Below are positions 1-64,000 of a stretch of 64,000 nt of DNA, one piece after another. Source of the stretch: a bacterium. GTDB lineage: Bacteria > Zhuqueibacterota > Zhuqueibacteria > Residuimicrobiales > Krinioviventaceae. The translations under genes and the position numbers were made by a program. The stretch spans positions 62,001 through 126,000 of the forward strand of contig JAKQIY010000013.1 of assembly GCA_029561455.1 (NCBI GenBank), read 5' to 3'. The first letter of the stretch is position 1; every line of letters starts with the position of its first letter. A model generated the notes under the pieces. That model worked only from the letters and a program-made list of their open reading frames with translations, was not told the DNA's origin and searched no databases.

Positions 1-810
1 GTTAAGCATTTTTTCTTTGCCGCAATAATGGGAGGTATTACCGATATTGCTTATGATGCCGGTTATACCGTTATGATCTGCCAATCCAATGAAAATATGC
101 AGCGGGAGATCATTAATACCAATGCCCTTATTTCACACCGTGTTGCCGGACTGCTGATATCCGTTTCACAATATACCACAAATTATGAGCATTTTATCCA
201 GGTGCAGCAGCGCGGTATACCCATTGTATTTTTTGACCGCACCTGTGAAGAAATGAAAGCCAGCCGGGTTGTGGTTAACGATTATGGCGGCGCTTTTAGC
301 GCTGTACAGTATCTCATAAAATGCGGGTATAAACGTATTGCCCATCTGGCCGGTCCGGAACATTTAGCGATCAGTAAACATCGTTTTGATGGTTATTGTG
401 ATGCCCTGAAAGCTGGTCATATCACGTTTGATAAAAGACTGGTTGTTTTCGGCGGCCTGAACGAGGAAGACGGTGTTACCGGTTATAATAGTTTATTGGA
501 ACAAGCCGATGCGCCCGAAGCCATATTCTGCGTTACCGATCCTGTGGCAATCGGCGCATTCAGCCGCATTCGCGAAGATGGTTTTAAAATACCCGATGAT
601 ATTGCCCTTGTCGGATTTAGCGACAATCCTACAGTTTCTCTTATTGATCCACCATTAACAACTGTCCGGCAGCCGGCTTATGATATTGGAAAAACCGCCG
701 CTGCTCTTTTACTGGAACAGATTCATTTAAAAAGTAAAAAATTTTCATCAAAAACAATTACACTTGAAACAGAACTCATAATTCGAAAATCAACAAGGTT
801 GATAGCTTAG
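1..810 (+). CDS. LacI-family transcriptional regulator, 5' end outside window
   Basis: The reading frame is open from base 1 (HFFFAAIMGGI...) and ends with TAG at 808-810, so only the C-terminal part is present. It is the periplasmic-binding-protein-like sensor domain of the LacI/GalR family. It shows the family pattern of a GY-V-I-CQSNE opening strand, a G-LIS segment, GIPIVFFDR, a V-DY-G-F-AV--L---GYKRIAHLAG block, IFCVTDPVAIGAF, and the final VGFSDNP / PPLTTVRQP signature. The N-terminal helix-turn-helix must lie upstream. It reads into the TonB receptor gene after 16 bases, so it probably senses a sugar and controls that locus. The ligand cannot be read from the sequence. Confidence 0.9.
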   Translation, partial: VKHFFFAAIMGGITDIAYDAGYTVMICQSNENMQREIINTNALISHRVAGLLISVSQYTTNYEHFIQVQQRGIPIVFFDRTCEEMKASRVVVNDYGGAFSAVQYLIKCGYKRIAHLAGPEHLAISKHRFDGYCDALKAGHITFDKRLVVFGGLNEEDGVTGYNSLLEQADAPEAIFCVTDPVAIGAFSRIREDGFKIPDDIALVGFSDNPTVSLIDPPLTTVRQPAYDIGKTAAALLLEQIHLKSKKFSSKTITLETELIIRKSTRLIA

Positions 811-826
811 CAAAGGAGGGCTATTG

Positions 827-3800
827 ATGCATCGCTTAAAGTTATTTTTGGTTGGCTTGTTTCTGTTTTTAATATCCATAACACCAATTCTTTATTCCGG
901 CACTACCGGTAAAATTACCGGTATCATTACCGACAAGGAAAGCGGTGAGTCATTACCGGGTGTGAATGTGATTCTAAAGGAAACAACCATTGGCGCAGCT
1001 TCGGATATTAATGGTAACTATACCATTCTCCAGGTACCGCCCGGCGTTTATACATGCCAGTTTTCTATGATGGGATATGCAAAAATGCAGGTGGAAGATA
1101 TTCGCGTGCGAATTGACCAGACCTCCCGCGTCGATATTGCTTTAACTCTTGAGGTCATTGAAGGTGAAACAGTTACCATTGTGGCTGAAAAAAAGGTTGT
1201 CAAGGAAGATGTAGCCACAAGTGTTACAGCCATGTCCGATGTTGAAATCGAAGAATTGCCGATGTCAAATCTTGGCGATGTTGTCGCGCTTCAGGCCGGT
1301 ATTGAAAATGGTCTTGAAATTCGTGGCGGCGATGCTTCCCAGGCTCTATTTGAAATTGACGGCATTACCCTGCGTGATCCGCGTAACAATCAACCCATCA
1401 CTGCAATATCTCTCAGTTCTATTCAGGAATTATCGGTCGAGCGCGGTGGATTTAATGCTGAATATGGTCAGGTTCGTTCCGGTATCGTAAATGTGGTAAC
1501 CAAAGAAGGCAGCAAGAAATCGTATCATGGTACCGTTACCTACAAGTACAGTCCCCCACATGCTAAGCATTTCGGAGTCTCACCGTTTGACGCCAATTCC
1601 ATGTGGATGCGTCCGTATCTCGATCCGGCGGTATGTTGGACCGGTACGCAAAACGGCACATGGGATTACTATACCCAACGTCAGTACCCGACTTTTGAAG
1701 GATGGAACAAAATTTCGCAAAATTTAATGACTGATGGAAATCCGGATAATGATCTCTCTCCCTCTGCTGTACAAAAGTTATGGAAATGGCAACGCCGGCA
1801 AACAGCAGTAACCGATCAGCCCGATTATAATATCGATGCCGGATTAGGCGGCCCGGTGCCGATCATCGGTAAAAAACTGGGTAACCTGCGTTTTTATACC
1901 AGCTATCGCAAAGAGCGGGAAATGCTGCTTATTCCACTAGTTCGCGACGATTATGTCGATTATAACTGGTCATTGCAATTAACATCTGATATCAACGAGT
2001 CTATGAAATTAAAGCTATCGGGTTATACCGCGAAAAGCTATAATGTCGCTATCAATGTCATTGATAACACCTATTTTGATTCGGAATTCGGTATCGGCGG
2101 GGTCAATTACTGGAGTCCGACCTATTATATGCGCACTCCTTTCCAGATCGCCAGTGTAACCAACGAACAGCGCACCGGTCGAATCTTTACACCGTCATGG
2201 TATTGCGAAGCGGATGTAACCCATTATTCCGGTGCAGCCAAACTCACCCACATGTTATCACCGTCTACTTTTTATGAAGCATCGTTGGAATTTGTCGAAA
2301 GTGATTATCATACAGAACCGGGACGCCCCCGTGATTTAACTAAAAAATATGAAATTGTCCCCGGCTACTATACCGATGAAGCGCCTTTTGGCTGGAGCCC
2401 CGCGGCAACTTTTGGTGTTGACGGCATGTTTTTTGGCGGTCATACCGCGACAGTGCGCGATTATACCAAAACATTTGCCACCACCGGCAAATTTGATATA
2501 ACCAGTCAAATGAATTCAACCAATCTTGTTAAAGCCGGCGCTGAACTGGTTTATAACGATTTACAGTTAAAATATGGTGAAGTGAATAATTTTGCCGGTA
2601 ATAGAAATTTTGTCGATACCCGCAAATTCCCCATTCGCGGCGCTTTATATTTGCAAGACAAGTTTGAAGCAAAAGGTTTCATCATGAACATCGGTATGCG
2701 TATGGATTATCATAATGCCAATACCGAATGGGTGAGCCTGTCTGCTTTTGACAAGAGTTTTTTCTCCACCAAATATGACTCGACCGCAGTATACAAAACC
2801 GAAAAGTCGAGTTCACAGATCAGTTGGAGTCCACGTCTGGGTATTTCACATCCAATCACTGAAAAGAGCAAGTTGTTTTTTAACTATGGCCATTTTAAAC
2901 AATTACCATCCTATGAAGAAATGTTCCGGCTTAGCCGTACCATGTCGGGCAAGATAAGTAATATCGGCAACCCGGAGTTAGCCCTGGCTAAAACCGTATC
3001 CTACGAGTTGGGTTACGATCATGCGCTTGCCGATAATTACCTGTTGCAACTGGCTGCTTATTATCATGATATTGTCGATCAGCAGGATTATACAGCCTAC
3101 ATAAGCGCCGATGCTTCCGTTAATTATGATCTGGCCACCAATAACAGTTATGAGGATATTCGTGGTTTTGAATTGACCCTGAAAAAGACTGCCGGCTTGT
3201 GGTGGACCGGCTTTGCCAATTATACTTACCAGGTTACAACTTCGGGACATTTCGGCAAATTACAAATCTATGACCAGCAATCGGAGCAGCGGAAATATGA
3301 TATGTTGACGGAAAATCTTTACCAGGATAGACCCCTGCCGAGACCCTATGCCCGCGCCAGTATTACTTTACATACCCCGGCGGAATTTGGTCCGTCCCTG
3401 GGTGGTTTAAAACCCCTGCAAATGTGGTCTGCAAATGTCATTGCCGACTGGAAATCCGGCGGCTATGCCACCTGGTACGACAATATTATTTATGCCGTTG
3501 AACAAAATGTAAAATTACGGGATTATTACAACCTGGTTTTGCGTCTTAATAAAACCTTTACCTGGAAGAAAACCCGTTATGTATTGTTTGTTGAAGTTGA
3601 TAACCTGTTAAATACCAAACGTCTTTCTGGCGCCAGTTTTTATGATTCAAATGATGAAAAAGATTATTTCAATTCCCTGCATCTGCCAAAGAATAAAGCA
3701 TATAATAATATCCCTGGTAATGACAAGGTTGGCGATTATCGTGAGGATGATGTGAAATTTCAACCGATTGAAGCTGTCGGAACAATTGATGGCAAAACCA

Positions 3801-4009
3801 ACCCGGTTGAGGGTGTGTTCTATTATGAAAAAACCACCCAAAAATATATGTATTATGCAGACGGCAATTGGAAAGATGTGCCTGAAAATACAATCAAAAA
3901 AGTACTTGAAGATAAAGCCTATATCAATATGCCGAATCAGGATTCGTTCAACTTTTTAAATCCCCGCCAGATTTTCTTTGGCTTGCGTATGTCTTTTGAT
4001 TTGAATTAA
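827..4009 (+). CDS. TonB-dependent outer-membrane receptor with carboxypeptidase-regulatory-like domain
   Basis: A protein of about 1060 residues. It has an N-terminal signal peptide, then a carboxypeptidase-regulatory-like beta-sandwich at about residues 30-110 (GKITGIITDKESGE, LPGVNV, the GNYTI strand, the final MMGY). A plug domain follows (about 125-235, with LRDPRNNQP and VERGGFNAEYGQVRSGIVNVVTK) and then a long beta-barrel ending in a hydrophobic strand. AAAGGAGGG at 812-819 fits the ATG at 827 best; a TTG at 824 is also in frame. No SusD-like partner follows; a PorV-type protein and exported proteins do. The substrate is unknown; the LacI neighbour suggests a glycan or another organic ligand. 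It acts in the outer membrane, driven by TonB-ExbBD. Confidence 0.92.
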   Translation: MHRLKLFLVGLFLFLISITPILYSGTTGKITGIITDKESGESLPGVNVILKETTIGAASDINGNYTILQVPPGVYTCQFSMMGYAKMQVEDIRVRIDQTSRVDIALTLEVIEGETVTIVAEKKVVKEDVATSVTAMSDVEIEELPMSNLGDVVALQAGIENGLEIRGGDASQALFEIDGITLRDPRNNQPITAISLSSIQELSVERGGFNAEYGQVRSGIVNVVTKEGSKKSYHGTVTYKYSPPHAKHFGVSPFDANSMWMRPYLDPAVCWTGTQNGTWDYYTQRQYPTFEGWNKISQNLMTDGNPDNDLSPSAVQKLWKWQRRQTAVTDQPDYNIDAGLGGPVPIIGKKLGNLRFYTSYRKEREMLLIPLVRDDYVDYNWSLQLTSDINESMKLKLSGYTAKSYNVAINVIDNTYFDSEFGIGGVNYWSPTYYMRTPFQIASVTNEQRTGRIFTPSWYCEADVTHYSGAAKLTHMLSPSTFYEASLEFVESDYHTEPGRPRDLTKKYEIVPGYYTDEAPFGWSPAATFGVDGMFFGGHTATVRDYTKTFATTGKFDITSQMNSTNLVKAGAELVYNDLQLKYGEVNNFAGNRNFVDTRKFPIRGALYLQDKFEAKGFIMNIGMRMDYHNANTEWVSLSAFDKSFFSTKYDSTAVYKTEKSSSQISWSPRLGISHPITEKSKLFFNYGHFKQLPSYEEMFRLSRTMSGKISNIGNPELALAKTVSYELGYDHALADNYLLQLAAYYHDIVDQQDYTAYISADASVNYDLATNNSYEDIRGFELTLKKTAGLWWTGFANYTYQVTTSGHFGKLQIYDQQSEQRKYDMLTENLYQDRPLPRPYARASITLHTPAEFGPSLGGLKPLQMWSANVIADWKSGGYATWYDNIIYAVEQNVKLRDYYNLVLRLNKTFTWKKTRYVLFVEVDNLLNTKRLSGASFYDSNDEKDYFNSLHLPKNKAYNNIPGNDKVGDYREDDVKFQPIEAVGTIDGKTNPVEGVFYYEKTTQKYMYYADGNWKDVPENTIKKVLEDKAYINMPNQDSFNFLNPRQIFFGLRMSFDLN

Positions 4010-4032
4010 TAATTCATAACAAGAGGATTCTT

Positions 4033-6096
4033 ATGAAATTTATAAAATCAAACTCTGGATCATTATTAATAATGCTTTTGCTGGTTTTCCTGCTGGGGCC
4101 GCAAATGGTTGTTCAGGTCTATGCCCAAAGGCAGGCAAGTTTGGAAGTACGCTGGATGAGCGTCAACTCGCTGCACAGTACTTTTGCAATAGAAGGCAGC
4201 GAGTTTGAAATGCACCGCACCGGTAATGAGTCGGAACAAAGTGACGGAATGCGCTGGCCGGGGCAATTCACTTACCAGGATAATGTAGCCGCCAAGTCTA
4301 TGTGGATAGGTACAACTGAGTATTATGAAAACACTTTGAGCAGTACCATCCCTTACAAAGTTGTATGTGTTGGCCCTAAAAGAGCCAATCCTTTGACCGA
4401 AGTGATGCCGGTTGAATTTAAATTGATTGGTAAATTTACTTCGCCAACCGTTATTGTCGACCTGGATCCTGCAACCGATAATATTTTAAATGATGCTCTG
4501 GATCTGGAAGATCCAACGATAATTCCAGATCGTATTATTTTAAATGTACTCCATACTACAATTGGTATTACCGTAACTCGCAAAATTATGGCTTTTACCC
4601 AGCAGAATCATGATAATTACTATATCTATGATTATGTTTTCAAGAATACCGGCATCCGAACTGTCGGCGGCGTTCCCGATCCTGTAACTCTGAAAGATGT
4701 TGTTTTTCATTTTCAATATCGTTATGCAGTTGGTAATGAAGCTTTTAAAAGAGGTTGGTTTGCAGGCGCAAATATCAGCTGGGGACGGAATTGTGTAAAC
4801 GATGTCATCGGACAGAATCCTGATAATGCCGAGATGCGCGCCATGCTTTCCTGGTATGGACCGCATTCGGGTAGTACCGTATCCGATTGGGGAGCCCCTG
4901 ATCATTTGTATAGCGGCACGTTAGGTGGTTGTCAATATATCGGCGCGGTTACGTTGCACGCCGACACATCTCCGTCTAATAAAACCGATGATAAAAGTCA
5001 ACCCAGGACAACCATGTACTTGGAAACCGATTCCAGTCCGCAAGCACTGAACCAGTATGATGTAAGTTATATGACCCGTAAATATGATATCATGACTGCC
5101 GGGCATCCGGAAAAGACCCATGCTGAAGAGGTCGGGGACAGTTTTGCCGACAAATGGGGCACAGATGCCGGTGGATACACCCAGGGTCAAGGATACGGAC
5201 CATATACATTGGCGCCCGGCGATAGTATTCATATTGTTATTGCCGAGTGCGTTAGCGGCCTGGGCCGGGCCAAGAACCTCGAAGTTGGCTCAAAATGGTT
5301 TAAAAATGCCGGGCCGTTTATATTGCCCGACGGCTCTGAGACAACCGACCGCGATCTTTATAAAGAACTCTGGGTCAAAACCGGACGTGATTCTTTAATG
5401 AAATCATTCAGAAATGCTTTACATAATTTCAGTGTAAATTATAATATTCCACAACCACCACCGCCTCCCTCACAGTTTACTGTAAAATCCGGTGGCGATA
5501 AAATTTCCCTTGAATGGAGCGCCGAAGCGGCCACTGCCGAACATTTTGATGGTTATGAAATTTTCCGCGCAGTAGGAAAACCCGATACTCTGTATGAAAA
5601 GATATTTTCCTGTACCGCTGCGAATGTTGTCAATACATTTAATGACACAACTGCACGACGTGGATTCGATTATTATTACTATATCGTAAGCAAAGATGAC
5701 GGCACCACAAACGATCAGAAACCGGGAGTTCCTTTGGTTAGCAGCAAGTTTTATACAATGACCAATAAACCTGCATATTTACGGCGCCCTGCTTCTGACA
5801 ATCTGTCGAGCATCCGGGTTGTGCCGAATCCCTATCATATACGGGCAACTAGTTTACAATTCAGAGACGCTCAGGATCGAATCGCATTTTTCGGTTTACC
5901 CCCGGTATGTACTATAAAAATTTACACCGAACGCGGCGACCTTATACAAACCCTGGAACATAACGACGGCAGCGGGGATGAATTGTGGGATTCTCTGACT
6001 TCGTCCCGCCAGATCGTTGTTAGCGGATTGTATATTGCCTATTTTGAAACTCCGGAAGGTGAATCAACATACCGAAAATTCATAATTATTCGGTAA
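4033..6096 (+). CDS. Exported FN3-domain protein with C-terminal sorting-type domain
   Basis: 687 residues with a hydrophobic signal peptide (about 10-30, ending near YAQ). The first two thirds are not a family I recognise. A proline run near residue 475 leads into a fibronectin type III-like domain (about 480-565; ISLEWSA, FDGYEIFRA, YYYYIVSKDDG). The last 90 residues (RVVPNPY..., TIKIYTERGDLIQTL, SGLYIAYFETPEG, then KFIIIR) match the type A sorting/FlgD-like tail used for secretion in this bacterial group, in a variant form. AGAGGA lies just before ATG 4033, and the gene is 23 bases after the receptor. It is probably a surface-attached or secreted partner of the receptor. Confidence 0.75.
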   Translation: MKFIKSNSGSLLIMLLLVFLLGPQMVVQVYAQRQASLEVRWMSVNSLHSTFAIEGSEFEMHRTGNESEQSDGMRWPGQFTYQDNVAAKSMWIGTTEYYENTLSSTIPYKVVCVGPKRANPLTEVMPVEFKLIGKFTSPTVIVDLDPATDNILNDALDLEDPTIIPDRIILNVLHTTIGITVTRKIMAFTQQNHDNYYIYDYVFKNTGIRTVGGVPDPVTLKDVVFHFQYRYAVGNEAFKRGWFAGANISWGRNCVNDVIGQNPDNAEMRAMLSWYGPHSGSTVSDWGAPDHLYSGTLGGCQYIGAVTLHADTSPSNKTDDKSQPRTTMYLETDSSPQALNQYDVSYMTRKYDIMTAGHPEKTHAEEVGDSFADKWGTDAGGYTQGQGYGPYTLAPGDSIHIVIAECVSGLGRAKNLEVGSKWFKNAGPFILPDGSETTDRDLYKELWVKTGRDSLMKSFRNALHNFSVNYNIPQPPPPPSQFTVKSGGDKISLEWSAEAATAEHFDGYEIFRAVGKPDTLYEKIFSCTAANVVNTFNDTTARRGFDYYYYIVSKDDGTTNDQKPGVPLVSSKFYTMTNKPAYLRRPASDNLSSIRVVPNPYHIRATSLQFRDAQDRIAFFGLPPVCTIKIYTERGDLIQTLEHNDGSGDELWDSLTSSRQIVVSGLYIAYFETPEGESTYRKFIIIR

Positions 6097-6134
6097 ACAG
6101 GATACATTGATTTTACTCATTAAAGGATTTAAAT

Positions 6135-7136
6135 ATGAAAAAAATCATCAATATAATACTTGTTATCTGCACATGCATCCTGCCGGGTATTGAGAAAAGT
6201 ATTGCCCAGGAAAATGAAAAACTGGCGCAGACCGGGATGCAGTTCCTCAGCGTTGAATCCGATGCCAGGGCCGCTGCGCTGGCCGGCGCTGTAACGAGCG
6301 CCAATATGGGCTCCAGTTCACTGTTTTTTAACCCAGCGGGTATGGCCAACATTACACAATTTGTTGATCTTTCCTTCAGCCAGAATCAATGGATTGCCGA
6401 TATTAATTATAATACATTCAGTATGGCTGTTAATCCGGCCGGCGGCCGGTTTGGCGTCTTTGGGTTGAGTATCCAATCAGTCGACTATGGCGATGTTCAG
6501 GGGACAATTGTTTCTAATGAGCAGATTGGTTATACCGATACCGAAATACTCAATCCCTCGGCTTTTGCTGCCGGTTTAGGTTATGCGCGCTCCCTTACCG
6601 ACCGGTTTTCGGTTGGCGGCCAGGTCAAGTGGGTACGGCAAAATTTAGGTGAAAGTTTCATACCAGTGACCGACAGTACCAAAACCAAGGTAGAAAATGA
6701 ATTAACCCCAATAGCTTTTGATTTTGGTACCCTATATAAAACCGGTTTTAAAAGCCTGGTCTTTGGTATGTCGGTGCGGAATTTTTCTCAGGAATTAAAA
6801 TTTGAAGAAGAAGGCTTCCAATTGCCGTTGGTTTTTGCTATGGGTATTTCTATGAATTTATTTGACCTGGTTAAAGTAGGCGGTCCGGAACAAAGCCTGT
6901 ATTTTTCCATAGACGCTACTCATTATCGTTCGCATCCCGAACAATTATTGTTTGGCCTGGATTACAAGATTATGAATCTTTTGTCCTTGCGTGGCGGTTA
7001 TGTGACTAATAATGATGAAAACGATATTACTTTTGGTATTGGCGTCTCTCAATTCGGTTTTGATTTTGATTACTCTTATACCCCATTTGGGGTTTTTGAT
7101 AGTGTAAAACGCATTACCGCACGTTTCTCAATCTAA
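6135..7136 (+). CDS. PorV/PorQ-family outer-membrane beta-barrel protein
   Basis: 333 residues: a signal peptide (to about 24) followed by the family opening (GMQFLSVESDARAAALAGA, then SSSLFFNPAGMA) typical of PorV and related UPF0164 barrels. Alternating hydrophobic strands run to an aromatic end (RITARFSI). PorV homologues in Bacteroidota shuttle sorting-tail cargo from the type IX translocon to the attachment machinery. That role fits the sorting-tail protein encoded directly upstream, but is inferred here. AAGGA precedes ATG 6135. It belongs to the same run of + genes as the TonB receptor. Confidence 0.85.
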   Translation: MKKIINIILVICTCILPGIEKSIAQENEKLAQTGMQFLSVESDARAAALAGAVTSANMGSSSLFFNPAGMANITQFVDLSFSQNQWIADINYNTFSMAVNPAGGRFGVFGLSIQSVDYGDVQGTIVSNEQIGYTDTEILNPSAFAAGLGYARSLTDRFSVGGQVKWVRQNLGESFIPVTDSTKTKVENELTPIAFDFGTLYKTGFKSLVFGMSVRNFSQELKFEEEGFQLPLVFAMGISMNLFDLVKVGGPEQSLYFSIDATHYRSHPEQLLFGLDYKIMNLLSLRGGYVTNNDENDITFGIGVSQFGFDFDYSYTPFGVFDSVKRITARFSI

Positions 7137-7152
7137 CTTTGGAGAAGAAATT

Positions 7153-8355
7153 ATGAAACCTGTAAAATATCTCATCCCTTTTCTATTCTTGTTCATATTC
7201 ATTGTAGCCTGTGAATATGATGGCCCGACCAAAGTATGGAATAAGGATGATAACGGTGGTGTAGCGCCGGTTATTTCTAAAGTTGAACCTCCACTGGAAG
7301 CATTGGCCGGTTATACGCTTATTAAAATAACCGGTGAAAATTTTTCAGCCGATACATCTCAGATTAAAGTATATTTTGGATCTTCCAGCTCAAGCAAAGG
7401 TGAATTGATTTCCGCGTCGGCTACTGAAATACTGGTACGGCCGCCTAATATTATTGAAGATTCTCTGTCGATCAATGTTGTTACGCGCGATGCCCACACT
7501 ACTGCAAAATATTTTCCTTATCGACTAAAAGGTACCAATATTGAATATAGCGATTTTGGCACTCTGAATGTTTTAGCAATGTCTGCCGATGCTAATGAAA
7601 ATGTTTATGTGGCTTTGGCGAATCGCTCGATTATGAAGATTCAACCCGACGGCGCTAAAATTAATTATGGAACCGTTACGTTTGATGTTACCTGTTTGCG
7701 TATGGGGCCTGGCGAAAACCTATTTATACAAAAAGAAAACGACCCGGCAACTTATACTATCCAACCCGGCGGCGGCGACCCGGTTGAATATTCCCGGCAT
7801 CCGACTCGTAAAAAAGTGGCTTTTTTTGATTTTGATAAATATTTTAATATTTATATCGGTGGAATAAAAACCGGGCTTTTTGTAATGACAGAGCCTAATG
7901 TTTACAGACTGGTGGGTTTATATCATATGGGTTCTATCCAGTCGGTGCGAGTGTTTAATGATTATGTATATGTTATAGTAACCGATAATTCGACTGAACC
8001 AAGAAATGCTATTTGGAAAAATGCTATTCTGGATGAAACCGGAAATTTGGGCGCCGCAGAATTGGTTTTAGACTTGTCTGCAACCGGCGATTATGCCACT
8101 AGTCAATTTTATGATATAACCTTTGCTCAAAATGGTGATATGTACATTGCAACTGATAATGTCAATCCAATTTTGATTCTTCAAGCCAATGGCACAATGA
8201 CTCCCTTGTTCGCCGGTTTAATAAATGGCCCGGCAAATGGAATTGTCTGGGGTAATTCGAAATATTTATATATGCATCGTGGAATAAACCAGGAATTTGC
8301 AAATGTATCGAGAATAGAACTGGAGGTTACCGGCGCCCCATATTATGGCCGTTGA
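7153..8355 (+). CDS. IPT/TIG-domain lipoprotein with beta-propeller-like C-terminus
   Basis: 400 residues. A lipobox (FIVAC, Cys20) follows a hydrophobic stretch, so it is a lipoprotein processed by signal peptidase II. Residues about 42-120 form an IPT/TIG immunoglobulin-like domain (PVISKVEPPLEALAGYTLIKITGENF, written in part). The rest has repeating strands of the type (N-YVA-AN-SIMKIQPDG, GDMYIATDNVNPILIL) that suggest an NHL/SMP-30-like propeller. It is the last gene of the receptor locus, 16 bases after the PorV gene with GGAGAAG before ATG 7153. It may be a surface glycan- or ligand-binding lipoprotein that takes the place of SusD/SusE; this is inference. Confidence 0.75.
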   Translation: MKPVKYLIPFLFLFIFIVACEYDGPTKVWNKDDNGGVAPVISKVEPPLEALAGYTLIKITGENFSADTSQIKVYFGSSSSSKGELISASATEILVRPPNIIEDSLSINVVTRDAHTTAKYFPYRLKGTNIEYSDFGTLNVLAMSADANENVYVALANRSIMKIQPDGAKINYGTVTFDVTCLRMGPGENLFIQKENDPATYTIQPGGGDPVEYSRHPTRKKVAFFDFDKYFNIYIGGIKTGLFVMTEPNVYRLVGLYHMGSIQSVRVFNDYVYVIVTDNSTEPRNAIWKNAILDETGNLGAAELVLDLSATGDYATSQFYDITFAQNGDMYIATDNVNPILILQANGTMTPLFAGLINGPANGIVWGNSKYLYMHRGINQEFANVSRIELEVTGAPYYGR

Positions 8356-8430
8356 TGGTAAACAGATACAGCCCTTGATTTATAGCTGTTGATTTTATAA
8401 CGAAATTCCGATAACTCGATTCCCGGAATA

Positions 8431-8464
8431 AAAAAGGCGGAAGATCAATTCTTCCGCCTTTTTT
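8431..8464. terminator. Bidirectional intrinsic terminator
   Basis: A perfect 14-bp stem (AAAAAGGCGGAAGA at 8431-8444 with its complement at 8450-8463) has a 5-base loop and runs of A and T on the outside. It lies between the convergent receptor locus and the minus-strand activator-like gene and would end transcription both ways. Confidence 0.9.
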
Positions 8465-8488
8465 CATTAATATGTAATCCGAGTGGTT

Positions 8489-9436
8489 TTAATGACCAAA
8501 CGCATAATCCTTTTTATTGATCTTTAACTTTTTCATTTTATAACGCAAATTCGGTTCAGACAGGCACAACGCTTTTGCTGCTTTGCTTTGGTTACCGGCA
8601 TATTTGCGTAATGATTTTTGTAATAATTCTTTTTCCAGTTGAGAAACGGCAATATTCAAATCTTGTATTTGCACTTTGCTGAAAATTAAATTTTCAACCT
8701 CAAAGGGAAGTGAATCGATCAAGAGTTCGCCATCCGGGGAGGTAAAGACCATTGTTCTGATGGTATTTTCCAATTCTTTAATATTACCATACCAATCATG
8801 TTTCATTAAATGATTGAATACTTCAAAATCAACAATCGGAATTGGCTTTTTAAATTCCATGCACTGTTTTTTGAGGTAATGTTCAAATAGCAATGGTATA
8901 TCCTGCCGTCTTTCCCGCAGGGGTGGTAGTTTCAGGGAAACGGAGGTGAGCGCTAAAAACAGGTCGGCATTGAATTTGTTGTTTTTAAGATCGGTAATTA
9001 AATTAGGATGCGCTGTAGCAATTATTCTTACACTAGTCGGGATCGTTTGACTTTTTATTTCCAGATTTCTTTTTTGCGCCAGGATCAAAAGTTTTTGTTG
9101 CGCTTTTTCATCAAGATACTCCAGGTTTTCGATGACCAGGGTACATGACAACGGGGTATCCATTTTTTTTTGCCCGGCTAATAATGGTTCCGTTACTTCT
9201 TCATCATAATGATTATTCAAATTATTGGCATTGCTGAACAAAATCGGACGATCCTTGCGTAAACTGTTTTCAAACAAAATTTTTGTCGCCAATAATTTTT
9301 CAGTACCGGCTTCCCCATAAACTGTAACATTTTCTTCACTTTTTGCTATTGAGGGCAAATAACTACGCAAATGATTAATTTCAGGGGAATGCCCAATCAA
9401 CTCTAGTTGACTTAATGTTTCCCATGGATTTTTCAT
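8489..9436 (-). CDS. Degenerate sigma-54-activator-like AAA+ protein with Fis-type HTH
   Basis: 315 residues with the layout of the central and C-terminal domains of NtrC-type activators but no N-terminal receiver. Several key residues are altered. Walker A reads GEAGTEKL (normally G-SGTGKE). The GAFTGA loop that contacts sigma-54 is absent. Walker B reads LVIENLEYLD, in place of an LFLDE-type site. The sensor/lid region (LPPLRERRQDIPLL, WYGNIKELENTIR) and the C-terminal Fis-type helix-turn-helix (AGNQSKAAKALCLSEPNLRYK) are well kept. It probably still binds DNA but is unlikely to hydrolyse ATP or activate sigma-54. It could repress, or modulate a true activator such as the one at 48.2 kb. 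Confidence 0.8.
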   Translation of the reverse strand: MKNPWETLSQLELIGHSPEINHLRSYLPSIAKSEENVTVYGEAGTEKLLATKILFENSLRKDRPILFSNANNLNNHYDEEVTEPLLAGQKKMDTPLSCTLVIENLEYLDEKAQQKLLILAQKRNLEIKSQTIPTSVRIIATAHPNLITDLKNNKFNADLFLALTSVSLKLPPLRERRQDIPLLFEHYLKKQCMEFKKPIPIVDFEVFNHLMKHDWYGNIKELENTIRTMVFTSPDGELLIDSLPFEVENLIFSKVQIQDLNIAVSQLEKELLQKSLRKYAGNQSKAAKALCLSEPNLRYKMKKLKINKKDYAFGH

Positions 9437-10040
9437 TTTTACTACCTGCCTTCCTTCCTTTTAAGGGATGATTAAATTAATTACAAAAATTTATTATAAT
9501 TTTCTTATTCTTTTAAAAGCAATAACTTGTTCAGGTAGTTTTATTCCAGGCATCACTGTAACTGCCTTTTGCCATTTTTTTTCCCGCTATCAAGTCTATA
9601 ATTAAAAAATTGAAAATTAACTCGGTCTGGTTTTTAAATAATATTATTTATGTATATATTTGGGCTTGATTATTCTTGAATTATAGATTACAAGTGATCG
9701 TTAAATCTAACGTTTTTTAACTTCCTGTTCAATAACAGCAGATTATATGTTTAAATTCCAGAAAATATTAATAATTTTTTTTTTATCTTATAAATGAAAA
9801 TCAGTCACTATTTATTCGATCTGCTCATTACAGGTTTTCCCCTTAAACTAACCCATATACTATTAAAATTACCACCGACATTATGTTGCCGGTATACTTT
9901 CAGTCATTACAGATACACACTTTCTTTCATTAGCAGCTGGGTTTGAAAATTTCCTATATATATTTCAATATGCGGTACAAGATGGATTCAATGATATAGA
10001 GGAATTCCCGAGATTTTAAAAGGTGCAGACAGAAATTAAA
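9437..10040. other. Long AT-rich intergenic region
   Basis: About 600 bases without a convincing gene, between the start of the activator-like gene and the end of clpP. A 49-codon frame from ATG 9794 has no ribosome binding site. Many T and A runs are present. I see no tRNA, no strong inverted repeat and no clear promoter; the right end is the clpP terminator. Confidence 0.5.
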
Positions 10041-10066
10041 AAGCCGTTTTATTTACAAAACGGCTT
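10041..10066 (-). terminator. Intrinsic terminator of clpP-like gene
   Basis: Perfect 10-bp stem AAGCCGTTTT (10041-10050) / AAAACGGCTT (10057-10066) with a 6-base loop, followed on the minus strand by TTTTTAATTT. It sits 18 bases past the clpP stop. Confidence 0.88.
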
Positions 10067-10084
10067 GGTTATTTCAATTCTGAT

Positions 10085-10666
10085 TTACTTTATATCCCCT
10101 ATGCGGGTAATAATTTTACCGGCTAATCCGTAATCAATTGCTTCTTTAGCAGTCATCCAAAAATTTCTGTCGGTATCTTCTTCAATCTTTTCCAAAGGTT
10201 GGCCGATTCGTTCCGCCAGGATTTTATTTAACCGATCGCGCATTTTAATGATTTCATGGGCTTCAATGCGTATATCCGTAGCCTGTCCGCCGACGCCGCC
10301 GCTGGGTTGGTGAAGCAGAAACCGTGTATTTGGCAGGCACAAACGTTGTTTTACCGGTGGAGCCGAATAGATCAGCGCTCCGGCGCTTGCAACCCAGCCG
10401 GTGCCGATTATATATACCATCGGTTCAAGGAAACGTATCATGTCATAAATAGTATCGCCAGATTCAACATGACCACCCTGAGAATTGATATAAATTTTGA
10501 TCTTCTCATCCGATTCATTTGCTAATATGAGCAGCTTTTCGGTAACTTCCTGTGCTATCTTTTGATTGATCTCCCCAAAGATCATGATCGTTCTTGATTC
10601 CAATAATTTATTGGAAATTAATGATTTAAATATTGGGTCACTTTTAAAATCATTATCCTTTTGCAT
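10085..10666 (-). CDS. clpP: ATP-dependent Clp protease proteolytic subunit, ClpP-like, Asn in place of triad Asp
   Basis: 193 residues from ATG 10666. AAAGGA lies 7 bases upstream; the TTG two codons earlier overlaps the spacer. It forms the serine-protease barrel that degrades proteins fed by Clp ATPases. Catalytic Ser94 is in GWVASAGAL and His119 in FLLHQPSGG, both in the family spacing. Aligning the block after QPLEKIEED with E. coli ClpP (same length, ending in EA--YGL) puts Asn168 (in DRNFW) where the catalytic Asp should be. An Asn at this place is known in some ClpP1-type paralogues, such as in Listeria. It has its own terminator and no clpX neighbour, so it may be a second, partner-dependent ClpP. 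Confidence 0.9.
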
Positions 10667-10870
10667 TAACAAATCCTTTCTTTATCTATCTGAAAATAAT
10701 ATTTACTGCTGTTGTATTGCCGGTCTGAACTGATTTTACATGTTAAACTACAAAATTATTCAATAAATTTCAATGTTTTTCATGTCTGGACTATTAAGTT
10801 TATTGATTGCATAAATACCGTTACATGTTAAAAAATCGAAAGGATATTAAAGTTTTGTTAATTCCACAAA

Positions 10871-10898
10871 AAAGCCCGGAATATTTATTCCGGGCTTT
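10871..10898 (-). terminator. Intrinsic terminator of DoxX-fusion gene
   Basis: A 13-bp perfect palindromic stem (AAAGCCCGGAATA at 10871-10883, complement at 10886-10898) followed on the minus strand by six T. It lies 24 bases past the stop of the gene ending at 10922. Confidence 0.9.
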
Positions 10899-10921
10899 AT
10901 GCAATCAGAAATTTCCCTGGA

Positions 10922-12475
10922 TCAAGAATACCATGGCCGCTGCCGGTTCTGAATATTTGCCAGTGCGTCAAGGGCTATATTGACATCATCAACAATCTGA
11001 AAGTCATACATACCCACGCATACAAAATCAGCGCCATTATTAAAGGCATATTGAAATCCTTCAGCCGGCAGAATCGCCCCGGCTGCCAGGGTTTTAAAGG
11101 CTATCCAAGGTTCCGGCAGATTGTTCATGTAGGCAATGGTTTCTTCGGGATTAACACACCAGATATTATCAAACTGATTTTCCTTGTTAGCGGACCAGTA
11201 ATTCGTATGATGAAGGGTTTTTACCCAAAAATCCGGTTTAAGGCCATTATCAACACACGCTTTGACAGTTTCCAATTGATGTGCACCGATACCTGCCGGC
11301 AGTCCATTTTGTCTGGTAAGTTCCAGGGCTTTAGCTATGATATCCAGCTTGCCTTCCAGAACCAGTTGGTCGGCAATACCACCCTGAACATAACAGGCAT
11401 GGGCGCCGCCATCAACAGATATTTTAACTCCTTCAATCGCATCACCTTTGTAACCACAGTCGGAAATAAACTGGATTTTACCTTTTTCCTGCCGCCAATA
11501 TTTATTTATTACCCGGCAAAGCTGGGGATTGGTAAGAATTGTATTAATACCGCATTGCTCTGCAATATGAAATGTATCAAATACTTTCTGATCGGTATGG
11601 TAAGATTGAACCAGTTTGGAAACATAGATCAAATCCCTGGCATGGGCCCAGCCGCCAATGAGATTCCCACCTAAAAAAAGGCGGCTGATTTTCAGGTTGC
11701 CAATTTGCCCGTATGGTAATTGTCCTTTCAAGTCTTTTAGTGAAGAGAATTGTAAGGTTTTAAGGGTAGCGCTTGTTTGAGCGTCTATAGACGCATCCCC
11801 CTGCATGGAGAGCAAATTTTTTTCTTCATAGCTTTCCCAACCGCGTTTTTTAAACCAGGCGAAAATAAAACCGCCTAAAACCGGCAGCATAACCAGGTTT
11901 TTTAACAGTTCACGGCGCGCCACCAGGCTAGCACCGGTAGAGGCCAATTCATCTTGAGGTTGTTTGACATCGGCAGCAACCGTTTTTCTCTTATAGCGAA
12001 GCGCTGCCAGGTAACGATCAAGGCTTATTACAGGTGCAGGAAATACCGCCAACACTAATAGAGCGATCATTTCAACAAAGTTTTTATCAATAACCAGGTA
12101 ATTGCCCTCTGTTGCTAAACCATTACCCAATCCTGCCAGTGGAGGATTGGCAATATAATATAAAACTAATAAAAGAATACCGGCTATGCTGGCAAGACGT
12201 GTGAACATTCCAAATACCAAACCCAAACCTATTAAAATCAGTCCCCAAATATTCATCAAATCGACAATTTTCAACACATCAGGATTGGCTGCAATCCAGT
12301 GGAATTTATCGGCAAACAGCCATTTCGCTTCACTCAGAAATGCGGCTGAAGTCCATCCCGGTGATGTTAATTTTACTATTCCTTCATAAAGGAAGTGCCA
12401 ACCGATAACAATCCGTAAAACAACCAGGACAAAGGATTGCAGGGTCGACAGATAAGCGCTTTTTTTGGCAGACAT
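10922..12475 (-). CDS. DoxX membrane domain fused to Tat-like segment and aldo/keto-reductase-like domain
   Basis: 517 residues in three parts. Residues 1-165 are a DoxX-type four-helix membrane domain (LRIVIGWHFLYEGIVKL, IWGLILIGLGLVFGMFTRLA, LVLAVFPAPVISLDRY). At about 187-210 there is an ARRELLK motif followed by a hydrophobic helix, which looks like a Tat signal now placed inside the chain. The rest resembles an aldo/keto-reductase-type TIM barrel (NLKISRLFLGGNLIGGW, HIAEQCGINTILTNPQL, GLPAGIGAHQLETVKACV, GADFVCVGMYDFQI). DoxX proteins act with quinones or redox partners in the membrane, so the fusion suggests an exported oxidoreductase-like domain tied to the quinone pool. Substrate unknown. 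Confidence 0.78.
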   Translation of the reverse strand: MSAKKSAYLSTLQSFVLVVLRIVIGWHFLYEGIVKLTSPGWTSAAFLSEAKWLFADKFHWIAANPDVLKIVDLMNIWGLILIGLGLVFGMFTRLASIAGILLLVLYYIANPPLAGLGNGLATEGNYLVIDKNFVEMIALLVLAVFPAPVISLDRYLAALRYKRKTVAADVKQPQDELASTGASLVARRELLKNLVMLPVLGGFIFAWFKKRGWESYEEKNLLSMQGDASIDAQTSATLKTLQFSSLKDLKGQLPYGQIGNLKISRLFLGGNLIGGWAHARDLIYVSKLVQSYHTDQKVFDTFHIAEQCGINTILTNPQLCRVINKYWRQEKGKIQFISDCGYKGDAIEGVKISVDGGAHACYVQGGIADQLVLEGKLDIIAKALELTRQNGLPAGIGAHQLETVKACVDNGLKPDFWVKTLHHTNYWSANKENQFDNIWCVNPEETIAYMNNLPEPWIAFKTLAAGAILPAEGFQYAFNNGADFVCVGMYDFQIVDDVNIALDALANIQNRQRPWYS

Positions 12476-12678
12476 GTTGTACTCCGCAGGATAGTGACAG
12501 GTTTTGCAGATAAATTATTTTCCGAACACCGGTTAAATTAAAATAATTAAATATGAATATCAATAAAAATAAATTAATCAAAATTAACTGGCTGGATCAA
12601 AATGTCGGTGTAGAACAGATTGTTGAGTATTTGATTTGTGAAAAAGGTTATGAAAGTTATCGGGCCGGACCCTAATTA

Positions 12679-15405
12679 TTACTCTGATACAAGGGACAGA
12701 TGAACTTTATTAGCCAGTTCCTGCAGCGAATATGGCTTTTCAATATACTTAAAATTCGGCGGGATCAATCCATTATGAAGTATATGATTGTGAGTATAAC
12801 CGGATGCAAAGAGAAATTTAACATTAACCCCGTTTTTTTTCGCTTGCTCAGCGAGTTCAATGCCACCCATTTGCGGCATAATTAAATCGGTTAATACCAG
12901 GTCAATTTGCTGGTTGGTTGTCTGCAATATTTGCAATGCTTCGAGTCCATTGTTTGCCGACATTGTATCATAACCCAGGGTTTCAAGCGCTGAAAGCACA
13001 AATTGTCTTACCTGAAAATCATCTTCAACCACAAGTATTCTCTCGTTACCCTGAATGAGTATATTCTTTTCCATTTTATCATTTACAGCTATGGTTTCGC
13101 TAGTCACGGGCCAGTAGATTTTAAAAGTGGAACCTTTACCTGTTTCGCTGTAAACATTAATACTCGCCTTGTTTTGTTTGACTATGCCATAAATCGTCGC
13201 CAGCCCCAGGCCTGTGCCTTCGCCAACCGGTTTGGTAGTGAAAAACGGGTCAAAGATTTTTTCCCTGGTGACTTCATCCATACCAATTCCTGTATCGCTG
13301 ACAATAATAACAATGTGGGAAATTTCATCGCTGGAATAATCTTTTGTGTTATAGTATTCACTGAAAAAGACATTTACAGTTTCAATAGTTATAATCTTTT
13401 CTAACGCAGCACCGCCGGGCTTGATGTTTATAGCATCACGGGCATTAACGACCAGATTAATTAGGATTTGTTCGATTTGACTGGGATCTGCCTTGATAGG
13501 GCGTATATTCTCGGATAAATCCAGTGAAATAGTGATATCTTCGCTGATAAGATGGCAAAGCATTTTATGCAGATCGCGGATAAGCTGATTAATATCAATG
13601 ATCTGCGGCTTGATGATCTGTTTCCGGCTGAAAGCTAACAATTGTTTGGTCAGATTACTGCCCTTTTTCCCGGCATTGAGTATCCCATTCATAATTTTAT
13701 GGTATGGATCATTTTCATCCATGTTCATAATTGATATTTCCGCATACCCCATTATCGCAGTCAGGATATTGTTAAAATCGTGAGCAATACCTCCGGCAAG
13801 ATTTCCCACTGCTTCCAGTTTTTGCGCTTGTCGTAACCGTTCTTCAAGGTGTTTGCGTTCGGTAATATCATGGAATATAATCAAAACATCTGCATTTTCA
13901 GCATGAGGATTTTCCTGCAAGGTAGCTGTAACCTCTAAAAATCGACTTTCTGTTTCATTATATTTTGTCTTTAATTCAAAATTAATCCGCTCGCCTTCAC
14001 GCAGGGTAACCAGGTTGTTGTGTAATATTGTCACCTGGTCCGACTCGATAAAACTATGAATCTTTTTCCCAATCAGGTTTTGTTCTTTCTCACCAAAAAT
14101 AATTGCGGCTTCCGGATTGGCAAATTTCATTGAATAATCATACGATAACAGGCATACTCCTTTGCCAAGATTTTCCATCAGGGTTCGGTATTTTTGTTCA
14201 CTCTGTTTAAGGGTTTCTTCGGCCTGTTTCCTTTCATGAATTTCTGCTTTGGCTTGTTCAAATAATTGTGAATTTTTAATGGCAATAGCTGCCTGGCTGG
14301 CAAATTGTAATGCCAGTAATATATCTTTGGTACTGAATTTTTTCCTGGTGCGGTTATCCACCCGAATATTAAGTACACCGAGTATTTCTTTGCGCCATTT
14401 GATGGGAACACATAAAATTTGTGATGCCGGTATGATTACACTTTTTGACAAAAGTGTGTTTTTATGATTATTATCTATTACTATCGGCTCACCAGTCAGC
14501 ATAACTCGCCCGGCTACTCCCAATCCGGGTTTTAATTTTGTGCCAATCGGTTCAATGTTACTACCCACAGATACTACCCATTCCAGAATATTTTCATTAC
14601 TACGGTATAAATATATTCCCCCGGCGTCACCTTTTAACAGGTCTATAGAGCTTTGCGTCACCTGGGTTAATACTTCCCCAAGACTTTTGAGTTCGGTAAT
14701 CCCGCGCATCAGTAAACTCAATTTACTGAGTTGTTCCGCCTGCTGACGGCTGTTATTTTCGGTGATTTCCAGCTTTTTCAGGCGTTTTTCCAGTTCTTCT
14801 TGGTTTTCCTGTAATTCTTTACCTAACTCCCGTTCATGCTCCAGTAAATAGCGCATTGCCTGGTTCGAGAACCAGTTTATTATAATGATCAGGCTGATAC
14901 AGAGCGAAAGAATGATAATATTAAAATAATAGAGACCGGCAGGAACAGTATGTTCAAATATTCCCTTTACATCAACATAAACCCTCAGAGCATAGGAAAA
15001 AATACTCGCAATGCCTATTATTATTGCACAATTGGTACCGCACAATAAACCTGCTGCCAATGTAATGATACCGTAAATGATAGTAGAGATAAACTGATTC
15101 GTAAAAAATAAACCACCGATTGCCAATGACAGAAATACTGCCATGATTGTAATATAATTAGCTATTTTATAATGACCATGTAAATGAAACTGGTATGCGC
15201 CAAGATAAACTGGCAAGGTTATAAGTAAAAAGTAACTGGCAAAATGGGGGAAATGGTTAAATATCGCCATTAAATATGTAATCAGACATACCAGTGATAT
15301 TGCAATTATCACTATCAAAATAATACGTTTTGATATAAAATGAGGTGATGTAAAATTTTTTTCTTTGAATATGAGTGAATGGAAATATCGTTTGATTTTT
15401 TGCAT
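12679..15405 (-). CDS. Hybrid sensor histidine kinase (membrane, GAF, PAS, kinase, receiver)
   Basis: 908 residues. About six membrane helices (35-185) are followed by a coiled coil (190-230), a GAF domain (about 235-385; [19 protein letters not shown]), and a PAS domain (about 400-520). Next comes a HisKA domain with the phosphorylated His in [11 protein letters not shown], then an HATPase ([32 protein letters not shown]). A C-terminal receiver has its Asp in LVLTDLIMP, plus the ASGY and EKPY switch residues. The layout is that of a phosphorelay starter or a self-contained chemotaxis-like hybrid kinase. No output regulator is next to it. No ribosome binding site is obvious before ATG 15405. 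Confidence 0.93.
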
Positions 15406-15737
15406 GGATCGACTTTTAGTTAATGAAAATAATTGTAATTTCTCGGCATGACATTCACTACATAAAATGCGGTTGATTTTTACACTACAAAAAACATACC
15501 ATTAACAGCATATTTTTCATTTTTTTCATTTTACTTGGTTTTTTTTGCGATTTTTTTAAAGTATTATATCAGCCTAATTTGAATTTTGCTGTATAATTCG
15601 GCATTTTGTCTTTTAGGAAGGCGATAAATGTGGGAAAAATGCAGAGTGTCGTAATTTACTTTATTGAATAGTTAGCCGTTCTTCGTAATAACTTGCTTTA
15701 AAACAAACTACTATGGTTTGTTCTGGTGTAAGTTATT
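15406..15737 (-). other. Intergenic region with nested inverted repeats at its left... gene-end side (15687-15737)
   Basis: About 330 bases without a gene. Near the end of the serine hydrolase gene two arms nest symmetrically: AATAACTT (15687-15694) with AAGTTATT (15730-15737), and inside them AACAAAC (15702-15708) with GTTTGTT (15716-15722), separated by 7-base loops on both sides. It may form a terminator-like structure for the hydrolase gene, but it has no T run. The rest is AT-rich leader for the hybrid kinase. Confidence 0.35.
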
Positions 15738-16971
15738 GATTTACTGAGATTAAACTCATGTATAAATCAAAAAATTCCGGTACGCAGATATCCGCAAATG
15801 GCGTTTCGCAGTTGAATAAAAAGGCTATCCCCAGGTGATTAACCGGGTCGACGGCAATTTCCGTTCTGAAACCTTGCACGCTGCCGCCATGGTAAACAAG
15901 ACGAACGCCATTATAATCAAAAATCCGCCAGCCGAGAGCATAACTTGTATCTCCCAAAAGCGGCCATTTGCCGAAATAACGGGTAGCTTTTTCAGTTGGT
16001 ATCTGTATTTGGGTTACCTGTTGCAGTACCGACCGGGAAATAATTTCTGGCCGGTAGCCCAAAATTACCTTAATCCATACCGCCATATCGTTAATACTGG
16101 CGTTAATACCTGCAGCCGGAGCAATATGATAATAGCTGGTTTTTACTTCAACCGGAATCTGAACTGAATTGATCTCGATATGTGGAGAGGCATGATCAGG
16201 TCTATTAATAAAATCCCGATAACCGATGGTAGCGTCTTTCAAGCCAAGTGGTGCAAATAACAGCGAATTGACCAGGGCTTTATAACTGGTATCGGTAACG
16301 GCAGCAAGTATGTCCCCCATAATGCTAAATACTACATTTTGATAATTATATTGCTGTCCGGGCGGGGCAACAGGAGGGACTTTACATAAACTACCGAGCA
16401 ACTCTGTATATGACATATTTTCTTCCAGTAATTCCGTGCCGGCATACGAAGGTAACCCTGATGTATGGCTGAGGATATGGCGCAGCGTCGGTTCACTGTA
16501 TTGACTATTCGTCACTAATTTAAATCCCGGCAGAAAATCGCTGATCGGCTCATCCCAGTCCAGTAATTGTTTTTCGACCAGCAAACCGGTCAATATAGCT
16601 GTAAACCCTTTTGACAGGGAGGCAAGCCGGAACAAGGTGTGTTCGGTAACCGGTTCATTGTAATGTAAATCACGCACCCCGAAACACTTTTTGTACACCA
16701 GGGCATCCTGGCTGACCAGGACACAGGCCGCACCGGGAATGTTATATTCCTTTATTCTTGTCTGCAACAGTGAATCATATTTTGCCGCTATCGGGTATAT
16801 ATAAAACGGATCATCCGGGAGGATGACAGCAAAAGCAGACGAAAAATTAAGTAAGAAAAATATTATGGAAAAAAAGGCTACGGTTTGATAATAATAGTTA
16901 TCAGCCTTTTTGCAGAGCGCCAAGAAATTAAAAACCATGAACTGTTTTGTCGGAGTTTTTTGATAGGTCAT
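15733..16971 (-). CDS. Beta-lactamase-type serine hydrolase (class C / esterase family)
   Basis: 412 residues, exported or membrane-anchored by a hydrophobic segment at about 31-50. The three motifs of the penicillin-binding/AmpC-like hydrolase family are visible: SLSK (nucleophile Ser and Lys) within LFRLASLSKGFTAI, a Tyr-x-Asn in YNYQN, and HGG in LVYHGGSVQGF. The family includes D-aminopeptidases, esterases and peptidoglycan-related enzymes, so the substrate cannot be assigned. GGAAG precedes ATG 16971. It stands alone, divergent from putP. Confidence 0.9.
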   Translation of the reverse strand: MTYQKTPTKQFMVFNFLALCKKADNYYYQTVAFFSIIFFLLNFSSAFAVILPDDPFYIYPIAAKYDSLLQTRIKEYNIPGAACVLVSQDALVYKKCFGVRDLHYNEPVTEHTLFRLASLSKGFTAILTGLLVEKQLLDWDEPISDFLPGFKLVTNSQYSEPTLRHILSHTSGLPSYAGTELLEENMSYTELLGSLCKVPPVAPPGQQYNYQNVVFSIMGDILAAVTDTSYKALVNSLLFAPLGLKDATIGYRDFINRPDHASPHIEINSVQIPVEVKTSYYHIAPAAGINASINDMAVWIKVILGYRPEIISRSVLQQVTQIQIPTEKATRYFGKWPLLGDTSYALGWRIFDYNGVRLVYHGGSVQGFRTEIAVDPVNHLGIAFLFNCETPFADICVPEFFDLYMSLISVNQ

Positions 16972-17100
16972 TTTTAACTTCCATTTATATCGCCGGAGTC
17001 AAGTTAGTCTGTTTTGAAAGATGATTATTACCGGCAGATTTTTGACAAGAATATAATAGATTATTTATTGTAAATAAAGATATATCTTTTTCGTATCACG

Positions 17101-17122
17101 TATTGACAAAGGTCCGTCAATA
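17101..17122 (+). promoter_or_regulatory. Inverted repeat with embedded -35-like box upstream of putP
   Basis: TATTGAC (17101-17107) and GTCAATA (17116-17122) form a perfect 7-8-7 dyad 110 bases before putP. The left arm carries TTGACA (17103-17108), and TAATTA/AATTAT follows at about 16-17 bases. A regulator on the dyad would cover the promoter. Prediction only. Confidence 0.4.
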
Positions 17123-17231
17123 TGTAATTATATGCATAATTGCAAATTGAACTTTCAGGCATTATTTAGCTTGATATTTTCTATTATTTACTGTAATATA
17201 ACATAATGTTGTGAGATTTTAACCTGTAAAT

Positions 17232-18746
17232 ATGCAAAGCATAAGGATAGCTCTTGTGACAGCAGAAAACCAGGGAATTCTTGTTACCTTTTTTATCTAC
17301 CTTGCCGGTATGTTGTTTATCGGCTGGTTTTATTACAGCCGCACCAAAAATATAGCCGATTATGTTTTAGGCGGGCGAAGACTTAATACCTGGGTCACTT
17401 CGCTCAGCGCCCAGGCATCGGATATGAGCGGCTGGTTATTGCTCGGTTTGCCCGGTTTTGCTTATTTATATGGTTCACAGGCGTGCTGGATGGCCGGGGG
17501 ACTGGCGTTGGGCACGTACCTGAACTGGAAATTCATTGCCAAACGCCTGCGCAAATATACGGAAACTGCCGCTAATTCTATAACGTTGCCTACATTTCTC
17601 GAAAACCGATTTCGTATGCGTACACCGTGGATCAGGCTTATCCCAGCTTTTTTTATCCTGGTATTTTTTCTGATCTATACTGCTTCCGGTTTTGTCGCCG
17701 GCGCCAAATTATTCCAAACAGTATTTGGATTGTCTTACCTTTTTGCATTACTAATCAGTATATTTGTCATTATCAGTTATACATTCCTGGGCGGTTTTAT
17801 GGCAGTATGCTGGACGGATTTTATCCAGGGTTCCATCATGTTCATATCGGTACTGGTACTGCCAATCCTCGCCATGCATGCCATTCAGCAGCAGGGGGGG
17901 AGCATCAGCGCGCTCAGCAGTGAATTGCCGGGCTATTTTAATCCCTTTACAACTCCGGCAGGTGAAAGCCTGTCGATTATAACAATCATCTCACTCCTGG
18001 CCTGGGGTTTGGGATATTTCGGGCAACCGCATATCCTGGCGCGGTTTATGGCTATACGTCATCATAGACAAATTCCAATTGCCCGACGTATTGCGATGGT
18101 TTGGGTCAGTTTATCGCTGACCGGTGCGGTATTAATTGGTATAAGTGGACGGGCTTATCTGCCTTTGCTATTAAATTCTACGACATCGGAAACAATTTTT
18201 ATGCACCTGGTAAATGCGCTCACCCATACCTATTTGGCCGGCTTTCTGTTGTCGGCGGTTTTAGCAGCGATTATGAGCACGGCGGACTCGCAGCTTTTGG
18301 TCGCATCATCGGCAGTGACTGAGGATATTTATCGGCTGTTATTCCATAAAAATGCCGACGAACGTGAACTTGTCTGGATCAGCCGTATTGCCGTGTTGGC
18401 TATTGCTGCCCTGGCTTTTCTTATCGCGCTTGACCCGGAATCCAGTGTTTTAGACCTGGTTTCGTATGCCTGGGCAGGATTCGGCGCTTCGTTTGGCCCG
18501 GTCGTTTTATTTTCCCTGTTTTGGAAGCGAATGACCGGCAGGGGAGCGCTTGCCGGCCTGGCGGCCGGAGGTATTACTGTATTGATTTGGAAACACCTGC
18601 ATGGCGGCTGGTTTGATGTTTATGAAATTGTGCCGGGATTTATTTTATCAAGCGCAACTTTAGTGATTACCAGTCTGCTGGATCGACCGCCGTCTGCCGT
18701 AATGATAATGGAATATGATAAAGTAACAAGCCATGAAGAGGACTAG
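17232..18746 (+). CDS. putP: Sodium/solute symporter, PutP-like (proline)
   Basis: 504 residues with about 13 membrane helices of the SSS family, which imports small solutes with Na+. The PutP signature is clear: ADYVLGGRRLNTWVTSLSAQ, ASDMSGWLLLGLPG, the FLGGF-A-CWTDFIQG segment, AWGLGYFGQPHILARFMA, and AAIMSTADSQLLVASSA, which carries Na+-site serines. The length matches PutP (about 500). L-proline is the likely substrate, but close relatives carry other solutes. No proline dehydrogenase gene is nearby. An inverted repeat covers its likely promoter. Confidence 0.9.
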   Translation: MQSIRIALVTAENQGILVTFFIYLAGMLFIGWFYYSRTKNIADYVLGGRRLNTWVTSLSAQASDMSGWLLLGLPGFAYLYGSQACWMAGGLALGTYLNWKFIAKRLRKYTETAANSITLPTFLENRFRMRTPWIRLIPAFFILVFFLIYTASGFVAGAKLFQTVFGLSYLFALLISIFVIISYTFLGGFMAVCWTDFIQGSIMFISVLVLPILAMHAIQQQGGSISALSSELPGYFNPFTTPAGESLSIITIISLLAWGLGYFGQPHILARFMAIRHHRQIPIARRIAMVWVSLSLTGAVLIGISGRAYLPLLLNSTTSETIFMHLVNALTHTYLAGFLLSAVLAAIMSTADSQLLVASSAVTEDIYRLLFHKNADERELVWISRIAVLAIAALAFLIALDPESSVLDLVSYAWAGFGASFGPVVLFSLFWKRMTGRGALAGLAAGGITVLIWKHLHGGWFDVYEIVPGFILSSATLVITSLLDRPPSAVMIMEYDKVTSHEED

Positions 18747-18811
18747 TCTTTTTCATGTATTTGCCTGCCATGCTCCCTCTGCGTCTGTACTTTTGCTAAC
18801 TCGTACAAGAC

Positions 18812-18827
18812 TGGTAAACGCCTTGCT
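18812..18827 (+). promoter_or_regulatory. Sigma-54-type (-24/-12) promoter candidate
   Basis: TGGTAAACGCCTTGCT has GG and GC separated by exactly 10 bases and matches the TGGCAC-N5-TTGC consensus except for two bases of the -24 box. It lies 41 bases before the ATG of the cupin gene, so a start site near 18838 leaves room for the ribosome binding site GGAG at 18856-18859. Confidence 0.5.
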
Positions 18828-18868
18828 TTAAACTTGAAAAATCATTAATAATATTGGAGAACACAGGT

Positions 18869-19144
18869 ATGAACGGCATTTCAATTAACCATAACCCCGA
18901 AGAGCAGCTTCTTACCGAAATGGGAGTGCGAAGTTGGCCGATCTGGGAAAAGGAAAAATCCGAATTCCCCTGGAAATACGATAGCGAAGAAGTGTGTTAC
19001 CTTTTGGAAGGCCTGGTAACCGTTACCCCTCAGGGCGGTGAACCGGTATCTATCCGGGCCGGAGATCTGGTTACATTTCCGCAGGGCATGGCCTGTAAAT
19101 GGAAAATTCATGTTGCTGTGAAAAAACACTATATGTTCAAATAG
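18869..19144 (+). CDS. Small cupin-domain protein
   Basis: 91 residues from ATG 18869, preceded by GGAG. An in-frame TTG at 18854 overlaps that site and is unlikely. It is a single cupin barrel: EEVCYLLEGLVTVTP, the GEPVSIRAGDLVTFP-type strand and PQGMACKW match the cupin_3 group (EutQ/ureidoglycine aminohydrolase-like, often called DUF861). The metal-binding His are largely replaced (EV-Y in the first motif), so catalysis is doubtful. The cellular role is unknown. It has its own sigma-54-like promoter and lies convergent to the Cys-cluster kinase with a 10-base gap. Confidence 0.82.
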   Translation: MNGISINHNPEEQLLTEMGVRSWPIWEKEKSEFPWKYDSEEVCYLLEGLVTVTPQGGEPVSIRAGDLVTFPQGMACKWKIHVAVKKHYMFK

Positions 19145-19154
19145 CGTCGGCCGG

Positions 19155-20291
19155 TTATAAAATATCTTCCAGCTTTCCTTTCGGCACGTGAATATTAAAG
19201 TATGTACCCTGTTCTGCTGTGGAGTGAAAATTGACTGAGCCATGTAAATAACGTTCGGCCAACAGCCTCATGCTATAGGTTCCCAGTCCCCGGTCATTGC
19301 CTTTGGTTGAAAATGAACGGTGAAATATTTGCGCCTGAACATCGGGCGGCATTACGGCAGGATTATGAACCCAAAACATGACTGCATCAGCCTGATCGTT
19401 ACAGCCCAGGGTAACAGTTTCCCCGGTTTCGGAGGCTTCCAGGGCGTTTTTCAGCATATTGGTTAACACCCTTTTTATCAACCGGGCATCACTTATAAAG
19501 TCAACCCCTGCCGTTCCGGTATCTAAAGTTATTGTTTTTCCCATTGCCGTTGTATGATGTTGCATGGTGTTGATCACTTTGTGTAATATCTTTATACTAT
19601 TTACTAAACCGTTTACAATTGTTAAATCTCCGTTTTCAGCGGCGGTTAGATCCCGTTGTGCAACTATTTCTTCAAGAATAGTATGACCGACCAGGTTAAT
19701 ATTGTGCAATATTTCCGGGTCAGGTTCATCCGCATATAACTCAACCAGTCCCTGCAGGCCACCGGCAATATTGATTATATCATGGAAAAAAATACGTTCC
19801 AGGTTTTTACGGCGTTTTTCATGGCTGATATCCGTTATGCTTAATAGAGTATACTTGGCTTCCTGGATGTATAACGGCGCTGCCTGTACCTGCAAATCAT
19901 AAGATAAAACCGGATTATCAGCATGGGCCATGATCCGGCATTCACCCATTACTATATGATTGCGTTTACGACATTCGGTGATGATCTTGATCAAATCACA
20001 CCAGCGACAATTAAAGGTAGTTCCGCATCCGGTTACTGCTTTACCTGCATAATTGCAATGTAGTGCATCACCGGGTAGTAAATTATGTTCCAATTGCAGA
20101 TTTTCTACACCAAACATGTGAGAACCTGACCGATTGTAAAATATAACCTGGTTATCTTGATCTATTATCAGCGCCATACATTGCAAGGCATCCAGAACTT
20201 GTTGCACTGCTTGCATTCCCGGATAAGTGGTCCGGATTGAACCGCTTTTTGTCGCGGTTCTTAAACCCCTGTCAACGATTGAACTATTCAT
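19155..20291 (-). CDS. Soluble PAS sensor histidine kinase with four-cysteine motif
   Basis: 378 residues without a membrane segment. The N-terminal PAS domain (about 25-155) carries a C-x9-C-x5-C-x2-C cluster (around residues 79-99, in LHCNY, GCGTTF, NCRWC), which could bind a metal, an Fe-S centre or act as a thiol switch. The kinase core has a histidine in FFHDIINIAGGLQG, an N box NMLKNALEAS, and a short G2 region with RGLGTYSMRLLAERYL. The H box is of the HisKA_3/unusual type with a following Asp. It is probably a cytoplasmic redox or small-molecule sensor. No response regulator is adjacent. Confidence 0.85.
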   Translation of the reverse strand: MNSSIVDRGLRTATKSGSIRTTYPGMQAVQQVLDALQCMALIIDQDNQVIFYNRSGSHMFGVENLQLEHNLLPGDALHCNYAGKAVTGCGTTFNCRWCDLIKIITECRKRNHIVMGECRIMAHADNPVLSYDLQVQAAPLYIQEAKYTLLSITDISHEKRRKNLERIFFHDIINIAGGLQGLVELYADEPDPEILHNINLVGHTILEEIVAQRDLTAAENGDLTIVNGLVNSIKILHKVINTMQHHTTAMGKTITLDTGTAGVDFISDARLIKRVLTNMLKNALEASETGETVTLGCNDQADAVMFWVHNPAVMPPDVQAQIFHRSFSTKGNDRGLGTYSMRLLAERYLHGSVNFHSTAEQGTYFNIHVPKGKLEDIL

Positions 20292-20588
20292 TAGACCTGC
20301 CCGGTATGTTTATTTTTTACAAAAATGCTGACAATGTTTTTTTTACTGGTATTGATGTTAAAATGACTTTTATCATCAACTTGTGTATCTCAATTAAGTA
20401 CAAGGTGATATTTTGACCTGGTAACAGGCAACGCCAACATTATTTTCCGGTATTGAGCAATCAATAATGCAATATCAATCAACAAGTTACCGATGGGGAG
20501 GAATGCTACCAATCCTAAAAATCAAAAGTTAATGATCATCAGAAAAAAAGTTTTAAAATAAAGATTTAGATTTATTACTATTTGCAGC

Positions 20589-21158
20589 TCAATTACTGCG
20601 TTTTATCGAACAACCGAATGCTTTTGTTGTATTAATAGTAACCTCCTTACCTGCAAGTATTGCCTGCAGCGCATTTTCCAAATCCTTTGATTTAACCTGG
20701 GTTTCGTCGCGGGAATCGTCTATGCGGCCATGATATAATATCTTGTAATTTTTCCCAATAACATACACCTCCGGGGTGACCGAGGCTTGCAGTTGATCGG
20801 CAACCCGGTTATCCGTATCTTTTAAAACTGGCAAGTTCAAGTTGTTCTCGATAGAGTGGGTTTTGATTTCTTCAACGCTTTCCAGTTGATTGGAATTGAT
20901 AGCCAGAAATTGGACATTTTTATCTTTATAGTTATTCACCAGTTTAATGAGCCGCTCATTATAGGCATTTGACCATGGGCACCTTGTGGAAACAAATACC
21001 AGAACGATGGCTTTGGCATGTGAAAAATGCGTCAGGGAATACTCTTTATTATCTGTATCTCGAAGGATAAAATCCTGTACTGTTTGTCCTTTATCAGCCG
21101 GTAAACTAGTACCGGTAATGGCTATAATAAATATGGCAAGGATAAGTTTAAATTTCAT
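20589..21158 (-). CDS. Exported thioredoxin-fold redoxin (AhpC/TSA-like)
   Basis: 189 residues with a signal peptide (1-20, TGTSLPA). The thioredoxin-like fold has the active-site region STRCPWSNAYNERL, the cis-Pro in ASVTPEVYVI, and the C-terminal AFGCSIKRS. One Cys in the CPxSNAY loop plus a Cys near the end is the pattern of the PRX_like1 group of redoxins, which lack a CxxC pair. It probably reduces or senses peroxides or thiols in the periplasm; substrate unknown. GGAG precedes ATG 21158. Confidence 0.85.
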   Translation of the reverse strand: MKFKLILAIFIIAITGTSLPADKGQTVQDFILRDTDNKEYSLTHFSHAKAIVLVFVSTRCPWSNAYNERLIKLVNNYKDKNVQFLAINSNQLESVEEIKTHSIENNLNLPVLKDTDNRVADQLQASVTPEVYVIGKNYKILYHGRIDDSRDETQVKSKDLENALQAILAGKEVTINTTKAFGCSIKRSN

Positions 21159-21263
21159 GTTATACTCCAGATTTTTTAATCCAAATATAACAAGGTCGGC
21201 GCCGCAATTATTTCCACAAGAACGGCAGTGATACCCCCGGGTGTATTAATATAAATCCGGCGT

Positions 21264-21707
21264 TTACCTGTACCTGGGCAGGTTTATGCTTTCCTCATAA
21301 TACTGTTCAATGCCGATTTCCCGCATTCGCTGATTCATAACCGTCCATCGTTTCAGTAAATCGGAATCGAGCCCTGATTTTTCACAGGGGAACTCGGCGC
21401 ATTGACAACAAAAATCAACCTTATGTTCGGCTGTACAACCGGGAACCCGGCAAAGAGTATTTACACAAGCGCCACTGCGGCAGCCCTGGCATTCACCCTG
21501 GGTAAATAATTCCAGCATTTCTTTAAACTGCGGGTAATTTTTAAAAATCGGCATAAATGCGGAAAACTTTTCCGCATAACGTTCAAAAGAACCTAATGCC
21601 TCTTTTAACTGTAAACTGTGAAATTTAATATCTCCTTTATAATATGCCTGGCATTTTTTACAGTTCAAACCACAAGGGGCAAGGGTTTCTTTAATCTCTT
21701 TTTTCAT
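21264..21707 (-). CDS. DUF3795 cysteine-rich protein
   Basis: 147 residues with many paired cysteines: CGLNCKKCQAY at the start, QGCRSGAC, CRVPGC and FCCQCAEFPCE. This order is the DUF3795 family signature, a small cytosolic protein likely to bind zinc or another metal, with no established function. No neighbour explains it. The start ATG 21707 has only a weak ribosome site. It is divergent from the giant secreted protein. Confidence 0.85.
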   Translation of the reverse strand: MKKEIKETLAPCGLNCKKCQAYYKGDIKFHSLQLKEALGSFERYAEKFSAFMPIFKNYPQFKEMLELFTQGECQGCRSGACVNTLCRVPGCTAEHKVDFCCQCAEFPCEKSGLDSDLLKRWTVMNQRMREIGIEQYYEESINLPRYR

Positions 21708-22003
21708 AATGCAAATTTTTTCTCTTGAATGAAATTTCCTGTTGTTATGATTTTGTTATAATGATTGCAATTCAAACGCCTATTCCATACAGATGAAACC
21801 AGGGATTGTCTGGTAGTACTCCATTCCTGCACCGGCGCATTCAAAATACCAAAAAATCACTATTCAGCACCATGATTAAATTATAAAAAATTTGGTTGTA
21901 AATCAATGTAATTGTAGTGTTGTCCTGTATTTTTAAGCCGGTAATTTATTCAAGTGCATTACATAATAAAATCACTTTTTTAAATTTCAGGAAAGGGGTT
22001 ACA

Positions 22004-25000
22004 ATGGTCATACACACAAACGGGGAAAAAGTACCAGTTATTTTTTTATTATTCAGTTTATTAATTCTATCCCCGGGTATTGTTTTCCCGGCTTGTATCG
22101 CCGATTTCCATGCCAACCCTACCTCGGGATGTAAACCGATGGCAGTTGTATTTACCGATGATTCAGAAGATGCCATATCGTGGAGTTGGAGTTTCCCGGG
22201 CGGCTCACCGGCAACAGCAACGGGCCGTGGTCCGCATACGGTTTATTATTATAATGCCGGTGCATTTAGTGTCAGTCTGGGAATAACCTGTGCTGGCGGG
22301 TTGAAGGATGAAGAATTCAAACAAGGATATATTCTTGTAGAAGACTGCGGTTGTTTTGCCGATCTGCTTGCCGATCCCCGTTCCGGCTGCGCGCCGTTAA
22401 CCGTAATATTTCGTGATTTTTCCTCAAGCGCAACTGCCTGGAGTTGGAGTTTTCCCGGCGGCGATCCATCTTCCGCTACCGGCGCAGGACCGCATGAAGT
22501 AACTTATAATTCTCCAGGCATTTATGATGTAACCCTGACTATTATGTGTCCCCAGGGCGCCGCTCCCCAGGTCAAAGTTAAAAACAGGTACATCAGTGTG
22601 GACGACTGCGGCGGATTTGACTTTGGCGATGCGCCCGACCCCGGTTATCCCACCTTGTCCGTTAGCGGCGGCGCTTCGCATATCATCAGCACCGGTTTCT
22701 ATCTTGGCAGTATAATCGATTCCGAAAGCAATGGCCAGCCAAACGATTTTGCGACCGGTGATGATATTAATTTTAATGACGATGAGGATGGTGTTGTCTG
22801 GCCGGTATCCTTGTATATCGGCGGGTCGTCATCGATTCAGATCACCACCAGCCAGGAAGGTTATGTGAACGGCTGGATTGATTATAATACTGATGGCGAC
22901 TGGGCTGATGCCGAAGAACATTTTCTGATGAATCAAGTTGTATCGGGAACTGAATTTGTCTCTTTTAATATTCCACCTGACGCCCATCCGGGGCATACTT
23001 TTGCCCGTATCCGTCTGAGTAGAACTCCTGGGGTCGGGTATTCCGGAGCCGCTGGTGATGGCGAAGTGGAAGATTACCGGGTGCTTGTAACAAGAACGGA
23101 TAGTCACGATTATGGCGATGCGCCGGATGCTGTCGATATTTCAGGTTATCCTACACTGACGATGCATGGCGGCGCCAATCATTTCATAAATCCCCTGTTC
23201 TTCCTGGGTGATACGATTGATAGTGAAATTGACGGCCAGCCGAGTGATAATGCTTTTGGCGACGATTTTAGTTCTTTAGATGATGAAGATGGAGTGATTA
23301 TGCCCATTGGGCTGCAACCCGGTGTTACAGTTATGATCACAACTGTTGTTAATGGCGCCAGTACATCTTACCTGAATGCCTGGATAGATTTAAACCGCGA
23401 CCGCGACTGGCTGGATGCCAATGAACACTTTATTGTCGACGAACTCTTTTTTAATGGAATCAGTTCTTCTTCTGCAATACGTGAAGAATTTGTCACCTCA
23501 TTAACCGTACCCCTGGATGCAACAATCGGCCATACTTATATGCGCTTCCGTTACAGCACCCAGTCCGGTTTGACTCCCGACGGCCCGGCCCCGGATGGGG
23601 AGGTTGAAGATTACCTGGCAGTCATTGTACCAACGCCGCCGCTGCGCTTGAAATGGATGCAGCCGCCGATGATGAATTCCGATTTTCCCGGCAGCGAATG
23701 TTATTGGGGTTGGGATGAACCCTCAATTTTTTCTCAGGTCATTGTAGCTGACGATTGGCGTTGTACTGACAATCAACCTGTTACTGATGTGCACTGGTGG
23801 GGTTCTTATTGGGGATGGAATGAATCTACTCCACCGGCAAACGGCCCACAACGCTTTAGACTTGGTATATGGACAGATGTTAAAGCCGGCGTGGATCGGG
23901 AATTCAGTCATCCCGGAACATTGATCTGGCAATGGGTGGCGGCGCGCTCGGAATTGAATGAACGGTACGCCGGCTGCGATTATTATCCACCCAAAATGGA
24001 CATGTCGGAAACATGCTTCCAATATGATCTGGTTTTACCGGAAGCTGCCTGGTTTTATCAGGAAGGGGACACTACGATTTACTGGTTGAGTATAGCGGCC
24101 GATTACGATGACATCCCGACAAGCACACGATGGGGTTGGAAGACAAGATCTTATTATTTTAATGATTTTGCGGTTCATTCCAACGATCCGGCTTCTCCCG
24201 AAGTTGGCAGCACATGGAATAACGGCCAACCTGTAATGCCGAACTGGGATATGGCTTTTGCGCTTACCACCGAAATCACTGAAACTCAATATGATTATGG
24301 CGATGCTCCCGATCCATCCTACCCGACATTAGATGTTAATAGCGGCGCACATCACCTGGTTATTCCCGGCTTTCATCTTGGCTGGCTGAATGACACCGAT
24401 CCGGATGGACAACCTCTGCCACATGCTGATGGTGACGATAATGATGGAATGAATGATGATGACGCTGTCACTTTTGCCACAGAGCTACAACCAGGTCAGG
24501 ATGCGGTAGTCTATATCCGGGCTTCTGCTATCGGATACCTGAATGCCTGGATTGATTATAATATTAATGGTTCCTGGACGGATCCCGGCGAGCAGGTATT
24601 TATTGGCCAGGAGATGACCGCCGGGATTAATATACTTACTTATACGGTTCCCGCTGATGCCATCCCTGGAGGAACATTTGCCCGGCTGCGTTTCAGCAGC
24701 ATTCGGAATTTAACATGTGACGGTTATGCGCCGGATGGCGAAGTTGAGGACTATGCAGTGGTCATTGGGGAAGTAAGAGAACCGGAGTACGACCTGGGAG
24801 ATGCTCCAGATAAAAGTAATGATTTTAGCGTGGATATGACAGCATATCCCGCCGGTGGACCGGCGGGGACAGTTGCGTCCTATCCTACCGTCTATCTGCA
24901 TAATTCGCCGCCCTTTGGTCCGTTACATAAAGACCCTCTGGCGGTTGCTTACCTGGGAGCCGCTGTGACTATGGAAAATGAAGCCGATATCGGCTTTGAT

Positions 25001-27439
25001 GAGGATCCGTTTAATAACATTGATCCCCTGAATGACACGCCCAATCAGGATGGCGCGGATGATGCTATCGCTATCCCGCTATATCTGCCGCAATGTACAC
25101 CCTATAGATTCGATTATACCGTAATGGTAACCCATAATATTCTGCATGGTATGTTTGTGAATGTCTGGTTCGACTGGAATCGCGATGGCGATTGGAATGA
25201 TATCATAGAATGTCCAATGGGTATTGCCGTTCCCGAATGGGCTGTGCAAAACAATTTTATTACATTTAGCGGGATCGGTGCGCATTTATTTACAACGCCA
25301 TTTTTCTATTCCTGGCATCCTGAAAGCGCTATTGCGCCGCCCATCTGGATGCGGATCACCCTGGCGGAACGTTCCTGGTCGCCTTTCCTTGACGGGGTAG
25401 AAACGACAGGCGGCGCCGGACCGCGTAATGGTTACATGTATGGCGAAACTGAAGATTATTATTTTGTACCGTTAATTCATGAAGCAGAATATGATTTTGG
25501 CGACGCTCGCGATCCTCATTACCCGACTTTGTATACCAATGCCGGGGCAATGCACCAAATTGTTCCCGGTATTTATCTTGGTTCCCAAATCGATCCTGAA
25601 TTTGATGCAGTACCAAACCTGGCCGCTAACGGCGATGATATTTGGGGTTTGGATGATGAAGATGGCGTAACCTTCTCCACACCGCTGGTCGCCGGAGAAG
25701 TAGCACATCTTCAGGTGACAGTACCGAATCATGGTAATTTGTTTGCCTGGATCGATTATAATTGCGATGGCGACTGGGCTGATGCCGGTGAACAAATCTT
25801 TAACGAAAAGCCGCTTATTCCCGGCGTTAATGATCTGGATATAACTATTCCGGCTTCCGCATTGCCTGAACCGACCTATGCCCGCTTCCGTTTCGGCCAT
25901 CTTAACGGAGTAACATATACTGGTATAGAATCTAATGGCGAGGTGGAAGATTATCAAATCAGAATTACCCGCAGATCTGATGGCGATCCCGGGCCATTTA
26001 AATGGTCGCAAAAACCGCTTAAAAAATTCGATTCGCTCCATCCGGAATGTTGGTGGGGTTGGGGCGAACTTTCCGATTTTCAGTTTAAACTGGTTGCCGA
26101 TGACTGGTTCTGCAAGGATGAGCGACCGCTGACCGGTGTGCAGTGGTGGGGTTCGTATGCCGACTGGGATACCACTATCGCGCCGCCGAATGCCCCGCGA
26201 CGCTTCCATATCGGAATATGGACCGATGTGGCTGCCGGTGTAGATACCCTGTTCAGCCATCCCGGAAAATTACTGAAAGAGTGGGTGGTCAACCGCAGTT
26301 CGTTGCACGAACATGTGGATTGCTGTGATTTTCAGCCCGATTCCATTGATGTACCGGATTCCACATTCACTTATACCTTTATGATCTCCGATCCGTTAGA
26401 TTGGTTCCTGCAGGAACCGGATTCGACCATTTTCTGGATCAGTATATCGGCAATTTATGATACCCCGCCCGATTCCTGCGAGTGGGGCTGGAAAACCCGC
26501 CAGCATTATTTTAATGATGATGCGGTTAGTATTTATGAACCCCTGACTCCGGATGTTGACGACAGGTACAGAGGCGGCAAACCGGTTAGATACCTGTGGG
26601 ATATGGCGTTTGAACTATTTACCAACGAACCGGGCTATGAATACGATTTTGGCGATGCTCCCGAACCGGACTTTTCCACTGTTCTTACCGACAATGGCGC
26701 GTATCATATTATTAAACCCGGCGTTTTCCTGGGTTACCGGATCGACGCGGATGCCGACGGCCAACCGGAAGAAAATGCCAAAGGCGATGACATGGACGGC
26801 GTCTACGACGAGGACGGCGTCTCCCTGGTAACCGCCATAATCGCTAACCAAACCGCCAAAGTACAGGTGCGCGCTTCTATTGCCGGTTTGTTGAATGCAT
26901 GGATTGATTTTGATTCGAATGGCGACTGGGACGGACCAGAGGAACAGATCTTTACAGATGTTCCACTCAGTCCCGGTGTGAATGTGCTCGATTTCCATGT
27001 ACCGGCGGTAGTGGTGTCCGATTCCAATTACGCCCGCTTCCGTTACAGCACTCTCAGTCCGCGCTCATACACGGGACTGGCAATTGACGGGGAAGTGGAA
27101 GATTACCGTATGACCGTAATTGAAACCGCTATCCCTGCAGACGGAGAAAACGGCCTGCCGAAAACCTTTGCCTTGCGGCAGAACTATCCCAACCCGTTCA
27201 ACCCATCTACCATGATCGAATATGACCTGCCGCGCGCTGAAAATGTTAAATTGATCATTTTTGATATTCTTGGCAGGCAGGTGCGCTCACTGGTCGATGA
27301 CAAGCAAATCCCCGGCTCGTACAAACTACGCTGGGATGGCTTGGATGACCGTGGTTATCGGGTTGCCAGCGGTGTCTATATTTATTATATTCAAGCCGGT
27401 TCCTTCCGACAAGCCAAAAAACTATTACTCATCAAATAA
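22004..27439 (+). CDS. Giant secreted PKD/GEVED repeat protein with sorting tail
   Basis: 1811 residues from ATG 22004; GGAAAGGGG stands 7 bases upstream and the N-terminus from there is a clean signal peptide, unlike the 29 codons before it. Modules in order: two PKD-like domains (about 30-200; WSWSFPGG in both), GEVED-type modules starting near 202 and 368, an unnamed Trp-rich domain (546-760; WGWDEPS, ADDWRC, GIWTDV), GEVED modules near 763, 927 and 1162, a second copy of the Trp-rich domain (1330-1540), a sixth GEVED module (1546-1705), and the tail (ALRQNYPNPFNPSTMIEYDL, then FDILGRQVRSLVDD and a final KKLLLIK). GEVED modules carry DEDGV, NAWID-N-DGDW and GEVEDY, rich in Asp, suggesting Ca2+ binding. 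Probably a surface adhesin or substrate-binding protein. Confidence 0.9.
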   Translation: MVIHTNGEKVPVIFLLFSLLILSPGIVFPACIADFHANPTSGCKPMAVVFTDDSEDAISWSWSFPGGSPATATGRGPHTVYYYNAGAFSVSLGITCAGGLKDEEFKQGYILVEDCGCFADLLADPRSGCAPLTVIFRDFSSSATAWSWSFPGGDPSSATGAGPHEVTYNSPGIYDVTLTIMCPQGAAPQVKVKNRYISVDDCGGFDFGDAPDPGYPTLSVSGGASHIISTGFYLGSIIDSESNGQPNDFATGDDINFNDDEDGVVWPVSLYIGGSSSIQITTSQEGYVNGWIDYNTDGDWADAEEHFLMNQVVSGTEFVSFNIPPDAHPGHTFARIRLSRTPGVGYSGAAGDGEVEDYRVLVTRTDSHDYGDAPDAVDISGYPTLTMHGGANHFINPLFFLGDTIDSEIDGQPSDNAFGDDFSSLDDEDGVIMPIGLQPGVTVMITTVVNGASTSYLNAWIDLNRDRDWLDANEHFIVDELFFNGISSSSAIREEFVTSLTVPLDATIGHTYMRFRYSTQSGLTPDGPAPDGEVEDYLAVIVPTPPLRLKWMQPPMMNSDFPGSECYWGWDEPSIFSQVIVADDWRCTDNQPVTDVHWWGSYWGWNESTPPANGPQRFRLGIWTDVKAGVDREFSHPGTLIWQWVAARSELNERYAGCDYYPPKMDMSETCFQYDLVLPEAAWFYQEGDTTIYWLSIAADYDDIPTSTRWGWKTRSYYFNDFAVHSNDPASPEVGSTWNNGQPVMPNWDMAFALTTEITETQYDYGDAPDPSYPTLDVNSGAHHLVIPGFHLGWLNDTDPDGQPLPHADGDDNDGMNDDDAVTFATELQPGQDAVVYIRASAIGYLNAWIDYNINGSWTDPGEQVFIGQEMTAGINILTYTVPADAIPGGTFARLRFSSIRNLTCDGYAPDGEVEDYAVVIGEVREPEYDLGDAPDKSNDFSVDMTAYPAGGPAGTVASYPTVYLHNSPPFGPLHKDPLAVAYLGAAVTMENEADIGFDEDPFNNIDPLNDTPNQDGADDAIAIPLYLPQCTPYRFDYTVMVTHNILHGMFVNVWFDWNRDGDWNDIIECPMGIAVPEWAVQNNFITFSGIGAHLFTTPFFYSWHPESAIAPPIWMRITLAERSWSPFLDGVETTGGAGPRNGYMYGETEDYYFVPLIHEAEYDFGDARDPHYPTLYTNAGAMHQIVPGIYLGSQIDPEFDAVPNLAANGDDIWGLDDEDGVTFSTPLVAGEVAHLQVTVPNHGNLFAWIDYNCDGDWADAGEQIFNEKPLIPGVNDLDITIPASALPEPTYARFRFGHLNGVTYTGIESNGEVEDYQIRITRRSDGDPGPFKWSQKPLKKFDSLHPECWWGWGELSDFQFKLVADDWFCKDERPLTGVQWWGSYADWDTTIAPPNAPRRFHIGIWTDVAAGVDTLFSHPGKLLKEWVVNRSSLHEHVDCCDFQPDSIDVPDSTFTYTFMISDPLDWFLQEPDSTIFWISISAIYDTPPDSCEWGWKTRQHYFNDDAVSIYEPLTPDVDDRYRGGKPVRYLWDMAFELFTNEPGYEYDFGDAPEPDFSTVLTDNGAYHIIKPGVFLGYRIDADADGQPEENAKGDDMDGVYDEDGVSLVTAIIANQTAKVQVRASIAGLLNAWIDFDSNGDWDGPEEQIFTDVPLSPGVNVLDFHVPAVVVSDSNYARFRYSTLSPRSYTGLAIDGEVEDYRMTVIETAIPADGENGLPKTFALRQNYPNPFNPSTMIEYDLPRAENVKLIIFDILGRQVRSLVDDKQIPGSYKLRWDGLDDRGYRVASGVYIYYIQAGSFRQAKKLLLIK
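22611..27125 (+). repeat. Six diverged GEVED-type coding repeats plus a duplicated Trp-rich module
   Basis: Each GEVED repeat starts with a YDFGDAPDP-type motif (near nt 22617, 23108, 24293, 24788, 25490, 26641) and ends with a GEVEDY-type motif. The Trp-rich module occurs twice (about 23641-24288 and 25993-26630). Copies differ at many bases, so the repeats are old, not recent slippage. The fourth copy carries a long insertion. Confidence 0.85.
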
Positions 27440-27470
27440 ATTTGCATTATAATTCAAAAATCCATAAATT

Positions 27471-27505
27471 CTGCTCATCCTGGAAAAGTTTTCCGGGATG
27501 AGCAG
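27471..27505. terminator. Strong hairpin after the giant gene
   Basis: CTGCTCATCC (27471-27480) pairs with GGATGAGCAG (27496-27505), and the inner bases also pair to a very tight loop. No T run follows on the + strand, so it may stall or protect the 3' end more than terminate. Confidence 0.6.
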
Positions 27506-27585
27506 GAAAGGGAAGGTATAAAAACTGGGATGCATTAACCTGCCGGGGAGATTGTATTATTAATTTCTTATTGTGAAAGAAACCG

Positions 27586-27963
27586 ATGTTGCATCATACT
27601 TTATTAATAACCGCTGCGATTTTTTTGATTTTCTGGGGAACAGGCCACCTGCTGCCGACCAGGGCAATAGTAAAAGGATTTAAAAATATTTCCCGCGACA
27701 ACAAGTACATTATCACCATGGCATGGCTTTGCGAGGGATTGCTGCTCATTTATATCGGAGTTATGTTGATATTGATCATGTTGTTTGCCGATATCTTTAA
27801 CCCGGTCGCCATTTTGTTTTATCGCGCTTCTGCGGTATTGTTACTAGTGCTCAGTATTGTTACGTTATTAACTGGCGCTAAAACCCCGGTTTTACCCATA
27901 AAACTTTGCCCGATCGTAAAAACTTTTTGCGCTGTTTTACTTATTCTGGCAAGTATATTATAA
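27586..27963 (+). CDS. Small four-helix membrane protein, unknown function
   Basis: 125 residues made almost wholly of four hydrophobic helices (about 5-22, 44-67, 72-95, 105-124) with short polar loops. The pattern GTGHLLPTRAIVKGF near the start is the only distinctive motif. I do not recognise a named family. The ribosome site is weak (AAAGAAA). It stands alone between the giant secreted protein and a convergent peptidase pair, with a bidirectional terminator after it. Confidence 0.7.
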   Translation: MLHHTLLITAAIFLIFWGTGHLLPTRAIVKGFKNISRDNKYIITMAWLCEGLLLIYIGVMLILIMLFADIFNPVAILFYRASAVLLLVLSIVTLLTGAKTPVLPIKLCPIVKTFCAVLLILASIL

Positions 27964-27984
27964 CCCCATGTTGATAGTAAAAAC

Positions 27985-28013
27985 AAAAATCCCGGTTTGT
28001 GGCCGGGATTTTT
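27985..28013. terminator. Bidirectional intrinsic terminator
   Basis: AAAAATCCCGG (27985-27995) pairs with CCGGGATTTTT (28003-28013) around a 7-base loop. It separates the membrane protein gene from the convergent M16 peptidase genes. Confidence 0.9.
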
Positions 28014-28037
28014 TCCAACTCTATGAATCGGTTTTTC

Positions 28038-29444
28038 CTAATAACCGTCTGCTTTGATCTCTTTTTCCGTTACTGAACCATATTTACTCACTTTATCACG
28101 CAGTTCGGAAGCTTTGCCGATGAGCACAAACTGTAAATTTTCTTTGGGGAAATATTTGGTAATGATCTCTTGCGATTTTTCTACAGTCAGTTTATCGACA
28201 TTCGCCTGAAAATCATTGATGAACGCTTCATCAAAATCGTATATGAACATGGAAGCCAATAATTCGGCCAGGCTGCCGGAGGTTTCATATTGTGGCGGGA
28301 ATTGGCCTTTAATATAATTCCGGGCGGAACTCAGGGTCGCTTCATCCACACCCTGGGTATGCAGGCGATTCAGTACTTCCAGCGCGACATCGAGAGCCTC
28401 AAAAGTTGTTTCATTTCCCGTATAACTGCTGATGGCAAACAAACCGGTGGTCTTATACGGCCGGAAAAAGCTTCTTGCGCCATAAGTTAGTCCTCTTTTG
28501 ACCCGCAATTCGTCGTTAAGCCAGGAGGTAAAACGGTCGCCCAGAATTGTGTTTATGACCTGAATTGCCACATAATCCGGATTGCTGCGTTTGATACCAT
28601 AACCGCCAATTAAAAATCGGGTTTCGGTAGCATCATCTTTATTTACCAGCAATACCCGGCTGCGGGTTAAAACCGGCATACGCACCTGCTGCGCCGGGAT
28701 CGGTTGGCTTTTCGCCGTCCAGTTATGGAACATTTTTTCGATTTTTTCTTTCATAGCTTTGCTGTCCAGGTCGCCAACCAGCACAAGCGCAGAGCCGGCA
28801 GGGGTATAGTGCTGATTATAGAAATTCTGTAAATCCTGCACCTGAATTGCCGTAACGCTGCTGTTGGTTCCTTCAGCCGGATTGCCATAAGCATTATCCG
28901 CATAAATAAATTTATCAAAATAACTGCGAATTACGCTTTGCGGGCGTTCCTTGGCTTGCTGTAGTTCCATCAGCATTCGGGTTTTTCTTTTATCAAATTC
29001 ATCGCGGTCAAAGACCGGCGCGGTGATGATTTCCTGCATGATCGGAAACACCGTATCCTGGTCTTTTGCAACAAATGAGAGGTCCAGTTGTGAGTATTCT
29101 TTGGCCGCAAACGTAGAAAAGGAAGCGCCTATGTAATCCAGGGTTTCTTCAATTTGTTTTTTAGAGTAATTTTTAGTGCCAAATAACAAACCATCGGCTG
29201 TAAGCGAGGCCAGGCCATACCTGTTACCGTCTTTAACGGCGCCGGCTGGAAATACACAAGTTGCGTATATTAATGGTACTTCATGCTGCTCCATCAGGTA
29301 CACGGTCAGGCCGTTTTTCATAACGAATTTGGTGTATTCCGGCAGTTTAAATGAGGATTGTGATTCCGCAGGTTGGGCGAATCCTGTCAAAAATAGTAAC
29401 ATGACAGGAAGCATAAACGCAATTACAAATACATTCTTTTTCAT
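28038..29444 (-). CDS. M16-family peptidase-like protein lacking the HxxEH site
   Basis: 468 residues with a signal peptide (to about 25). It has the two-lobed M16/insulinase fold: GLTVYLMEQHEVPLIYA, F-AGAVKDGNRYGLA, and a second half with a YGIKRSNPDYVA-type block and RGLTYGARSFFRPY. At the place of the zinc motif it reads GLASLTADGLLFGT, so both His and the Glu are missing. In two-subunit M16 enzymes such a subunit is the non-catalytic partner, which holds substrate with its R--Y type pocket. Its ATG follows the stop of the catalytic subunit without a gap, so the two are made together. Confidence 0.9.
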   Translation of the reverse strand: MKKNVFVIAFMLPVMLLFLTGFAQPAESQSSFKLPEYTKFVMKNGLTVYLMEQHEVPLIYATCVFPAGAVKDGNRYGLASLTADGLLFGTKNYSKKQIEETLDYIGASFSTFAAKEYSQLDLSFVAKDQDTVFPIMQEIITAPVFDRDEFDKRKTRMLMELQQAKERPQSVIRSYFDKFIYADNAYGNPAEGTNSSVTAIQVQDLQNFYNQHYTPAGSALVLVGDLDSKAMKEKIEKMFHNWTAKSQPIPAQQVRMPVLTRSRVLLVNKDDATETRFLIGGYGIKRSNPDYVAIQVINTILGDRFTSWLNDELRVKRGLTYGARSFFRPYKTTGLFAISSYTGNETTFEALDVALEVLNRLHTQGVDEATLSSARNYIKGQFPPQYETSGSLAELLASMFIYDFDEAFINDFQANVDKLTVEKSQEIITKYFPKENLQFVLIGKASELRDKVSKYGSVTEKEIKADGY

Positions 29445-30761
29445 TTATTCCTCCTCGCCTGGTTTTAAAAATCCCACCGTGCGATTATCCTTGCGCAGGT
29501 ATTTCCCGGCTACTCTTTGAATATCCGCCACAGTTATTTTATTATATTCTTCCGGGGCATTGAACAAAAATTTATAGTCTTTAAAATATAATTCATACGT
29601 ACCTATGGTATTGGACATGCCGTCGATAGTTTCCATTTGATGATAAAAGTCCACCAGTTTGCGGTTTTTTACTTTTTGTAATTCCTTTTCCGCAATTCCG
29701 TTTTTGATTATCTTATCAATAACCGTATAAACAGTGTGTTCAAGCGAGTCCTCGTGAACGTCCTGGTTGCATATTGCGTATATAAATAAAAGTCCGGGAT
29801 CAATTGACATGGAATAAGATGTTTCCACGGCAACCGCCAGTTGCAGGCTGTCCACTAGCGCGCTGTACAGCCGGGAACTGTTGCCTTCACCCAGTATTGA
29901 GTTTAACAAGTCCATTGCATAGTAATCCGGGTGACTGGTTTCCGGGGTATGCCAGGCTATCATGATATTGGGCGATGTCACATCCTTTTTCACCCACAAT
30001 CTTTTTTCGCCCAGTTGTTCGGGTTCCACTGTGTGTATCGGTCTGGGAGCAGGACGGGCCGGTATAGCGGCAAAGTAGTCTTGCGCCATTTTTTTGATCT
30101 GCTGGGTATTCAAATCACCCGACATAACTACTACAACGTTATTAGGTGCATAATAGGTGTTGAAATAATTTTGCAGATCCTGTTTTTGCCAGTTTTTAAT
30201 ATCCGATTCATAGCCAATGACCGACCAGCGATACGGGTGCGCCATAAACGCTACAGATATGACCTGTTCATTCAGGTTAACCCAGTTGCTGTTATTTAAA
30301 TAAGTCGTTCTTTCGGAAAGTATTACGCCGCGTTCGCTTTCTACCATCGAATCGGCCAGGGCCAGGTTGCCGATTCGATCGGCTTCCAGGTCGAAAATTA
30401 CCGGCATGGCGCTGGTTGGGAAGAAATCGGTGTATACTGTCATATCTTCCGATGTATAGGCATTATTGGAACCGCCATTGGCTTCCATTACCCGGTCAAA
30501 TTGTTTCGGGCCATATTTTTTTGCGCCGTTAAACATCATGTGCTCAAAAAAATGCGAAAGTCCGGTTATACCCGGCACCTCGTTACGCGAACCTACCCGA
30601 TAGAAAAAATACATATTTGCATTCGGGATGGAATGGTCTTCCAGGATGAGGAATTTCATTCCATTATCCAGCGTAAAGGTTTGAATATCCTCCGCTTTGG
30701 TCATAGCCATGAGGGAAGAGGCGCACAGAAGCAGCAAGAGTAAGGATTTTAACTTGGTCAT
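29445..30761 (-). CDS. M16-family zinc metallopeptidase, catalytic subunit
   Basis: 438 residues with a signal peptide (1-19). The inverted zinc motif HFFEH is present in GITGLSHFFEHMMFNGA (about residue 84), with the distal Glu in SERGVILSERTTY. The second lobe carries the RLYSALVDSLQLA-type block. It is probably a periplasmic peptidase that works with the inactive partner encoded directly downstream (TAA-ATG junction, its GAGGA inside this gene's end). Such pairs degrade peptides in the envelope; the substrate is unknown. GGAGG precedes ATG 30761. Confidence 0.92.
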   Translation of the reverse strand: MTKLKSLLLLLLCASSLMAMTKAEDIQTFTLDNGMKFLILEDHSIPNANMYFFYRVGSRNEVPGITGLSHFFEHMMFNGAKKYGPKQFDRVMEANGGSNNAYTSEDMTVYTDFFPTSAMPVIFDLEADRIGNLALADSMVESERGVILSERTTYLNNSNWVNLNEQVISVAFMAHPYRWSVIGYESDIKNWQKQDLQNYFNTYYAPNNVVVVMSGDLNTQQIKKMAQDYFAAIPARPAPRPIHTVEPEQLGEKRLWVKKDVTSPNIMIAWHTPETSHPDYYAMDLLNSILGEGNSSRLYSALVDSLQLAVAVETSYSMSIDPGLLFIYAICNQDVHEDSLEHTVYTVIDKIIKNGIAEKELQKVKNRKLVDFYHQMETIDGMSNTIGTYELYFKDYKFLFNAPEEYNKITVADIQRVAGKYLRKDNRTVGFLKPGEEE

Positions 30762-30943
30762 ACTATCCTCCGTTTATGTAAAGAGCAAATCTACCGGATG
30801 GATTATACCAGTAGATTGACACAATTAGCCTGGTTTTATGGTGTGGAGCATAAGATTATATTCTAATAATCGTAAATACATCAAAAGTTATACGTAAGGT
30901 TGGAGAAAAAGTTTTCCCGAAAACACTTTTAATAATAAAAAAA

Positions 30944-31036
30944 CAGAGCTCACCTTGCAGACATCAAGTTTATAAAAAACATTAATATAAGCAAAATAAA
31001 TCATATTAATTTTTTTATATACTCTGGTGAGCTCTG
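30944..31036 (-). terminator. Long-armed terminator with a palindromic AT-rich insert
   Basis: Outer arms CAGAGCTCACC (30944-30954) and GGTGAGCTCTG (31026-31036) are perfect 11-bp complements. On the minus strand the last arm is followed by seven T. The 71 bases between them hold a second dyad (TATAAAAAA and ATTAATAT at 30971-30988 against 31003-31019). It starts 8 bases past the GH106-like stop and probably ends that transcript. Confidence 0.7.
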
Positions 31037-31043
31037 ATAAAAA

Positions 31044-34000
31044 TTATTTTATTGCCAACAATTGGAAATCATTCAGCAATCCATACGCCAATAGATCATA
31101 ATCTGCACCCTGCGGCTGTATATCCGGAGCATATTTAAAGCTCCAGGGCGTTACTATACCACGGTTGCGGACATTGTGATGCGGACCAAGCAGGTTTTTC
31201 AACGTGCCATAAACAACCACCGTTACTTGATTCTCGCCATCCTTTACCAGGCTGCTAATATCGACAGTATAAGGCTGCCAGCCGATAATTCCTGCATCGG
31301 CGCCGTTAACCTGCACACTGGCCACGCTGCCTACCCATTTGTTCAGGTTAACTGTGTACTTGAAGCCGGAACTGAGGGAGAAGGTTTTACTATAAGCGAC
31401 GCCATCCGCGTAGAACGGCAGACCTTGCTCTTTCCAGCTTCCAAAGTTGAGCGTTTCCGGTTTGACCAGCTTCCAGCCGTGTTGAGTGGATTGCAGACCG
31501 AACTCGCCCAGCAAATAGACCGGTTCCAGTTCCGCATGAATGGACATGGGTTTACAGGAGACAGTAATTGTATTTACTCCCGGTTTTACCAAGCCGGACA
31601 GATCGTAAACGCCAAAGGAGCGATCCAGCGCCCATTCATTTGGCAGCGGCTGTAAAGGTTGATCATTTATAGCAACTTTAAATAATCCGGGCCGTTCCAC
31701 TACCGCACGCAGGCCTTCGGGGTGGAATGATCCATCTACCACAAACGGGAACACTGCCTCAAAACCGGTATCGGCGGCAAAGGTGTCTTTATCCAGCAAT
31801 TCGGTTTTGTATTGTGAGGAGGAGACCCAGGGATTATCAGGTAATCCATGCTGCTGAAAGATTTTAAACGAGGCGGTATAGAAATAAATATTTTCATATA
31901 CCTGTCCGCCAGTTTTGAGCGTACAATAATCCAGGGTCAGGGCATTGGGTTTAAGGCGTTTTATTGTTATCCCTCCGACGTTGGCTACCTGGGATGCTGT
32001 GGTAACCGGCGCCGGAATTGCTTCAAGTGTACCGGTATTACTAACCGCCAGCAGCAGACTGTTGGCAGGAGGGAGGCTGTAACTGATAGTCAAAAGATCA
32101 CCGTTTTGTTGCGCCGGATAGGGTTTAATTACGCCGGTCAAGGCATCCAGTTCCTGGACATTGGCGCCTTTGATCTGGAATTTACCGATGCATGCCTTTT
32201 CCAGGCTGGAATTGACGAGGAATAATAATTGCCCGTCGGCAAATACCCGGCGTTGATGAAATAAGTATCCGTTGCATTTTTCCGGTTGGTCGAAGGCAAT
32301 ATCCGGCTCTGCAAGCAGGGCGCGGGCATCCTTGTTTAAAGTGTCAAATTCCTGCCAGCGTGAGGCATAATATGATTTTCCTAGCTCAATATAATCGTTT
32401 GATTTTTGCCCATCAATATACCCGGCCGGGCGTTCAAAACTCAGGATCTTGCCGCCCTGATCAAGAAATTTTTGGCACAAGCTAAAAGTTTTGGTGTCGA
32501 TATTATCCATTCCCGGAGGAAATACAACAATATCATAAGCTCTTTGACCAACGAGCCATTTTCCGTCCTTCACTTTGCCACGCGTTTGTATGATGTTTTC
32601 ACAACCCAGATCGTATTCGATCTGGTATTTTTCCAGGGTGTTGATAAAATCACGGAAAGAATTACCAATTTCCCGGAACCGTTTATGTGATGTCGATGGT
32701 GAATAATACATCCAGGCCGAGGTTGTCGGTTCCAGCACCAGTATCCGGTTAACCTGTTGCCCGGATGAAAGCGCCAGCGACAATCTTGCGTAATAATCTG
32801 CCAGGGATTTATAAGAGTCCCACCAGGGTGCATGATAAGAGAAAGATTGTGGAAAATCGTGTTTACGGTCGCCCATTAAAGTCATATAAGAGAGGTGCTG
32901 GTTCATAAAATTAACGCCGAGCACATATTCCCAGTCCCCCAGGCGTTTCATATCTTCAAAGCTCAGTTCCCAGCCGGCCGCGCCATAGGTTTCGCTGAGC
33001 GCGCGGTGACGGTCAAGTTGATTGACGACGCTGCTCAGTTCTTTAACTATTCTGGTATTGCCAAACTGGTCACCCTGGTCGCTATATGTATTAAACAATG
33101 CATCGATAGCTGGCTGCTGGTGCCAGGCATACATGGCCATATTATCGCTGCCCTCTTGAGGACTGGGCCAACCGTGTTCCCAGTAATGCCCGGTCCAGTC
33201 CAGGTCATGCGCTTGTGTATATTTGTACCAGGGTTTGCTCCAGCGGTTGATGAACAATTCCAGCAGGGTGGCATAATAATTATGCCGGACATGGCGCCAG
33301 TCGCCGGTTTCCTCGAACAGGGAAGGGAGGTTGGTTTTTAAATCGTACCCCCAGCGTTCCCGGAAGCGTTCGAACAGGTCGGGCGTCCAGCGCATGCAAT
33401 TCTCACCTCCGGGGGTACTGATATTGGGCTCGTCGGTGAACACGCCGCGCACTGTTTTGCCGAATTCCGCGCCGACGCTTTTTTCATAGCCGCTCATGGT
33501 GATATCTATGAACTTTTCGGTCACGCCGGGATAGATCAAATCTACATAAGAATACCCGGCATACCATTTGGTTTTTTCATAAAAGGTCAGTTTAAACAAG
33601 TAATAATCGCCCTGGCCCGTTTCAGAAGCCGGGTCGGTTATGGTAACATAGCTATCGCCTGCTTTCTTTAATATAACGGCATATTGTGCAGCTGAATCGG
33701 CCGGGATATGATTAGCTTTTTCTAATAACAATCCCTGGCCTTTATTCCACGATTCCGGCATTTGCGCCGGTACATGGCCGCCGGCAAAACCGCTGGGGAA
33801 TGAATTCTCGTCATAAATCCAGACATGCATGCCCAACTCTTGGGCTTTGGCTACTGCATATTGGATCAGGTCAAACCATTCATCGGACAGGTATTCGGTG
33901 ATCAATCCATAACGCGGGTGAATAAAAACCCCGCCAATGCCTTTACTTTTAAAATCTTCAAGCTGCAAATCAATTTCTTTTTTCGATACTTTGTCGTGCC

Positions 34001-34172
34001 ATACCCAGAACGGAGCGGTGCGATATTCCATGGGAGGATTGGTAAACAGAGCTTTTACCTCCGCCAGTGAGGTAAAACGGCCGGTTTGGCCGGATACAAC
34101 TTGTTTTTGACAGCCATGAAAAACGACAGCAAATCCAAAAACCAGAATTGATACTAGTATTCTTTTATTCAT
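31044..34172 (-). CDS. GH106-like glycoside hydrolase lipoprotein (alpha-L-rhamnosidase family)
   Basis: 1042 residues. A lipobox (VFHGC, Cys21) marks it as a lipoprotein. The N-terminal barrel opens with MEYRTAPFWVWHDKVSKKEI, GIGGVFIHPRYGL and WIYDENSFPSGFAGG, which is the GH106/rhamnosidase-like signature. The middle holds FTDEPNIS and acidic residues suited to acid-base catalysis, and the C-terminal half is made of beta-sandwich modules (NEWALDRSFGVYDLSGLVKPG, KYTVNLNKWVGSVASVQVNG). It likely removes alpha-L-rhamnose or a related sugar from plant or algal glycans at the cell surface. It lies 26 bases downstream of lspA, the enzyme that would mature it. Confidence 0.82.
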   Translation of the reverse strand: MNKRILVSILVFGFAVVFHGCQKQVVSGQTGRFTSLAEVKALFTNPPMEYRTAPFWVWHDKVSKKEIDLQLEDFKSKGIGGVFIHPRYGLITEYLSDEWFDLIQYAVAKAQELGMHVWIYDENSFPSGFAGGHVPAQMPESWNKGQGLLLEKANHIPADSAAQYAVILKKAGDSYVTITDPASETGQGDYYLFKLTFYEKTKWYAGYSYVDLIYPGVTEKFIDITMSGYEKSVGAEFGKTVRGVFTDEPNISTPGGENCMRWTPDLFERFRERWGYDLKTNLPSLFEETGDWRHVRHNYYATLLELFINRWSKPWYKYTQAHDLDWTGHYWEHGWPSPQEGSDNMAMYAWHQQPAIDALFNTYSDQGDQFGNTRIVKELSSVVNQLDRHRALSETYGAAGWELSFEDMKRLGDWEYVLGVNFMNQHLSYMTLMGDRKHDFPQSFSYHAPWWDSYKSLADYYARLSLALSSGQQVNRILVLEPTTSAWMYYSPSTSHKRFREIGNSFRDFINTLEKYQIEYDLGCENIIQTRGKVKDGKWLVGQRAYDIVVFPPGMDNIDTKTFSLCQKFLDQGGKILSFERPAGYIDGQKSNDYIELGKSYYASRWQEFDTLNKDARALLAEPDIAFDQPEKCNGYLFHQRRVFADGQLLFLVNSSLEKACIGKFQIKGANVQELDALTGVIKPYPAQQNGDLLTISYSLPPANSLLLAVSNTGTLEAIPAPVTTASQVANVGGITIKRLKPNALTLDYCTLKTGGQVYENIYFYTASFKIFQQHGLPDNPWVSSSQYKTELLDKDTFAADTGFEAVFPFVVDGSFHPEGLRAVVERPGLFKVAINDQPLQPLPNEWALDRSFGVYDLSGLVKPGVNTITVSCKPMSIHAELEPVYLLGEFGLQSTQHGWKLVKPETLNFGSWKEQGLPFYADGVAYSKTFSLSSGFKYTVNLNKWVGSVASVQVNGADAGIIGWQPYTVDISSLVKDGENQVTVVVYGTLKNLLGPHHNVRNRGIVTPWSFKYAPDIQPQGADYDLLAYGLLNDFQLLAIK

Positions 34173-34198
34173 TTTCTGTCCTTAATTATTTACAGGTG

Positions 34199-34699
34199 TC
34201 AGGAATTATGGGGTGTTTTTTTATTTTCATATTTTAATAAAGTAATGATCAGCAGCCCGGCGCCGATGACGATATAAACATCGGCAATGTTGTAAATATA
34301 CCAGCGCAGGTTACCGATACCCATATCGATAAAATCAACCACCGCGCCGTGGTAAAACCGGTCGAATGTATTGCCGATAAAACCACTAAAAATGAATAGG
34401 AATGCAATTCTGGCCAGGTTTTGACCTTTATCCTGAAAATAGAGCGGTATTTTTGTAAAAACCCAAACGACAAACGAGATAATGACCAGTTTGCCGATAA
34501 TAATGAGCCAGGCGGGTGTAGCGCCGACCGATATGCCAAAAACAATGCCATCGTTAAACACCAAATGCAGTTTAAGATAATTGCCCAACACATTCACCGG
34601 TACCCCCGGTTCCAGGTTGGCCAGAACCAGAAATTTGCTGATAATATCCAAAGCTGCAGCGCCGATAACAAAAATCGAAAACCAGATAATTTTTTTCAT
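34199..34699 (-). CDS. lspA: Lipoprotein signal peptidase (signal peptidase II)
   Basis: 166 residues with four membrane helices. LspA cleaves the signal peptide of diacylated prolipoproteins just before the lipobox Cys. Family blocks: ALDIISKFLV at the start, FNDGIVFG, GFIGNTFDRFYHGAVVDFID and NIADVYIVIG, with the catalytic Asp pair in the last two. Length is normal. It precedes the GH106-like lipoprotein gene by 26 bases on the same strand and may share its transcript. It acts on the many lipoproteins in this window. Confidence 0.96.
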   Translation of the reverse strand: MKKIIWFSIFVIGAAALDIISKFLVLANLEPGVPVNVLGNYLKLHLVFNDGIVFGISVGATPAWLIIIGKLVIISFVVWVFTKIPLYFQDKGQNLARIAFLFIFSGFIGNTFDRFYHGAVVDFIDMGIGNLRWYIYNIADVYIVIGAGLLIITLLKYENKKTPHNS

Positions 34700-34895
34700 G
34701 CGGACTATCCAATACTTTGTGAGGGAGTTGTACTATGAGTTAATACATTAATGTAAACGTTTAAGTAACAATATTCAATAGAAATAAATTGAAATACAGT
34801 CATTAAATGAATTATTTGCAGGAATTGTATTATTGGGAAGAATTAAATTCATCGGACCGGTAATTGTGAACCGGCCCGGTGCAGTAATTAAAATG

Positions 34896-36887
34896 TTAAT
34901 TGACCAATATCAGTTTTTTCTGCATGATGGTGTTGTTGATTTTTAACTTGTAAAAGTAGACCCCGCTGGGCAGCTTGTTCCCCGATTCATCCCTGCCGTC
35001 CCACGGTATTTCATAGTAACCGACGGTTAAAAACGAGTTGAACAGTGTTTTTACCAGTTGACCTTTAATATTGTATATTGACAACTGTACCGTTTCATTT
35101 TTGTCAATACAGAAAGGGATTGTCGTGTTGGGATTAAAGGGGTTTGGGTAATTTTGCATTAACTCCGTTTTATCAGGTATTTGAGAATTTGTTTTCTGAA
35201 TATTATCAATAAAATCAAAATTTGTATAATTGTCAAAAAAATCTATACCTAACAAATCCGGGTGCGAAGCCAGCCCGAATACCATAGTCGAATAATCAAG
35301 TCCCTGGATATAAGGCGCTTTAAGAGTTGGGGAAGCGTAACTAAAACGCCATAACACATTGGTTTTCACCTGGTCAGGTAATTCATAGCGTCCCAATGGT
35401 GCATCCCATAATTGCACCAGATCACAATAACAATTTTTATCCAGTGGAATAAAACCCGCTATGATATGGGGAGAACAAATATTGTTAGGATTATTATTTA
35501 TACTATTTGGACTGTAACCACCCCCCGGATCCTCGCCCGCCCCAAGTCCCCATACATAGTCCGGTGCATCCGTATTATTCCGCCACCATAATTTATCGGC
35601 TTGCATGGCATTATTTAAATAATTGAGATAACTTTGATTTGTTCTAAAATAATGACACAAATAATATGCAAACTGGATGGTAAAGTCGGATAAAAATGAA
35701 CCTGGATTGTCTGTTAATAATGAATAAGGGCCAAAAGTACTTTTGGGCAGCCTTGATATGACGCCATACGAATTATTCCAGGAGGTGACAGCGCGTTCAT
35801 TATTTCTTATAGCATTTTTTGCCAGCCAGGCAACGATCATGTATTCATTAAATGGTTTTGTTATTTCCTGGCCTTGCCCATCTTCAGTAAATGTCATATA
35901 AATATCACCATTGGCAGGATTGGCAATGCAGGAATTCCAGTCTACATTTGTGTATAAACAATTGGCAAGATGGTTAATTGTTTCATTGCCGGCAAAATAT
36001 TTGGCGCAAAACAGCGCACCGGTGACCAATATGCCGGTATCGATACTCGAATATTCACTATCCCAGGCCCTGCTGCCGTTATTCATATTAATAAAATGTC
36101 TGAATATTCCATTGTTAACATTTCTTGCCGGATCAAATCCCTGTTCTGTTTTCAACCCGCTCATCGCCTCTAGTGTCTCCAAAACCATGGCTTCAGCATT
36201 ATTGATATAGCCCAACTGGTCGGCAATGCACAGGGAAATCAAACCCATACCGATGGAGGCAATTGAACATACATTTATTGGTCCATTACTAAATTCAATT
36301 TTATCCGAAAATGCTCCTGGAGTATTGCGTAACATGCTAAATACTTTAATGCTGTTTTGTAATAACGGTTCCAACATGTCCTGTGGACATTCTTCCTGGG
36401 GAATTAACTCCAGCCAATCAGTGCTGGTAAAGGTATCCCAGTTACCGGTATTAGCTGGCGTGAATTCAGTTTTTTTATCTTCCTGAATAAAAATTTCAAT
36501 AGGAACAGTGGCAGGTGTATTCTTTGAATACTGAATTTTAATATATAATGGCCCATAAGCTGGAATTCCATTGTCTGTATACCAAACTTCACCTGCTTTT
36601 ATCAAGTAATCTGGTATTGCTTCACAACCGAATTGGCCCCAGACATAGCCGTCATTGGCATGAGTCCGGTTAATTTTACTTCCTACGCTGCTTCCTGTCG
36701 GATTTTCACATGCTGCATTAAAAAAGATGTCGGCGTCATTCGGTGATGTGGCAAGCCAAAAGTGATCCAGATCGGCAACGCCATATTGCTGACCGGCGGT
36801 CATAAATTTGAGTTCATTCTGCGCATTACTATCAAGAATAAACATGAAAATTATGACAAAAACCATGTTAATACATAATTTGTTCAC
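34896..36887 (-). CDS. Secreted GH144/glucoamylase-like enzyme with sorting tail
   Basis: 663 residues from GTG 36887, which sits 5 bases after GGAGG; a TTG further upstream overlaps that site. A signal peptide (to about 22) and a beta-rich N-terminal region precede the helical domain with FRHFINMNNGSRAWDSEYSS followed by IDTGILVTGALFCAKYF. This is the signature of the glucoamylase-like family that includes GH144 endo-beta-1,2-glucanases. Trp/Asp-rich segments (KLWWRNNTDAPDYVWGLGAG) fit a sugar cleft. The last 85 residues are the sorting/FlgD-like tail (LMQNYPNPFNPNTTIPF, SIYNIKGQLVKTLF, KKLILVN), so it is exported across the outer membrane. Confidence 0.8.
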   Translation of the reverse strand: MNKLCINMVFVIIFMFILDSNAQNELKFMTAGQQYGVADLDHFWLATSPNDADIFFNAACENPTGSSVGSKINRTHANDGYVWGQFGCEAIPDYLIKAGEVWYTDNGIPAYGPLYIKIQYSKNTPATVPIEIFIQEDKKTEFTPANTGNWDTFTSTDWLELIPQEECPQDMLEPLLQNSIKVFSMLRNTPGAFSDKIEFSNGPINVCSIASIGMGLISLCIADQLGYINNAEAMVLETLEAMSGLKTEQGFDPARNVNNGIFRHFINMNNGSRAWDSEYSSIDTGILVTGALFCAKYFAGNETINHLANCLYTNVDWNSCIANPANGDIYMTFTEDGQGQEITKPFNEYMIVAWLAKNAIRNNERAVTSWNNSYGVISRLPKSTFGPYSLLTDNPGSFLSDFTIQFAYYLCHYFRTNQSYLNYLNNAMQADKLWWRNNTDAPDYVWGLGAGEDPGGGYSPNSINNNPNNICSPHIIAGFIPLDKNCYCDLVQLWDAPLGRYELPDQVKTNVLWRFSYASPTLKAPYIQGLDYSTMVFGLASHPDLLGIDFFDNYTNFDFIDNIQKTNSQIPDKTELMQNYPNPFNPNTTIPFCIDKNETVQLSIYNIKGQLVKTLFNSFLTVGYYEIPWDGRDESGNKLPSGVYFYKLKINNTIMQKKLILVN

Positions 36888-36988
36888 AAACCCCTCCAAA
36901 AATTAGTAAATATTTAAAAACCCTGAGTTCAGAGATATAATAAGTGATTTTTTTATTATTTGCAACTATGATTTTGTAAAAAATAAAA

Positions 36989-37019
36989 AAATCCGGTATC
37001 TTTTGCGAATACCGGATTT
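36989..37019 (-). terminator. Intrinsic terminator of the methyltransferase/ATP-grasp gene
   Basis: AAATCCGGTAT (36989-36999) and ATACCGGATTT (37009-37019) form an 11-bp stem with a 9-base loop, followed on the minus strand by a T-rich run. It lies 30 bases past the stop. Confidence 0.9.
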
Positions 37020-37048
37020 AAAAGTAGGGAAAATAGGTGTATCTTATA

Positions 37049-38965
37049 TTAAACCGTCGATAATCTTTCCCGCGCCGCTTCGATGATCTTGTTTAGCATT
37101 TCCGAGTACGACAAACCGGCGAATTTCGACATTTTTGCCAGATGTCCGTCCCAGCACCAGCCGGGATTCGGGTTCACTTCCAGCAACCGCGGTGTTTTAT
37201 GATAGTCCAGCCGCCAGTCAAATCGCGCATAATCGCGGCAGCTCAATCTTTCGAACAGTTTAATGCAACTGGCGATCAAGAATCGTTCCGTATCGGTCGG
37301 AATATCCGCCGGGATGGATTTGATCTTCCAGTAGGGTGAATCTGGCTGCCATTTGGCTTCGTAACCGCAAATTTGCGGTAGTTCCGGGGGCAGAGAAGAG
37401 TAATCTTCCTCGATGATCGGCAAAACTGTGTACGAGTTGGGCGGATTGCCGATTATACCTACGCTGATATCTTTACCGACCAGGAATTCCTCAACCAGGA
37501 TCGGGTGTTGATAACCGAATTTCTCACGGATGATATTAATGGCATTCTCCAAAGCCTGAATGTTGTAACACACACAATCCTGGGTAATGCCGAAACTCGA
37601 ATCGCCAAAGTTGGGCTTGACTATAACCGGAAAGGAGATCGTCAGTTCGATAAAGTTGGTATCTTCAGGTTTGATAAAGATAGCTTTGGGAACCGGGATA
37701 TCCATTTCCTCGGCAATACCACGCACCAGTGATTTATCATAACAATAGGACAGGCATTGCGGTGTGCCGCCGGTGTAGGGAATTTGCGCCATTTCCAGTA
37801 AAGCCGGCACATGCAGTTCCTTGGTGGCTTCGTTATTAAAACCTTCATCACACAGGTTAAAGACCAGGTCGAATTTTTTTATTTTACTCAATTCCGGTAT
37901 AAACATATTATGATTATCGAAATAGGTAAATTTGTAATCTTTTAATTTACCCAGAGCTTTCTTTAATTCATTGATGGTATACATGTCGTCTTCATCAAAC
38001 GTGTTATTGGGTTTTATAATATCGGTCTTGCGCGGATCACCCATCATAACCGCAATATTTTGCACACTTGTCATTTCCTTGACAGAGGTCCACACTTTAT
38101 CCGCCGATCCAACCAGGATCAACCGCCGGCCCATCATACCTAAATCCTGGTTCCGCTGTGAATTGGTAAATAATTCTTTTTCCATTTCAATGTCGATAAA
38201 ACCGCATCTGTCCAGCAACTCGCGGATACTTTCGGCTGTATATAAACGTTCCGCATAAAATTGATCGGCAATAACTCCTTTTTTGGTATGGGTGATCACT
38301 TCGCGGGAGATCAGGCGTTGGTCATCTTTTGAAAGCGATCGCTCCCGGCAGACAAAGTAATTTTTATCGATCCATTCCCAGCTACGCGGTTCAAAATTAC
38401 TTTTCATATATGAACCGTCGGTTATGTCGATCAGGACTTTACCATCCGGTTTTAGTACACGCATTACTTCATTCAAAACCCGGTAATCATCATTCATGGT
38501 CTCAAAATATCCAAAGCTGTTACCCAGGATAAGAACATAGTCAAACTTGTCCCTGGGGAAGGGCAGTTTCCGGGCATCGCCTTCTTTAAAGGTGATGTTC
38601 AGTCCTTCGCTCGTTTTTATAGTTCTGGCTTTATTGATAAGATAGTGAGAACGATCCATACCGACAATATTTGTATAACCACGTTTTGCCAACTCTATGG
38701 TATGACGGCCCTGCCCGCAGCATAGATCGAGAATGCAATCGCTTTTTCCCGGAGATAGTATTTCCAGGAACATGTCAATTTCATTACTGGTTATCGATTC
38801 GTCGCTGACAACATCGCCATCGGTTCGTAAATAATTGGCATTAAATAAATGTCTCCACCAGTCGGCTTTAACATAACTTTCCAGATCTTCGACCGGTCCC
38901 AAAACCTCAATTATATTTTTCTTTTTGGGGTTATGATTATGGGGTTTGTGTTTTTCTTTCTTCAT
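37049..38965 (-). CDS. SAM methyltransferase fused to a D-Ala-D-Ala-ligase-like ATP-grasp domain
   Basis: 638 residues from ATG 38965 (a GTG at 39016 would add 17; neither has a good ribosome site). After a basic start, residues about 55-290 are a class I methyltransferase (ILDLCCGQGRHTIELAKRGY, then DARKLPFPRDKFDYVLILGN). From about 310 on there is a D-alanine-D-alanine-ligase-like ATP-grasp: a pre-domain (NEATKELHVPALLEMAQIPY, TGGTPQCLSYCYDKSL), ATP site (FPVIVKPNFGDSSFGI, ILVEEFLVGKDISVG) and metal site (LLEVNPNPGWCWDGH). It should join a carboxylate to an amine using ATP and methylate the substrate or product, making a small modified dipeptide or amide. The product is unknown. The substrate is not D-Ala-D-Ala for certain. 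Confidence 0.85.
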   Translation of the reverse strand: MKKEKHKPHNHNPKKKNIIEVLGPVEDLESYVKADWWRHLFNANYLRTDGDVVSDESITSNEIDMFLEILSPGKSDCILDLCCGQGRHTIELAKRGYTNIVGMDRSHYLINKARTIKTSEGLNITFKEGDARKLPFPRDKFDYVLILGNSFGYFETMNDDYRVLNEVMRVLKPDGKVLIDITDGSYMKSNFEPRSWEWIDKNYFVCRERSLSKDDQRLISREVITHTKKGVIADQFYAERLYTAESIRELLDRCGFIDIEMEKELFTNSQRNQDLGMMGRRLILVGSADKVWTSVKEMTSVQNIAVMMGDPRKTDIIKPNNTFDEDDMYTINELKKALGKLKDYKFTYFDNHNMFIPELSKIKKFDLVFNLCDEGFNNEATKELHVPALLEMAQIPYTGGTPQCLSYCYDKSLVRGIAEEMDIPVPKAIFIKPEDTNFIELTISFPVIVKPNFGDSSFGITQDCVCYNIQALENAINIIREKFGYQHPILVEEFLVGKDISVGIIGNPPNSYTVLPIIEEDYSSLPPELPQICGYEAKWQPDSPYWKIKSIPADIPTDTERFLIASCIKLFERLSCRDYARFDWRLDYHKTPRLLEVNPNPGWCWDGHLAKMSKFAGLSYSEMLNKIIEAARERLSTV

Positions 38966-39332
38966 TTTTTTTACCAAATATAGAGTTGCTTTTTTTTTTA
39001 ATGGTCCAAAGACCACCTGTTAATTAATGCTATCAATTTATTATGTTTAAAAGCGGCATAAAAACTTAATGTATATGATACAAATAAAAACTAGTTTTAT
39101 TCAGGCTTTTTTTATTAACACCGGATTTTAAGGCAGGGGTTGCAAATATTTCTTAAATTATCCGATAGCTGAGGTCATTATTAATATATATTACTCAATA
39201 TAAAAATGCAAACATTTATTTAATTTTTTTTCCTGTTTTTAGAAATTAAAAATTTGCACTAACTTTTTGTTTTATATAAGACAATGACAATCATCGCCGT
39301 CGGATTTTATTGACGGTACCGTTTCGTAATAT
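38966..39332. other. AT-rich intergenic region upstream of the methyltransferase/ligase gene
   Basis: About 370 bases without a gene. It is AT-rich and would hold the promoter of the fusion gene and the end of the TetR transcript. A 5-bp CCGTC/GACGG dyad near 39298-39317 is too weak to name. Nothing else was seen. Confidence 0.4.
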
Positions 39333-39926
39333 TCATTTTGCGGAATGATTTGATAATAGTGTTTCAAAGATCATCTTGTTAAAGACAAGTAACGGTTCGG
39401 AATTTTTTGTGACTTTGGTGCGCAGCAGGGCGCCTTCCCAACTGTTAAAAATAAAATCTGCAATGTTATTAATGTTTATTTCCTGCGCCAGTTCCCCGTG
39501 CTGCTGGGCATGGCTTAGAAAAGCCCTGATTCTATCCTTCATTTTACTCATTACATCATTCAGTTTACCCCGGAACAGAATATTGATATCTCCCAGTTCC
39601 TGCGCCAGGTTGCCGATAGGGCAGCCGACAATATAATTCGACTTTTCAATATGTTTTTGATAGTTATTAAAAAACTTGACCAGACGTTGTAAATAGCTGC
39701 AACTGTTATCTTTGAAAAAGGTATCGGCGGAATTTAGAAAGAAACGGGAGTAAAAGTCTACCAGTTGTAAGCCAAAATCTTCTTTGCTTTTAAAATAAAA
39801 ATAAAATGAGCCCTTGGGCACCTCGGCCGCGTGTAGTATTTCCTGAATACCGGTATGATGGAACCCTTTTAATTGAATGATTTCCGCGCCTTTTTCCAGA
39901 ATCAGTTCTTTGGTATTTCTTTTCAT
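39333..39926 (-). CDS. TetR/AcrR-family transcriptional regulator
   Basis: 197 residues. The N-terminal helix-turn-helix is typical (ILEKGAEIIQLKGFHHTGIQEIL, written in part; then VPKGSFYFYFKSKEDF). The remaining helices form the ligand and dimer domain, with a Cys pair near 75 and 100 (NSCSYLQ, IVGCPIGNLAQE), a pattern of the TetR_C_6/YcdC-like group. AGGAA precedes ATG 39926. It lies upstream of the methyltransferase/ligase fusion on the same strand and may control it or itself. The effector is unknown. Confidence 0.92.
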   Translation of the reverse strand: MKRNTKELILEKGAEIIQLKGFHHTGIQEILHAAEVPKGSFYFYFKSKEDFGLQLVDFYSRFFLNSADTFFKDNSCSYLQRLVKFFNNYQKHIEKSNYIVGCPIGNLAQELGDINILFRGKLNDVMSKMKDRIRAFLSHAQQHGELAQEININNIADFIFNSWEGALLRTKVTKNSEPLLVFNKMIFETLLSNHSAK

Positions 39927-40018
39927 TTTCAGTTCCTGTGTTGTTTGCCAATGTAGACCAAGCAGCTAATAAAGTCAAGCAGAATTTTTTATAACCTTGT
40001 CATAATTCCCTGTAAATT

Positions 40019-40051
40019 AACGGAGCTCGTAATTTATTTACAAGCTCCGTT
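40019..40051 (-). terminator. Hairpin after the FN3 lipoprotein gene
   Basis: AACGGAGCT (40019-40027) pairs with AGCTCCGTT (40043-40051); after one mismatch the stem continues with GTAA/TTAC. It starts 7 bases past the stop. There is no clear T run, so termination is likely but not certain. Confidence 0.6.
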
Positions 40052-40057
40052 TGACGA

Positions 40058-41437
40058 TTACTTACAGCCAACAAATACTGAACTATTAATGTTTTTATAA
40101 TTCCCCTGTAGTGCGCCGGCCTCGATCAATTGACAACTAGGTGGCGTTTTTTTATCCAATACTTTTTTACCGGTATAGTTTTGTTGAGCTTCCCAAACCA
40201 GCGTGATATGAACGCTCTGATTATCGGTGAATGGTATGGTGAAATCTGTACCCTGGTAGAAATAATTCCACACATCGGCTGTTTCGTAATGCGCCCATAC
40301 ATTGGAATTGGTCTCTGCGGCGTAATAACCCAGCCGGTACTTTACATTGTCGGCGGGTAATACGAAACTATCCTCTATTTGCTGCGTTGTTAGACCATAA
40401 TTTACATAGATAATATTTACATCATCATAACCGCTATTGGTAAAATATAACATAAAGTAACTGCTGGTAACATATAGCGTTAAGGTATAAGCGGAAACAG
40501 TAGAAACATCAATCGTTTTTTCTGTCCAGTTCAATACTTCGCCAATTACGGTTCCTCCTGTAGTTTTACCGGAAGTATATGCGCTATAGGTTATAGAACC
40601 GGGATTGCTGGAAAATGAAATAGTTTCAAAAGTACCGGTTTCGATAGTAATAGTACCTTTACCGTTGACTGTAAATATAATGTCCGTCAGGGCGGTGTTG
40701 TTAACCGTAAATTCAAAAACCTGTTGCGCAGAGGGGGTTGCATTGACCTGGTTACTTGTTCGCCCTAGTGATTCCGTATCTACAACCCATACCTGGTAAT
40801 AATAAGGCGTACCTTCTGTTACATCCGTATCCGTATAAGTGGTTGAGGAAACGCCGGTACGTATTTGGGTCAACCGGTCCTGGTTTAGATCATGATTGCC
40901 GCTGGTGGATTTGCGGGTAATGGTATAATGATCAAAATCGGCATCTGTACTTTGTGTCCAGTTAATTGTTATGGAACTTGCGGTTACTGCGCCCAGCGAT
41001 AAAGTGACAGCGGTTGGATATTGGGCAACGAGTTCAATATCAATAGTTTCAGCAGTTTGCGTTAAATCCCTGGTAGTTGAACCGGAGTATTGTGCGATAT
41101 TATTGGCATCTTTGGCTTCAACAAGAAATGTCCTGGCTTTGCCCTGCGGCACGGATATATCTCCGCTCCAGGTATCACCTGAGCCGGTTAATTCCCTGGT
41201 TATTGTGGACATACCCGACGCCGTTACGGTAACGATGACTTTTTGTATTGTACTACTTTTATCCAGAGAAGGAATGATCTCCAGGCAGGGTTGTGTTACG
41301 GAGATATTTAAAACGATAGAACTGGAATCGGTTTTATTGTTATTTGGCATATCGCTGCTGCATTGTAAAAGTAAAGCACAAAATGCAAAAAGCAGCAAAA
41401 TAGCGCCAACAGATTTTAAGGTCTTTATGATAGTCAT
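40058..41437 (-). CDS. FN3-domain lipoprotein, unknown function
   Basis: 459 residues with a lipobox (ALLLQC, Cys26). An N-terminal Ig-like region (about 40-135) is followed by a fibronectin type III domain (about 138-230; TASSITINWTQS, DHYTITRKS, PYYYQVWVVDTE) and a beta-rich C-terminal half with many Tyr and Thr that I do not recognise. It is translated after the CsgG/PEGA protein with an 18-base gap, so the two probably act together at the outer membrane. GGAGGAAAG precedes ATG 41437. Function unknown. Confidence 0.75.
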   Translation of the reverse strand: MTIIKTLKSVGAILLLFAFCALLLQCSSDMPNNNKTDSSSIVLNISVTQPCLEIIPSLDKSSTIQKVIVTVTASGMSTITRELTGSGDTWSGDISVPQGKARTFLVEAKDANNIAQYSGSTTRDLTQTAETIDIELVAQYPTAVTLSLGAVTASSITINWTQSTDADFDHYTITRKSTSGNHDLNQDRLTQIRTGVSSTTYTDTDVTEGTPYYYQVWVVDTESLGRTSNQVNATPSAQQVFEFTVNNTALTDIIFTVNGKGTITIETGTFETISFSSNPGSITYSAYTSGKTTGGTVIGEVLNWTEKTIDVSTVSAYTLTLYVTSSYFMLYFTNSGYDDVNIIYVNYGLTTQQIEDSFVLPADNVKYRLGYYAAETNSNVWAHYETADVWNYFYQGTDFTIPFTDNQSVHITLVWEAQQNYTGKKVLDKKTPPSCQLIEAGALQGNYKNINSSVFVGCK

Positions 41438-41455
41438 TGTCTTTCCTCCCCGTCC

Positions 41456-42370
41456 TTATGGTAGCGTTACATTAATAGTTACCGAGCTGTTTTTCGGCTT
41501 TTCTTCATCATCTTTACCACTACCGCTCATTAACAATGCTGCACCGCCGCCGACAACAGCGGCGCCGCCCAGTATGTATAATACTTTTTTACTGCCGCCT
41601 CTTTTACCGCCATCTTGTTGATTATCCGTTTCTGTTGCCACATTGCTGTCGCCGGTATCGGATAGTGAAACCAATTCTGCCGAGAATTTATTTTCACCAG
41701 TTTTAATCGTTACAGTTTTTTCCCAATCTTTGTAATTGACCTTGAAGATTTTAATAGTATGCGGACCTGGTGCGACTACCATATTCAGGGGCGTTTCACC
41801 GGCATTGGTATCATCGAGGTAAACCGAAGCCCCGGCTGGTTTGGAGGTGATTTTTAAAATTCCTTTTTCCCTGCCTATATACCGGTTTTCGATTTTTCGG
41901 GCCAGGTTTACCACCATATCACGAATTGACGCGCTGGATTTACTGCTCTCATGCTCGGCTAGCAGGGCTTCGCCATTTTTAGTGTCGACCAGACGAATAT
42001 CAGTTTCCACAACCTGGTCAAATTTCGCCACTGTACCAAAAACCAGAATATCTACCCCTAAAATTTCCCCGATCTGTTTGGCTGTACCCGCATCTACAGC
42101 TCCGGAATATTGAAAAGCCAGTTCCTTCATCATTTTATCAATTTCACTGCGTTCAACAACCTGAAAGACCTGGCCGTTGATCAATTCGGTCATAATCATA
42201 CCGGCGATAGCTTCGCCATAACCCTCATTTTTAGCCTGGTTGTTGGTATCGGTAAACGGCAGTACCGCTATGCGCGATTTTGCAATTGCCTGGCCCTGCA
42301 CAAGTGGGATTTGACTTGTGAAAACCAGTATTGCCATGATGAGTAACTCATATTTGTATCGTATAAACAT
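41456..42370 (-). CDS. CsgG/FlgO-like protein with PEGA domain and C-terminal membrane segment
   Basis: 304 residues from ATG 42370, with GGGAGGTG directly upstream. After a signal peptide comes a CsgG-like alpha/beta domain (about 35-165; RIAVLPFTDTN, AGMIMTELI, FQVVERSEIDKMMKE, ILGVDILVFGTVAKF). A PEGA domain follows (about 170-235; ILKITSKPAGASVYLDDTNA, GETPL), then a low-complexity linker and a Gly/Ala-rich hydrophobic segment (KKVLYILGGAAVVGGGAALLM). CsgG relatives form outer-membrane secretion pores or adaptor rings; PEGA domains bind envelope polymers. It may assemble at the envelope with the FN3 lipoprotein encoded next. Role inferred. Confidence 0.82.
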   Translation of the reverse strand: MFIRYKYELLIMAILVFTSQIPLVQGQAIAKSRIAVLPFTDTNNQAKNEGYGEAIAGMIMTELINGQVFQVVERSEIDKMMKELAFQYSGAVDAGTAKQIGEILGVDILVFGTVAKFDQVVETDIRLVDTKNGEALLAEHESSKSSASIRDMVVNLARKIENRYIGREKGILKITSKPAGASVYLDDTNAGETPLNMVVAPGPHTIKIFKVNYKDWEKTVTIKTGENKFSAELVSLSDTGDSNVATETDNQQDGGKRGGSKKVLYILGGAAVVGGGAALLMSGSGKDDEEKPKNSSVTINVTLP

Positions 42371-42586
42371 AAACACCTCCCGGAAAATGAAAATACAGAC
42401 ACTTGATACACTTGCAATAAAAGTGAATTAAATTGTTATCAAACCAGAGACAGCTTTTAGAAGGTTTTATCTTATAGTATAAAATGATCTTGTCTTCTCT
42501 ACTCCTGATCTAATCCATTCACAAAAATTATTATTTACCTTAATAAAATATTACTATTATACATTACTTTAAAATTGACCATCAAT

Positions 42587-43105
42587 CTATAAACCTGGTG
42601 TTGCTATTTTGGGGCTTTGAACCAGGTGGTTTACCATGAAAGTAACTGCAAACGGTAAATGTTTAAAATGAGTCTCCTGCAGAAATTCAAAACCCAGTTT
42701 TTCATACCAGGTGCGTAATTCTTTTTGTGCTGAAATAATACCAATTTCAATTCGCGCTAACCCTCTTGATCGGGCATAATCAAAACAATGTATTACCAGC
42801 ATTTTACCTAGCCCTTTTTTTCTGTATTCATTTAAAACAGCAAGGCGGATTAAATAGCCTAATTCTTTATTTTTAAATTCAAGACCTACACAACCGACAG
42901 GTTTAGAACTAATTTCAATAATAAAAAATTCCAACCCTTTTGCGAGATCGGTTTGTATGCGTTCCTGGCTGTAAAAAGACGGGTGTGTAGGACAGTTTTC
43001 CCTGGTGAGGTTAAATTGCCTGGCAACGTCCTGAAACGCTTGTTGTATCAAAGAACAAAGCAGCGAACTGTCGTTTCGTGATGCTTTTCTGATCTGTATG
43101 GCCAT
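42587..43105 (-). CDS. GNAT-family N-acetyltransferase
   Basis: 172 residues. The acetyl-CoA fold is visible: IRKASRNDSSLLCSLIQQAF at the start, VGCVGLEFKNKELGYLIRLAV and the binding loop EYRKKGLGKMLVIHCFDYA (R-x-x-G-x-G/A), ending with TWYEKLGFEF. The substrate cannot be told. It follows the DUF1080 lipoprotein gene by 51 bases on the same strand. Confidence 0.88.
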   Translation of the reverse strand: MAIQIRKASRNDSSLLCSLIQQAFQDVARQFNLTRENCPTHPSFYSQERIQTDLAKGLEFFIIEISSKPVGCVGLEFKNKELGYLIRLAVLNEYRKKGLGKMLVIHCFDYARSRGLARIEIGIISAQKELRTWYEKLGFEFLQETHFKHLPFAVTFMVNHLVQSPKIATPGL

Positions 43106-43156
43106 AAGTAGTGTTTTAATACCGGAGATTTGTATTTGTCCGGCCTTTGCAATTTT

Positions 43157-43873
43157 TTATTCATTTACTGTTAGCGGTTCAATCTCGATCTTGCGAATAA
43201 ACAACTCGGCGCCTTCGGATTGAATGAGGATTTTACCTTTGGTAACGCTGCAATCCGTACCGCTATTTACAGTTACTCCATTTACAATATGCGCTGATGA
43301 ATCGCCAATTGCAACAACCTGTACGGTGTTCCATTCGCCTATTGGTTTTTCGGCATCCTGGCTCTTGGCAAAAACCCGGTTTTGCGCATTGCCTTGCACG
43401 CCGTTGATCATCATCGCTGGGCCCATCAATATATAATCGCCAACACATGTAGACATTAGCTGACATTCAACGGCATGGGGCCAGGTTCTGTCCGAACTGT
43501 CGGCGGGAAAATGATAAAGAATGCCACTGTTGGGTTTTTTATTTTCCGGCAATGTTGATACATCTCCATAACGGAATTCAACGGTGAGTTTAAAGTTTTC
43601 AAATTCGTTTTTTGTACAGATATAACCGTTTTCCGTACCGAGTATACGGATTTGTCCATCAATAACTGAAAATATACTGTCCGGATCGTTATCTAGTCCT
43701 TTTGAGACTAAAAAGGTATACCAGCCTTCCAGGTTTTGCCCGTTAAAGAGTTGCTGTATCTGTAATTTAGGTTCGATCCGGCTGGTTTTTTGACAAGCTG
43801 CTACGAACATCGTTAAACTCAGTAAAAAGATTACAACGCCCGGAGTTGAAAAATGAATGTGTTTTTTGTACAT
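43157..43873 (-). CDS. DUF1080 (3-keto-disaccharide hydrolase-like) lipoprotein
   Basis: 238 residues with a lipobox (FVAAC, Cys27). The single domain is the concanavalin-like DUF1080/3-keto-disaccharide hydrolase fold: QQLFNGQNLEGWYTF, a SVIDGQIRI strand, the EFENFKLTVEFRY strand, NSGILYHFP, and VECQLM. Members act on 3-keto-glycosides or bind sugars outside the cell, which fits the glycan theme of the window. GGGAG precedes ATG 43873. The Cys pair VECQLMSTC may be structural. Confidence 0.88.
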   Translation of the reverse strand: MYKKHIHFSTPGVVIFLLSLTMFVAACQKTSRIEPKLQIQQLFNGQNLEGWYTFLVSKGLDNDPDSIFSVIDGQIRILGTENGYICTKNEFENFKLTVEFRYGDVSTLPENKKPNSGILYHFPADSSDRTWPHAVECQLMSTCVGDYILMGPAMMINGVQGNAQNRVFAKSQDAEKPIGEWNTVQVVAIGDSSAHIVNGVTVNSGTDCSVTKGKILIQSEGAELFIRKIEIEPLTVNE

Positions 43874-44105
43874 TTATTTCTCCCTTTTTCGTGATGGATT
43901 ATTTATACCGGTTTTTACAGGTTGATTGTAATTCTAAAATTAACTTTCTTTATTACGCTGTAAAACAAAGAACAATTTTAAACTATGATTAATGTAATGT
44001 ATTCGTAAGCCAGTCAGGGAATGAAGAATAATAAGAAACTTGTATTGGTAATGTAATAAATTTACAACATGTTTGCAACCAATCATTTGTTTTTTTTAGC
44101 AGGCG

Positions 44106-44149
44106 CCCGCCAGAATCGTTGAAACAATGTAATAAACGATTCTGGCGGG
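44106..44149. promoter_or_regulatory. Perfect 15-bp inverted repeat, hairpin or operator
   Basis: CCCGCCAGAATCGTT (44106-44120) and AACGATTCTGGCGGG (44135-44149) are perfect complements around a 14-base loop. The 15-bp GC-rich stem in an AT-rich gap is very unlikely by chance. A T run lies before it on + but none after, so it is not a plain terminator on the + strand. It ends 3 bases before the GGAGGAGGG site of the small ORF and may control its translation. Confidence 0.6.
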
Positions 44150-44167
44150 TGTGGAGGAGGGATAAGT

Positions 44168-44308
44168 ATGGGTCATTTTGATGAAACACTCGCTCTGTAT
44201 ACCTTTGAGGCTTACAGATGTCTTGTTTTATTATACCCACATGGCGTTCATCAGGATATGATTTGCATCACAAAACCGGGAGATTTTGGGTGCGATCTGT
44301 TACCCTGA
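44168..44308 (+). CDS. Possible small protein of 46 residues
   Basis: ATG 44168 to TGA 44306-44308 with an excellent ribosome binding site (GGAGGAGGG, 44152-44160) 7 bases upstream. The product starts MGHFDETLALYTFEAYRCLV and ends GDFGCDLLP, with two or three Cys and no membrane segment or known family. It may be a short regulatory or toxin-like peptide, a leader, or a chance frame; the opposite strand also holds an 83-codon frame without a good start. The perfect inverted repeat just upstream supports regulated expression. It is not proven to be a gene. Confidence 0.35.
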   Translation: MGHFDETLALYTFEAYRCLVLLYPHGVHQDMICITKPGDFGCDLLP

Positions 44309-44528
44309 TGACAGAAAAGCAAGACTGTAGTGAATCATGCAAACCTGTATATGGTATTGCAACAGTTGTACCAAAATTTTAATAATGTTATATTTCCATA
44401 AAAATCAAATAATTAAATTAATTGTTTTGAAACTGTAAATTTGATTTTATTCTGCAAATTTTGCAGGGGTACGCAGATTTTTCGTAGTATAAAGACCGGA
44501 ATGGGTGTATTCACACATATCAAAATAA

Positions 44529-44568
44529 AAAAACCCGGCAAGATCATTGGGATTTTACCGGGGTTTTT
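44529..44568 (-). terminator. Intrinsic terminator of the OmpA/TSP3 gene
   Basis: AAAAACCCGG (44529-44538) pairs with CCGGGGTTTTT (44558-44568) with one bulged G, followed on the minus strand by seven T. It lies 24 bases past the OmpA stop. Confidence 0.8.
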
Positions 44569-44592
44569 AAATGTATACATCAAGATGACTGT

Positions 44593-46008
44593 TTATTTGG
44601 TGCGATAGAACTCGATTCTTCGATTCAATGCACGGCCCTCTTTGGTGTTGTTGGGCGCTAGAGGATCTTTTTCGCCATAGCCTCTGGCCAGCATGCGGCT
44701 AGCCGCAACGCCTTTGGCAAACAGATATTGCATAACGGTGTTGGCCCGTTCCTGTGAAAGCATAAGGTTAGCGTTATCATTGCCCAGGCTGTCGGTATAA
44801 CCACGGATTTCAATTTCCACTTCCTGGTTTGCTAACAAACTTTCGGCTACTTTATTGAGAGCCAGATAGGATTCATCGCTTAAAACAGAACTGCCTGAAT
44901 TAAACGTAATCCCTTCGAGTACCAGAGATGCGCCCTGTTTTTCCACCACCGGCGCCGGTTTTGTATCCGGGCAACCATCGCTATCCTGATACCCATTAAG
45001 GGTTTCCGGTTCATTGGGGCATTTATCTTCCAAATCGGGAATGCCGTCATTATCGTTATCCGGATCGGGGCAGCCATCGATATCTTGAAAACCGTCATAA
45101 TCTTCAGCATCGTCCGGACAGGAATCATTCACATCTAAAATTTTATCATTATCGTTATCCGTATCCGGCTCGCCATCGAGATCCATATAGCCGTCTTTAT
45201 CTTCCGGTATTAATGGTTCATTATCAAGTATGTCTTCAATACCATCGTTATCATTATCCATGTCCGGAGCGCCGTCCTCATCCTGAAAACCATCGAAATC
45301 TTCAGCCAGTTTGGGGGCAAGGTCTTTATTGTCAGGAATTCCATCTTTATCTGTGTCTTTATAACCGCCGAAAAAGTAATGCAGCGAGGCGTCCAGTTGC
45401 ACGATCTGATCATTAATATCATTGACGCCGACATTATCATTTTTCAGGTACAGGATTGTGCTGAATAAAGCTTGAATATCGAGAGCGCACTGATCGGTGA
45501 GGAAAAATTCTATCCCTAAACCTTCACACAACATGGCGTTTTTGCGCAGACCACTGACCCGCTGACCCCATCTGAATTGGTGGTCATCATAGAATGTTAC
45601 TTTTGATGTGCCGACATTCCGCAAATCCCAAAGCAGGGCGCCGGCGCCGACAACAAGATAAGGTTTAAAGGAACTTTCCTTGAGCGGGGTTATTTTCATC
45701 AGCAGGTGAACAGGGAAAAGAAACGTCCGAAAAGGCGAGTCCGGGTCCTTAAAAAAATGCGAACCTGGTTTGACCGGTTTAAAGCTGCCATAACCGGCAT
45801 TGACGTTCAGCATAACATAAGAAGAAACCCCATAGCGCAGAGACAGGCTTGTTACATTCCCTAAAGCGCTTCTATCGACCTGGTCGCCAATAAATTTCAT
45901 CGTTGAATAGGTTAAACCAATTCCTGTACTTTTATCCCATGAAGCGGCTGATACACTTAAAGTACAAAACAAAGCGATGATCAAGAAAAAGACCGTTTTC
46001 TTTTGCAT
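44593..46008 (-). CDS. OmpA-family outer-membrane protein with TSP3-type calcium repeats
   Basis: 471 residues. A signal peptide (to about 22) and an outer-membrane barrel (about 25-215, with aromatic strands and ALDIQALFSTILYLK) are followed by five or so thrombospondin type 3-like Ca2+ repeats (about 220-345; DTDKDGIPDNKD, NDNDGIEDILD, PDNDNDGIPD). The C-terminal OmpA domain (about 355-470) binds peptidoglycan; RGYTDSLGNDNANLMLSQERANTV (in part) and GYGEKDP plus NRRIEF are its signature. It probably ties the outer membrane to the cell wall. GGAG precedes ATG 46008. It is divergent from the GTPase operon. Confidence 0.93.
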   Translation of the reverse strand: MQKKTVFFLIIALFCTLSVSAASWDKSTGIGLTYSTMKFIGDQVDRSALGNVTSLSLRYGVSSYVMLNVNAGYGSFKPVKPGSHFFKDPDSPFRTFLFPVHLLMKITPLKESSFKPYLVVGAGALLWDLRNVGTSKVTFYDDHQFRWGQRVSGLRKNAMLCEGLGIEFFLTDQCALDIQALFSTILYLKNDNVGVNDINDQIVQLDASLHYFFGGYKDTDKDGIPDNKDLAPKLAEDFDGFQDEDGAPDMDNDNDGIEDILDNEPLIPEDKDGYMDLDGEPDTDNDNDKILDVNDSCPDDAEDYDGFQDIDGCPDPDNDNDGIPDLEDKCPNEPETLNGYQDSDGCPDTKPAPVVEKQGASLVLEGITFNSGSSVLSDESYLALNKVAESLLANQEVEIEIRGYTDSLGNDNANLMLSQERANTVMQYLFAKGVAASRMLARGYGEKDPLAPNNTKEGRALNRRIEFYRTK

Positions 46009-46138
46009 TTATTACTCCAGGTTAAAATTAATGGCAGTACTATAATATTCATCATAGCGAAAGTTGCTTATCTATGCAGAAAAAAAGTTGAATAAATTTT
46101 ACAGTTATACAGTCAAGTTGAATTTATACACTAGTAAT

Positions 46139-46200
46139 TGGGGAATATGACACGCCCGGAATGTGTATTATGTGTTAACATCCCCACTTTTGTTTTTTTT
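46139..46200 (+). terminator. Terminator-like structure, possible attenuator or small-RNA end
   Basis: TGGGGA (46139-46144) pairs with TCCCCA (46181-46186); after a 3x3 internal loop the stem resumes with TGACACG against TGTGTTA (one or two GU pairs). It is followed by TTTTGTTTTTTTT. No + strand gene lies before it, so it would end a small RNA or attenuate a leader of the downstream operon. Confidence 0.4.
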
Positions 46201-46327
46201 ACAATTAGTTGTTGTTTTAACCAGAAAAAATTTTTATATTCATTATACGTTTTTTTTATTATTCAATCAAGTATTTTTATGTGATTGTTGCAAACTCGTT
46301 GTTTTAATTAACCGGAACAGTAGGAAT

Positions 46328-46349
46328 ATTTACTAGATGTCTAGTAAAT
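46328..46349 (+). promoter_or_regulatory. Perfect 22-bp palindrome, probable operator
   Basis: ATTTACTAGA (46328-46337) and TCTAGTAAAT (46340-46349) are perfect 10-bp arms separated by TG. It lies 53 bases before ATG 46402, the first gene of the GTPase operon. Such a dyad is the size of a dimeric repressor or activator site. No regulator can be assigned from the sequence alone. Confidence 0.6.
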
Positions 46350-46401
46350 GTCCGAGTTCTCCGGCTGAGAATTGACAGAGCATTAGAACAGGAGAGCTAA
46401 A

Positions 46402-46806
46402 ATGAACGATGATAAATCGCAGCCTTTGAATAATATTGAACAAATACGGGATATAATATTTGGGGATAACATCAAAACTTTTGAAAAAAAGTTTAAAGAA
46501 GTAGAAAATAAAATCAGCGATCTGGAAAATTACTGCAAGAACAGGATGGATAAAATCGACAACACAATTGCCGATCTTGATTCGCGTATGCAGTCCCTAG
46601 ATAAAACCCAGACTGACAATTTAAAGCAGTTAAAAACTGATATGGAAAAGAATCTGCATTCAAGTGTGCAAAAGCTGGAAAAATGTCTGGAAGAATTAAA
46701 AGAGGATAAGTTAGATAAGGCTATAATTGCCAACAAGTTAATTGAGCTTGGTCTGGCTATTAAGGGGGAAGACTTGTTGAATCATATTCCTGGAGGCAAG
46801 AAATAA
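46402..46806 (+). CDS. Coiled-coil protein of the GTPase operon, LRD-FGD type start
   Basis: 134 residues, almost wholly charged helix: heptad-like segments at about 15-105 (DIIFGDNIKTFEKKF, VENKISDLENYC, LDSRMQSLDKTQ). There is no signal peptide, no membrane segment and no known enzymatic motif. The start (IEQIRDIIFGDNIKTFEK) resembles the N-terminus of long OmpA-type proteins in cyanobacteria and proteobacteria that sit next to similar GTPases, from memory. AGGAGAG precedes ATG 46402. It is the first gene of the operon and is likely a cytosolic scaffold that binds the longin-like protein or the GTPase. Confidence 0.75.
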   Translation: MNDDKSQPLNNIEQIRDIIFGDNIKTFEKKFKEVENKISDLENYCKNRMDKIDNTIADLDSRMQSLDKTQTDNLKQLKTDMEKNLHSSVQKLEKCLEELKEDKLDKAIIANKLIELGLAIKGEDLLNHIPGGKK

Positions 46807-46807
46807 T

Positions 46808-47689
46808 TTGCCGGCCGAGCAAGCAAATCAAATTGCTGATCCGTTAAAGAATTTACAGCAAATCATTCTTTCCGATATTGAAAATCGTATCGGTCAGCTG
46901 GAAATTGCCCATAAAAAACTGGGTCAACAGCTTAACAACAAGGATGAGATAATTTCTACCCTCAGTCCGGTTTTAACTGATTTATTGCAAATAAAAATTC
47001 GTGATTCACGGGATGAAATCGCTAACGCCTTGTCCCCGGTGATGAGCAAAGCTATCAAAAAGCAGATCCATGATTCCAAAGAAGAAGTAATTGATGCTCT
47101 TTATCCTATCATCGGGCGCATGATTTCCAAAGCAATTGCTGAAGCTTTAAAAGGACTGGTAAATTCTATCAACGATAACATCAATAATAAATATAATTTA
47201 AAGATATGGCTGCAAAGGCTGAAAGCTAAAATTTTTGGCGTTAATGTTGGCGAGTTGATCATTGCCGAACAAGCTCCTTTTGCTATCCGGGAGGTGTTTC
47301 TGATCGCAAAAGATTCGGGTTTACTAATCTCTCATTACTCCAAGAATATTAGTGGGACCAATGATGCACATATCATAGCGGCCATGTTGACCGCTATTAA
47401 AAGTTTTGTTCAGGATGCTTTTGCCAAAGAGCAAACCGGTGAACTGTATGAAATTGAATATAGCGATCAGACAATACGAATCGAACCGGGTTTATATGCT
47501 TATTTAGCTGTTGTTTATAAAGGGGTTGCGCCATTCGGTCTTAATGAGCAACTGACGCAAATTCAGGAACGGATCCATACCCGGTATTCTCGTTTTTTAC
47601 GTGATTACCAGGGTGAAAATTCCCGGTTAACAAAAATTGATACCCTATTCGCCGAATTTTCTGGCAAATATGATAAAGAAAGGGAATGA
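46808..47689 (+). CDS. Helical plus longin-like domain protein, GTPase partner candidate
   Basis: 293 residues starting with TTG 46808, 10 bases after GGAGG. Residues 1-120 are helical repeats (ISTLSPVLTDLLQIKIRDS, IANALSPVMSKAIKKQIHDS, VIDALYPIIGRMISKAI). Residues about 150-265 look like an alpha/beta longin or roadblock-type fold (FAIREVFLIAKDSGLLISHY, IIAAMLTAIKSFVQDAF, YLAVVYKGVAP). The two parts match the middle of the long envelope OmpA-type proteins known from other bacteria. There is no signal peptide. Longin/roadblock domains are common partners of small GTPases (such as MglB for MglA), so this is the best candidate regulator or effector of the GTPase encoded next (ATGA overlap). Confidence 0.7.
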   Translation: MPAEQANQIADPLKNLQQIILSDIENRIGQLEIAHKKLGQQLNNKDEIISTLSPVLTDLLQIKIRDSRDEIANALSPVMSKAIKKQIHDSKEEVIDALYPIIGRMISKAIAEALKGLVNSINDNINNKYNLKIWLQRLKAKIFGVNVGELIIAEQAPFAIREVFLIAKDSGLLISHYSKNISGTNDAHIIAAMLTAIKSFVQDAFAKEQTGELYEIEYSDQTIRIEPGLYAYLAVVYKGVAPFGLNEQLTQIQERIHTRYSRFLRDYQGENSRLTKIDTLFAEFSGKYDKERE

Positions 47690-48216
47690 CCATCCAGATC
47701 AACCGGAAAATATGCCTGCTCGGCATGTATGCAACGGGTAAAACGAGCTTGATCCGCCGCTATGTACACAACATTTTTGATGAAAAGTATCTTTCGACAA
47801 TTGGCGTTAACGTTTCCCAAAAACTATTACCGCCGTTAGAAACCTCAAATAATAAAATTGTCCAGTTTAATTTTCTTATTTGGGATATTGAAGGAATTGA
47901 CCGGAATAACAAATTGCAAAAAAACTATTATGCCGGGTCTAGTGGCGCGATTGTTGTAGGAGATTTAACCCGTAAGGAATCTTTTGAGGTTATTAATGGA
48001 TTGTTAAGTGATTTTTCAACTATTTGCCCGGAAGCTCTGATTGTGTTGGCCGGAAATAAAAAAGATCTGCTCATAGAGAATACCGATCACCCACAAAGGT
48101 TAAAAGAGCTTGCCGCACAAAAAAAAGCGGATTACCTTTTAACCAGCGCCAAAACCGGAGAAAATGTTGACGAGTTGTTTTTGTTACTGGCTCATAAAAT
48201 TAAAGATAAGCTGTGA
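47686..48216 (+). CDS. Rab/Ras-like small GTPase
   Basis: 176 residues. All five GTPase motifs are visible: G1 GMYATGKT (13-20), switch I Thr38 in STIGV, G3 DIEG (67-70), G4 NKKD (124-127), and G5 SAK (154-156). The TIGV and WD-x-x-G pattern is that of Rab/Roc-type small GTPases, not of the TrmE/Era group. At the place of the catalytic Gln of Ras/Rab (after DxxG) it has Ile71, so intrinsic GTP hydrolysis may be slow or need a partner. It overlaps its neighbours by 4 bases on both sides (ATGA and GTGA), so it is made in fixed proportion with the longin-like protein and the activator. Cytosolic, with no lipidation motif. Confidence 0.92.
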   Translation: MTIQINRKICLLGMYATGKTSLIRRYVHNIFDEKYLSTIGVNVSQKLLPPLETSNNKIVQFNFLIWDIEGIDRNNKLQKNYYAGSSGAIVVGDLTRKESFEVINGLLSDFSTICPEALIVLAGNKKDLLIENTDHPQRLKELAAQKKADYLLTSAKTGENVDELFLLLAHKIKDKL

Positions 48217-49592
48217 TAATCCCGAAATTTGTAAATACCGCTTTTTCCGACCATTTAATTGGTTATGCATTACTGGATAATGTATTCCGCATAACCGAGC
48301 ACAATCGAAATTTTATAAAATTTCTGAATCTTCACGACAATGTACGGGAAAAGCAGTTAGTGGAGATCATGCCGGAAGCAATAGGGCTTGAACAGATCTT
48401 GCAGGAGATGCTAGATAATGAGCGCAGTATTTTTACTCTACCGCAAGTTAACCGCTTCCTGAAGGATCAACAAATTGCCTATTATAATATTACTTTTTAT
48501 ACTACCTCTTTAACTGACACCCCTGTTTTTGTTATCATTTATGATATTACAGAAGAAACCCGTTTAAAACAGCAATTGACTCAGCAAAAGTATGAGATCG
48601 AATTGCTGGAAGGGCAATCGTTTCTGCAGGGCAGAACTCTTCCTAACTCGTTATTAGGCAATTCGGAACCTATTCGCAAAATCCGTGATATGGTACAGCA
48701 TGTTGCCCAAATTCCCAAAGCGACAATCTTTCTTAATGGAGAAAGCGGCACCGGCAAAAGCCTGGTAGCGCGTTTAATTCATAACGGCAATGCCATCTCA
48801 ACCAGGCCGTTCGTAGAAATTAACTGTGCGGCTATACCGGAAACTTTGCTGGAAGCAGAGTTGTTCGGGTATGAAAAAGGCGCATTTACTAACGCTTTTA
48901 CCAGCAAACCCGGATTACTTGAAGAAGCCGATGGCGGCACCCTGTTCCTTGATGAAATAGGCGATTTACCCCTTAAATTGCAGGTTAAATTATTATCCTT
49001 TATTGAGTCAAGGTCTTTCCGGCGTTTAGGCAGTACCAAAGAATTACAGGTTAATATTAAACTCATTTCCGCCAGCAACCGTAACATTATTGAAATGATA
49101 AAAAAGAATGAGTTTCGCGAGGATTTATTTTATCGACTGAATGTAGTGAATATTAATTTACCCCCATTACGTGATACCGGACAGGATATTATTACTATAG
49201 CCAGGAATTTTATCGGTATGTTCAATATCGATTTTAAAAAGAATGTGCAGAAACTGTCAGCTAATGCCGAACAAAAGTTATTGAACTATCACTGGCCCGG
49301 CAATGTTCGTGAATTGCGTAATGTTATAGAACGCGCTATGATCTTTGCATCAGGTTCTGAAATTACCAGCCAGGATATTCATTTATATCATTTATCCCCT
49401 AATGAAGAAAATGCTACAATTGAGAAAATACTCAATATTCCCCCGGAAGGAATAGCATTTGAGGAAATTGAACGGAAACTGCTGGATAGCGCCCTGGAAA
49501 TGGCCAATGGTAATCAATCCAAAGCCGCACGGTTATTGCATCTTAGCCGGGATGCGTTTCGTTATCGTTTGGAAAAGTATCATGTTATTTAA
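48213..49592 (+). CDS. PAS-type sigma-54-dependent activator with GAFTNA loop
   Basis: 459 residues from GTG 48213, overlapping the GTPase stop. A PAS domain (about 8-118; ending DITEETRLKQQL) is followed by a short coiled coil and the AAA+ domain: Walker A GESGTGKS (176-183), Walker B GGTLFLDEIG, the Arg-finger region and HWPGNVRELRNVIERAM. The loop that touches sigma-54 reads GAFTNA (223-228) where GAFTGA is normal. A Fis-type helix-turn-helix ends the protein (NGNQSKAARLLHLSRDAFRY). It should bind an upstream enhancer and drive sigma-54 promoters, perhaps the one just after its own gene. A glycine-to-asparagine change in this loop has been linked to altered control in NorR, as I recall. 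Confidence 0.93.
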   Translation: MIIPKFVNTAFSDHLIGYALLDNVFRITEHNRNFIKFLNLHDNVREKQLVEIMPEAIGLEQILQEMLDNERSIFTLPQVNRFLKDQQIAYYNITFYTTSLTDTPVFVIIYDITEETRLKQQLTQQKYEIELLEGQSFLQGRTLPNSLLGNSEPIRKIRDMVQHVAQIPKATIFLNGESGTGKSLVARLIHNGNAISTRPFVEINCAAIPETLLEAELFGYEKGAFTNAFTSKPGLLEEADGGTLFLDEIGDLPLKLQVKLLSFIESRSFRRLGSTKELQVNIKLISASNRNIIEMIKKNEFREDLFYRLNVVNINLPPLRDTGQDIITIARNFIGMFNIDFKKNVQKLSANAEQKLLNYHWPGNVRELRNVIERAMIFASGSEITSQDIHLYHLSPNEENATIEKILNIPPEGIAFEEIERKLLDSALEMANGNQSKAARLLHLSRDAFRYRLEKYHVI

Positions 49593-49603
49593 GATTTTTT
49601 GTG

Positions 49604-49619
49604 TGGCATGTTTATTGAG
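49604..49619 (+). promoter_or_regulatory. Sigma-54-type promoter candidate before the BON/OmpA gene
   Basis: TGGCATGTTTATTGAG matches TGGCAC-N5-TTGCW except for the last base of the -24 box and the C of the -12 GC (here GA). It lies 12 bases past the stop of the sigma-54 activator and 57 before ATG 49676. A self-contained activator-promoter pair is possible. The GA in the -12 box weakens the call. Confidence 0.35.
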
Positions 49620-49675
49620 TATAAATTGTAATGTAAAATTCAATTATTGATGATTTATCAGGCGTCACATTAATA

Positions 49676-50317
49676 ATGAAAACACGACATATAATTTTTT
49701 TAGCCCTGGCCGGATTTCTGTTATTATTTTATATTACAGTAAAAAAAGCGGTTCCCCGGATTGAAAAAAATATCACAACCCAAGCATGCGCTGTGTTGGC
49801 TTCCAGGGGTTTTGCGGATGTTTACGCACATGCAAAAAGGCTGGATCTCATTCTGACCGGTAAAGTTAAAACTCAACCCCAAATCGCCTTGCTGGATAGT
49901 TTATTTCAAGATTTTACCGGGGTGAGGAAAATAATTAACCAGGTACTCGTCGTCCCCGATCCGATTGTTATTAAAAAATTACCACATCTGCGTTTATTCT
50001 ATAAACCCAATACCTATGCTATAACATTCACGCATGAAATAATTCTAAAACAGCTGTTAAAACTTTTGTCGACCGGTAAGCACTTGACGATTCAGATCAA
50101 GGGTTATACCGATAAAGAGGGGGATGAAAAGTATAATTTACTGCTTAGTGAAAAACGGGCACAAAAAGTTTCTGATTATCTTGTAGCTCAAGGTATACCC
50201 GACGATCGAATTTCACTACAATATTTTGGGGAAGCAGATAGCGAAACCGGCAGCGCCTCCAAAAAAGAACAGGCAAAAAACCGAAAAGTAGATGTAATAA
50301 TTGCGGAGGTAAAATAA
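49676..50317 (+). CDS. Membrane-anchored BON/OmpA-type protein of the GTPase operon
   Basis: 213 residues. One N-terminal membrane helix (about 5-23), with no cleavage site seen, would anchor it in the inner membrane. A BON-like alpha/beta region follows (about 40-105; LDLILTGKVKTQ, LLDSLFQDFTGVRKIINQVLVV), and then an OmpA-type peptidoglycan-binding domain (about 115-213; TIQIKGYTDKEGDEKYNLLLSEKRA written in part, VSDYLVAQGI, NRKVDVII). The TM-BON-OmpA order is that of the C-terminal half of the long OmpA-type envelope proteins whose N-terminal halves resemble the first two operon genes. It could carry the GTPase signal to the cell wall. Confidence 0.85.
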   Translation: MKTRHIIFLALAGFLLLFYITVKKAVPRIEKNITTQACAVLASRGFADVYAHAKRLDLILTGKVKTQPQIALLDSLFQDFTGVRKIINQVLVVPDPIVIKKLPHLRLFYKPNTYAITFTHEIILKQLLKLLSTGKHLTIQIKGYTDKEGDEKYNLLLSEKRAQKVSDYLVAQGIPDDRISLQYFGEADSETGSASKKEQAKNRKVDVIIAEVK

Positions 50318-50318
50318 A

Positions 50319-50558
50319 ATGGATTACCTGGCAAGACAAATATTGGTGTATTTATTATTAGCGGCGTTGTGGGGTTTTTTTATTGGCTGGCTGATCTTTA
50401 AAGTGAATTATAAAGTAAAACTGCACAAGATTGAAAATATCTGGAAAATAAACGTTCTCAGTCTTGAGCAGCAACTGGAAGAACTACGTTCATCAAAAAC
50501 CGGTCGCGGCGGCGCCGGAAAAACTCTAAGCCCAAAAGCGGTTACCAAACAAAAGTAA
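50319..50558 (+). CDS. Small membrane coiled-coil protein of the GTPase operon
   Basis: 79 residues. One membrane helix (about 7-27; VYLLLAALWGFFIGWLIF) is followed by a coiled coil (about 35-58; KIENIWKINVLSLEQQLEEL) and a basic, Gly-rich tail (KTGRGGAGKTLSP). GGAGGT at 50305-50310 lies inside the end of the previous gene, so it is translationally linked. It has no known family. It may place or gather the operon's complex at the membrane. Last gene of the operon. Confidence 0.75.
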   Translation: MDYLARQILVYLLLAALWGFFIGWLIFKVNYKVKLHKIENIWKINVLSLEQQLEELRSSKTGRGGAGKTLSPKAVTKQK

Positions 50559-50639
50559 TACGGGGTTTCTCCAACCTGACGCTTGCAATAACAGGCTGTT
50601 ACAATATTTATGAGCTAATCCGACCGGCAAAGTTGTGTA

Positions 50640-50659
50640 ATACTATTTTCCAATAGTAT
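50640..50659. other. Short AT-rich hairpin after the GTPase operon
   Basis: ATACTATT (50640-50647) and AATAGTAT (50652-50659) are perfect complements around TTCC. It has no T run and is low in GC. It lies between the operon end and mntP and could be a weak terminator or a leader element. Confidence 0.35.
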
Positions 50660-50837
50660 ACATGGCTTGTCAGTTTGAATATAAATATCTGAGATATTCT
50701 GCGCTTTTAAGAAATACCTTTTTCTTGTTTGATTGCTTATTTGTTATTATTTTAATAACTGGTTTTTGCAGACAAGCCTGACCTGAATCCGATATGGCTT
50801 GGCATTGATTTTTGTACGCTTTTATAATGAAAGGATA

Positions 50838-51404
50838 ATGTTGAATTTTTATATTGTGATCATTATAGCAGTGGGACTTTCGATGGATGCAGTTGCCGTT
50901 TCCATCAGCAGTGGAATGCGTCTGGCCGTCATCCGTTTTCGTGACGCAGCAAAAATAGCCTTGTTTTTTGGAGTGTTTCAGGCGGTTATGCCGGTCATCG
51001 GCTGGTACGCCGGCAGCCATATTGTTCGTTATATATCCTATTATGACCATTGGATTGCGTTTGGACTGCTGGCTTTTGTCGGTTTTAAAATGATCTGGGA
51101 ATCATTCCGGGCGGATGGTCAAAACAATACCCTCAATCCTCTTGATTTTAAAGTCTTATTATTATTAGCTGTAGCTACCAGTATCGATGCCCTGGCAGTT
51201 GGGCTGGGTTTTGCTTTTTTAAATGTGAATATACTTACTGCTGTTTCCATAATCGGTATTATTACTTTTGTATTGTCTTTAACAGCCGTCTATGTCGGAA
51301 AATTCTGCAGTTGCCGGTTCGGCAAACGGGTAGAGTTGGTTGGTGGATTAATATTGATTGGCATTGGTTTAAAAATTTTAATCCAACATTTACTGGCCCA
51401 ATAG
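50838..51404 (+). CDS. mntP: MntP-family manganese efflux pump
   Basis: About 188 residues with six membrane helices. The paired repeat motifs are clear: GLSMDAVAVSISSG in the first helix and ATSIDALAVGLGFAF in the fourth, each with the conserved Asp of the MntP (DUF204) family, which exports Mn2+. The frame runs on upstream to TTG 50799, but the family N-terminus fits ATG 50838 near AAGGA. The site is only 2 bases away, so TTG 50841 is an alternative start. The usual Mn2+ riboswitch was looked for and not recognised upstream. Confidence 0.92.
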   Translation: MLNFYIVIIIAVGLSMDAVAVSISSGMRLAVIRFRDAAKIALFFGVFQAVMPVIGWYAGSHIVRYISYYDHWIAFGLLAFVGFKMIWESFRADGQNNTLNPLDFKVLLLLAVATSIDALAVGLGFAFLNVNILTAVSIIGIITFVLSLTAVYVGKFCSCRFGKRVELVGGLILIGIGLKILIQHLLAQ

Positions 51405-51686
51405 CTGTTTGCCGGCTAGTAATGAGATTACCACTAATAAGTAAAATTACTATGTTACAACATACCGGGGGAGTTCTTTTTTAGTAACAGCCTTGCTGCT
51501 AACGTATTTTATACTTTACATGAGCTTTCTTTCCTATTTTATATTCTAAACGGGTATGTTTTTGCTTGTGGAACATCAAAAATTTTATTAAGTTAAAATA
51601 TTATATGCCTTTAATAAACAATGAAGGATTGTATATTATTTTTTTGCAATGAATGCAGTTATTAACAGATAAAGCAGGAGTAGCTC

Positions 51687-52346
51687 ATGCAACGATTCGT
51701 ATTGTCCATTCTGTTATTTTTCCTTATAAACAGTACCTTACAAGCCAGGGAGAGGCTTACCAATTGGGCAATCGGACCACACATGACGATTTCCTTCCCA
51801 CAATCCCGGTTGGCGGATTATTCGCGAACCGGTGAAGGTTTGGGCGCAAAAATATTATATCGCTGGGAGGCGGTGCGTTTCTTTACGCCCCGTTGTGATA
51901 TAACTTATTTATCCTTTGGCGAAAAGCGCACTAGCATTCCCGGTTCTTACAGTATATATGATGTTATCCAAACCCGCAACGAGTCATTTCAGTTGACTGT
52001 TGGCGCCCAGTTTAGCCAAAAAATCGGCAGGTTTACTTTTTATACCCAACCGATGGCCGGTTATTATAACTTTCGCACCATTGTTACCGTCGATGATTAT
52101 TATTATGAATATATTTACGGAACGCCCTATTCGGAGACCAAGAGCAGCCGCACCCGTCCCGGTTGGGGCGCCAATGCCGGCCTGATGTTTGACCTGGGGC
52201 TGGGGCCGCATCTGGATCTGCAATTTAATTATCAATCTATTTCCAAGGTCATCAAAACTGTTGCTAATAATCAATCGGTTTATAAAGACGCTACTGATTT
52301 CAGTATAAGCTTTGGCGTGGTTTTCTTTTTAAAAGAAAAATATTAA
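51687..52346 (+). CDS. Outer-membrane beta-barrel protein, unknown function
   Basis: 219 residues with a signal peptide (1-20, ending TLQA). The rest is a run of alternating strands rich in Tyr, Phe and Gly (LGAKILYRWEAVRFF, FTFYTQPMAGYYNFRTIV, HLDLQFNYQSIS) ending in FSISFGVVFFLKEKY, which is typical of an eight-stranded barrel of the OmpW/PorT-like sort. I do not recognise a named family. GGAG precedes ATG 51687. It is 8 bases before glgB and may share its transcript, though no role in glycogen is suggested. Confidence 0.75.
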   Translation: MQRFVLSILLFFLINSTLQARERLTNWAIGPHMTISFPQSRLADYSRTGEGLGAKILYRWEAVRFFTPRCDITYLSFGEKRTSIPGSYSIYDVIQTRNESFQLTVGAQFSQKIGRFTFYTQPMAGYYNFRTIVTVDDYYYEYIYGTPYSETKSSRTRPGWGANAGLMFDLGLGPHLDLQFNYQSISKVIKTVANNQSVYKDATDFSISFGVVFFLKEKY

Positions 52347-52354
52347 GAGCAGGT

Positions 52355-54580
52355 ATGACAGATCAAGAAACCTTTAAAGCGTTGGTCGGTGAACAGGATG
52401 TTGAAAAAATAACCCGCAACCTGCATCACGATCCTTTTCAAATCCTGGGTCCGCATTACGTTAAAGTAGAAAATAGCAACAAGTGGGTTATCCGCGCCTG
52501 GCTGCCGGATGCAAAACAGGTATTTGTACGCATTCCCCAAACCGGGCGGGAGGTGCAAATGGAACCGGCCTGGAATAGCCATTTTTTTCAGGTTATTATG
52601 CCGGGCTGGAAAAAACTGGAAGTCTACCAGTTCCATGTTATTGCCCAAAATGGTCATGAGCGATATATCCACGATCCTTATTTCTTTTTACCGCAGATCA
52701 GTGATGATGATCTGTACCTGTTCGGCATGGGAGATCATCACAAAATCTATGAAAAACTGGGAGCACACCCGCTCGTAGTGGATGATGTTGCCGGAGTTAA
52801 TTTTGCGGTATGGGCGCCCAATGCGCGTAATGTGAGTGTGGTCGGTAACTTTAACCAGTGGCATGGCGGCAAACACCAAATGCGTTCGCTTGGTTCTTCC
52901 GGGGTTTGGCAGCTCTTTATTCCCGATATTGGCGCCGGTGAAGTTTATAAATATGAGATCAAAGATAAACAGGGCAATATTTTACTAAAAATGGACCCGT
53001 ATGGATTTGGGCACGAACTGAGACCCAAAACCGCCTCGCGGGTCTGCAATATCAATAGCTATCAGTGGCAGGACAGCGACTGGATGGAAAAACGCCGCAC
53101 TACCGATCAACTGGCCCAGCCGGTTTCGGTTTACGAGGTGCATCCCGGCTCCTGGAAACGTGATCCGAACAATAGCAACCGCTTTTTGTCCTACCGGGAA
53201 CTGGCCGAGCAACTGGTAGAATATGTGCAAACAATGGGCTATACCCACATTGAACTGATGCCGGTAATGGAACACCCCCTGGATGCATCCTGGGGATACC
53301 AGGTAACCGGCTATTATGCGCCTACTTCGCGTTTTGGGGAACCGGAAGATTTTCAATATTTTGTCGATTACTGCCATACCCATAATATCGGTGTAATACT
53401 GGACTGGGTGCCGGCGCATTTCCCCTCCGATGAACACAGTCTGGCGCGTTTTGACGGTTCGCATCTCTATGAACACGCCGATCCCAAAAAAGGCCGGCAT
53501 AGCGATTGGGGCACCCTGATTTTCAATTATGGCCGCAATGAAGTTCGTAATTTTCTCATTGCCAATGCCCTGTTCTGGTTTGACAAATATCATATCGACG
53601 GCATCCGCGTCGACGCTGTTGCGTCCATGTTATACCTCGATTATTCGCGTAAAGCGGGGGAATGGATACCCAACCAGTTTGGCGGCCGCGAAAACCTGGA
53701 AGCTATTGATTTTATGAAAAAACTGAACGAGTTGATCTTTGCCTATTATCCCGGCGCACTATCTATTGCCGAAGAATCAACCGCCTGGCCCGGTGTATCC
53801 AAACCCACCTACCTGGGCGGACTGGGCTTTAATTTAAAATGGAATATGGGTTGGATGAACGATTTCCTTACCTATTTCAGTAAAGACCCGGTGCATCGCA
53901 AGTATCATCATAATATGATTACCTTTGCCCTGCTTTATGCTTTTACCGAAAACTTTATGCTTGTCCTTAGCCATGATGAGGTTGTGCACGGTAAACGCGC
54001 CCTGCTCGATAAAATGCCGGGTGATTTCTGGCAAAAATTTGCCAACCTGCGAACGCTGCTGGGCTTTATGTATGGTCATCCCGGTAAAAAATTGTTGTTT
54101 ATGGGTTCCGAATTCGGTCAGTGGCAGGAATGGCGGGAAACCCAAAGCCTGGACTGGCACTTGTTACAATTTGAACCGCATCAAAAATTACAAAACCTGG
54201 TCAAAGACCTGAACCATTTAATGCGTTCCGAACCGGCTTTGTATGAAATTGATTTTAATAATGATGGTTTTGAATGGATTGATTTTATGGATTCGGAAAA
54301 CAGTATAATTACTTTTATCCGCAAAACCCACCGCAATGAAGATACCCTGGTGTTTATGTGTAATTTTACTCCAGTCTACCGCGAGAATTACCGTATTGGC
54401 GTGCCATACCATGCCCATTACCGGGAAGTACTTAACACCGATGCGGCCGATTACTGGGGGAGCAACAAAGGCAATATGGGCGGTTTTCACAGCGATAATG
54501 TGCCCTGGCATGGCCGGCCATATTCACTTAATTTAATTGTCCCGCCCCTGGCTACCGTCATATTCAAACCGGTTTTTTAA
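52355..54580 (+). CDS. glgB: 1,4-alpha-glucan branching enzyme (GH13)
   Basis: 741 residues, close to E. coli GlgB (728). It moves alpha-1,4 glucan ends to alpha-1,6 links and so makes branch points in glycogen. It has an N1 domain (1-110), a CBM48 domain (about 120-215; GVNFAVWAPNARNVSVVG), and a GH13 barrel. Catalytic residues are the nucleophile Asp in DGIRVDAVASML (about 418), the acid Glu in SIAEEST (about 472), and the Asp in LSHDEVVHGK (about 538), in the same spacing as in E. coli. The order of the family blocks is complete. The other glg genes are not in the window. Confidence 0.97.
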   Translation: MTDQETFKALVGEQDVEKITRNLHHDPFQILGPHYVKVENSNKWVIRAWLPDAKQVFVRIPQTGREVQMEPAWNSHFFQVIMPGWKKLEVYQFHVIAQNGHERYIHDPYFFLPQISDDDLYLFGMGDHHKIYEKLGAHPLVVDDVAGVNFAVWAPNARNVSVVGNFNQWHGGKHQMRSLGSSGVWQLFIPDIGAGEVYKYEIKDKQGNILLKMDPYGFGHELRPKTASRVCNINSYQWQDSDWMEKRRTTDQLAQPVSVYEVHPGSWKRDPNNSNRFLSYRELAEQLVEYVQTMGYTHIELMPVMEHPLDASWGYQVTGYYAPTSRFGEPEDFQYFVDYCHTHNIGVILDWVPAHFPSDEHSLARFDGSHLYEHADPKKGRHSDWGTLIFNYGRNEVRNFLIANALFWFDKYHIDGIRVDAVASMLYLDYSRKAGEWIPNQFGGRENLEAIDFMKKLNELIFAYYPGALSIAEESTAWPGVSKPTYLGGLGFNLKWNMGWMNDFLTYFSKDPVHRKYHHNMITFALLYAFTENFMLVLSHDEVVHGKRALLDKMPGDFWQKFANLRTLLGFMYGHPGKKLLFMGSEFGQWQEWRETQSLDWHLLQFEPHQKLQNLVKDLNHLMRSEPALYEIDFNNDGFEWIDFMDSENSIITFIRKTHRNEDTLVFMCNFTPVYRENYRIGVPYHAHYREVLNTDAADYWGSNKGNMGGFHSDNVPWHGRPYSLNLIVPPLATVIFKPVF

Positions 54581-54638
54581 GGGTGGAAATATTTCAGCTC
54601 TAAATATTCCGGGTAGTAATTCATCCGGGGGTAACTCT

Positions 54639-54672
54639 CAAGAATTTAACTTGTAAAGTTGAATAATTCTTG
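54639..54672 (+). terminator. Weak terminator-like hairpin after glgB
   Basis: CAAGAATT (54639-54646) and AATTCTTG (54665-54672) enclose a second short dyad AACTT/AAGTT. The stem is AT-rich and the T run that follows is broken, so termination is plausible but weak. Confidence 0.4.
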
Positions 54673-54808
54673 ATAATTTATTAATTAATTATCCCGGTTT
54701 TTACAATGATATAAAACTATACCAGATAATTAGCTGTTAACTGTATATTAAAAAATCCTGAAAAGTCAGGACTTGAGGAAATACTTTTTTTATTCAAGGA
54801 AACGATTG

Positions 54809-55987
54809 ATGACGACCAGTAATGAACAACTACCCGAAAGTGTTACCAATATTAAACTCGATAATAAAGATATATACCTGGTAGGCACCGCTCATGTCTC
54901 CAAACAAAGTGTTGTCGATGTACAAACCACTGTGGCAATGGTGCACCCCGATTCTATCTGTATCGAATTGTGTGAATCACGTTACAAATCAATAATTCAA
55001 CGCGAGTCATGGAAAAAGCTGGATATTTTTAAAGTGATTAAAGAGAAAAAAGCCCTGTTTTTGTTAACCCAGCTTATTATGACTTCTTTTTACCGCAAAC
55101 TTGGGCAGCAGTTGGGCATTGAACCGGGCGCGGAAATGATCGAGGGTATCAAGCAAAGTGAAAAGACCGGCGCCAACCTGGTGCTGGCAGACCGGAATAT
55201 TGAAATTACCCTGAAACGGGTGTGGGGTTATTTGAATTTCTGGAATAAAATGAAAATGATGACCCAAATTCTGGCCGGGTTGCTGTTTAGTGAAAAGATC
55301 GACGATGATCTTATCGAACAACTCAAAAAGCAGGATCAACTTGAAACTGTACTGGAAACTTTTACCAAAGAATTCCCGGAGGTCAAAAAGCGGTTAATTG
55401 ACGAACGCGATGTATATCTGAGTGAAAAGATCAAAAATGCCCCCGGTAATATCGTTGTTGCTGTAGTGGGCGCCGGGCATGTACCGGGAATACAAACTCA
55501 TATTCGTAATGAAAATTCACTTGACGCCATTACGCAATTACCGCCCAAATCAATTGTTCCGGAAATCATCAAATGGTCGATTCCGGCTATAATTGTTGCT
55601 TTATTTGTTATCGGGTTCTTTAAAGGCGGCATGGAACAATCCATCGAGTCCGTTTATATCTGGGTGTTGGTTACGGGAATATTATCGGCGCTGGGCGCTG
55701 CTGCGGCATTTGCGCATCCGCTTACAATACTCTCTGCATTTCTTGCTGCGCCAATTACAACTTTGCATCCGTTAATAGCTGCCGGATGGGTAGCCGGGCT
55801 GGTACAGGTATGGATAAAAAAACCAACCGTGGAAGATTTTGAAGATATTCCCAATGCCATCACTTCCGTTAAAGGCTTTTGGAAAAACCCGGTAAGCAGG
55901 GTACTTTTAATCGTGGTTTTTTGTAACCTCGGCAGTTCCACCGGCGCATTTATATCCGGAAGTTGGCTGGCGGCGAGGGCTTTTTAA
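54809..55987 (+). CDS. TraB/PrgY-family membrane protein
   Basis: 392 residues from ATG 54809, with AAGGAAA 7 bases upstream; an in-frame start 12 codons earlier has none. The N-terminal domain (10-240) is the TraB/ChaN-like fold: DIYLVGTAHVSKQSVVDV, SICIELCESRY, LVLADRNIEITLKRVWG, VVAVVGAGHVPGI. Three or four membrane helices follow (about 265-390). TraB/PrgY relatives include pheromone-shutdown and mitochondrial regulators, and are thought to be proteases or inhibitors. The His and Glu of the GTAH-x-S and IELCE motifs would be the active site. Substrate unknown. Confidence 0.88.
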   Translation: MTTSNEQLPESVTNIKLDNKDIYLVGTAHVSKQSVVDVQTTVAMVHPDSICIELCESRYKSIIQRESWKKLDIFKVIKEKKALFLLTQLIMTSFYRKLGQQLGIEPGAEMIEGIKQSEKTGANLVLADRNIEITLKRVWGYLNFWNKMKMMTQILAGLLFSEKIDDDLIEQLKKQDQLETVLETFTKEFPEVKKRLIDERDVYLSEKIKNAPGNIVVAVVGAGHVPGIQTHIRNENSLDAITQLPPKSIVPEIIKWSIPAIIVALFVIGFFKGGMEQSIESVYIWVLVTGILSALGAAAAFAHPLTILSAFLAAPITTLHPLIAAGWVAGLVQVWIKKPTVEDFEDIPNAITSVKGFWKNPVSRVLLIVVFCNLGSSTGAFISGSWLAARAF

Positions 55988-56221
55988 TTATTAACTTGTA
56001 GTGTATGAATATCATTATTTTAAAGTTGATCAAGTGCTTTTAGCTAAAATATTGTTACATGAAAACTGTAGCTAATTTAAATACATAGAAATAACTTACT
56101 GTCTTCCGGTTATCTTGAATTTTCATAGCCAAGGTATTAATAAGAAAAATCATTTTATTTATAATTTGATAATTCGTTTTACAATAATCATTTACTCCAA
56201 AACCATAATGTGGAATTAATT

Positions 56222-57265
56222 ATGAATAAAGTCATCTTTTCTTTGTTTTTTTTGATAATATGTATTTCGAATTCAAGTTCATCGCAAAGCATACAAACCC
56301 TGATTAAAGAATTACCACCCTATTTTTCAATTTTAACCACCTGGGGAGTACGCCCAGATTGGGACGAAACCTCGGAAAATATTTATTTTCTTAATAAAAT
56401 AGTCGGAGATGTTTTTAAAATTAATATTAAAACCCGTGAAGTAACCTGCATTTCATGTAATTTTTATCACGGTGGAATTTTTCGGGCTCAATGTTTACCA
56501 AATGGGGATTTGTTACTGGCAATGGGTGGAGACACCTTTGAAGCCAAAAATCCTGAAAGAGATCGACATACGGGTTTAAATTTGTACATATTAAAAAAGG
56601 ATAACCTTAAGGAGCCATATCCCCTTGGTGAAGTTTGTGAGGAAGGACCGGCAGTATCTAAAAATAATATGAAGATTGCCTGGACGCTGGTCGGTCAGCG
56701 CGAAATTTGTATGGCTGATATTGAATATTATAACGGGATCCCCAAGTTGGTCAATAAAAAGTTGATACTTTCATATCAGGATTCAAGCGCTTATGTTCGT
56801 CTGGAAACCCAGGATTTCAGACCGCCATTCAACAATGAATTGATTTATACACATTACTGGGGTGATGAAAAGGATGCCTATCATCATTCACAAACTTGCG
56901 GTTTAAATCTTGAAACCGGTAAGATAACTTTTTATACATTTTTTCCAGATAGTTATAATGAGGTAGAGGGTATTTTCCCGGATGGTAATTTTACAATGAT
57001 TGAAAGTGACCGGCATCAGCCCCGGGAATTTAGAAACCAGTACAAGCTTGATGTTTATAAACTGGCTCTTGATGGAAGTGGCAGGGCTGAACGATTTGCC
57101 GATTTTTCAACCCGATATCCGGGAGTGTTGCGTTCCGACAATCCGGTTGTTGACCGATACGGTAAATATGTTGCCCTGCAATTTGGTTTCATGGGTGGTG
57201 CTGGAGATGGGAGAGGTATTTTTTTATTTGATATTGAGCAATATGAAAACATGAAGAAAAAATGA
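56222..57265 (+). CDS. Exported TolB-like beta-propeller protein
   Basis: 347 residues from ATG 56222 (GTG 56210 upstream overlaps the likely GTGGAA ribosome site). A signal peptide (to about 24) precedes repeated four-stranded blades with WD/TolB-like endings (SENIYFLNKIVGDVFKIN, NGDLLLAMGGDTF, NNMKIAWTLVGQREICMAD). Two Cys-containing motifs (VTCISCNFY) may be structural or metal-linked. It has no sorting tail and no lipobox, so it is probably periplasmic. It stands alone, and its ligand is unknown. Confidence 0.7.
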   Translation: MNKVIFSLFFLIICISNSSSSQSIQTLIKELPPYFSILTTWGVRPDWDETSENIYFLNKIVGDVFKINIKTREVTCISCNFYHGGIFRAQCLPNGDLLLAMGGDTFEAKNPERDRHTGLNLYILKKDNLKEPYPLGEVCEEGPAVSKNNMKIAWTLVGQREICMADIEYYNGIPKLVNKKLILSYQDSSAYVRLETQDFRPPFNNELIYTHYWGDEKDAYHHSQTCGLNLETGKITFYTFFPDSYNEVEGIFPDGNFTMIESDRHQPREFRNQYKLDVYKLALDGSGRAERFADFSTRYPGVLRSDNPVVDRYGKYVALQFGFMGGAGDGRGIFLFDIEQYENMKKK

Positions 57266-57676
57266 AAAGTTGGAAAAACTCTCAAATCAGGTGATCTGAT
57301 TGGTTATAGAAATTTCCAAGTTCATCACCTTCGGCAGTGCTTTGAATATGTTACCAACATAAAAATCTACTTTTTTATGATAATTTTGAATAAAACTTTG
57401 TTTTTGCATGTTGTAGCAGATATTTTCATCAAATATTGTAATTTGACAAACTTCATCCGGAGCGGGTATTTTGATGTTATTAAGTAATATTTGTATTTCC
57501 CAATATCAAGTATTACCTTTAACAATAGAATAAAATATTTTTCTTGATTTACGGCAATTCGCTGAACAGGTTATAATTATTCTCTAGTTTACACATTGTG
57601 AAAATCCAGGTTAAATTATATTAATTATTATATAACCTGATTTTATGTATTTTCGGAAATTTTCCGGGAGTATAAC
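57266..57676. other. Intergenic region with interleaved inverted repeats
   Basis: About 410 bases without a gene. TTGGAAA (57270-57276) can pair with TTTCCAA (57313-57319), and AGGTGAT (57289-57295) with ATCACCT (57324-57330). The pairs are interleaved, which is a pseudoknot layout. It starts 5 bases past the propeller gene. The rest is AT-rich leader of the receiver gene. Confidence 0.35.
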
Positions 57677-58051
57677 ATGAGTAAAGTAATTTTAACCGTC
57701 AATAGTCTTATAAGCGAAAATCAGATGATCCAGTTTGTTTTAACTGGTGCAGGATATGTAGTCATCGATGTTGCTACCAGGGAAGATGCTTTAAAGAAAT
57801 TAAATGCCCAACATTTTGATCTGATCTTGGCCGACCTGAATACCCTGAATTCCGGAGGATTGAGTTTCATATGTGATGTTCATAGTATGCCCCAATATAT
57901 TAATACTCCGATAATTGTTTTAACTGCGGAAATGCGATTTTTTAATAAAGCGCTCTATAATAACTGTGGTGTAATAAACTGGCTCACCAAACCTTATCAA
58001 CCCGATAAATTGGTTGGTATTATCAACGATGCTCTAAGCGGTGTGAAATAA
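57677..58051 (+). CDS. Single-domain response-regulator receiver, acidic pair missing
   Basis: 124 residues, one CheY-like domain and no output domain. The phosphoacceptor Asp53 (ILADLNT), Thr83 (VLTAE) and Lys105 (LTKPY) are in the family places. The two acidic residues that bind Mg2+ after the first strand are replaced by Asn9 and Ser10 (LTVNSLI). It may bind a kinase without being phosphorylated in the usual way, or work as a protein adaptor. GGGAG precedes ATG 57677. No kinase gene is adjacent. Confidence 0.88.
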   Translation: MSKVILTVNSLISENQMIQFVLTGAGYVVIDVATREDALKKLNAQHFDLILADLNTLNSGGLSFICDVHSMPQYINTPIIVLTAEMRFFNKALYNNCGVINWLTKPYQPDKLVGIINDALSGVK

Positions 58052-58213
58052 CCGCTATAAAAAATTACCATCCTGTAATATTTTAAAAATTTCCGGCAAA
58101 TAGAAAAGTAAAATCATAAAAGTAAAATCTGAATAAATCAGTTTGCAAGTACAAATATCTTTAATAAATTATTGCATAAATAGTTTATAATATTAACCTG
58201 TTCCGGCGGATAT

Positions 58214-59020
58214 GTGGATATAATCAATGAATTACCCGAAAAGCGGTTTAACGAACTGGATGACCTTTTAGCGTTTATCAGTATTTATGACGATGACAAC
58301 CGTACCCGCGCCTATATGGAGATGTTGAATCAAAATCGGCGCAAGATCAAGAACAAAGTATGTGTTGAAGCCGGCTGTGGATTTGGCTTGATTTCCGAAT
58401 ATATGGCACAACTGGGCGCTAAAAAAGTATATGCCGTGGAAATGAATCCCCAGTTATTTCAAATTGCCCGGCAGCGCCTGTGTCAATACAGCAATGTCGA
58501 ACTGATCTATGCCGATATACTGGATTTCAAGCCCAATGAAAAAGTGGATGTACTTGTGCATGAATTGTTTGGTCAAATGTTATACGATGAAGATATTTAC
58601 ACGCTGGATCGTTTACAATTTAACCCACAGCTGGTTTTGCCGGATAAAGCTGTACTAATGGGCGGGTGCATCAATTCTGGGGAATTGGTTGATGAAACTG
58701 TAACTCCTGAAATTATTCAAAAACTAAACGGCGCGCTGGTCTCCGGATTGTTTGACGACGAGGAGATGGAACTGACCTTTCCAATAGTCCCCTGGCAGTT
58801 TGATAAATGCCATTACGATACAATTTGTGATATCTCGTCGCAGGAGGGCGACCTGCTTTACATGGGGTTGCATATTTTGCATAATGAACAGGTTATTTGC
58901 CGGGCAGGGGAGTGCTCAAACTGGTCCTATATCTGGACGCCCCGTTGCGGCAACCGTTTTTCCCTGAGTTTCAAGCCGTCATCACGGGGCACACAGGTGT
59001 TTTTTGATTGGTTAAAGTAA
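58214..59020 (+). CDS. Protein arginine methyltransferase (PRMT)-like methyltransferase
   Basis: 268 residues starting with GTG 58214. The class I methyltransferase signature is VCVEAGCGFGLISEYMAQLG, then KKVYAVEMNP. The later motif HELFGQMLYDE places two Glu exactly nine residues apart, as in the double-E loop of protein arginine methyltransferases (SEWMG-type). A beta-rich C-terminal half (NWSYIWTPRCGNRFSLSF) fits the PRMT barrel. Substrate unknown; it could modify a protein or a small guanidine. It is 16 bases before a GNAT gene on the same strand. Confidence 0.82.
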   Translation: MDIINELPEKRFNELDDLLAFISIYDDDNRTRAYMEMLNQNRRKIKNKVCVEAGCGFGLISEYMAQLGAKKVYAVEMNPQLFQIARQRLCQYSNVELIYADILDFKPNEKVDVLVHELFGQMLYDEDIYTLDRLQFNPQLVLPDKAVLMGGCINSGELVDETVTPEIIQKLNGALVSGLFDDEEMELTFPIVPWQFDKCHYDTICDISSQEGDLLYMGLHILHNEQVICRAGECSNWSYIWTPRCGNRFSLSFKPSSRGTQVFFDWLK

Positions 59021-59036
59021 ATTACAGGATTACCTT

Positions 59037-59558
59037 ATGAAGATGACAATTACCACCTGGTCTCTTGAAATGCATACGTTTGATGAACTACGGCCATCGC
59101 GCCAAGTCAACTCTGATTTTCATATCATACGTGTCGAACAGCCTTATCCGGCTTTTAACAAGTTTTTGTATTCAGAGGTAGGCAAGGACTGGTTTTGGAT
59201 TGATAAATTATCCTGGTCCCACGACCAGTGGCATAAATATGTCGATCGACCGGAACTGGAAACCTGGGTCGGATATCTGCATGGCGCCCCGGCTGGTTAT
59301 TATGAACTGGAAAAACAACCGGGTACCCAGATTGAACTCGTTTATTTTGGTATTTTACCGCCATACTATGGTCAGGGTCTGGGCGGGATTTTGTTGACCC
59401 ATGCTATTATCAGGGCATGGAGCATGAAACCCAAAAGGGTGTGGGTACATACCTGCTCCCACGATCACCCTGCGGCGCTGCAAAACTACCTGGCGCGGGG
59501 TTTTGTATTATATAATGAGACTGTTGAAGAAAAAGAATTGCCGGAAAAATCTGCCTGA
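59037..59558 (+). CDS. GNAT-family N-acetyltransferase
   Basis: 173 residues. The acetyl-CoA binding loop is visible in YYGQGLGGILLTHAI (Q/R-x-x-G-x-G/A), after a GILPP strand, and HTCSHDHPAALQNYLARGF is the following region. The N-terminal half contains KDWFWIDKLSWSHDQW, which is typical of a group of uncharacterised GNATs. AGGA precedes ATG 59037. It probably shares a transcript with the PRMT-like gene, so the two may act on the same substrate. This is inference. Confidence 0.85.
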   Translation: MKMTITTWSLEMHTFDELRPSRQVNSDFHIIRVEQPYPAFNKFLYSEVGKDWFWIDKLSWSHDQWHKYVDRPELETWVGYLHGAPAGYYELEKQPGTQIELVYFGILPPYYGQGLGGILLTHAIIRAWSMKPKRVWVHTCSHDHPAALQNYLARGFVLYNETVEEKELPEKSA

Positions 59559-59561
59559 ATT

Positions 59562-60260
59562 TCAGGGCATTTCGATAACCGTACCGGTAATGGCATCCGC
59601 CTGAGCAGAGCACAGAAATGCAATTGTCTCTGCAATCTGTTCGGGGCGAATCCATTGATTTGTATCGGCTTCCGGCATTGCGGCTTGATTGGCCGCCGTT
59701 AAAATAATCCCCGGAGCAATACAATTCGCCTGTACATTAACTGCTTTACCTTCTTCCGCCAGGGTGCGGGTGAGGGCAATAACCCCGGATTTGGCAACCG
59801 TATATGCCGCCCGTTTAGCTTTGGGCTGTAGTGCCGACATTGCTGAAATTGTAACAATTTTCCCAAACTTTTGCCCGCTCATACTACTCATAGCCTCACG
59901 GCAGCAGTAAAAAGCGGCGTCAAGATTCACATTCAGCATCTCCCGCCACATAACATCATTGGTTTCCGCTACGGGTTTGCCGCCGACATAACCTCCGGTC
60001 AGATGCACCAGGGCATCGATTCGTTTGAACTTTATATATATGGATTTGAAAACGGCATTAACCTGTACAGGATCGGTTATATCCGCCGAAAAAATTTCAA
60101 TTATCCCAGGCAGGGATTTATTTTCTGTTTGCAGGTTTTTCAGTTTATCCTTGTTGCGGGCAATCGCGGCAATTGTTGCGCCTTGCTGCGCCAGATGACC
60201 GGTAACAATTTCTCCCAATCCGCCGCTTGCGCCGGTGATAATGATGATTTTGTTTAGCAT
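59562..60260 (-). CDS. Short-chain dehydrogenase/reductase (SDR)
   Basis: 232 residues from ATG 60260, with AAGGGTGAG upstream; the frame extends 14 codons further to a TTG without a site. It has the NAD(P) loop TGASGGLG, the catalytic Ser and Tyr-x-x-x-Lys (ISAMSAL, then AAYTVAKSG), and the final IAPGIILT, plus a C-terminal membrane-like IEMP end. The substrate, such as an oxo-acyl or keto-sugar, cannot be told. It converges with the GNAT gene with a 3-base gap. Confidence 0.94.
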   Translation of the reverse strand: MLNKIIIITGASGGLGEIVTGHLAQQGATIAAIARNKDKLKNLQTENKSLPGIIEIFSADITDPVQVNAVFKSIYIKFKRIDALVHLTGGYVGGKPVAETNDVMWREMLNVNLDAAFYCCREAMSSMSGQKFGKIVTISAMSALQPKAKRAAYTVAKSGVIALTRTLAEEGKAVNVQANCIAPGIILTAANQAAMPEADTNQWIRPEQIAETIAFLCSAQADAITGTVIEMP

Positions 60261-60433
60261 TTTCTCACCCTTGACATAATACGATATATATGTATTCAAC
60301 AATTAGGTACCGGAATTTCATCCTTTGTTCCTGTATGTTGTTTTGGCTGAGAGAAACTTGAGGAGAATCGATAAATGAGAAATTTTTATGTATGTTTTTG
60401 AATTTTAAAAAATCCAAATAACTAGTATAAAAA

Positions 60434-60457
60434 GCGTACAACCATTGGATTGTACGC
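60434..60457 (-). terminator. Intrinsic terminator of the CotH gene
   Basis: GCGTACAA (60434-60441) pairs with TTGTACGC (60450-60457) around an 8-base loop, followed on the minus strand by five T. It lies 25 bases past the stop of the CotH-family gene. Confidence 0.85.
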
Positions 60458-60482
60458 CAAAAATATTTGACATGTTGATTTT

Positions 60483-63400
60483 TTATTTTACCAGCAGCAT
60501 TTTACGGTTATAAATATGCCGTGCACCACTTTTTTCAGTCACCGTCAGTTTGTAAAAATACACTCCGCTGGCAGCCAACAAGCCATTTTCGCGCACTCCG
60601 TTCCAGGCGACTGTATAATCTCCGGCAGCCTGTTCGTTGCTGCATAGTGTTTTCACTAATTGTCCCTGTATATTGATGATTTGCATTTCTACCCATGCCG
60701 TCACCGGCAGGCTATATGCAATTGTCGTAACCGGATTAAAGGGATTCGGATAATTCTGCGCCAGGGTAAAATTTTGCGGTCTTTCGCTATATGTATCATG
60801 GATCGCTGTTGTCCTGTTCATGGCCCAATCTACTACCGCATCGAACAGTTTCCAGCCATTAGCCGTCATTTGTCCGGTTATACCACTGTTGATAAAAAAG
60901 CCAGCCCGCCGCGCCGGGGCTGTCAGGCCGATCATTGTTGCCGCCTGTTCATAAACGAATATAGCGGCTTTACCGGCATCGCCCTGCCAGGCGGCAATGA
61001 TCCGGGCATTGTTATTGGGAACCGCAAAGGCCATCTCCAGTGGTGTAGTGGTTACCTGTACTGTCCCGGAGAAACCTGCCGATGCCGGGTGATCGGGTTG
61101 GATTATATTCAACGTCGTGTTACTGGTTACACCATAATCAACATTTTCTGTTGCGTTGGTCATGCCCATATCGTCAAACAGGTATGGATCGCACAGCAGA
61201 ACCGGAACGGCAACATTACGGAATTTGGTATTCACCGCGCCGGAATTGACGGACCCGGAGATCAGCACCAGGTTTTTACCGGCGGCATCTGCTGCGGTAA
61301 CTGTATTTTGCTCTTTCACCAAAACGATATAATCCCTGCTCAGCAGCCGTGTGCGGACAGCATTATCATCAGCGTCCAGGTTTGCGGAGGAAGTAACAAA
61401 TAAAATAGTTACAGGTCCTGCCGGCGGTTGCGGGGGAGTATACCGCACCGAATCGTCCATACCGGGCGAACCCATTTCATATTTGCTGGCGCGCCAGTTG
61501 GCGGCATTGTTCGGATTGGGGTTGGTATTGAAATTAACAGGAACCAGCGAATAGCCGTCGCCATCCGGACTGGTCGGCCAGGGAGATTTGTCATCGTAGG
61601 TTACCGAAAACAAAGAATTACCGGCCGGGTCTCGCAGGGTGATCTTTTCTCCGCCATTGTTCAGGTTACCGTCATAATTTGCAAAAGAGGTTATACCGTA
61701 TTTGCTGTAAAATTTACTGCTGTTTTTGCTTAGAACCACAAAACTGCCGGCGTCAAGAAATGCGCCGTTTGGGAAGGTGTAAGTAATTCCATCTGCAAAG
61801 GTAATTCCGGCGAGATTAATGCGGTCGTCGCCGGTGTTTTTAAGTTCAATGAATTCGTAATCATCGCCATCATTATTGCCGACAGCGGGCGGGTGATACA
61901 TGATCTCGGTTATTTTCAGATCGCCGCTTGACATGGGGGTATAAAAAGTGATATCCTGCAGAGGACTCCATTCAGAACCGTTTTTAATGCGGGACTTTAT
62001 GTGGGTGGAATTATTGATCGTTATATAAGCAGTAGTACCACCACTAACAGCATTGGGATGTACTGCGCCGCCGGCCTGGCGCGGATCGGCGCCATCCAGG
62101 GTATACATTATTTCACCGCTACCGTTGGGATTGGTTATAGTGACTACAAATCCCTTCGCTACATTACCGCCGTATTGATTAAACAGCGGCGGATCAAGGT
62201 TGGGATACAAACCGGCGGCCCTGAAATCATTGATAAAATAAGTAACATTATTTTGAATATTACTCAACACTTTATTTACCTGGTTTTGCCAGTCCGTGTG
62301 CGTAAATAGTTGCCCCGGTAAAATTGTCCGGTTATTATCATCCGCCCATCTTTTTTGATCGGCGCGTACCGCAGTGGAAATATGACCGGAATATTGTAAA
62401 AAACGATTTTGCGAGGCATCATCGCTTAGAATACCATATTGATACATTAGTTTATAGGCACAATCAGCAAACAAGATTTTAAATTCCGGACTGGTGATCA
62501 TGGCTCTCCACAACCGGGATGGAATGGCGCGGTAAGAGCGTCCGTTTGCCAGTGTCGGGTCGGTGAGATAGGGGCTGTAGCGGCTGTGTAAATACGATTG
62601 CGGGTCGTCATTTTCCAGCCAGGCTTTTTCCGCATCCCAGGCATAAAAGAAACCCGGGGCAGGAGAGAGGCCGTTTTTCATAACAAACACCCAGTTATTA
62701 TCCGGCCAGTCACCAACCGCATAATAATTTTGCAAAATCATGTATTCAGCGAATTTTTGTGCGTCCAGGTATTTTATTACATTCTGATAATCGACCAGAC
62801 CGGCAAGGTTTTCGCCAATGATTAAATCGAGTAAAACCTGGTAACGGGTGTCATCGCCGGTCAGCACTTCGCCGTCGTCATCGCTATCCGGATTGGATTT
62901 AACGATCAGCCAGTCATCCTGGCTGCCGCCATGATAATTGACCAGGTGATGCTCATCGGGCGATTCCGTGAGATTGTACAATCCCCAGTACAAACCGTTA
63001 ATGTACAAGTGGACGAATAAATTATGAGTCCCAAAACCGGATGCCAGCATTTGCGCATCGCGCACCATTATATCGCGGAAATAGATGTTAAAAGCAGGAT
63101 TATAGATCTTGCCGGTATAATTTTCCATATACCCTGCACGCAGGATCAGGGAATTAAATTCCGGAGCTGAATTTGTTGGCGATTGCAGAGCAGTTTGGAA
63201 AACGGGTTCATCGAGTTTGCTTGTGCCATATTCAGATTTAAAATCCAGTTTAAAGCTGCGTTTACGTGTGGTGGTAACCGGTTGGCTGCGGGGCTGAATA
63301 CCGCAATTCACCTGGAAATTACGGGTAGTATCGGCAAAGATCATTTCTATTGAACAGGCTTTTTCCCAGTCGTTATTATCATCATAACCGCCATTCGGAT

Positions 63401-63923
63401 AAACACCGTCAGCAGTAAACAGTTCATCCGGTTCCACCACCAGGGAAACTGTTGGTAACGCTAACAGCGCATCTTTGATCATTGTATTATTATCCGGGTA
63501 TTCCGGGTCCATTTCATAATCGGCGGCTATTGCGGAACCTAGATCTGTATACCATACGGCCGGGAAACCGGCCGGATTGCCGGGCTGATTGACAATATCA
63601 TCGGGAAAGATAAAGGTTTGCGTATCTACATCGCTGGGCTCCATGCCATTCATAACCGCAATTACCCGAACAATCGTGGTTTTATTAATAGACACAGGTT
63701 TTGTGTAGAGAGTACCATGTCCGGCAGACGGCGCGCTGCCGTCAAGGGTATAATATATAGAGGCTCCGGCAGTAGCTGTAGTTATAACCAGTTGAAACGG
63801 GGCTGAAAAATAGCCACGATCGACATTGAATTTTGTATCCCCGACCTGGGCGGCTGCTGCAATTTGCACGAACAGGAATAATAAAAGCACTGATACGAAT
63901 ATAACAGATTTGATTTTACCCAT
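60483..63923 (-). CDS. Large secreted CotH-kinase/lamin-tail protein with sorting tail
   Basis: 1146 residues with a signal peptide (to about 25). A chitobiase/hexosaminidase C-terminal-like Ig domain (about 40-105; GASIYYTLDGSAPS) precedes a CotH kinase domain (about 150-560): LYINGLYWGLYNLTESPDEH, an NYYAVGDWPDNNWVFVMKNG motif and FFYAWDAEKAW. A second Ig-like copy follows (EIMYTLDGADPRQ), then a lamin-tail domain (about 670-800; DLKITEIMYHPP, DYEFIELKNTGDDRINLAG). Next is an unnamed alpha/beta region (TILFVTSSANL) and the sorting/FlgD tail (LAQNYPNPFNPVTTIAYSLP). CotH proteins phosphorylate spore-coat or other surface proteins; here an exported enzyme is suggested. It may phosphorylate or bind surface proteins outside the cell. 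Confidence 0.88.
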   Translation of the reverse strand: MGKIKSVIFVSVLLLFLFVQIAAAAQVGDTKFNVDRGYFSAPFQLVITTATAGASIYYTLDGSAPSAGHGTLYTKPVSINKTTIVRVIAVMNGMEPSDVDTQTFIFPDDIVNQPGNPAGFPAVWYTDLGSAIAADYEMDPEYPDNNTMIKDALLALPTVSLVVEPDELFTADGVYPNGGYDDNNDWEKACSIEMIFADTTRNFQVNCGIQPRSQPVTTTRKRSFKLDFKSEYGTSKLDEPVFQTALQSPTNSAPEFNSLILRAGYMENYTGKIYNPAFNIYFRDIMVRDAQMLASGFGTHNLFVHLYINGLYWGLYNLTESPDEHHLVNYHGGSQDDWLIVKSNPDSDDDGEVLTGDDTRYQVLLDLIIGENLAGLVDYQNVIKYLDAQKFAEYMILQNYYAVGDWPDNNWVFVMKNGLSPAPGFFYAWDAEKAWLENDDPQSYLHSRYSPYLTDPTLANGRSYRAIPSRLWRAMITSPEFKILFADCAYKLMYQYGILSDDASQNRFLQYSGHISTAVRADQKRWADDNNRTILPGQLFTHTDWQNQVNKVLSNIQNNVTYFINDFRAAGLYPNLDPPLFNQYGGNVAKGFVVTITNPNGSGEIMYTLDGADPRQAGGAVHPNAVSGGTTAYITINNSTHIKSRIKNGSEWSPLQDITFYTPMSSGDLKITEIMYHPPAVGNNDGDDYEFIELKNTGDDRINLAGITFADGITYTFPNGAFLDAGSFVVLSKNSSKFYSKYGITSFANYDGNLNNGGEKITLRDPAGNSLFSVTYDDKSPWPTSPDGDGYSLVPVNFNTNPNPNNAANWRASKYEMGSPGMDDSVRYTPPQPPAGPVTILFVTSSANLDADDNAVRTRLLSRDYIVLVKEQNTVTAADAAGKNLVLISGSVNSGAVNTKFRNVAVPVLLCDPYLFDDMGMTNATENVDYGVTSNTTLNIIQPDHPASAGFSGTVQVTTTPLEMAFAVPNNNARIIAAWQGDAGKAAIFVYEQAATMIGLTAPARRAGFFINSGITGQMTANGWKLFDAVVDWAMNRTTAIHDTYSERPQNFTLAQNYPNPFNPVTTIAYSLPVTAWVEMQIINIQGQLVKTLCSNEQAAGDYTVAWNGVRENGLLAASGVYFYKLTVTEKSGARHIYNRKMLLVK

Positions 63924-64000
63924 GAATGATACTCACTTTTTATTAATTAAAATTTTTCAACCCGGTAATGGATAGAACACAAGCGGATAATTGGAATTGA

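Follow-up and report, generated by a model that had tools for sequence, protein, structure and literature searches.

A widely transferred methyltransferase–ATP-grasp ligase fusion of bacteria and Asgard archaea, and its genomic association with an AspA-type amide hydrolase

INTRODUCTION

The D-alanine–D-alanine ligases (Ddl) are ATP-grasp enzymes with a Glu-Ser-Tyr triad, of which the Tyr is catalytic, and a loop that binds the second D-alanine, the acceptor; the positions of both elements used here are those given by alignment. Glycine/sarcosine N-methyltransferase (GSMT), an enzyme of betaine osmolyte synthesis, has been solved as chains without a fused ATP-grasp domain. NmbA, likewise a separate protein, is an N-methyltransferase that acts on bacillithiol; its description reports no archaeal homologues of BshA-C (PMC12719100). 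An ATP-grasp ligase may also have a genetic partner that reverses or counterbalances its activity: in the RimK–RimB and Rlo systems, the ligases are partnered by aspartic proteases (PMC12239564).

Here, we describe a protein that carries a SAM-dependent methyltransferase and a Ddl-type ATP-grasp ligase on one chain, and that is encoded in a 64,000-nucleotide stretch of bacterial DNA (hereafter, the window, which refers to that stretch at its full length). The fusion is made of known domain types in an unusual combination, is intact and very widely transferred, and has a newly found genomic partner, namely, a clade of AstE/AspA-type hydrolases that we call AspA2. It resembles the RimK–RimB and Rlo systems in that a ligase is paired with a candidate undoing enzyme, whereas it differs from them in its ATP-grasp family and in having an AspA-type metallohydrolase in place of an aspartic protease. 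No account of the fusion was found in the literature searched, a collection in which a minority of subscription papers is included. Such conservation and transfer of a bifunctional enzyme points to a useful metabolite, probably one that is missing from present metabolite lists; both chemical steps are carried on a single chain, and the bond that forms can be approached independently through the AspA2 clade.

RESULTS AND DISCUSSION

Two enzymes on one chain

The open reading frame of the fusion (Table 1) starts with ATG and its translation runs without an internal stop. A GTG at position 39016 would add 17 residues to the N-terminus, although this alternative start is less supported, as several homologues have the ATG start. 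Both of the Pfam matches lie well over their cut-offs: Methyltransf_25 covers residues 78–175 (E 1.6e-22), and Dala_Dala_lig_C covers residues 437–629 (E 1.9e-25). The full-chain AlphaFold model has a mean pLDDT of 84 and a pTM of 0.56, the latter indicating that each domain is well modelled, albeit with an uncertain placement of one relative to the other. When modelled separately, residues 20–300 (pLDDT 90) match class I methyltransferases (Foldseek; E 1e-20), and the Rossmann-like fold of the class I SAM-dependent enzymes is found in the N-terminal half by Pfam, model and Foldseek alike. The C-terminal half matches Ddl structures (3r5x and 1iow; E 1e-20, target TM 0.8) and possesses both the fold and the nucleotide/Mg residues of the Ddl-type ATP-grasp enzymes. 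The claim of the first-pass annotation that a SAM methyltransferase and an ATP-grasp ligase share one chain is, therefore, confirmed by the reading frame, by Pfam, by the models and by the homologues described below.

Table 1. Features of the fusion gene and its immediate surroundings (positions are those of the window)
Feature	Position	Strand	Basis
Fused methyltransferase–ATP-grasp ligase gene, 638 aa	37049..38965	(-)	ORF, Pfam, homologues
SAM methyltransferase core, residues 78–175	38441..38734	(-)	Pfam and predicted fold
SAM motif I LDLCCGQGR, residues 79–87	38705..38731	(-)	Homologue alignment
D-Ala-D-Ala-ligase-type ATP-grasp half, residues about 303–636	37058..38059	(-)	Pfam, AlphaFold, Foldseek, alignment
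CGYEAKWQP segment, residues 533–541, with Trp539 at the Ddl Tyr position	37343..37369	(-)	Alignment
EVNPNPGWCWDGHLAKM, residues 596–612, Mg/ATP residues retained, Ddl acceptor loop replaced	37130..37180	(-)	Alignments
Terminator-like hairpin, 12 pairs and T run, directly downstream of the fusion gene	36989..37019	(-)	Sequence scan
TetR-family regulator (TetR_C_13), upstream neighbour	39333..39926	(-)	Pfam

Residue conservation was scored over 99 homologues, each required to match over 560 positions. The SAM residues D80, G84, G86, D104 and D130 are invariant in all 99 of these, as are the ATP-grasp residues K411, K450, R581, D583, E596, N598 and G602; E492, in the ATP site, is replaced by Gln in 10 homologues, which are the members of subfamily B (see below). 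Loss of the SAM or ATP site, which the first-pass annotation had named as an observation that would count against its reading, is thus not what the alignment reveals, as the cofactor residues checked are retained across these homologues, E492 excepted.

Among solved structures, the closest relative of the methyltransferase half by sequence is NmbA (PDB code: 9ri2; E 8e-23), with which it shares the class I fold; the fold comparison puts their identity at about 21%. Unlike NmbA, it is found fused, rather than standing alone, in all of the 99 rows aligned. Its relatives by fold include the N-methyltransferases GSMT (E 1e-16, about 20% identity), CcbJ, CypM and TylM1, and also the C-methyltransferases SeMT and PsmD; with the latter pair also among the close folds, N-methylation is no more than probable.

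Departures from the D-Ala-D-Ala ligases

The ligase half shares with the Ddl family its fold and its ATP/Mg residues (K450, D583, E596, N598 and others), but the two elements that would mark a true Ddl have been replaced. In all 99 homologues, the position of the catalytic Tyr is occupied by Trp (the Ser of the triad is retained in 92 of them), and the acceptor loop reads PGW-x-WDG followed by either His, in subfamily A, or Lys, in subfamily B; in the window's protein, this loop is WCWDGH. Moreover, the protein falls well below the cut-offs of the NCBIfam Ddl models, scoring 119.1 bits against 243 for one and 112.6 bits against 245.65 for the other. With the ATP residues kept, a Trp in place of the Tyr and the loop replaced, the ligase half should form an acyl phosphate, without accepting D-alanine in the manner of Ddl.

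A separate canonical Ddl is encoded in the window's genome (G000:C36; 394 aa, E 3.4e-66), and one also accompanies the fusion in all five of the other bacterial carriers checked. In the one Lokiarchaeota genome checked, the best match apart from the fusion reaches only E 1.5e-9; to our knowledge, these archaea have no peptidoglycan. Evidence that the protein makes D-Ala-D-Ala had been a further point on which the first-pass annotation would have fallen: judged on the residues and on the separate Ddl and Asgard distribution, such a role is very unlikely.

Distribution and transfer

A search in which each species was represented by a single genome found relatives of the fusion at 64 loci, with 55–71% identity over the best segment; contig ends truncate three of these (L066, L068 and L071), and the remainder cover most of the query. 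The taxa named in the locus titles include Planctomycetota, Gammaproteobacteria, Desulfobulbaceae, Spirochaetia, Verrucomicrobia, Chloroflexi, Nitrospirota, a cyanobacterium and Lokiarchaeota, among others. Carriers of the fusion number 6 among 82 sampled genomes in the window's phylum (E 1e-60), 7 among 369 in a gammaproteobacterial class (E 1e-100), 43 among 227 in an Asgard phylum (E 1e-60; a few rows are partial) and, with the ATP-grasp half as the query, 12 among 392 Planctomycetota (E < 1e-100), where each match lies in an open frame of at least 645 residues. One cultured carrier is Desulforhopalus vacuolatus DSM 9700. The Asgard archaea are the archaeal group nearest to the eukaryotes.

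The phyla are intermixed in a tree of 99 fusion proteins, for which repeated transfer is the simplest reading. The window's protein groups with a same-genus copy and then with a set of 40 rows that includes Verrucomicrobiota, Pseudomonadota, Cyanobacteriota and others; the copies from G032 and G033, which belong to the same class as the window's genome, fall in the other part of the tree, together with planctomycetes and Asgard archaea. Subfamily B comprises 10 rows separated by a fully supported split, and these are 47–52% identical to the ATP-grasp half of the window's protein. The pairwise distances of the two halves are correlated across the 99 proteins (Mantel r 0.88; 999 permutations gave values of at most 0.19), and this, together with the relatives at 64 loci, establishes that the two halves were joined neither by chance nor by an assembly error. 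On the basis of these sequences, the fusion represents a family of long standing that has been transferred many times and spans bacterial phyla and Asgard archaea, and its wide distribution as a single gene looks more like that of an enzyme for a general metabolite than for a specialized one. Plasmid and viral origins were also considered and rejected: none of 753 matching plasmid records covers 80% of the query, and the 57 viral candidate stretches include no relative.

Genomic surroundings

The hairpin downstream of the gene begins 30 bases past the stop codon. Three terminator-like sites were found against 3.0 expected by shuffling, such that the position of the hairpin counts for more than the number of sites. 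No Rfam element, riboswitches included, was found near the gene at gathering score, and no biosynthetic partner is seen adjoining it in the window. Upstream, the TetR-family gene had been taken by the first-pass annotation as a hint of a controlled pathway. The gene itself is real, but its association with the fusion is not maintained: in a same-genus genome (L081), about 7 kb and other genes separate the TetR homologue from the fusion, and several genes downstream of the fusion are retained. TetR control of the fusion is rejected on this account, and the regulator is probably unrelated to it. Given the hairpin and the distant TetR gene in the same-genus genome, the fusion is most likely a single-gene unit, and the regulator provides no evidence of a pathway.

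A few observations concern the neighbouring genes themselves. Against the model for the acrylate regulator AcuR, the TetR-family protein scores 184 bits, where the cut-off is 247. The next gene downstream of the fusion (34896–36899) encodes a 667-aa secreted protein whose C-terminus, of the FlgD-Ig/Por_Secre_tail kind, is suggestive of a signal for type IX-like secretion (T9SS). Also downstream are a protein that is LspA-like by appearance and a 1042-aa protein (31044–34172) with a weak likeness to GH106 α-L-rhamnosidases, which is syntenic in L081.

An AspA-type amide hydrolase as genomic partner

The neighbourhood set comprised 73 regions (the 64 loci, the window and eight further stretches), which were subjected to six-frame profile searches, with expected counts derived from the gene density in 20 carrier genomes. 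An AstE/AspA-type gene lies near the fusion in 12 of these regions versus 0.35 expected, the count leaving out a 70-aa AspA-like fragment near L042 and the duplicates L085 (of L040) and L102 (of L055). The neighbourhood search that the first-pass annotation had recommended shows a recurrent AspA-type gene and no conserved link to the regulator discussed above. A tree resolves the AspA proteins into two types. The first, type 1, is widespread and was seen in a non-carrier as well (L103 of G026). Type 2, AspA2, is a clade of 15 rows with 100/100 support, 8 of which adjoin the fusion and 7 of which lie elsewhere in carrier genomes; since 20 of the 23 non-adjacent rows in the tree were chosen from carrier genomes, the carrier status of those rows is no evidence by itself.

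AspA2, a family picked for the co-occurrence test after the neighbours had been seen, was next searched for regardless of position. AspA2 is present in 4 of 369 Gammaproteobacteria (54–100% identity), all of them among the 7 fusion carriers, and four other genomes match only at 30–32% identity (hypergeometric P 4.6e-8, with genomes counted as independent). The query came from a carrier, G084, which is itself one of the four positives; without it, the overlap is 3 of 3. Similarly, full-length AspA2 is present in 3 of 392 Planctomycetota (49–66% identity), all among the 12 carriers, with the other eleven matches at 29–35% identity (P 2.2e-5, again with genomes counted as independent). The single AspA2 gene found in the window's phylum also belongs to a carrier (G009). 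Thus, AspA2 is a new genomic partner of the fusion, associated with it at the level of the genome, and this co-occurrence may stem from shared habitat or joint transfer. It is an optional partner: among carriers, 4 of 7 gammaproteobacteria have it, as do 3 of 12 planctomycetes and 1 of 6 genomes in the window's phylum. A genome search finds no AspA2 in the window's own genome, implying that hydrolysis is dispensable for the system.

In a further planctomycete, G1042, a partial AspA2 lies beside pieces of the fusion (residues 10–114 and 547–638), and the presence of both genes as fragments side by side suggests that they are decaying together. Where a broken planctomycete fusion lies beside a broken AspA2 in L221 (3622–4819), the next gene is, by eye, of CNNM type.

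The assignment of AspA2 to the AstE/AspA amide hydrolases follows from the Pfam family AstE_AspA_cat, the zinc motif and the DLNR substrate motif. Indeed, with the HGDE, DLH and DLNRxFPG motifs all retained, AspA2 should be an active amide hydrolase.

Proposed function and alternative readings

The explanation that we favour, and to which we give an even chance of being right, is that the fusion is a self-contained two-step enzyme leading to a small methylated amide, which AspA2 would cut in some hosts. The N-terminal domain would methylate a small substrate using SAM, most likely on an amine, a choice guided by the kinship to NmbA in sequence and to GSMT, CcbJ, CypM and TylM1 in fold. The C-terminal domain would then convert a carboxylate to an acyl phosphate and couple it to an amine other than D-alanine. 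Some hosts would also have a zinc amide hydrolase dedicated to cleaving the product, namely, AspA2, such that the metabolite is both made and recycled. N-methylation, the amide nature of the product, its hydrolysis by AspA2 and its role as a solute are all steps that we infer. Of the earlier proposal of a methylated small amide or dipeptide natural product, a methylated (or methyl-using) small amide survives as the best reading, and is strengthened by AspA2; the natural-product pathway finds no local cluster.

For the physiological role, we favour that of a solute serving in stress or osmotic balance. The scan of neighbour families took in selected proteins out of 659 ORFs (47 in one set and up to ten in each further set). 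CorA occurs near the fusion in 7 of the 73 regions versus 0.19 expected, and a single MgtE, a single CNNM, and KefB-type and SLC12-type genes also lie near fusion copies; these ion transporters accompany a minority of copies, and kinship among the copies makes the counts partly dependent. Together with the KamA and GNAT genes that neighbour cousins of the ligase (see below), they offer weak hints of a possible solute role. A fuller version, in which the fusion and AspA2 constitute a two-gene make-and-break module for an undescribed methylated amide, probably an ion-balance solute, that is exchanged between bacteria and Asgard archaea, is plausible, but we hold it more tentatively.

The methyl group may, alternatively, be cryptic: the methyltransferase would mask one acid as its carboxyl methyl ester, leaving the other to be coupled by the ATP-grasp domain, with the methyl being lost later. 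A precedent exists in CysG, which methylates the C1 carboxylate during cystargolide assembly and thereby allows the next ATP-dependent step (PMC11427300), and fused domains would suit the handover of such a substrate. However, no recurring esterase-like family is found among the neighbours scanned, and the nearest solved sequence relative of the methyltransferase acts on nitrogen, leaving this reading unlikely.

We regard with equal doubt a system of the RimK kind for tagging and trimming peptides or proteins, in which neighbouring peptidases and AspA-type enzymes would serve as erasers. In L026, L029, L055 and L058, the surroundings of the fusion include a RimK gene adjoining a type-1 AspA, and genes for MATCAP, FGase, M20, M24, M32 or circularly permuted ATP-grasp proteins lie near single copies. 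Each such neighbour is rare, however, and with so few loci apiece they were set aside as main evidence; moreover, the non-carrier mentioned above has a type-1 AspA as well, the C-terminal half of the fusion is of the Ddl rather than the RimK type, and no peptide substrate gene is seen.

Somewhat less probable again is a product that is no osmolyte but a low-molecular-weight redox or thiol compound akin to N-methyl-bacillithiol: this would accord with the methyltransferase half having a bacillithiol methylase as its nearest PDB sequence, whereas the low identity to NmbA, and the occurrence of the fusion in Asgard archaea when the account of NmbA reports no archaeal homologues of BshA-C (PMC12719100), speak against it. 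Finally, that the fusion is the cell's own D-Ala-D-Ala ligase carrying an extra domain can be dismissed almost entirely, its resemblance to Ddl in sequence and fold being outweighed by the separate canonical enzyme, the low NCBIfam scores, the altered Tyr and loop, and the presence in Lokiarchaeota.

Stand-alone relatives of the ligase half

Ddl-like ligases that stand alone in Planctomycetota are 23–38% identical to the ATP-grasp half of the fusion and mostly share its AKW segment; they often occur as tandem pairs and have loops of the NPNPDLSP or NPLPGILP type. None of the three such ORFs examined has a methyltransferase match. Among five planctomycete stretches read, L160 has both GNAT and KamA genes, L161 has KamA without GNAT, and L165 has GNAT without KamA. 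Tandem pairs of Ddl-like ATP-grasp genes are seen in L160 (4303–7943), L161, L159 and L162, and the pair is adjoined by GNAT and KamA (LAM_C) genes in the first of these and by KamA in the second. In methanogens, a lysine aminomutase and an acetyltransferase make N-acetyl-β-lysine; the tandem ligases of the L160 type may possibly belong to an unexplored β-lysine-type amide pathway.

Separate 373-aa ATP-grasp ORFs (47% identical) are present in the Asgard genomes G628 and G629, both of which also carry the fusion; these ORFs (L156:6317–7438 and L157:2442–3563) have variant motifs. Split halves were, therefore, rejected as a clue to function, as the separate Asgard ORFs occur beside an intact fusion, and a seemingly separate methyltransferase in G632 reaches the contig end and so proves nothing. 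On a Thioflavicoccus plasmid (L079:1473–6954), genes for a DABA aminotransferase, SbnA, an ornithine-cyclodeaminase-like protein, a Ddl-like ATP-grasp protein and a KamA-family protein are found together.
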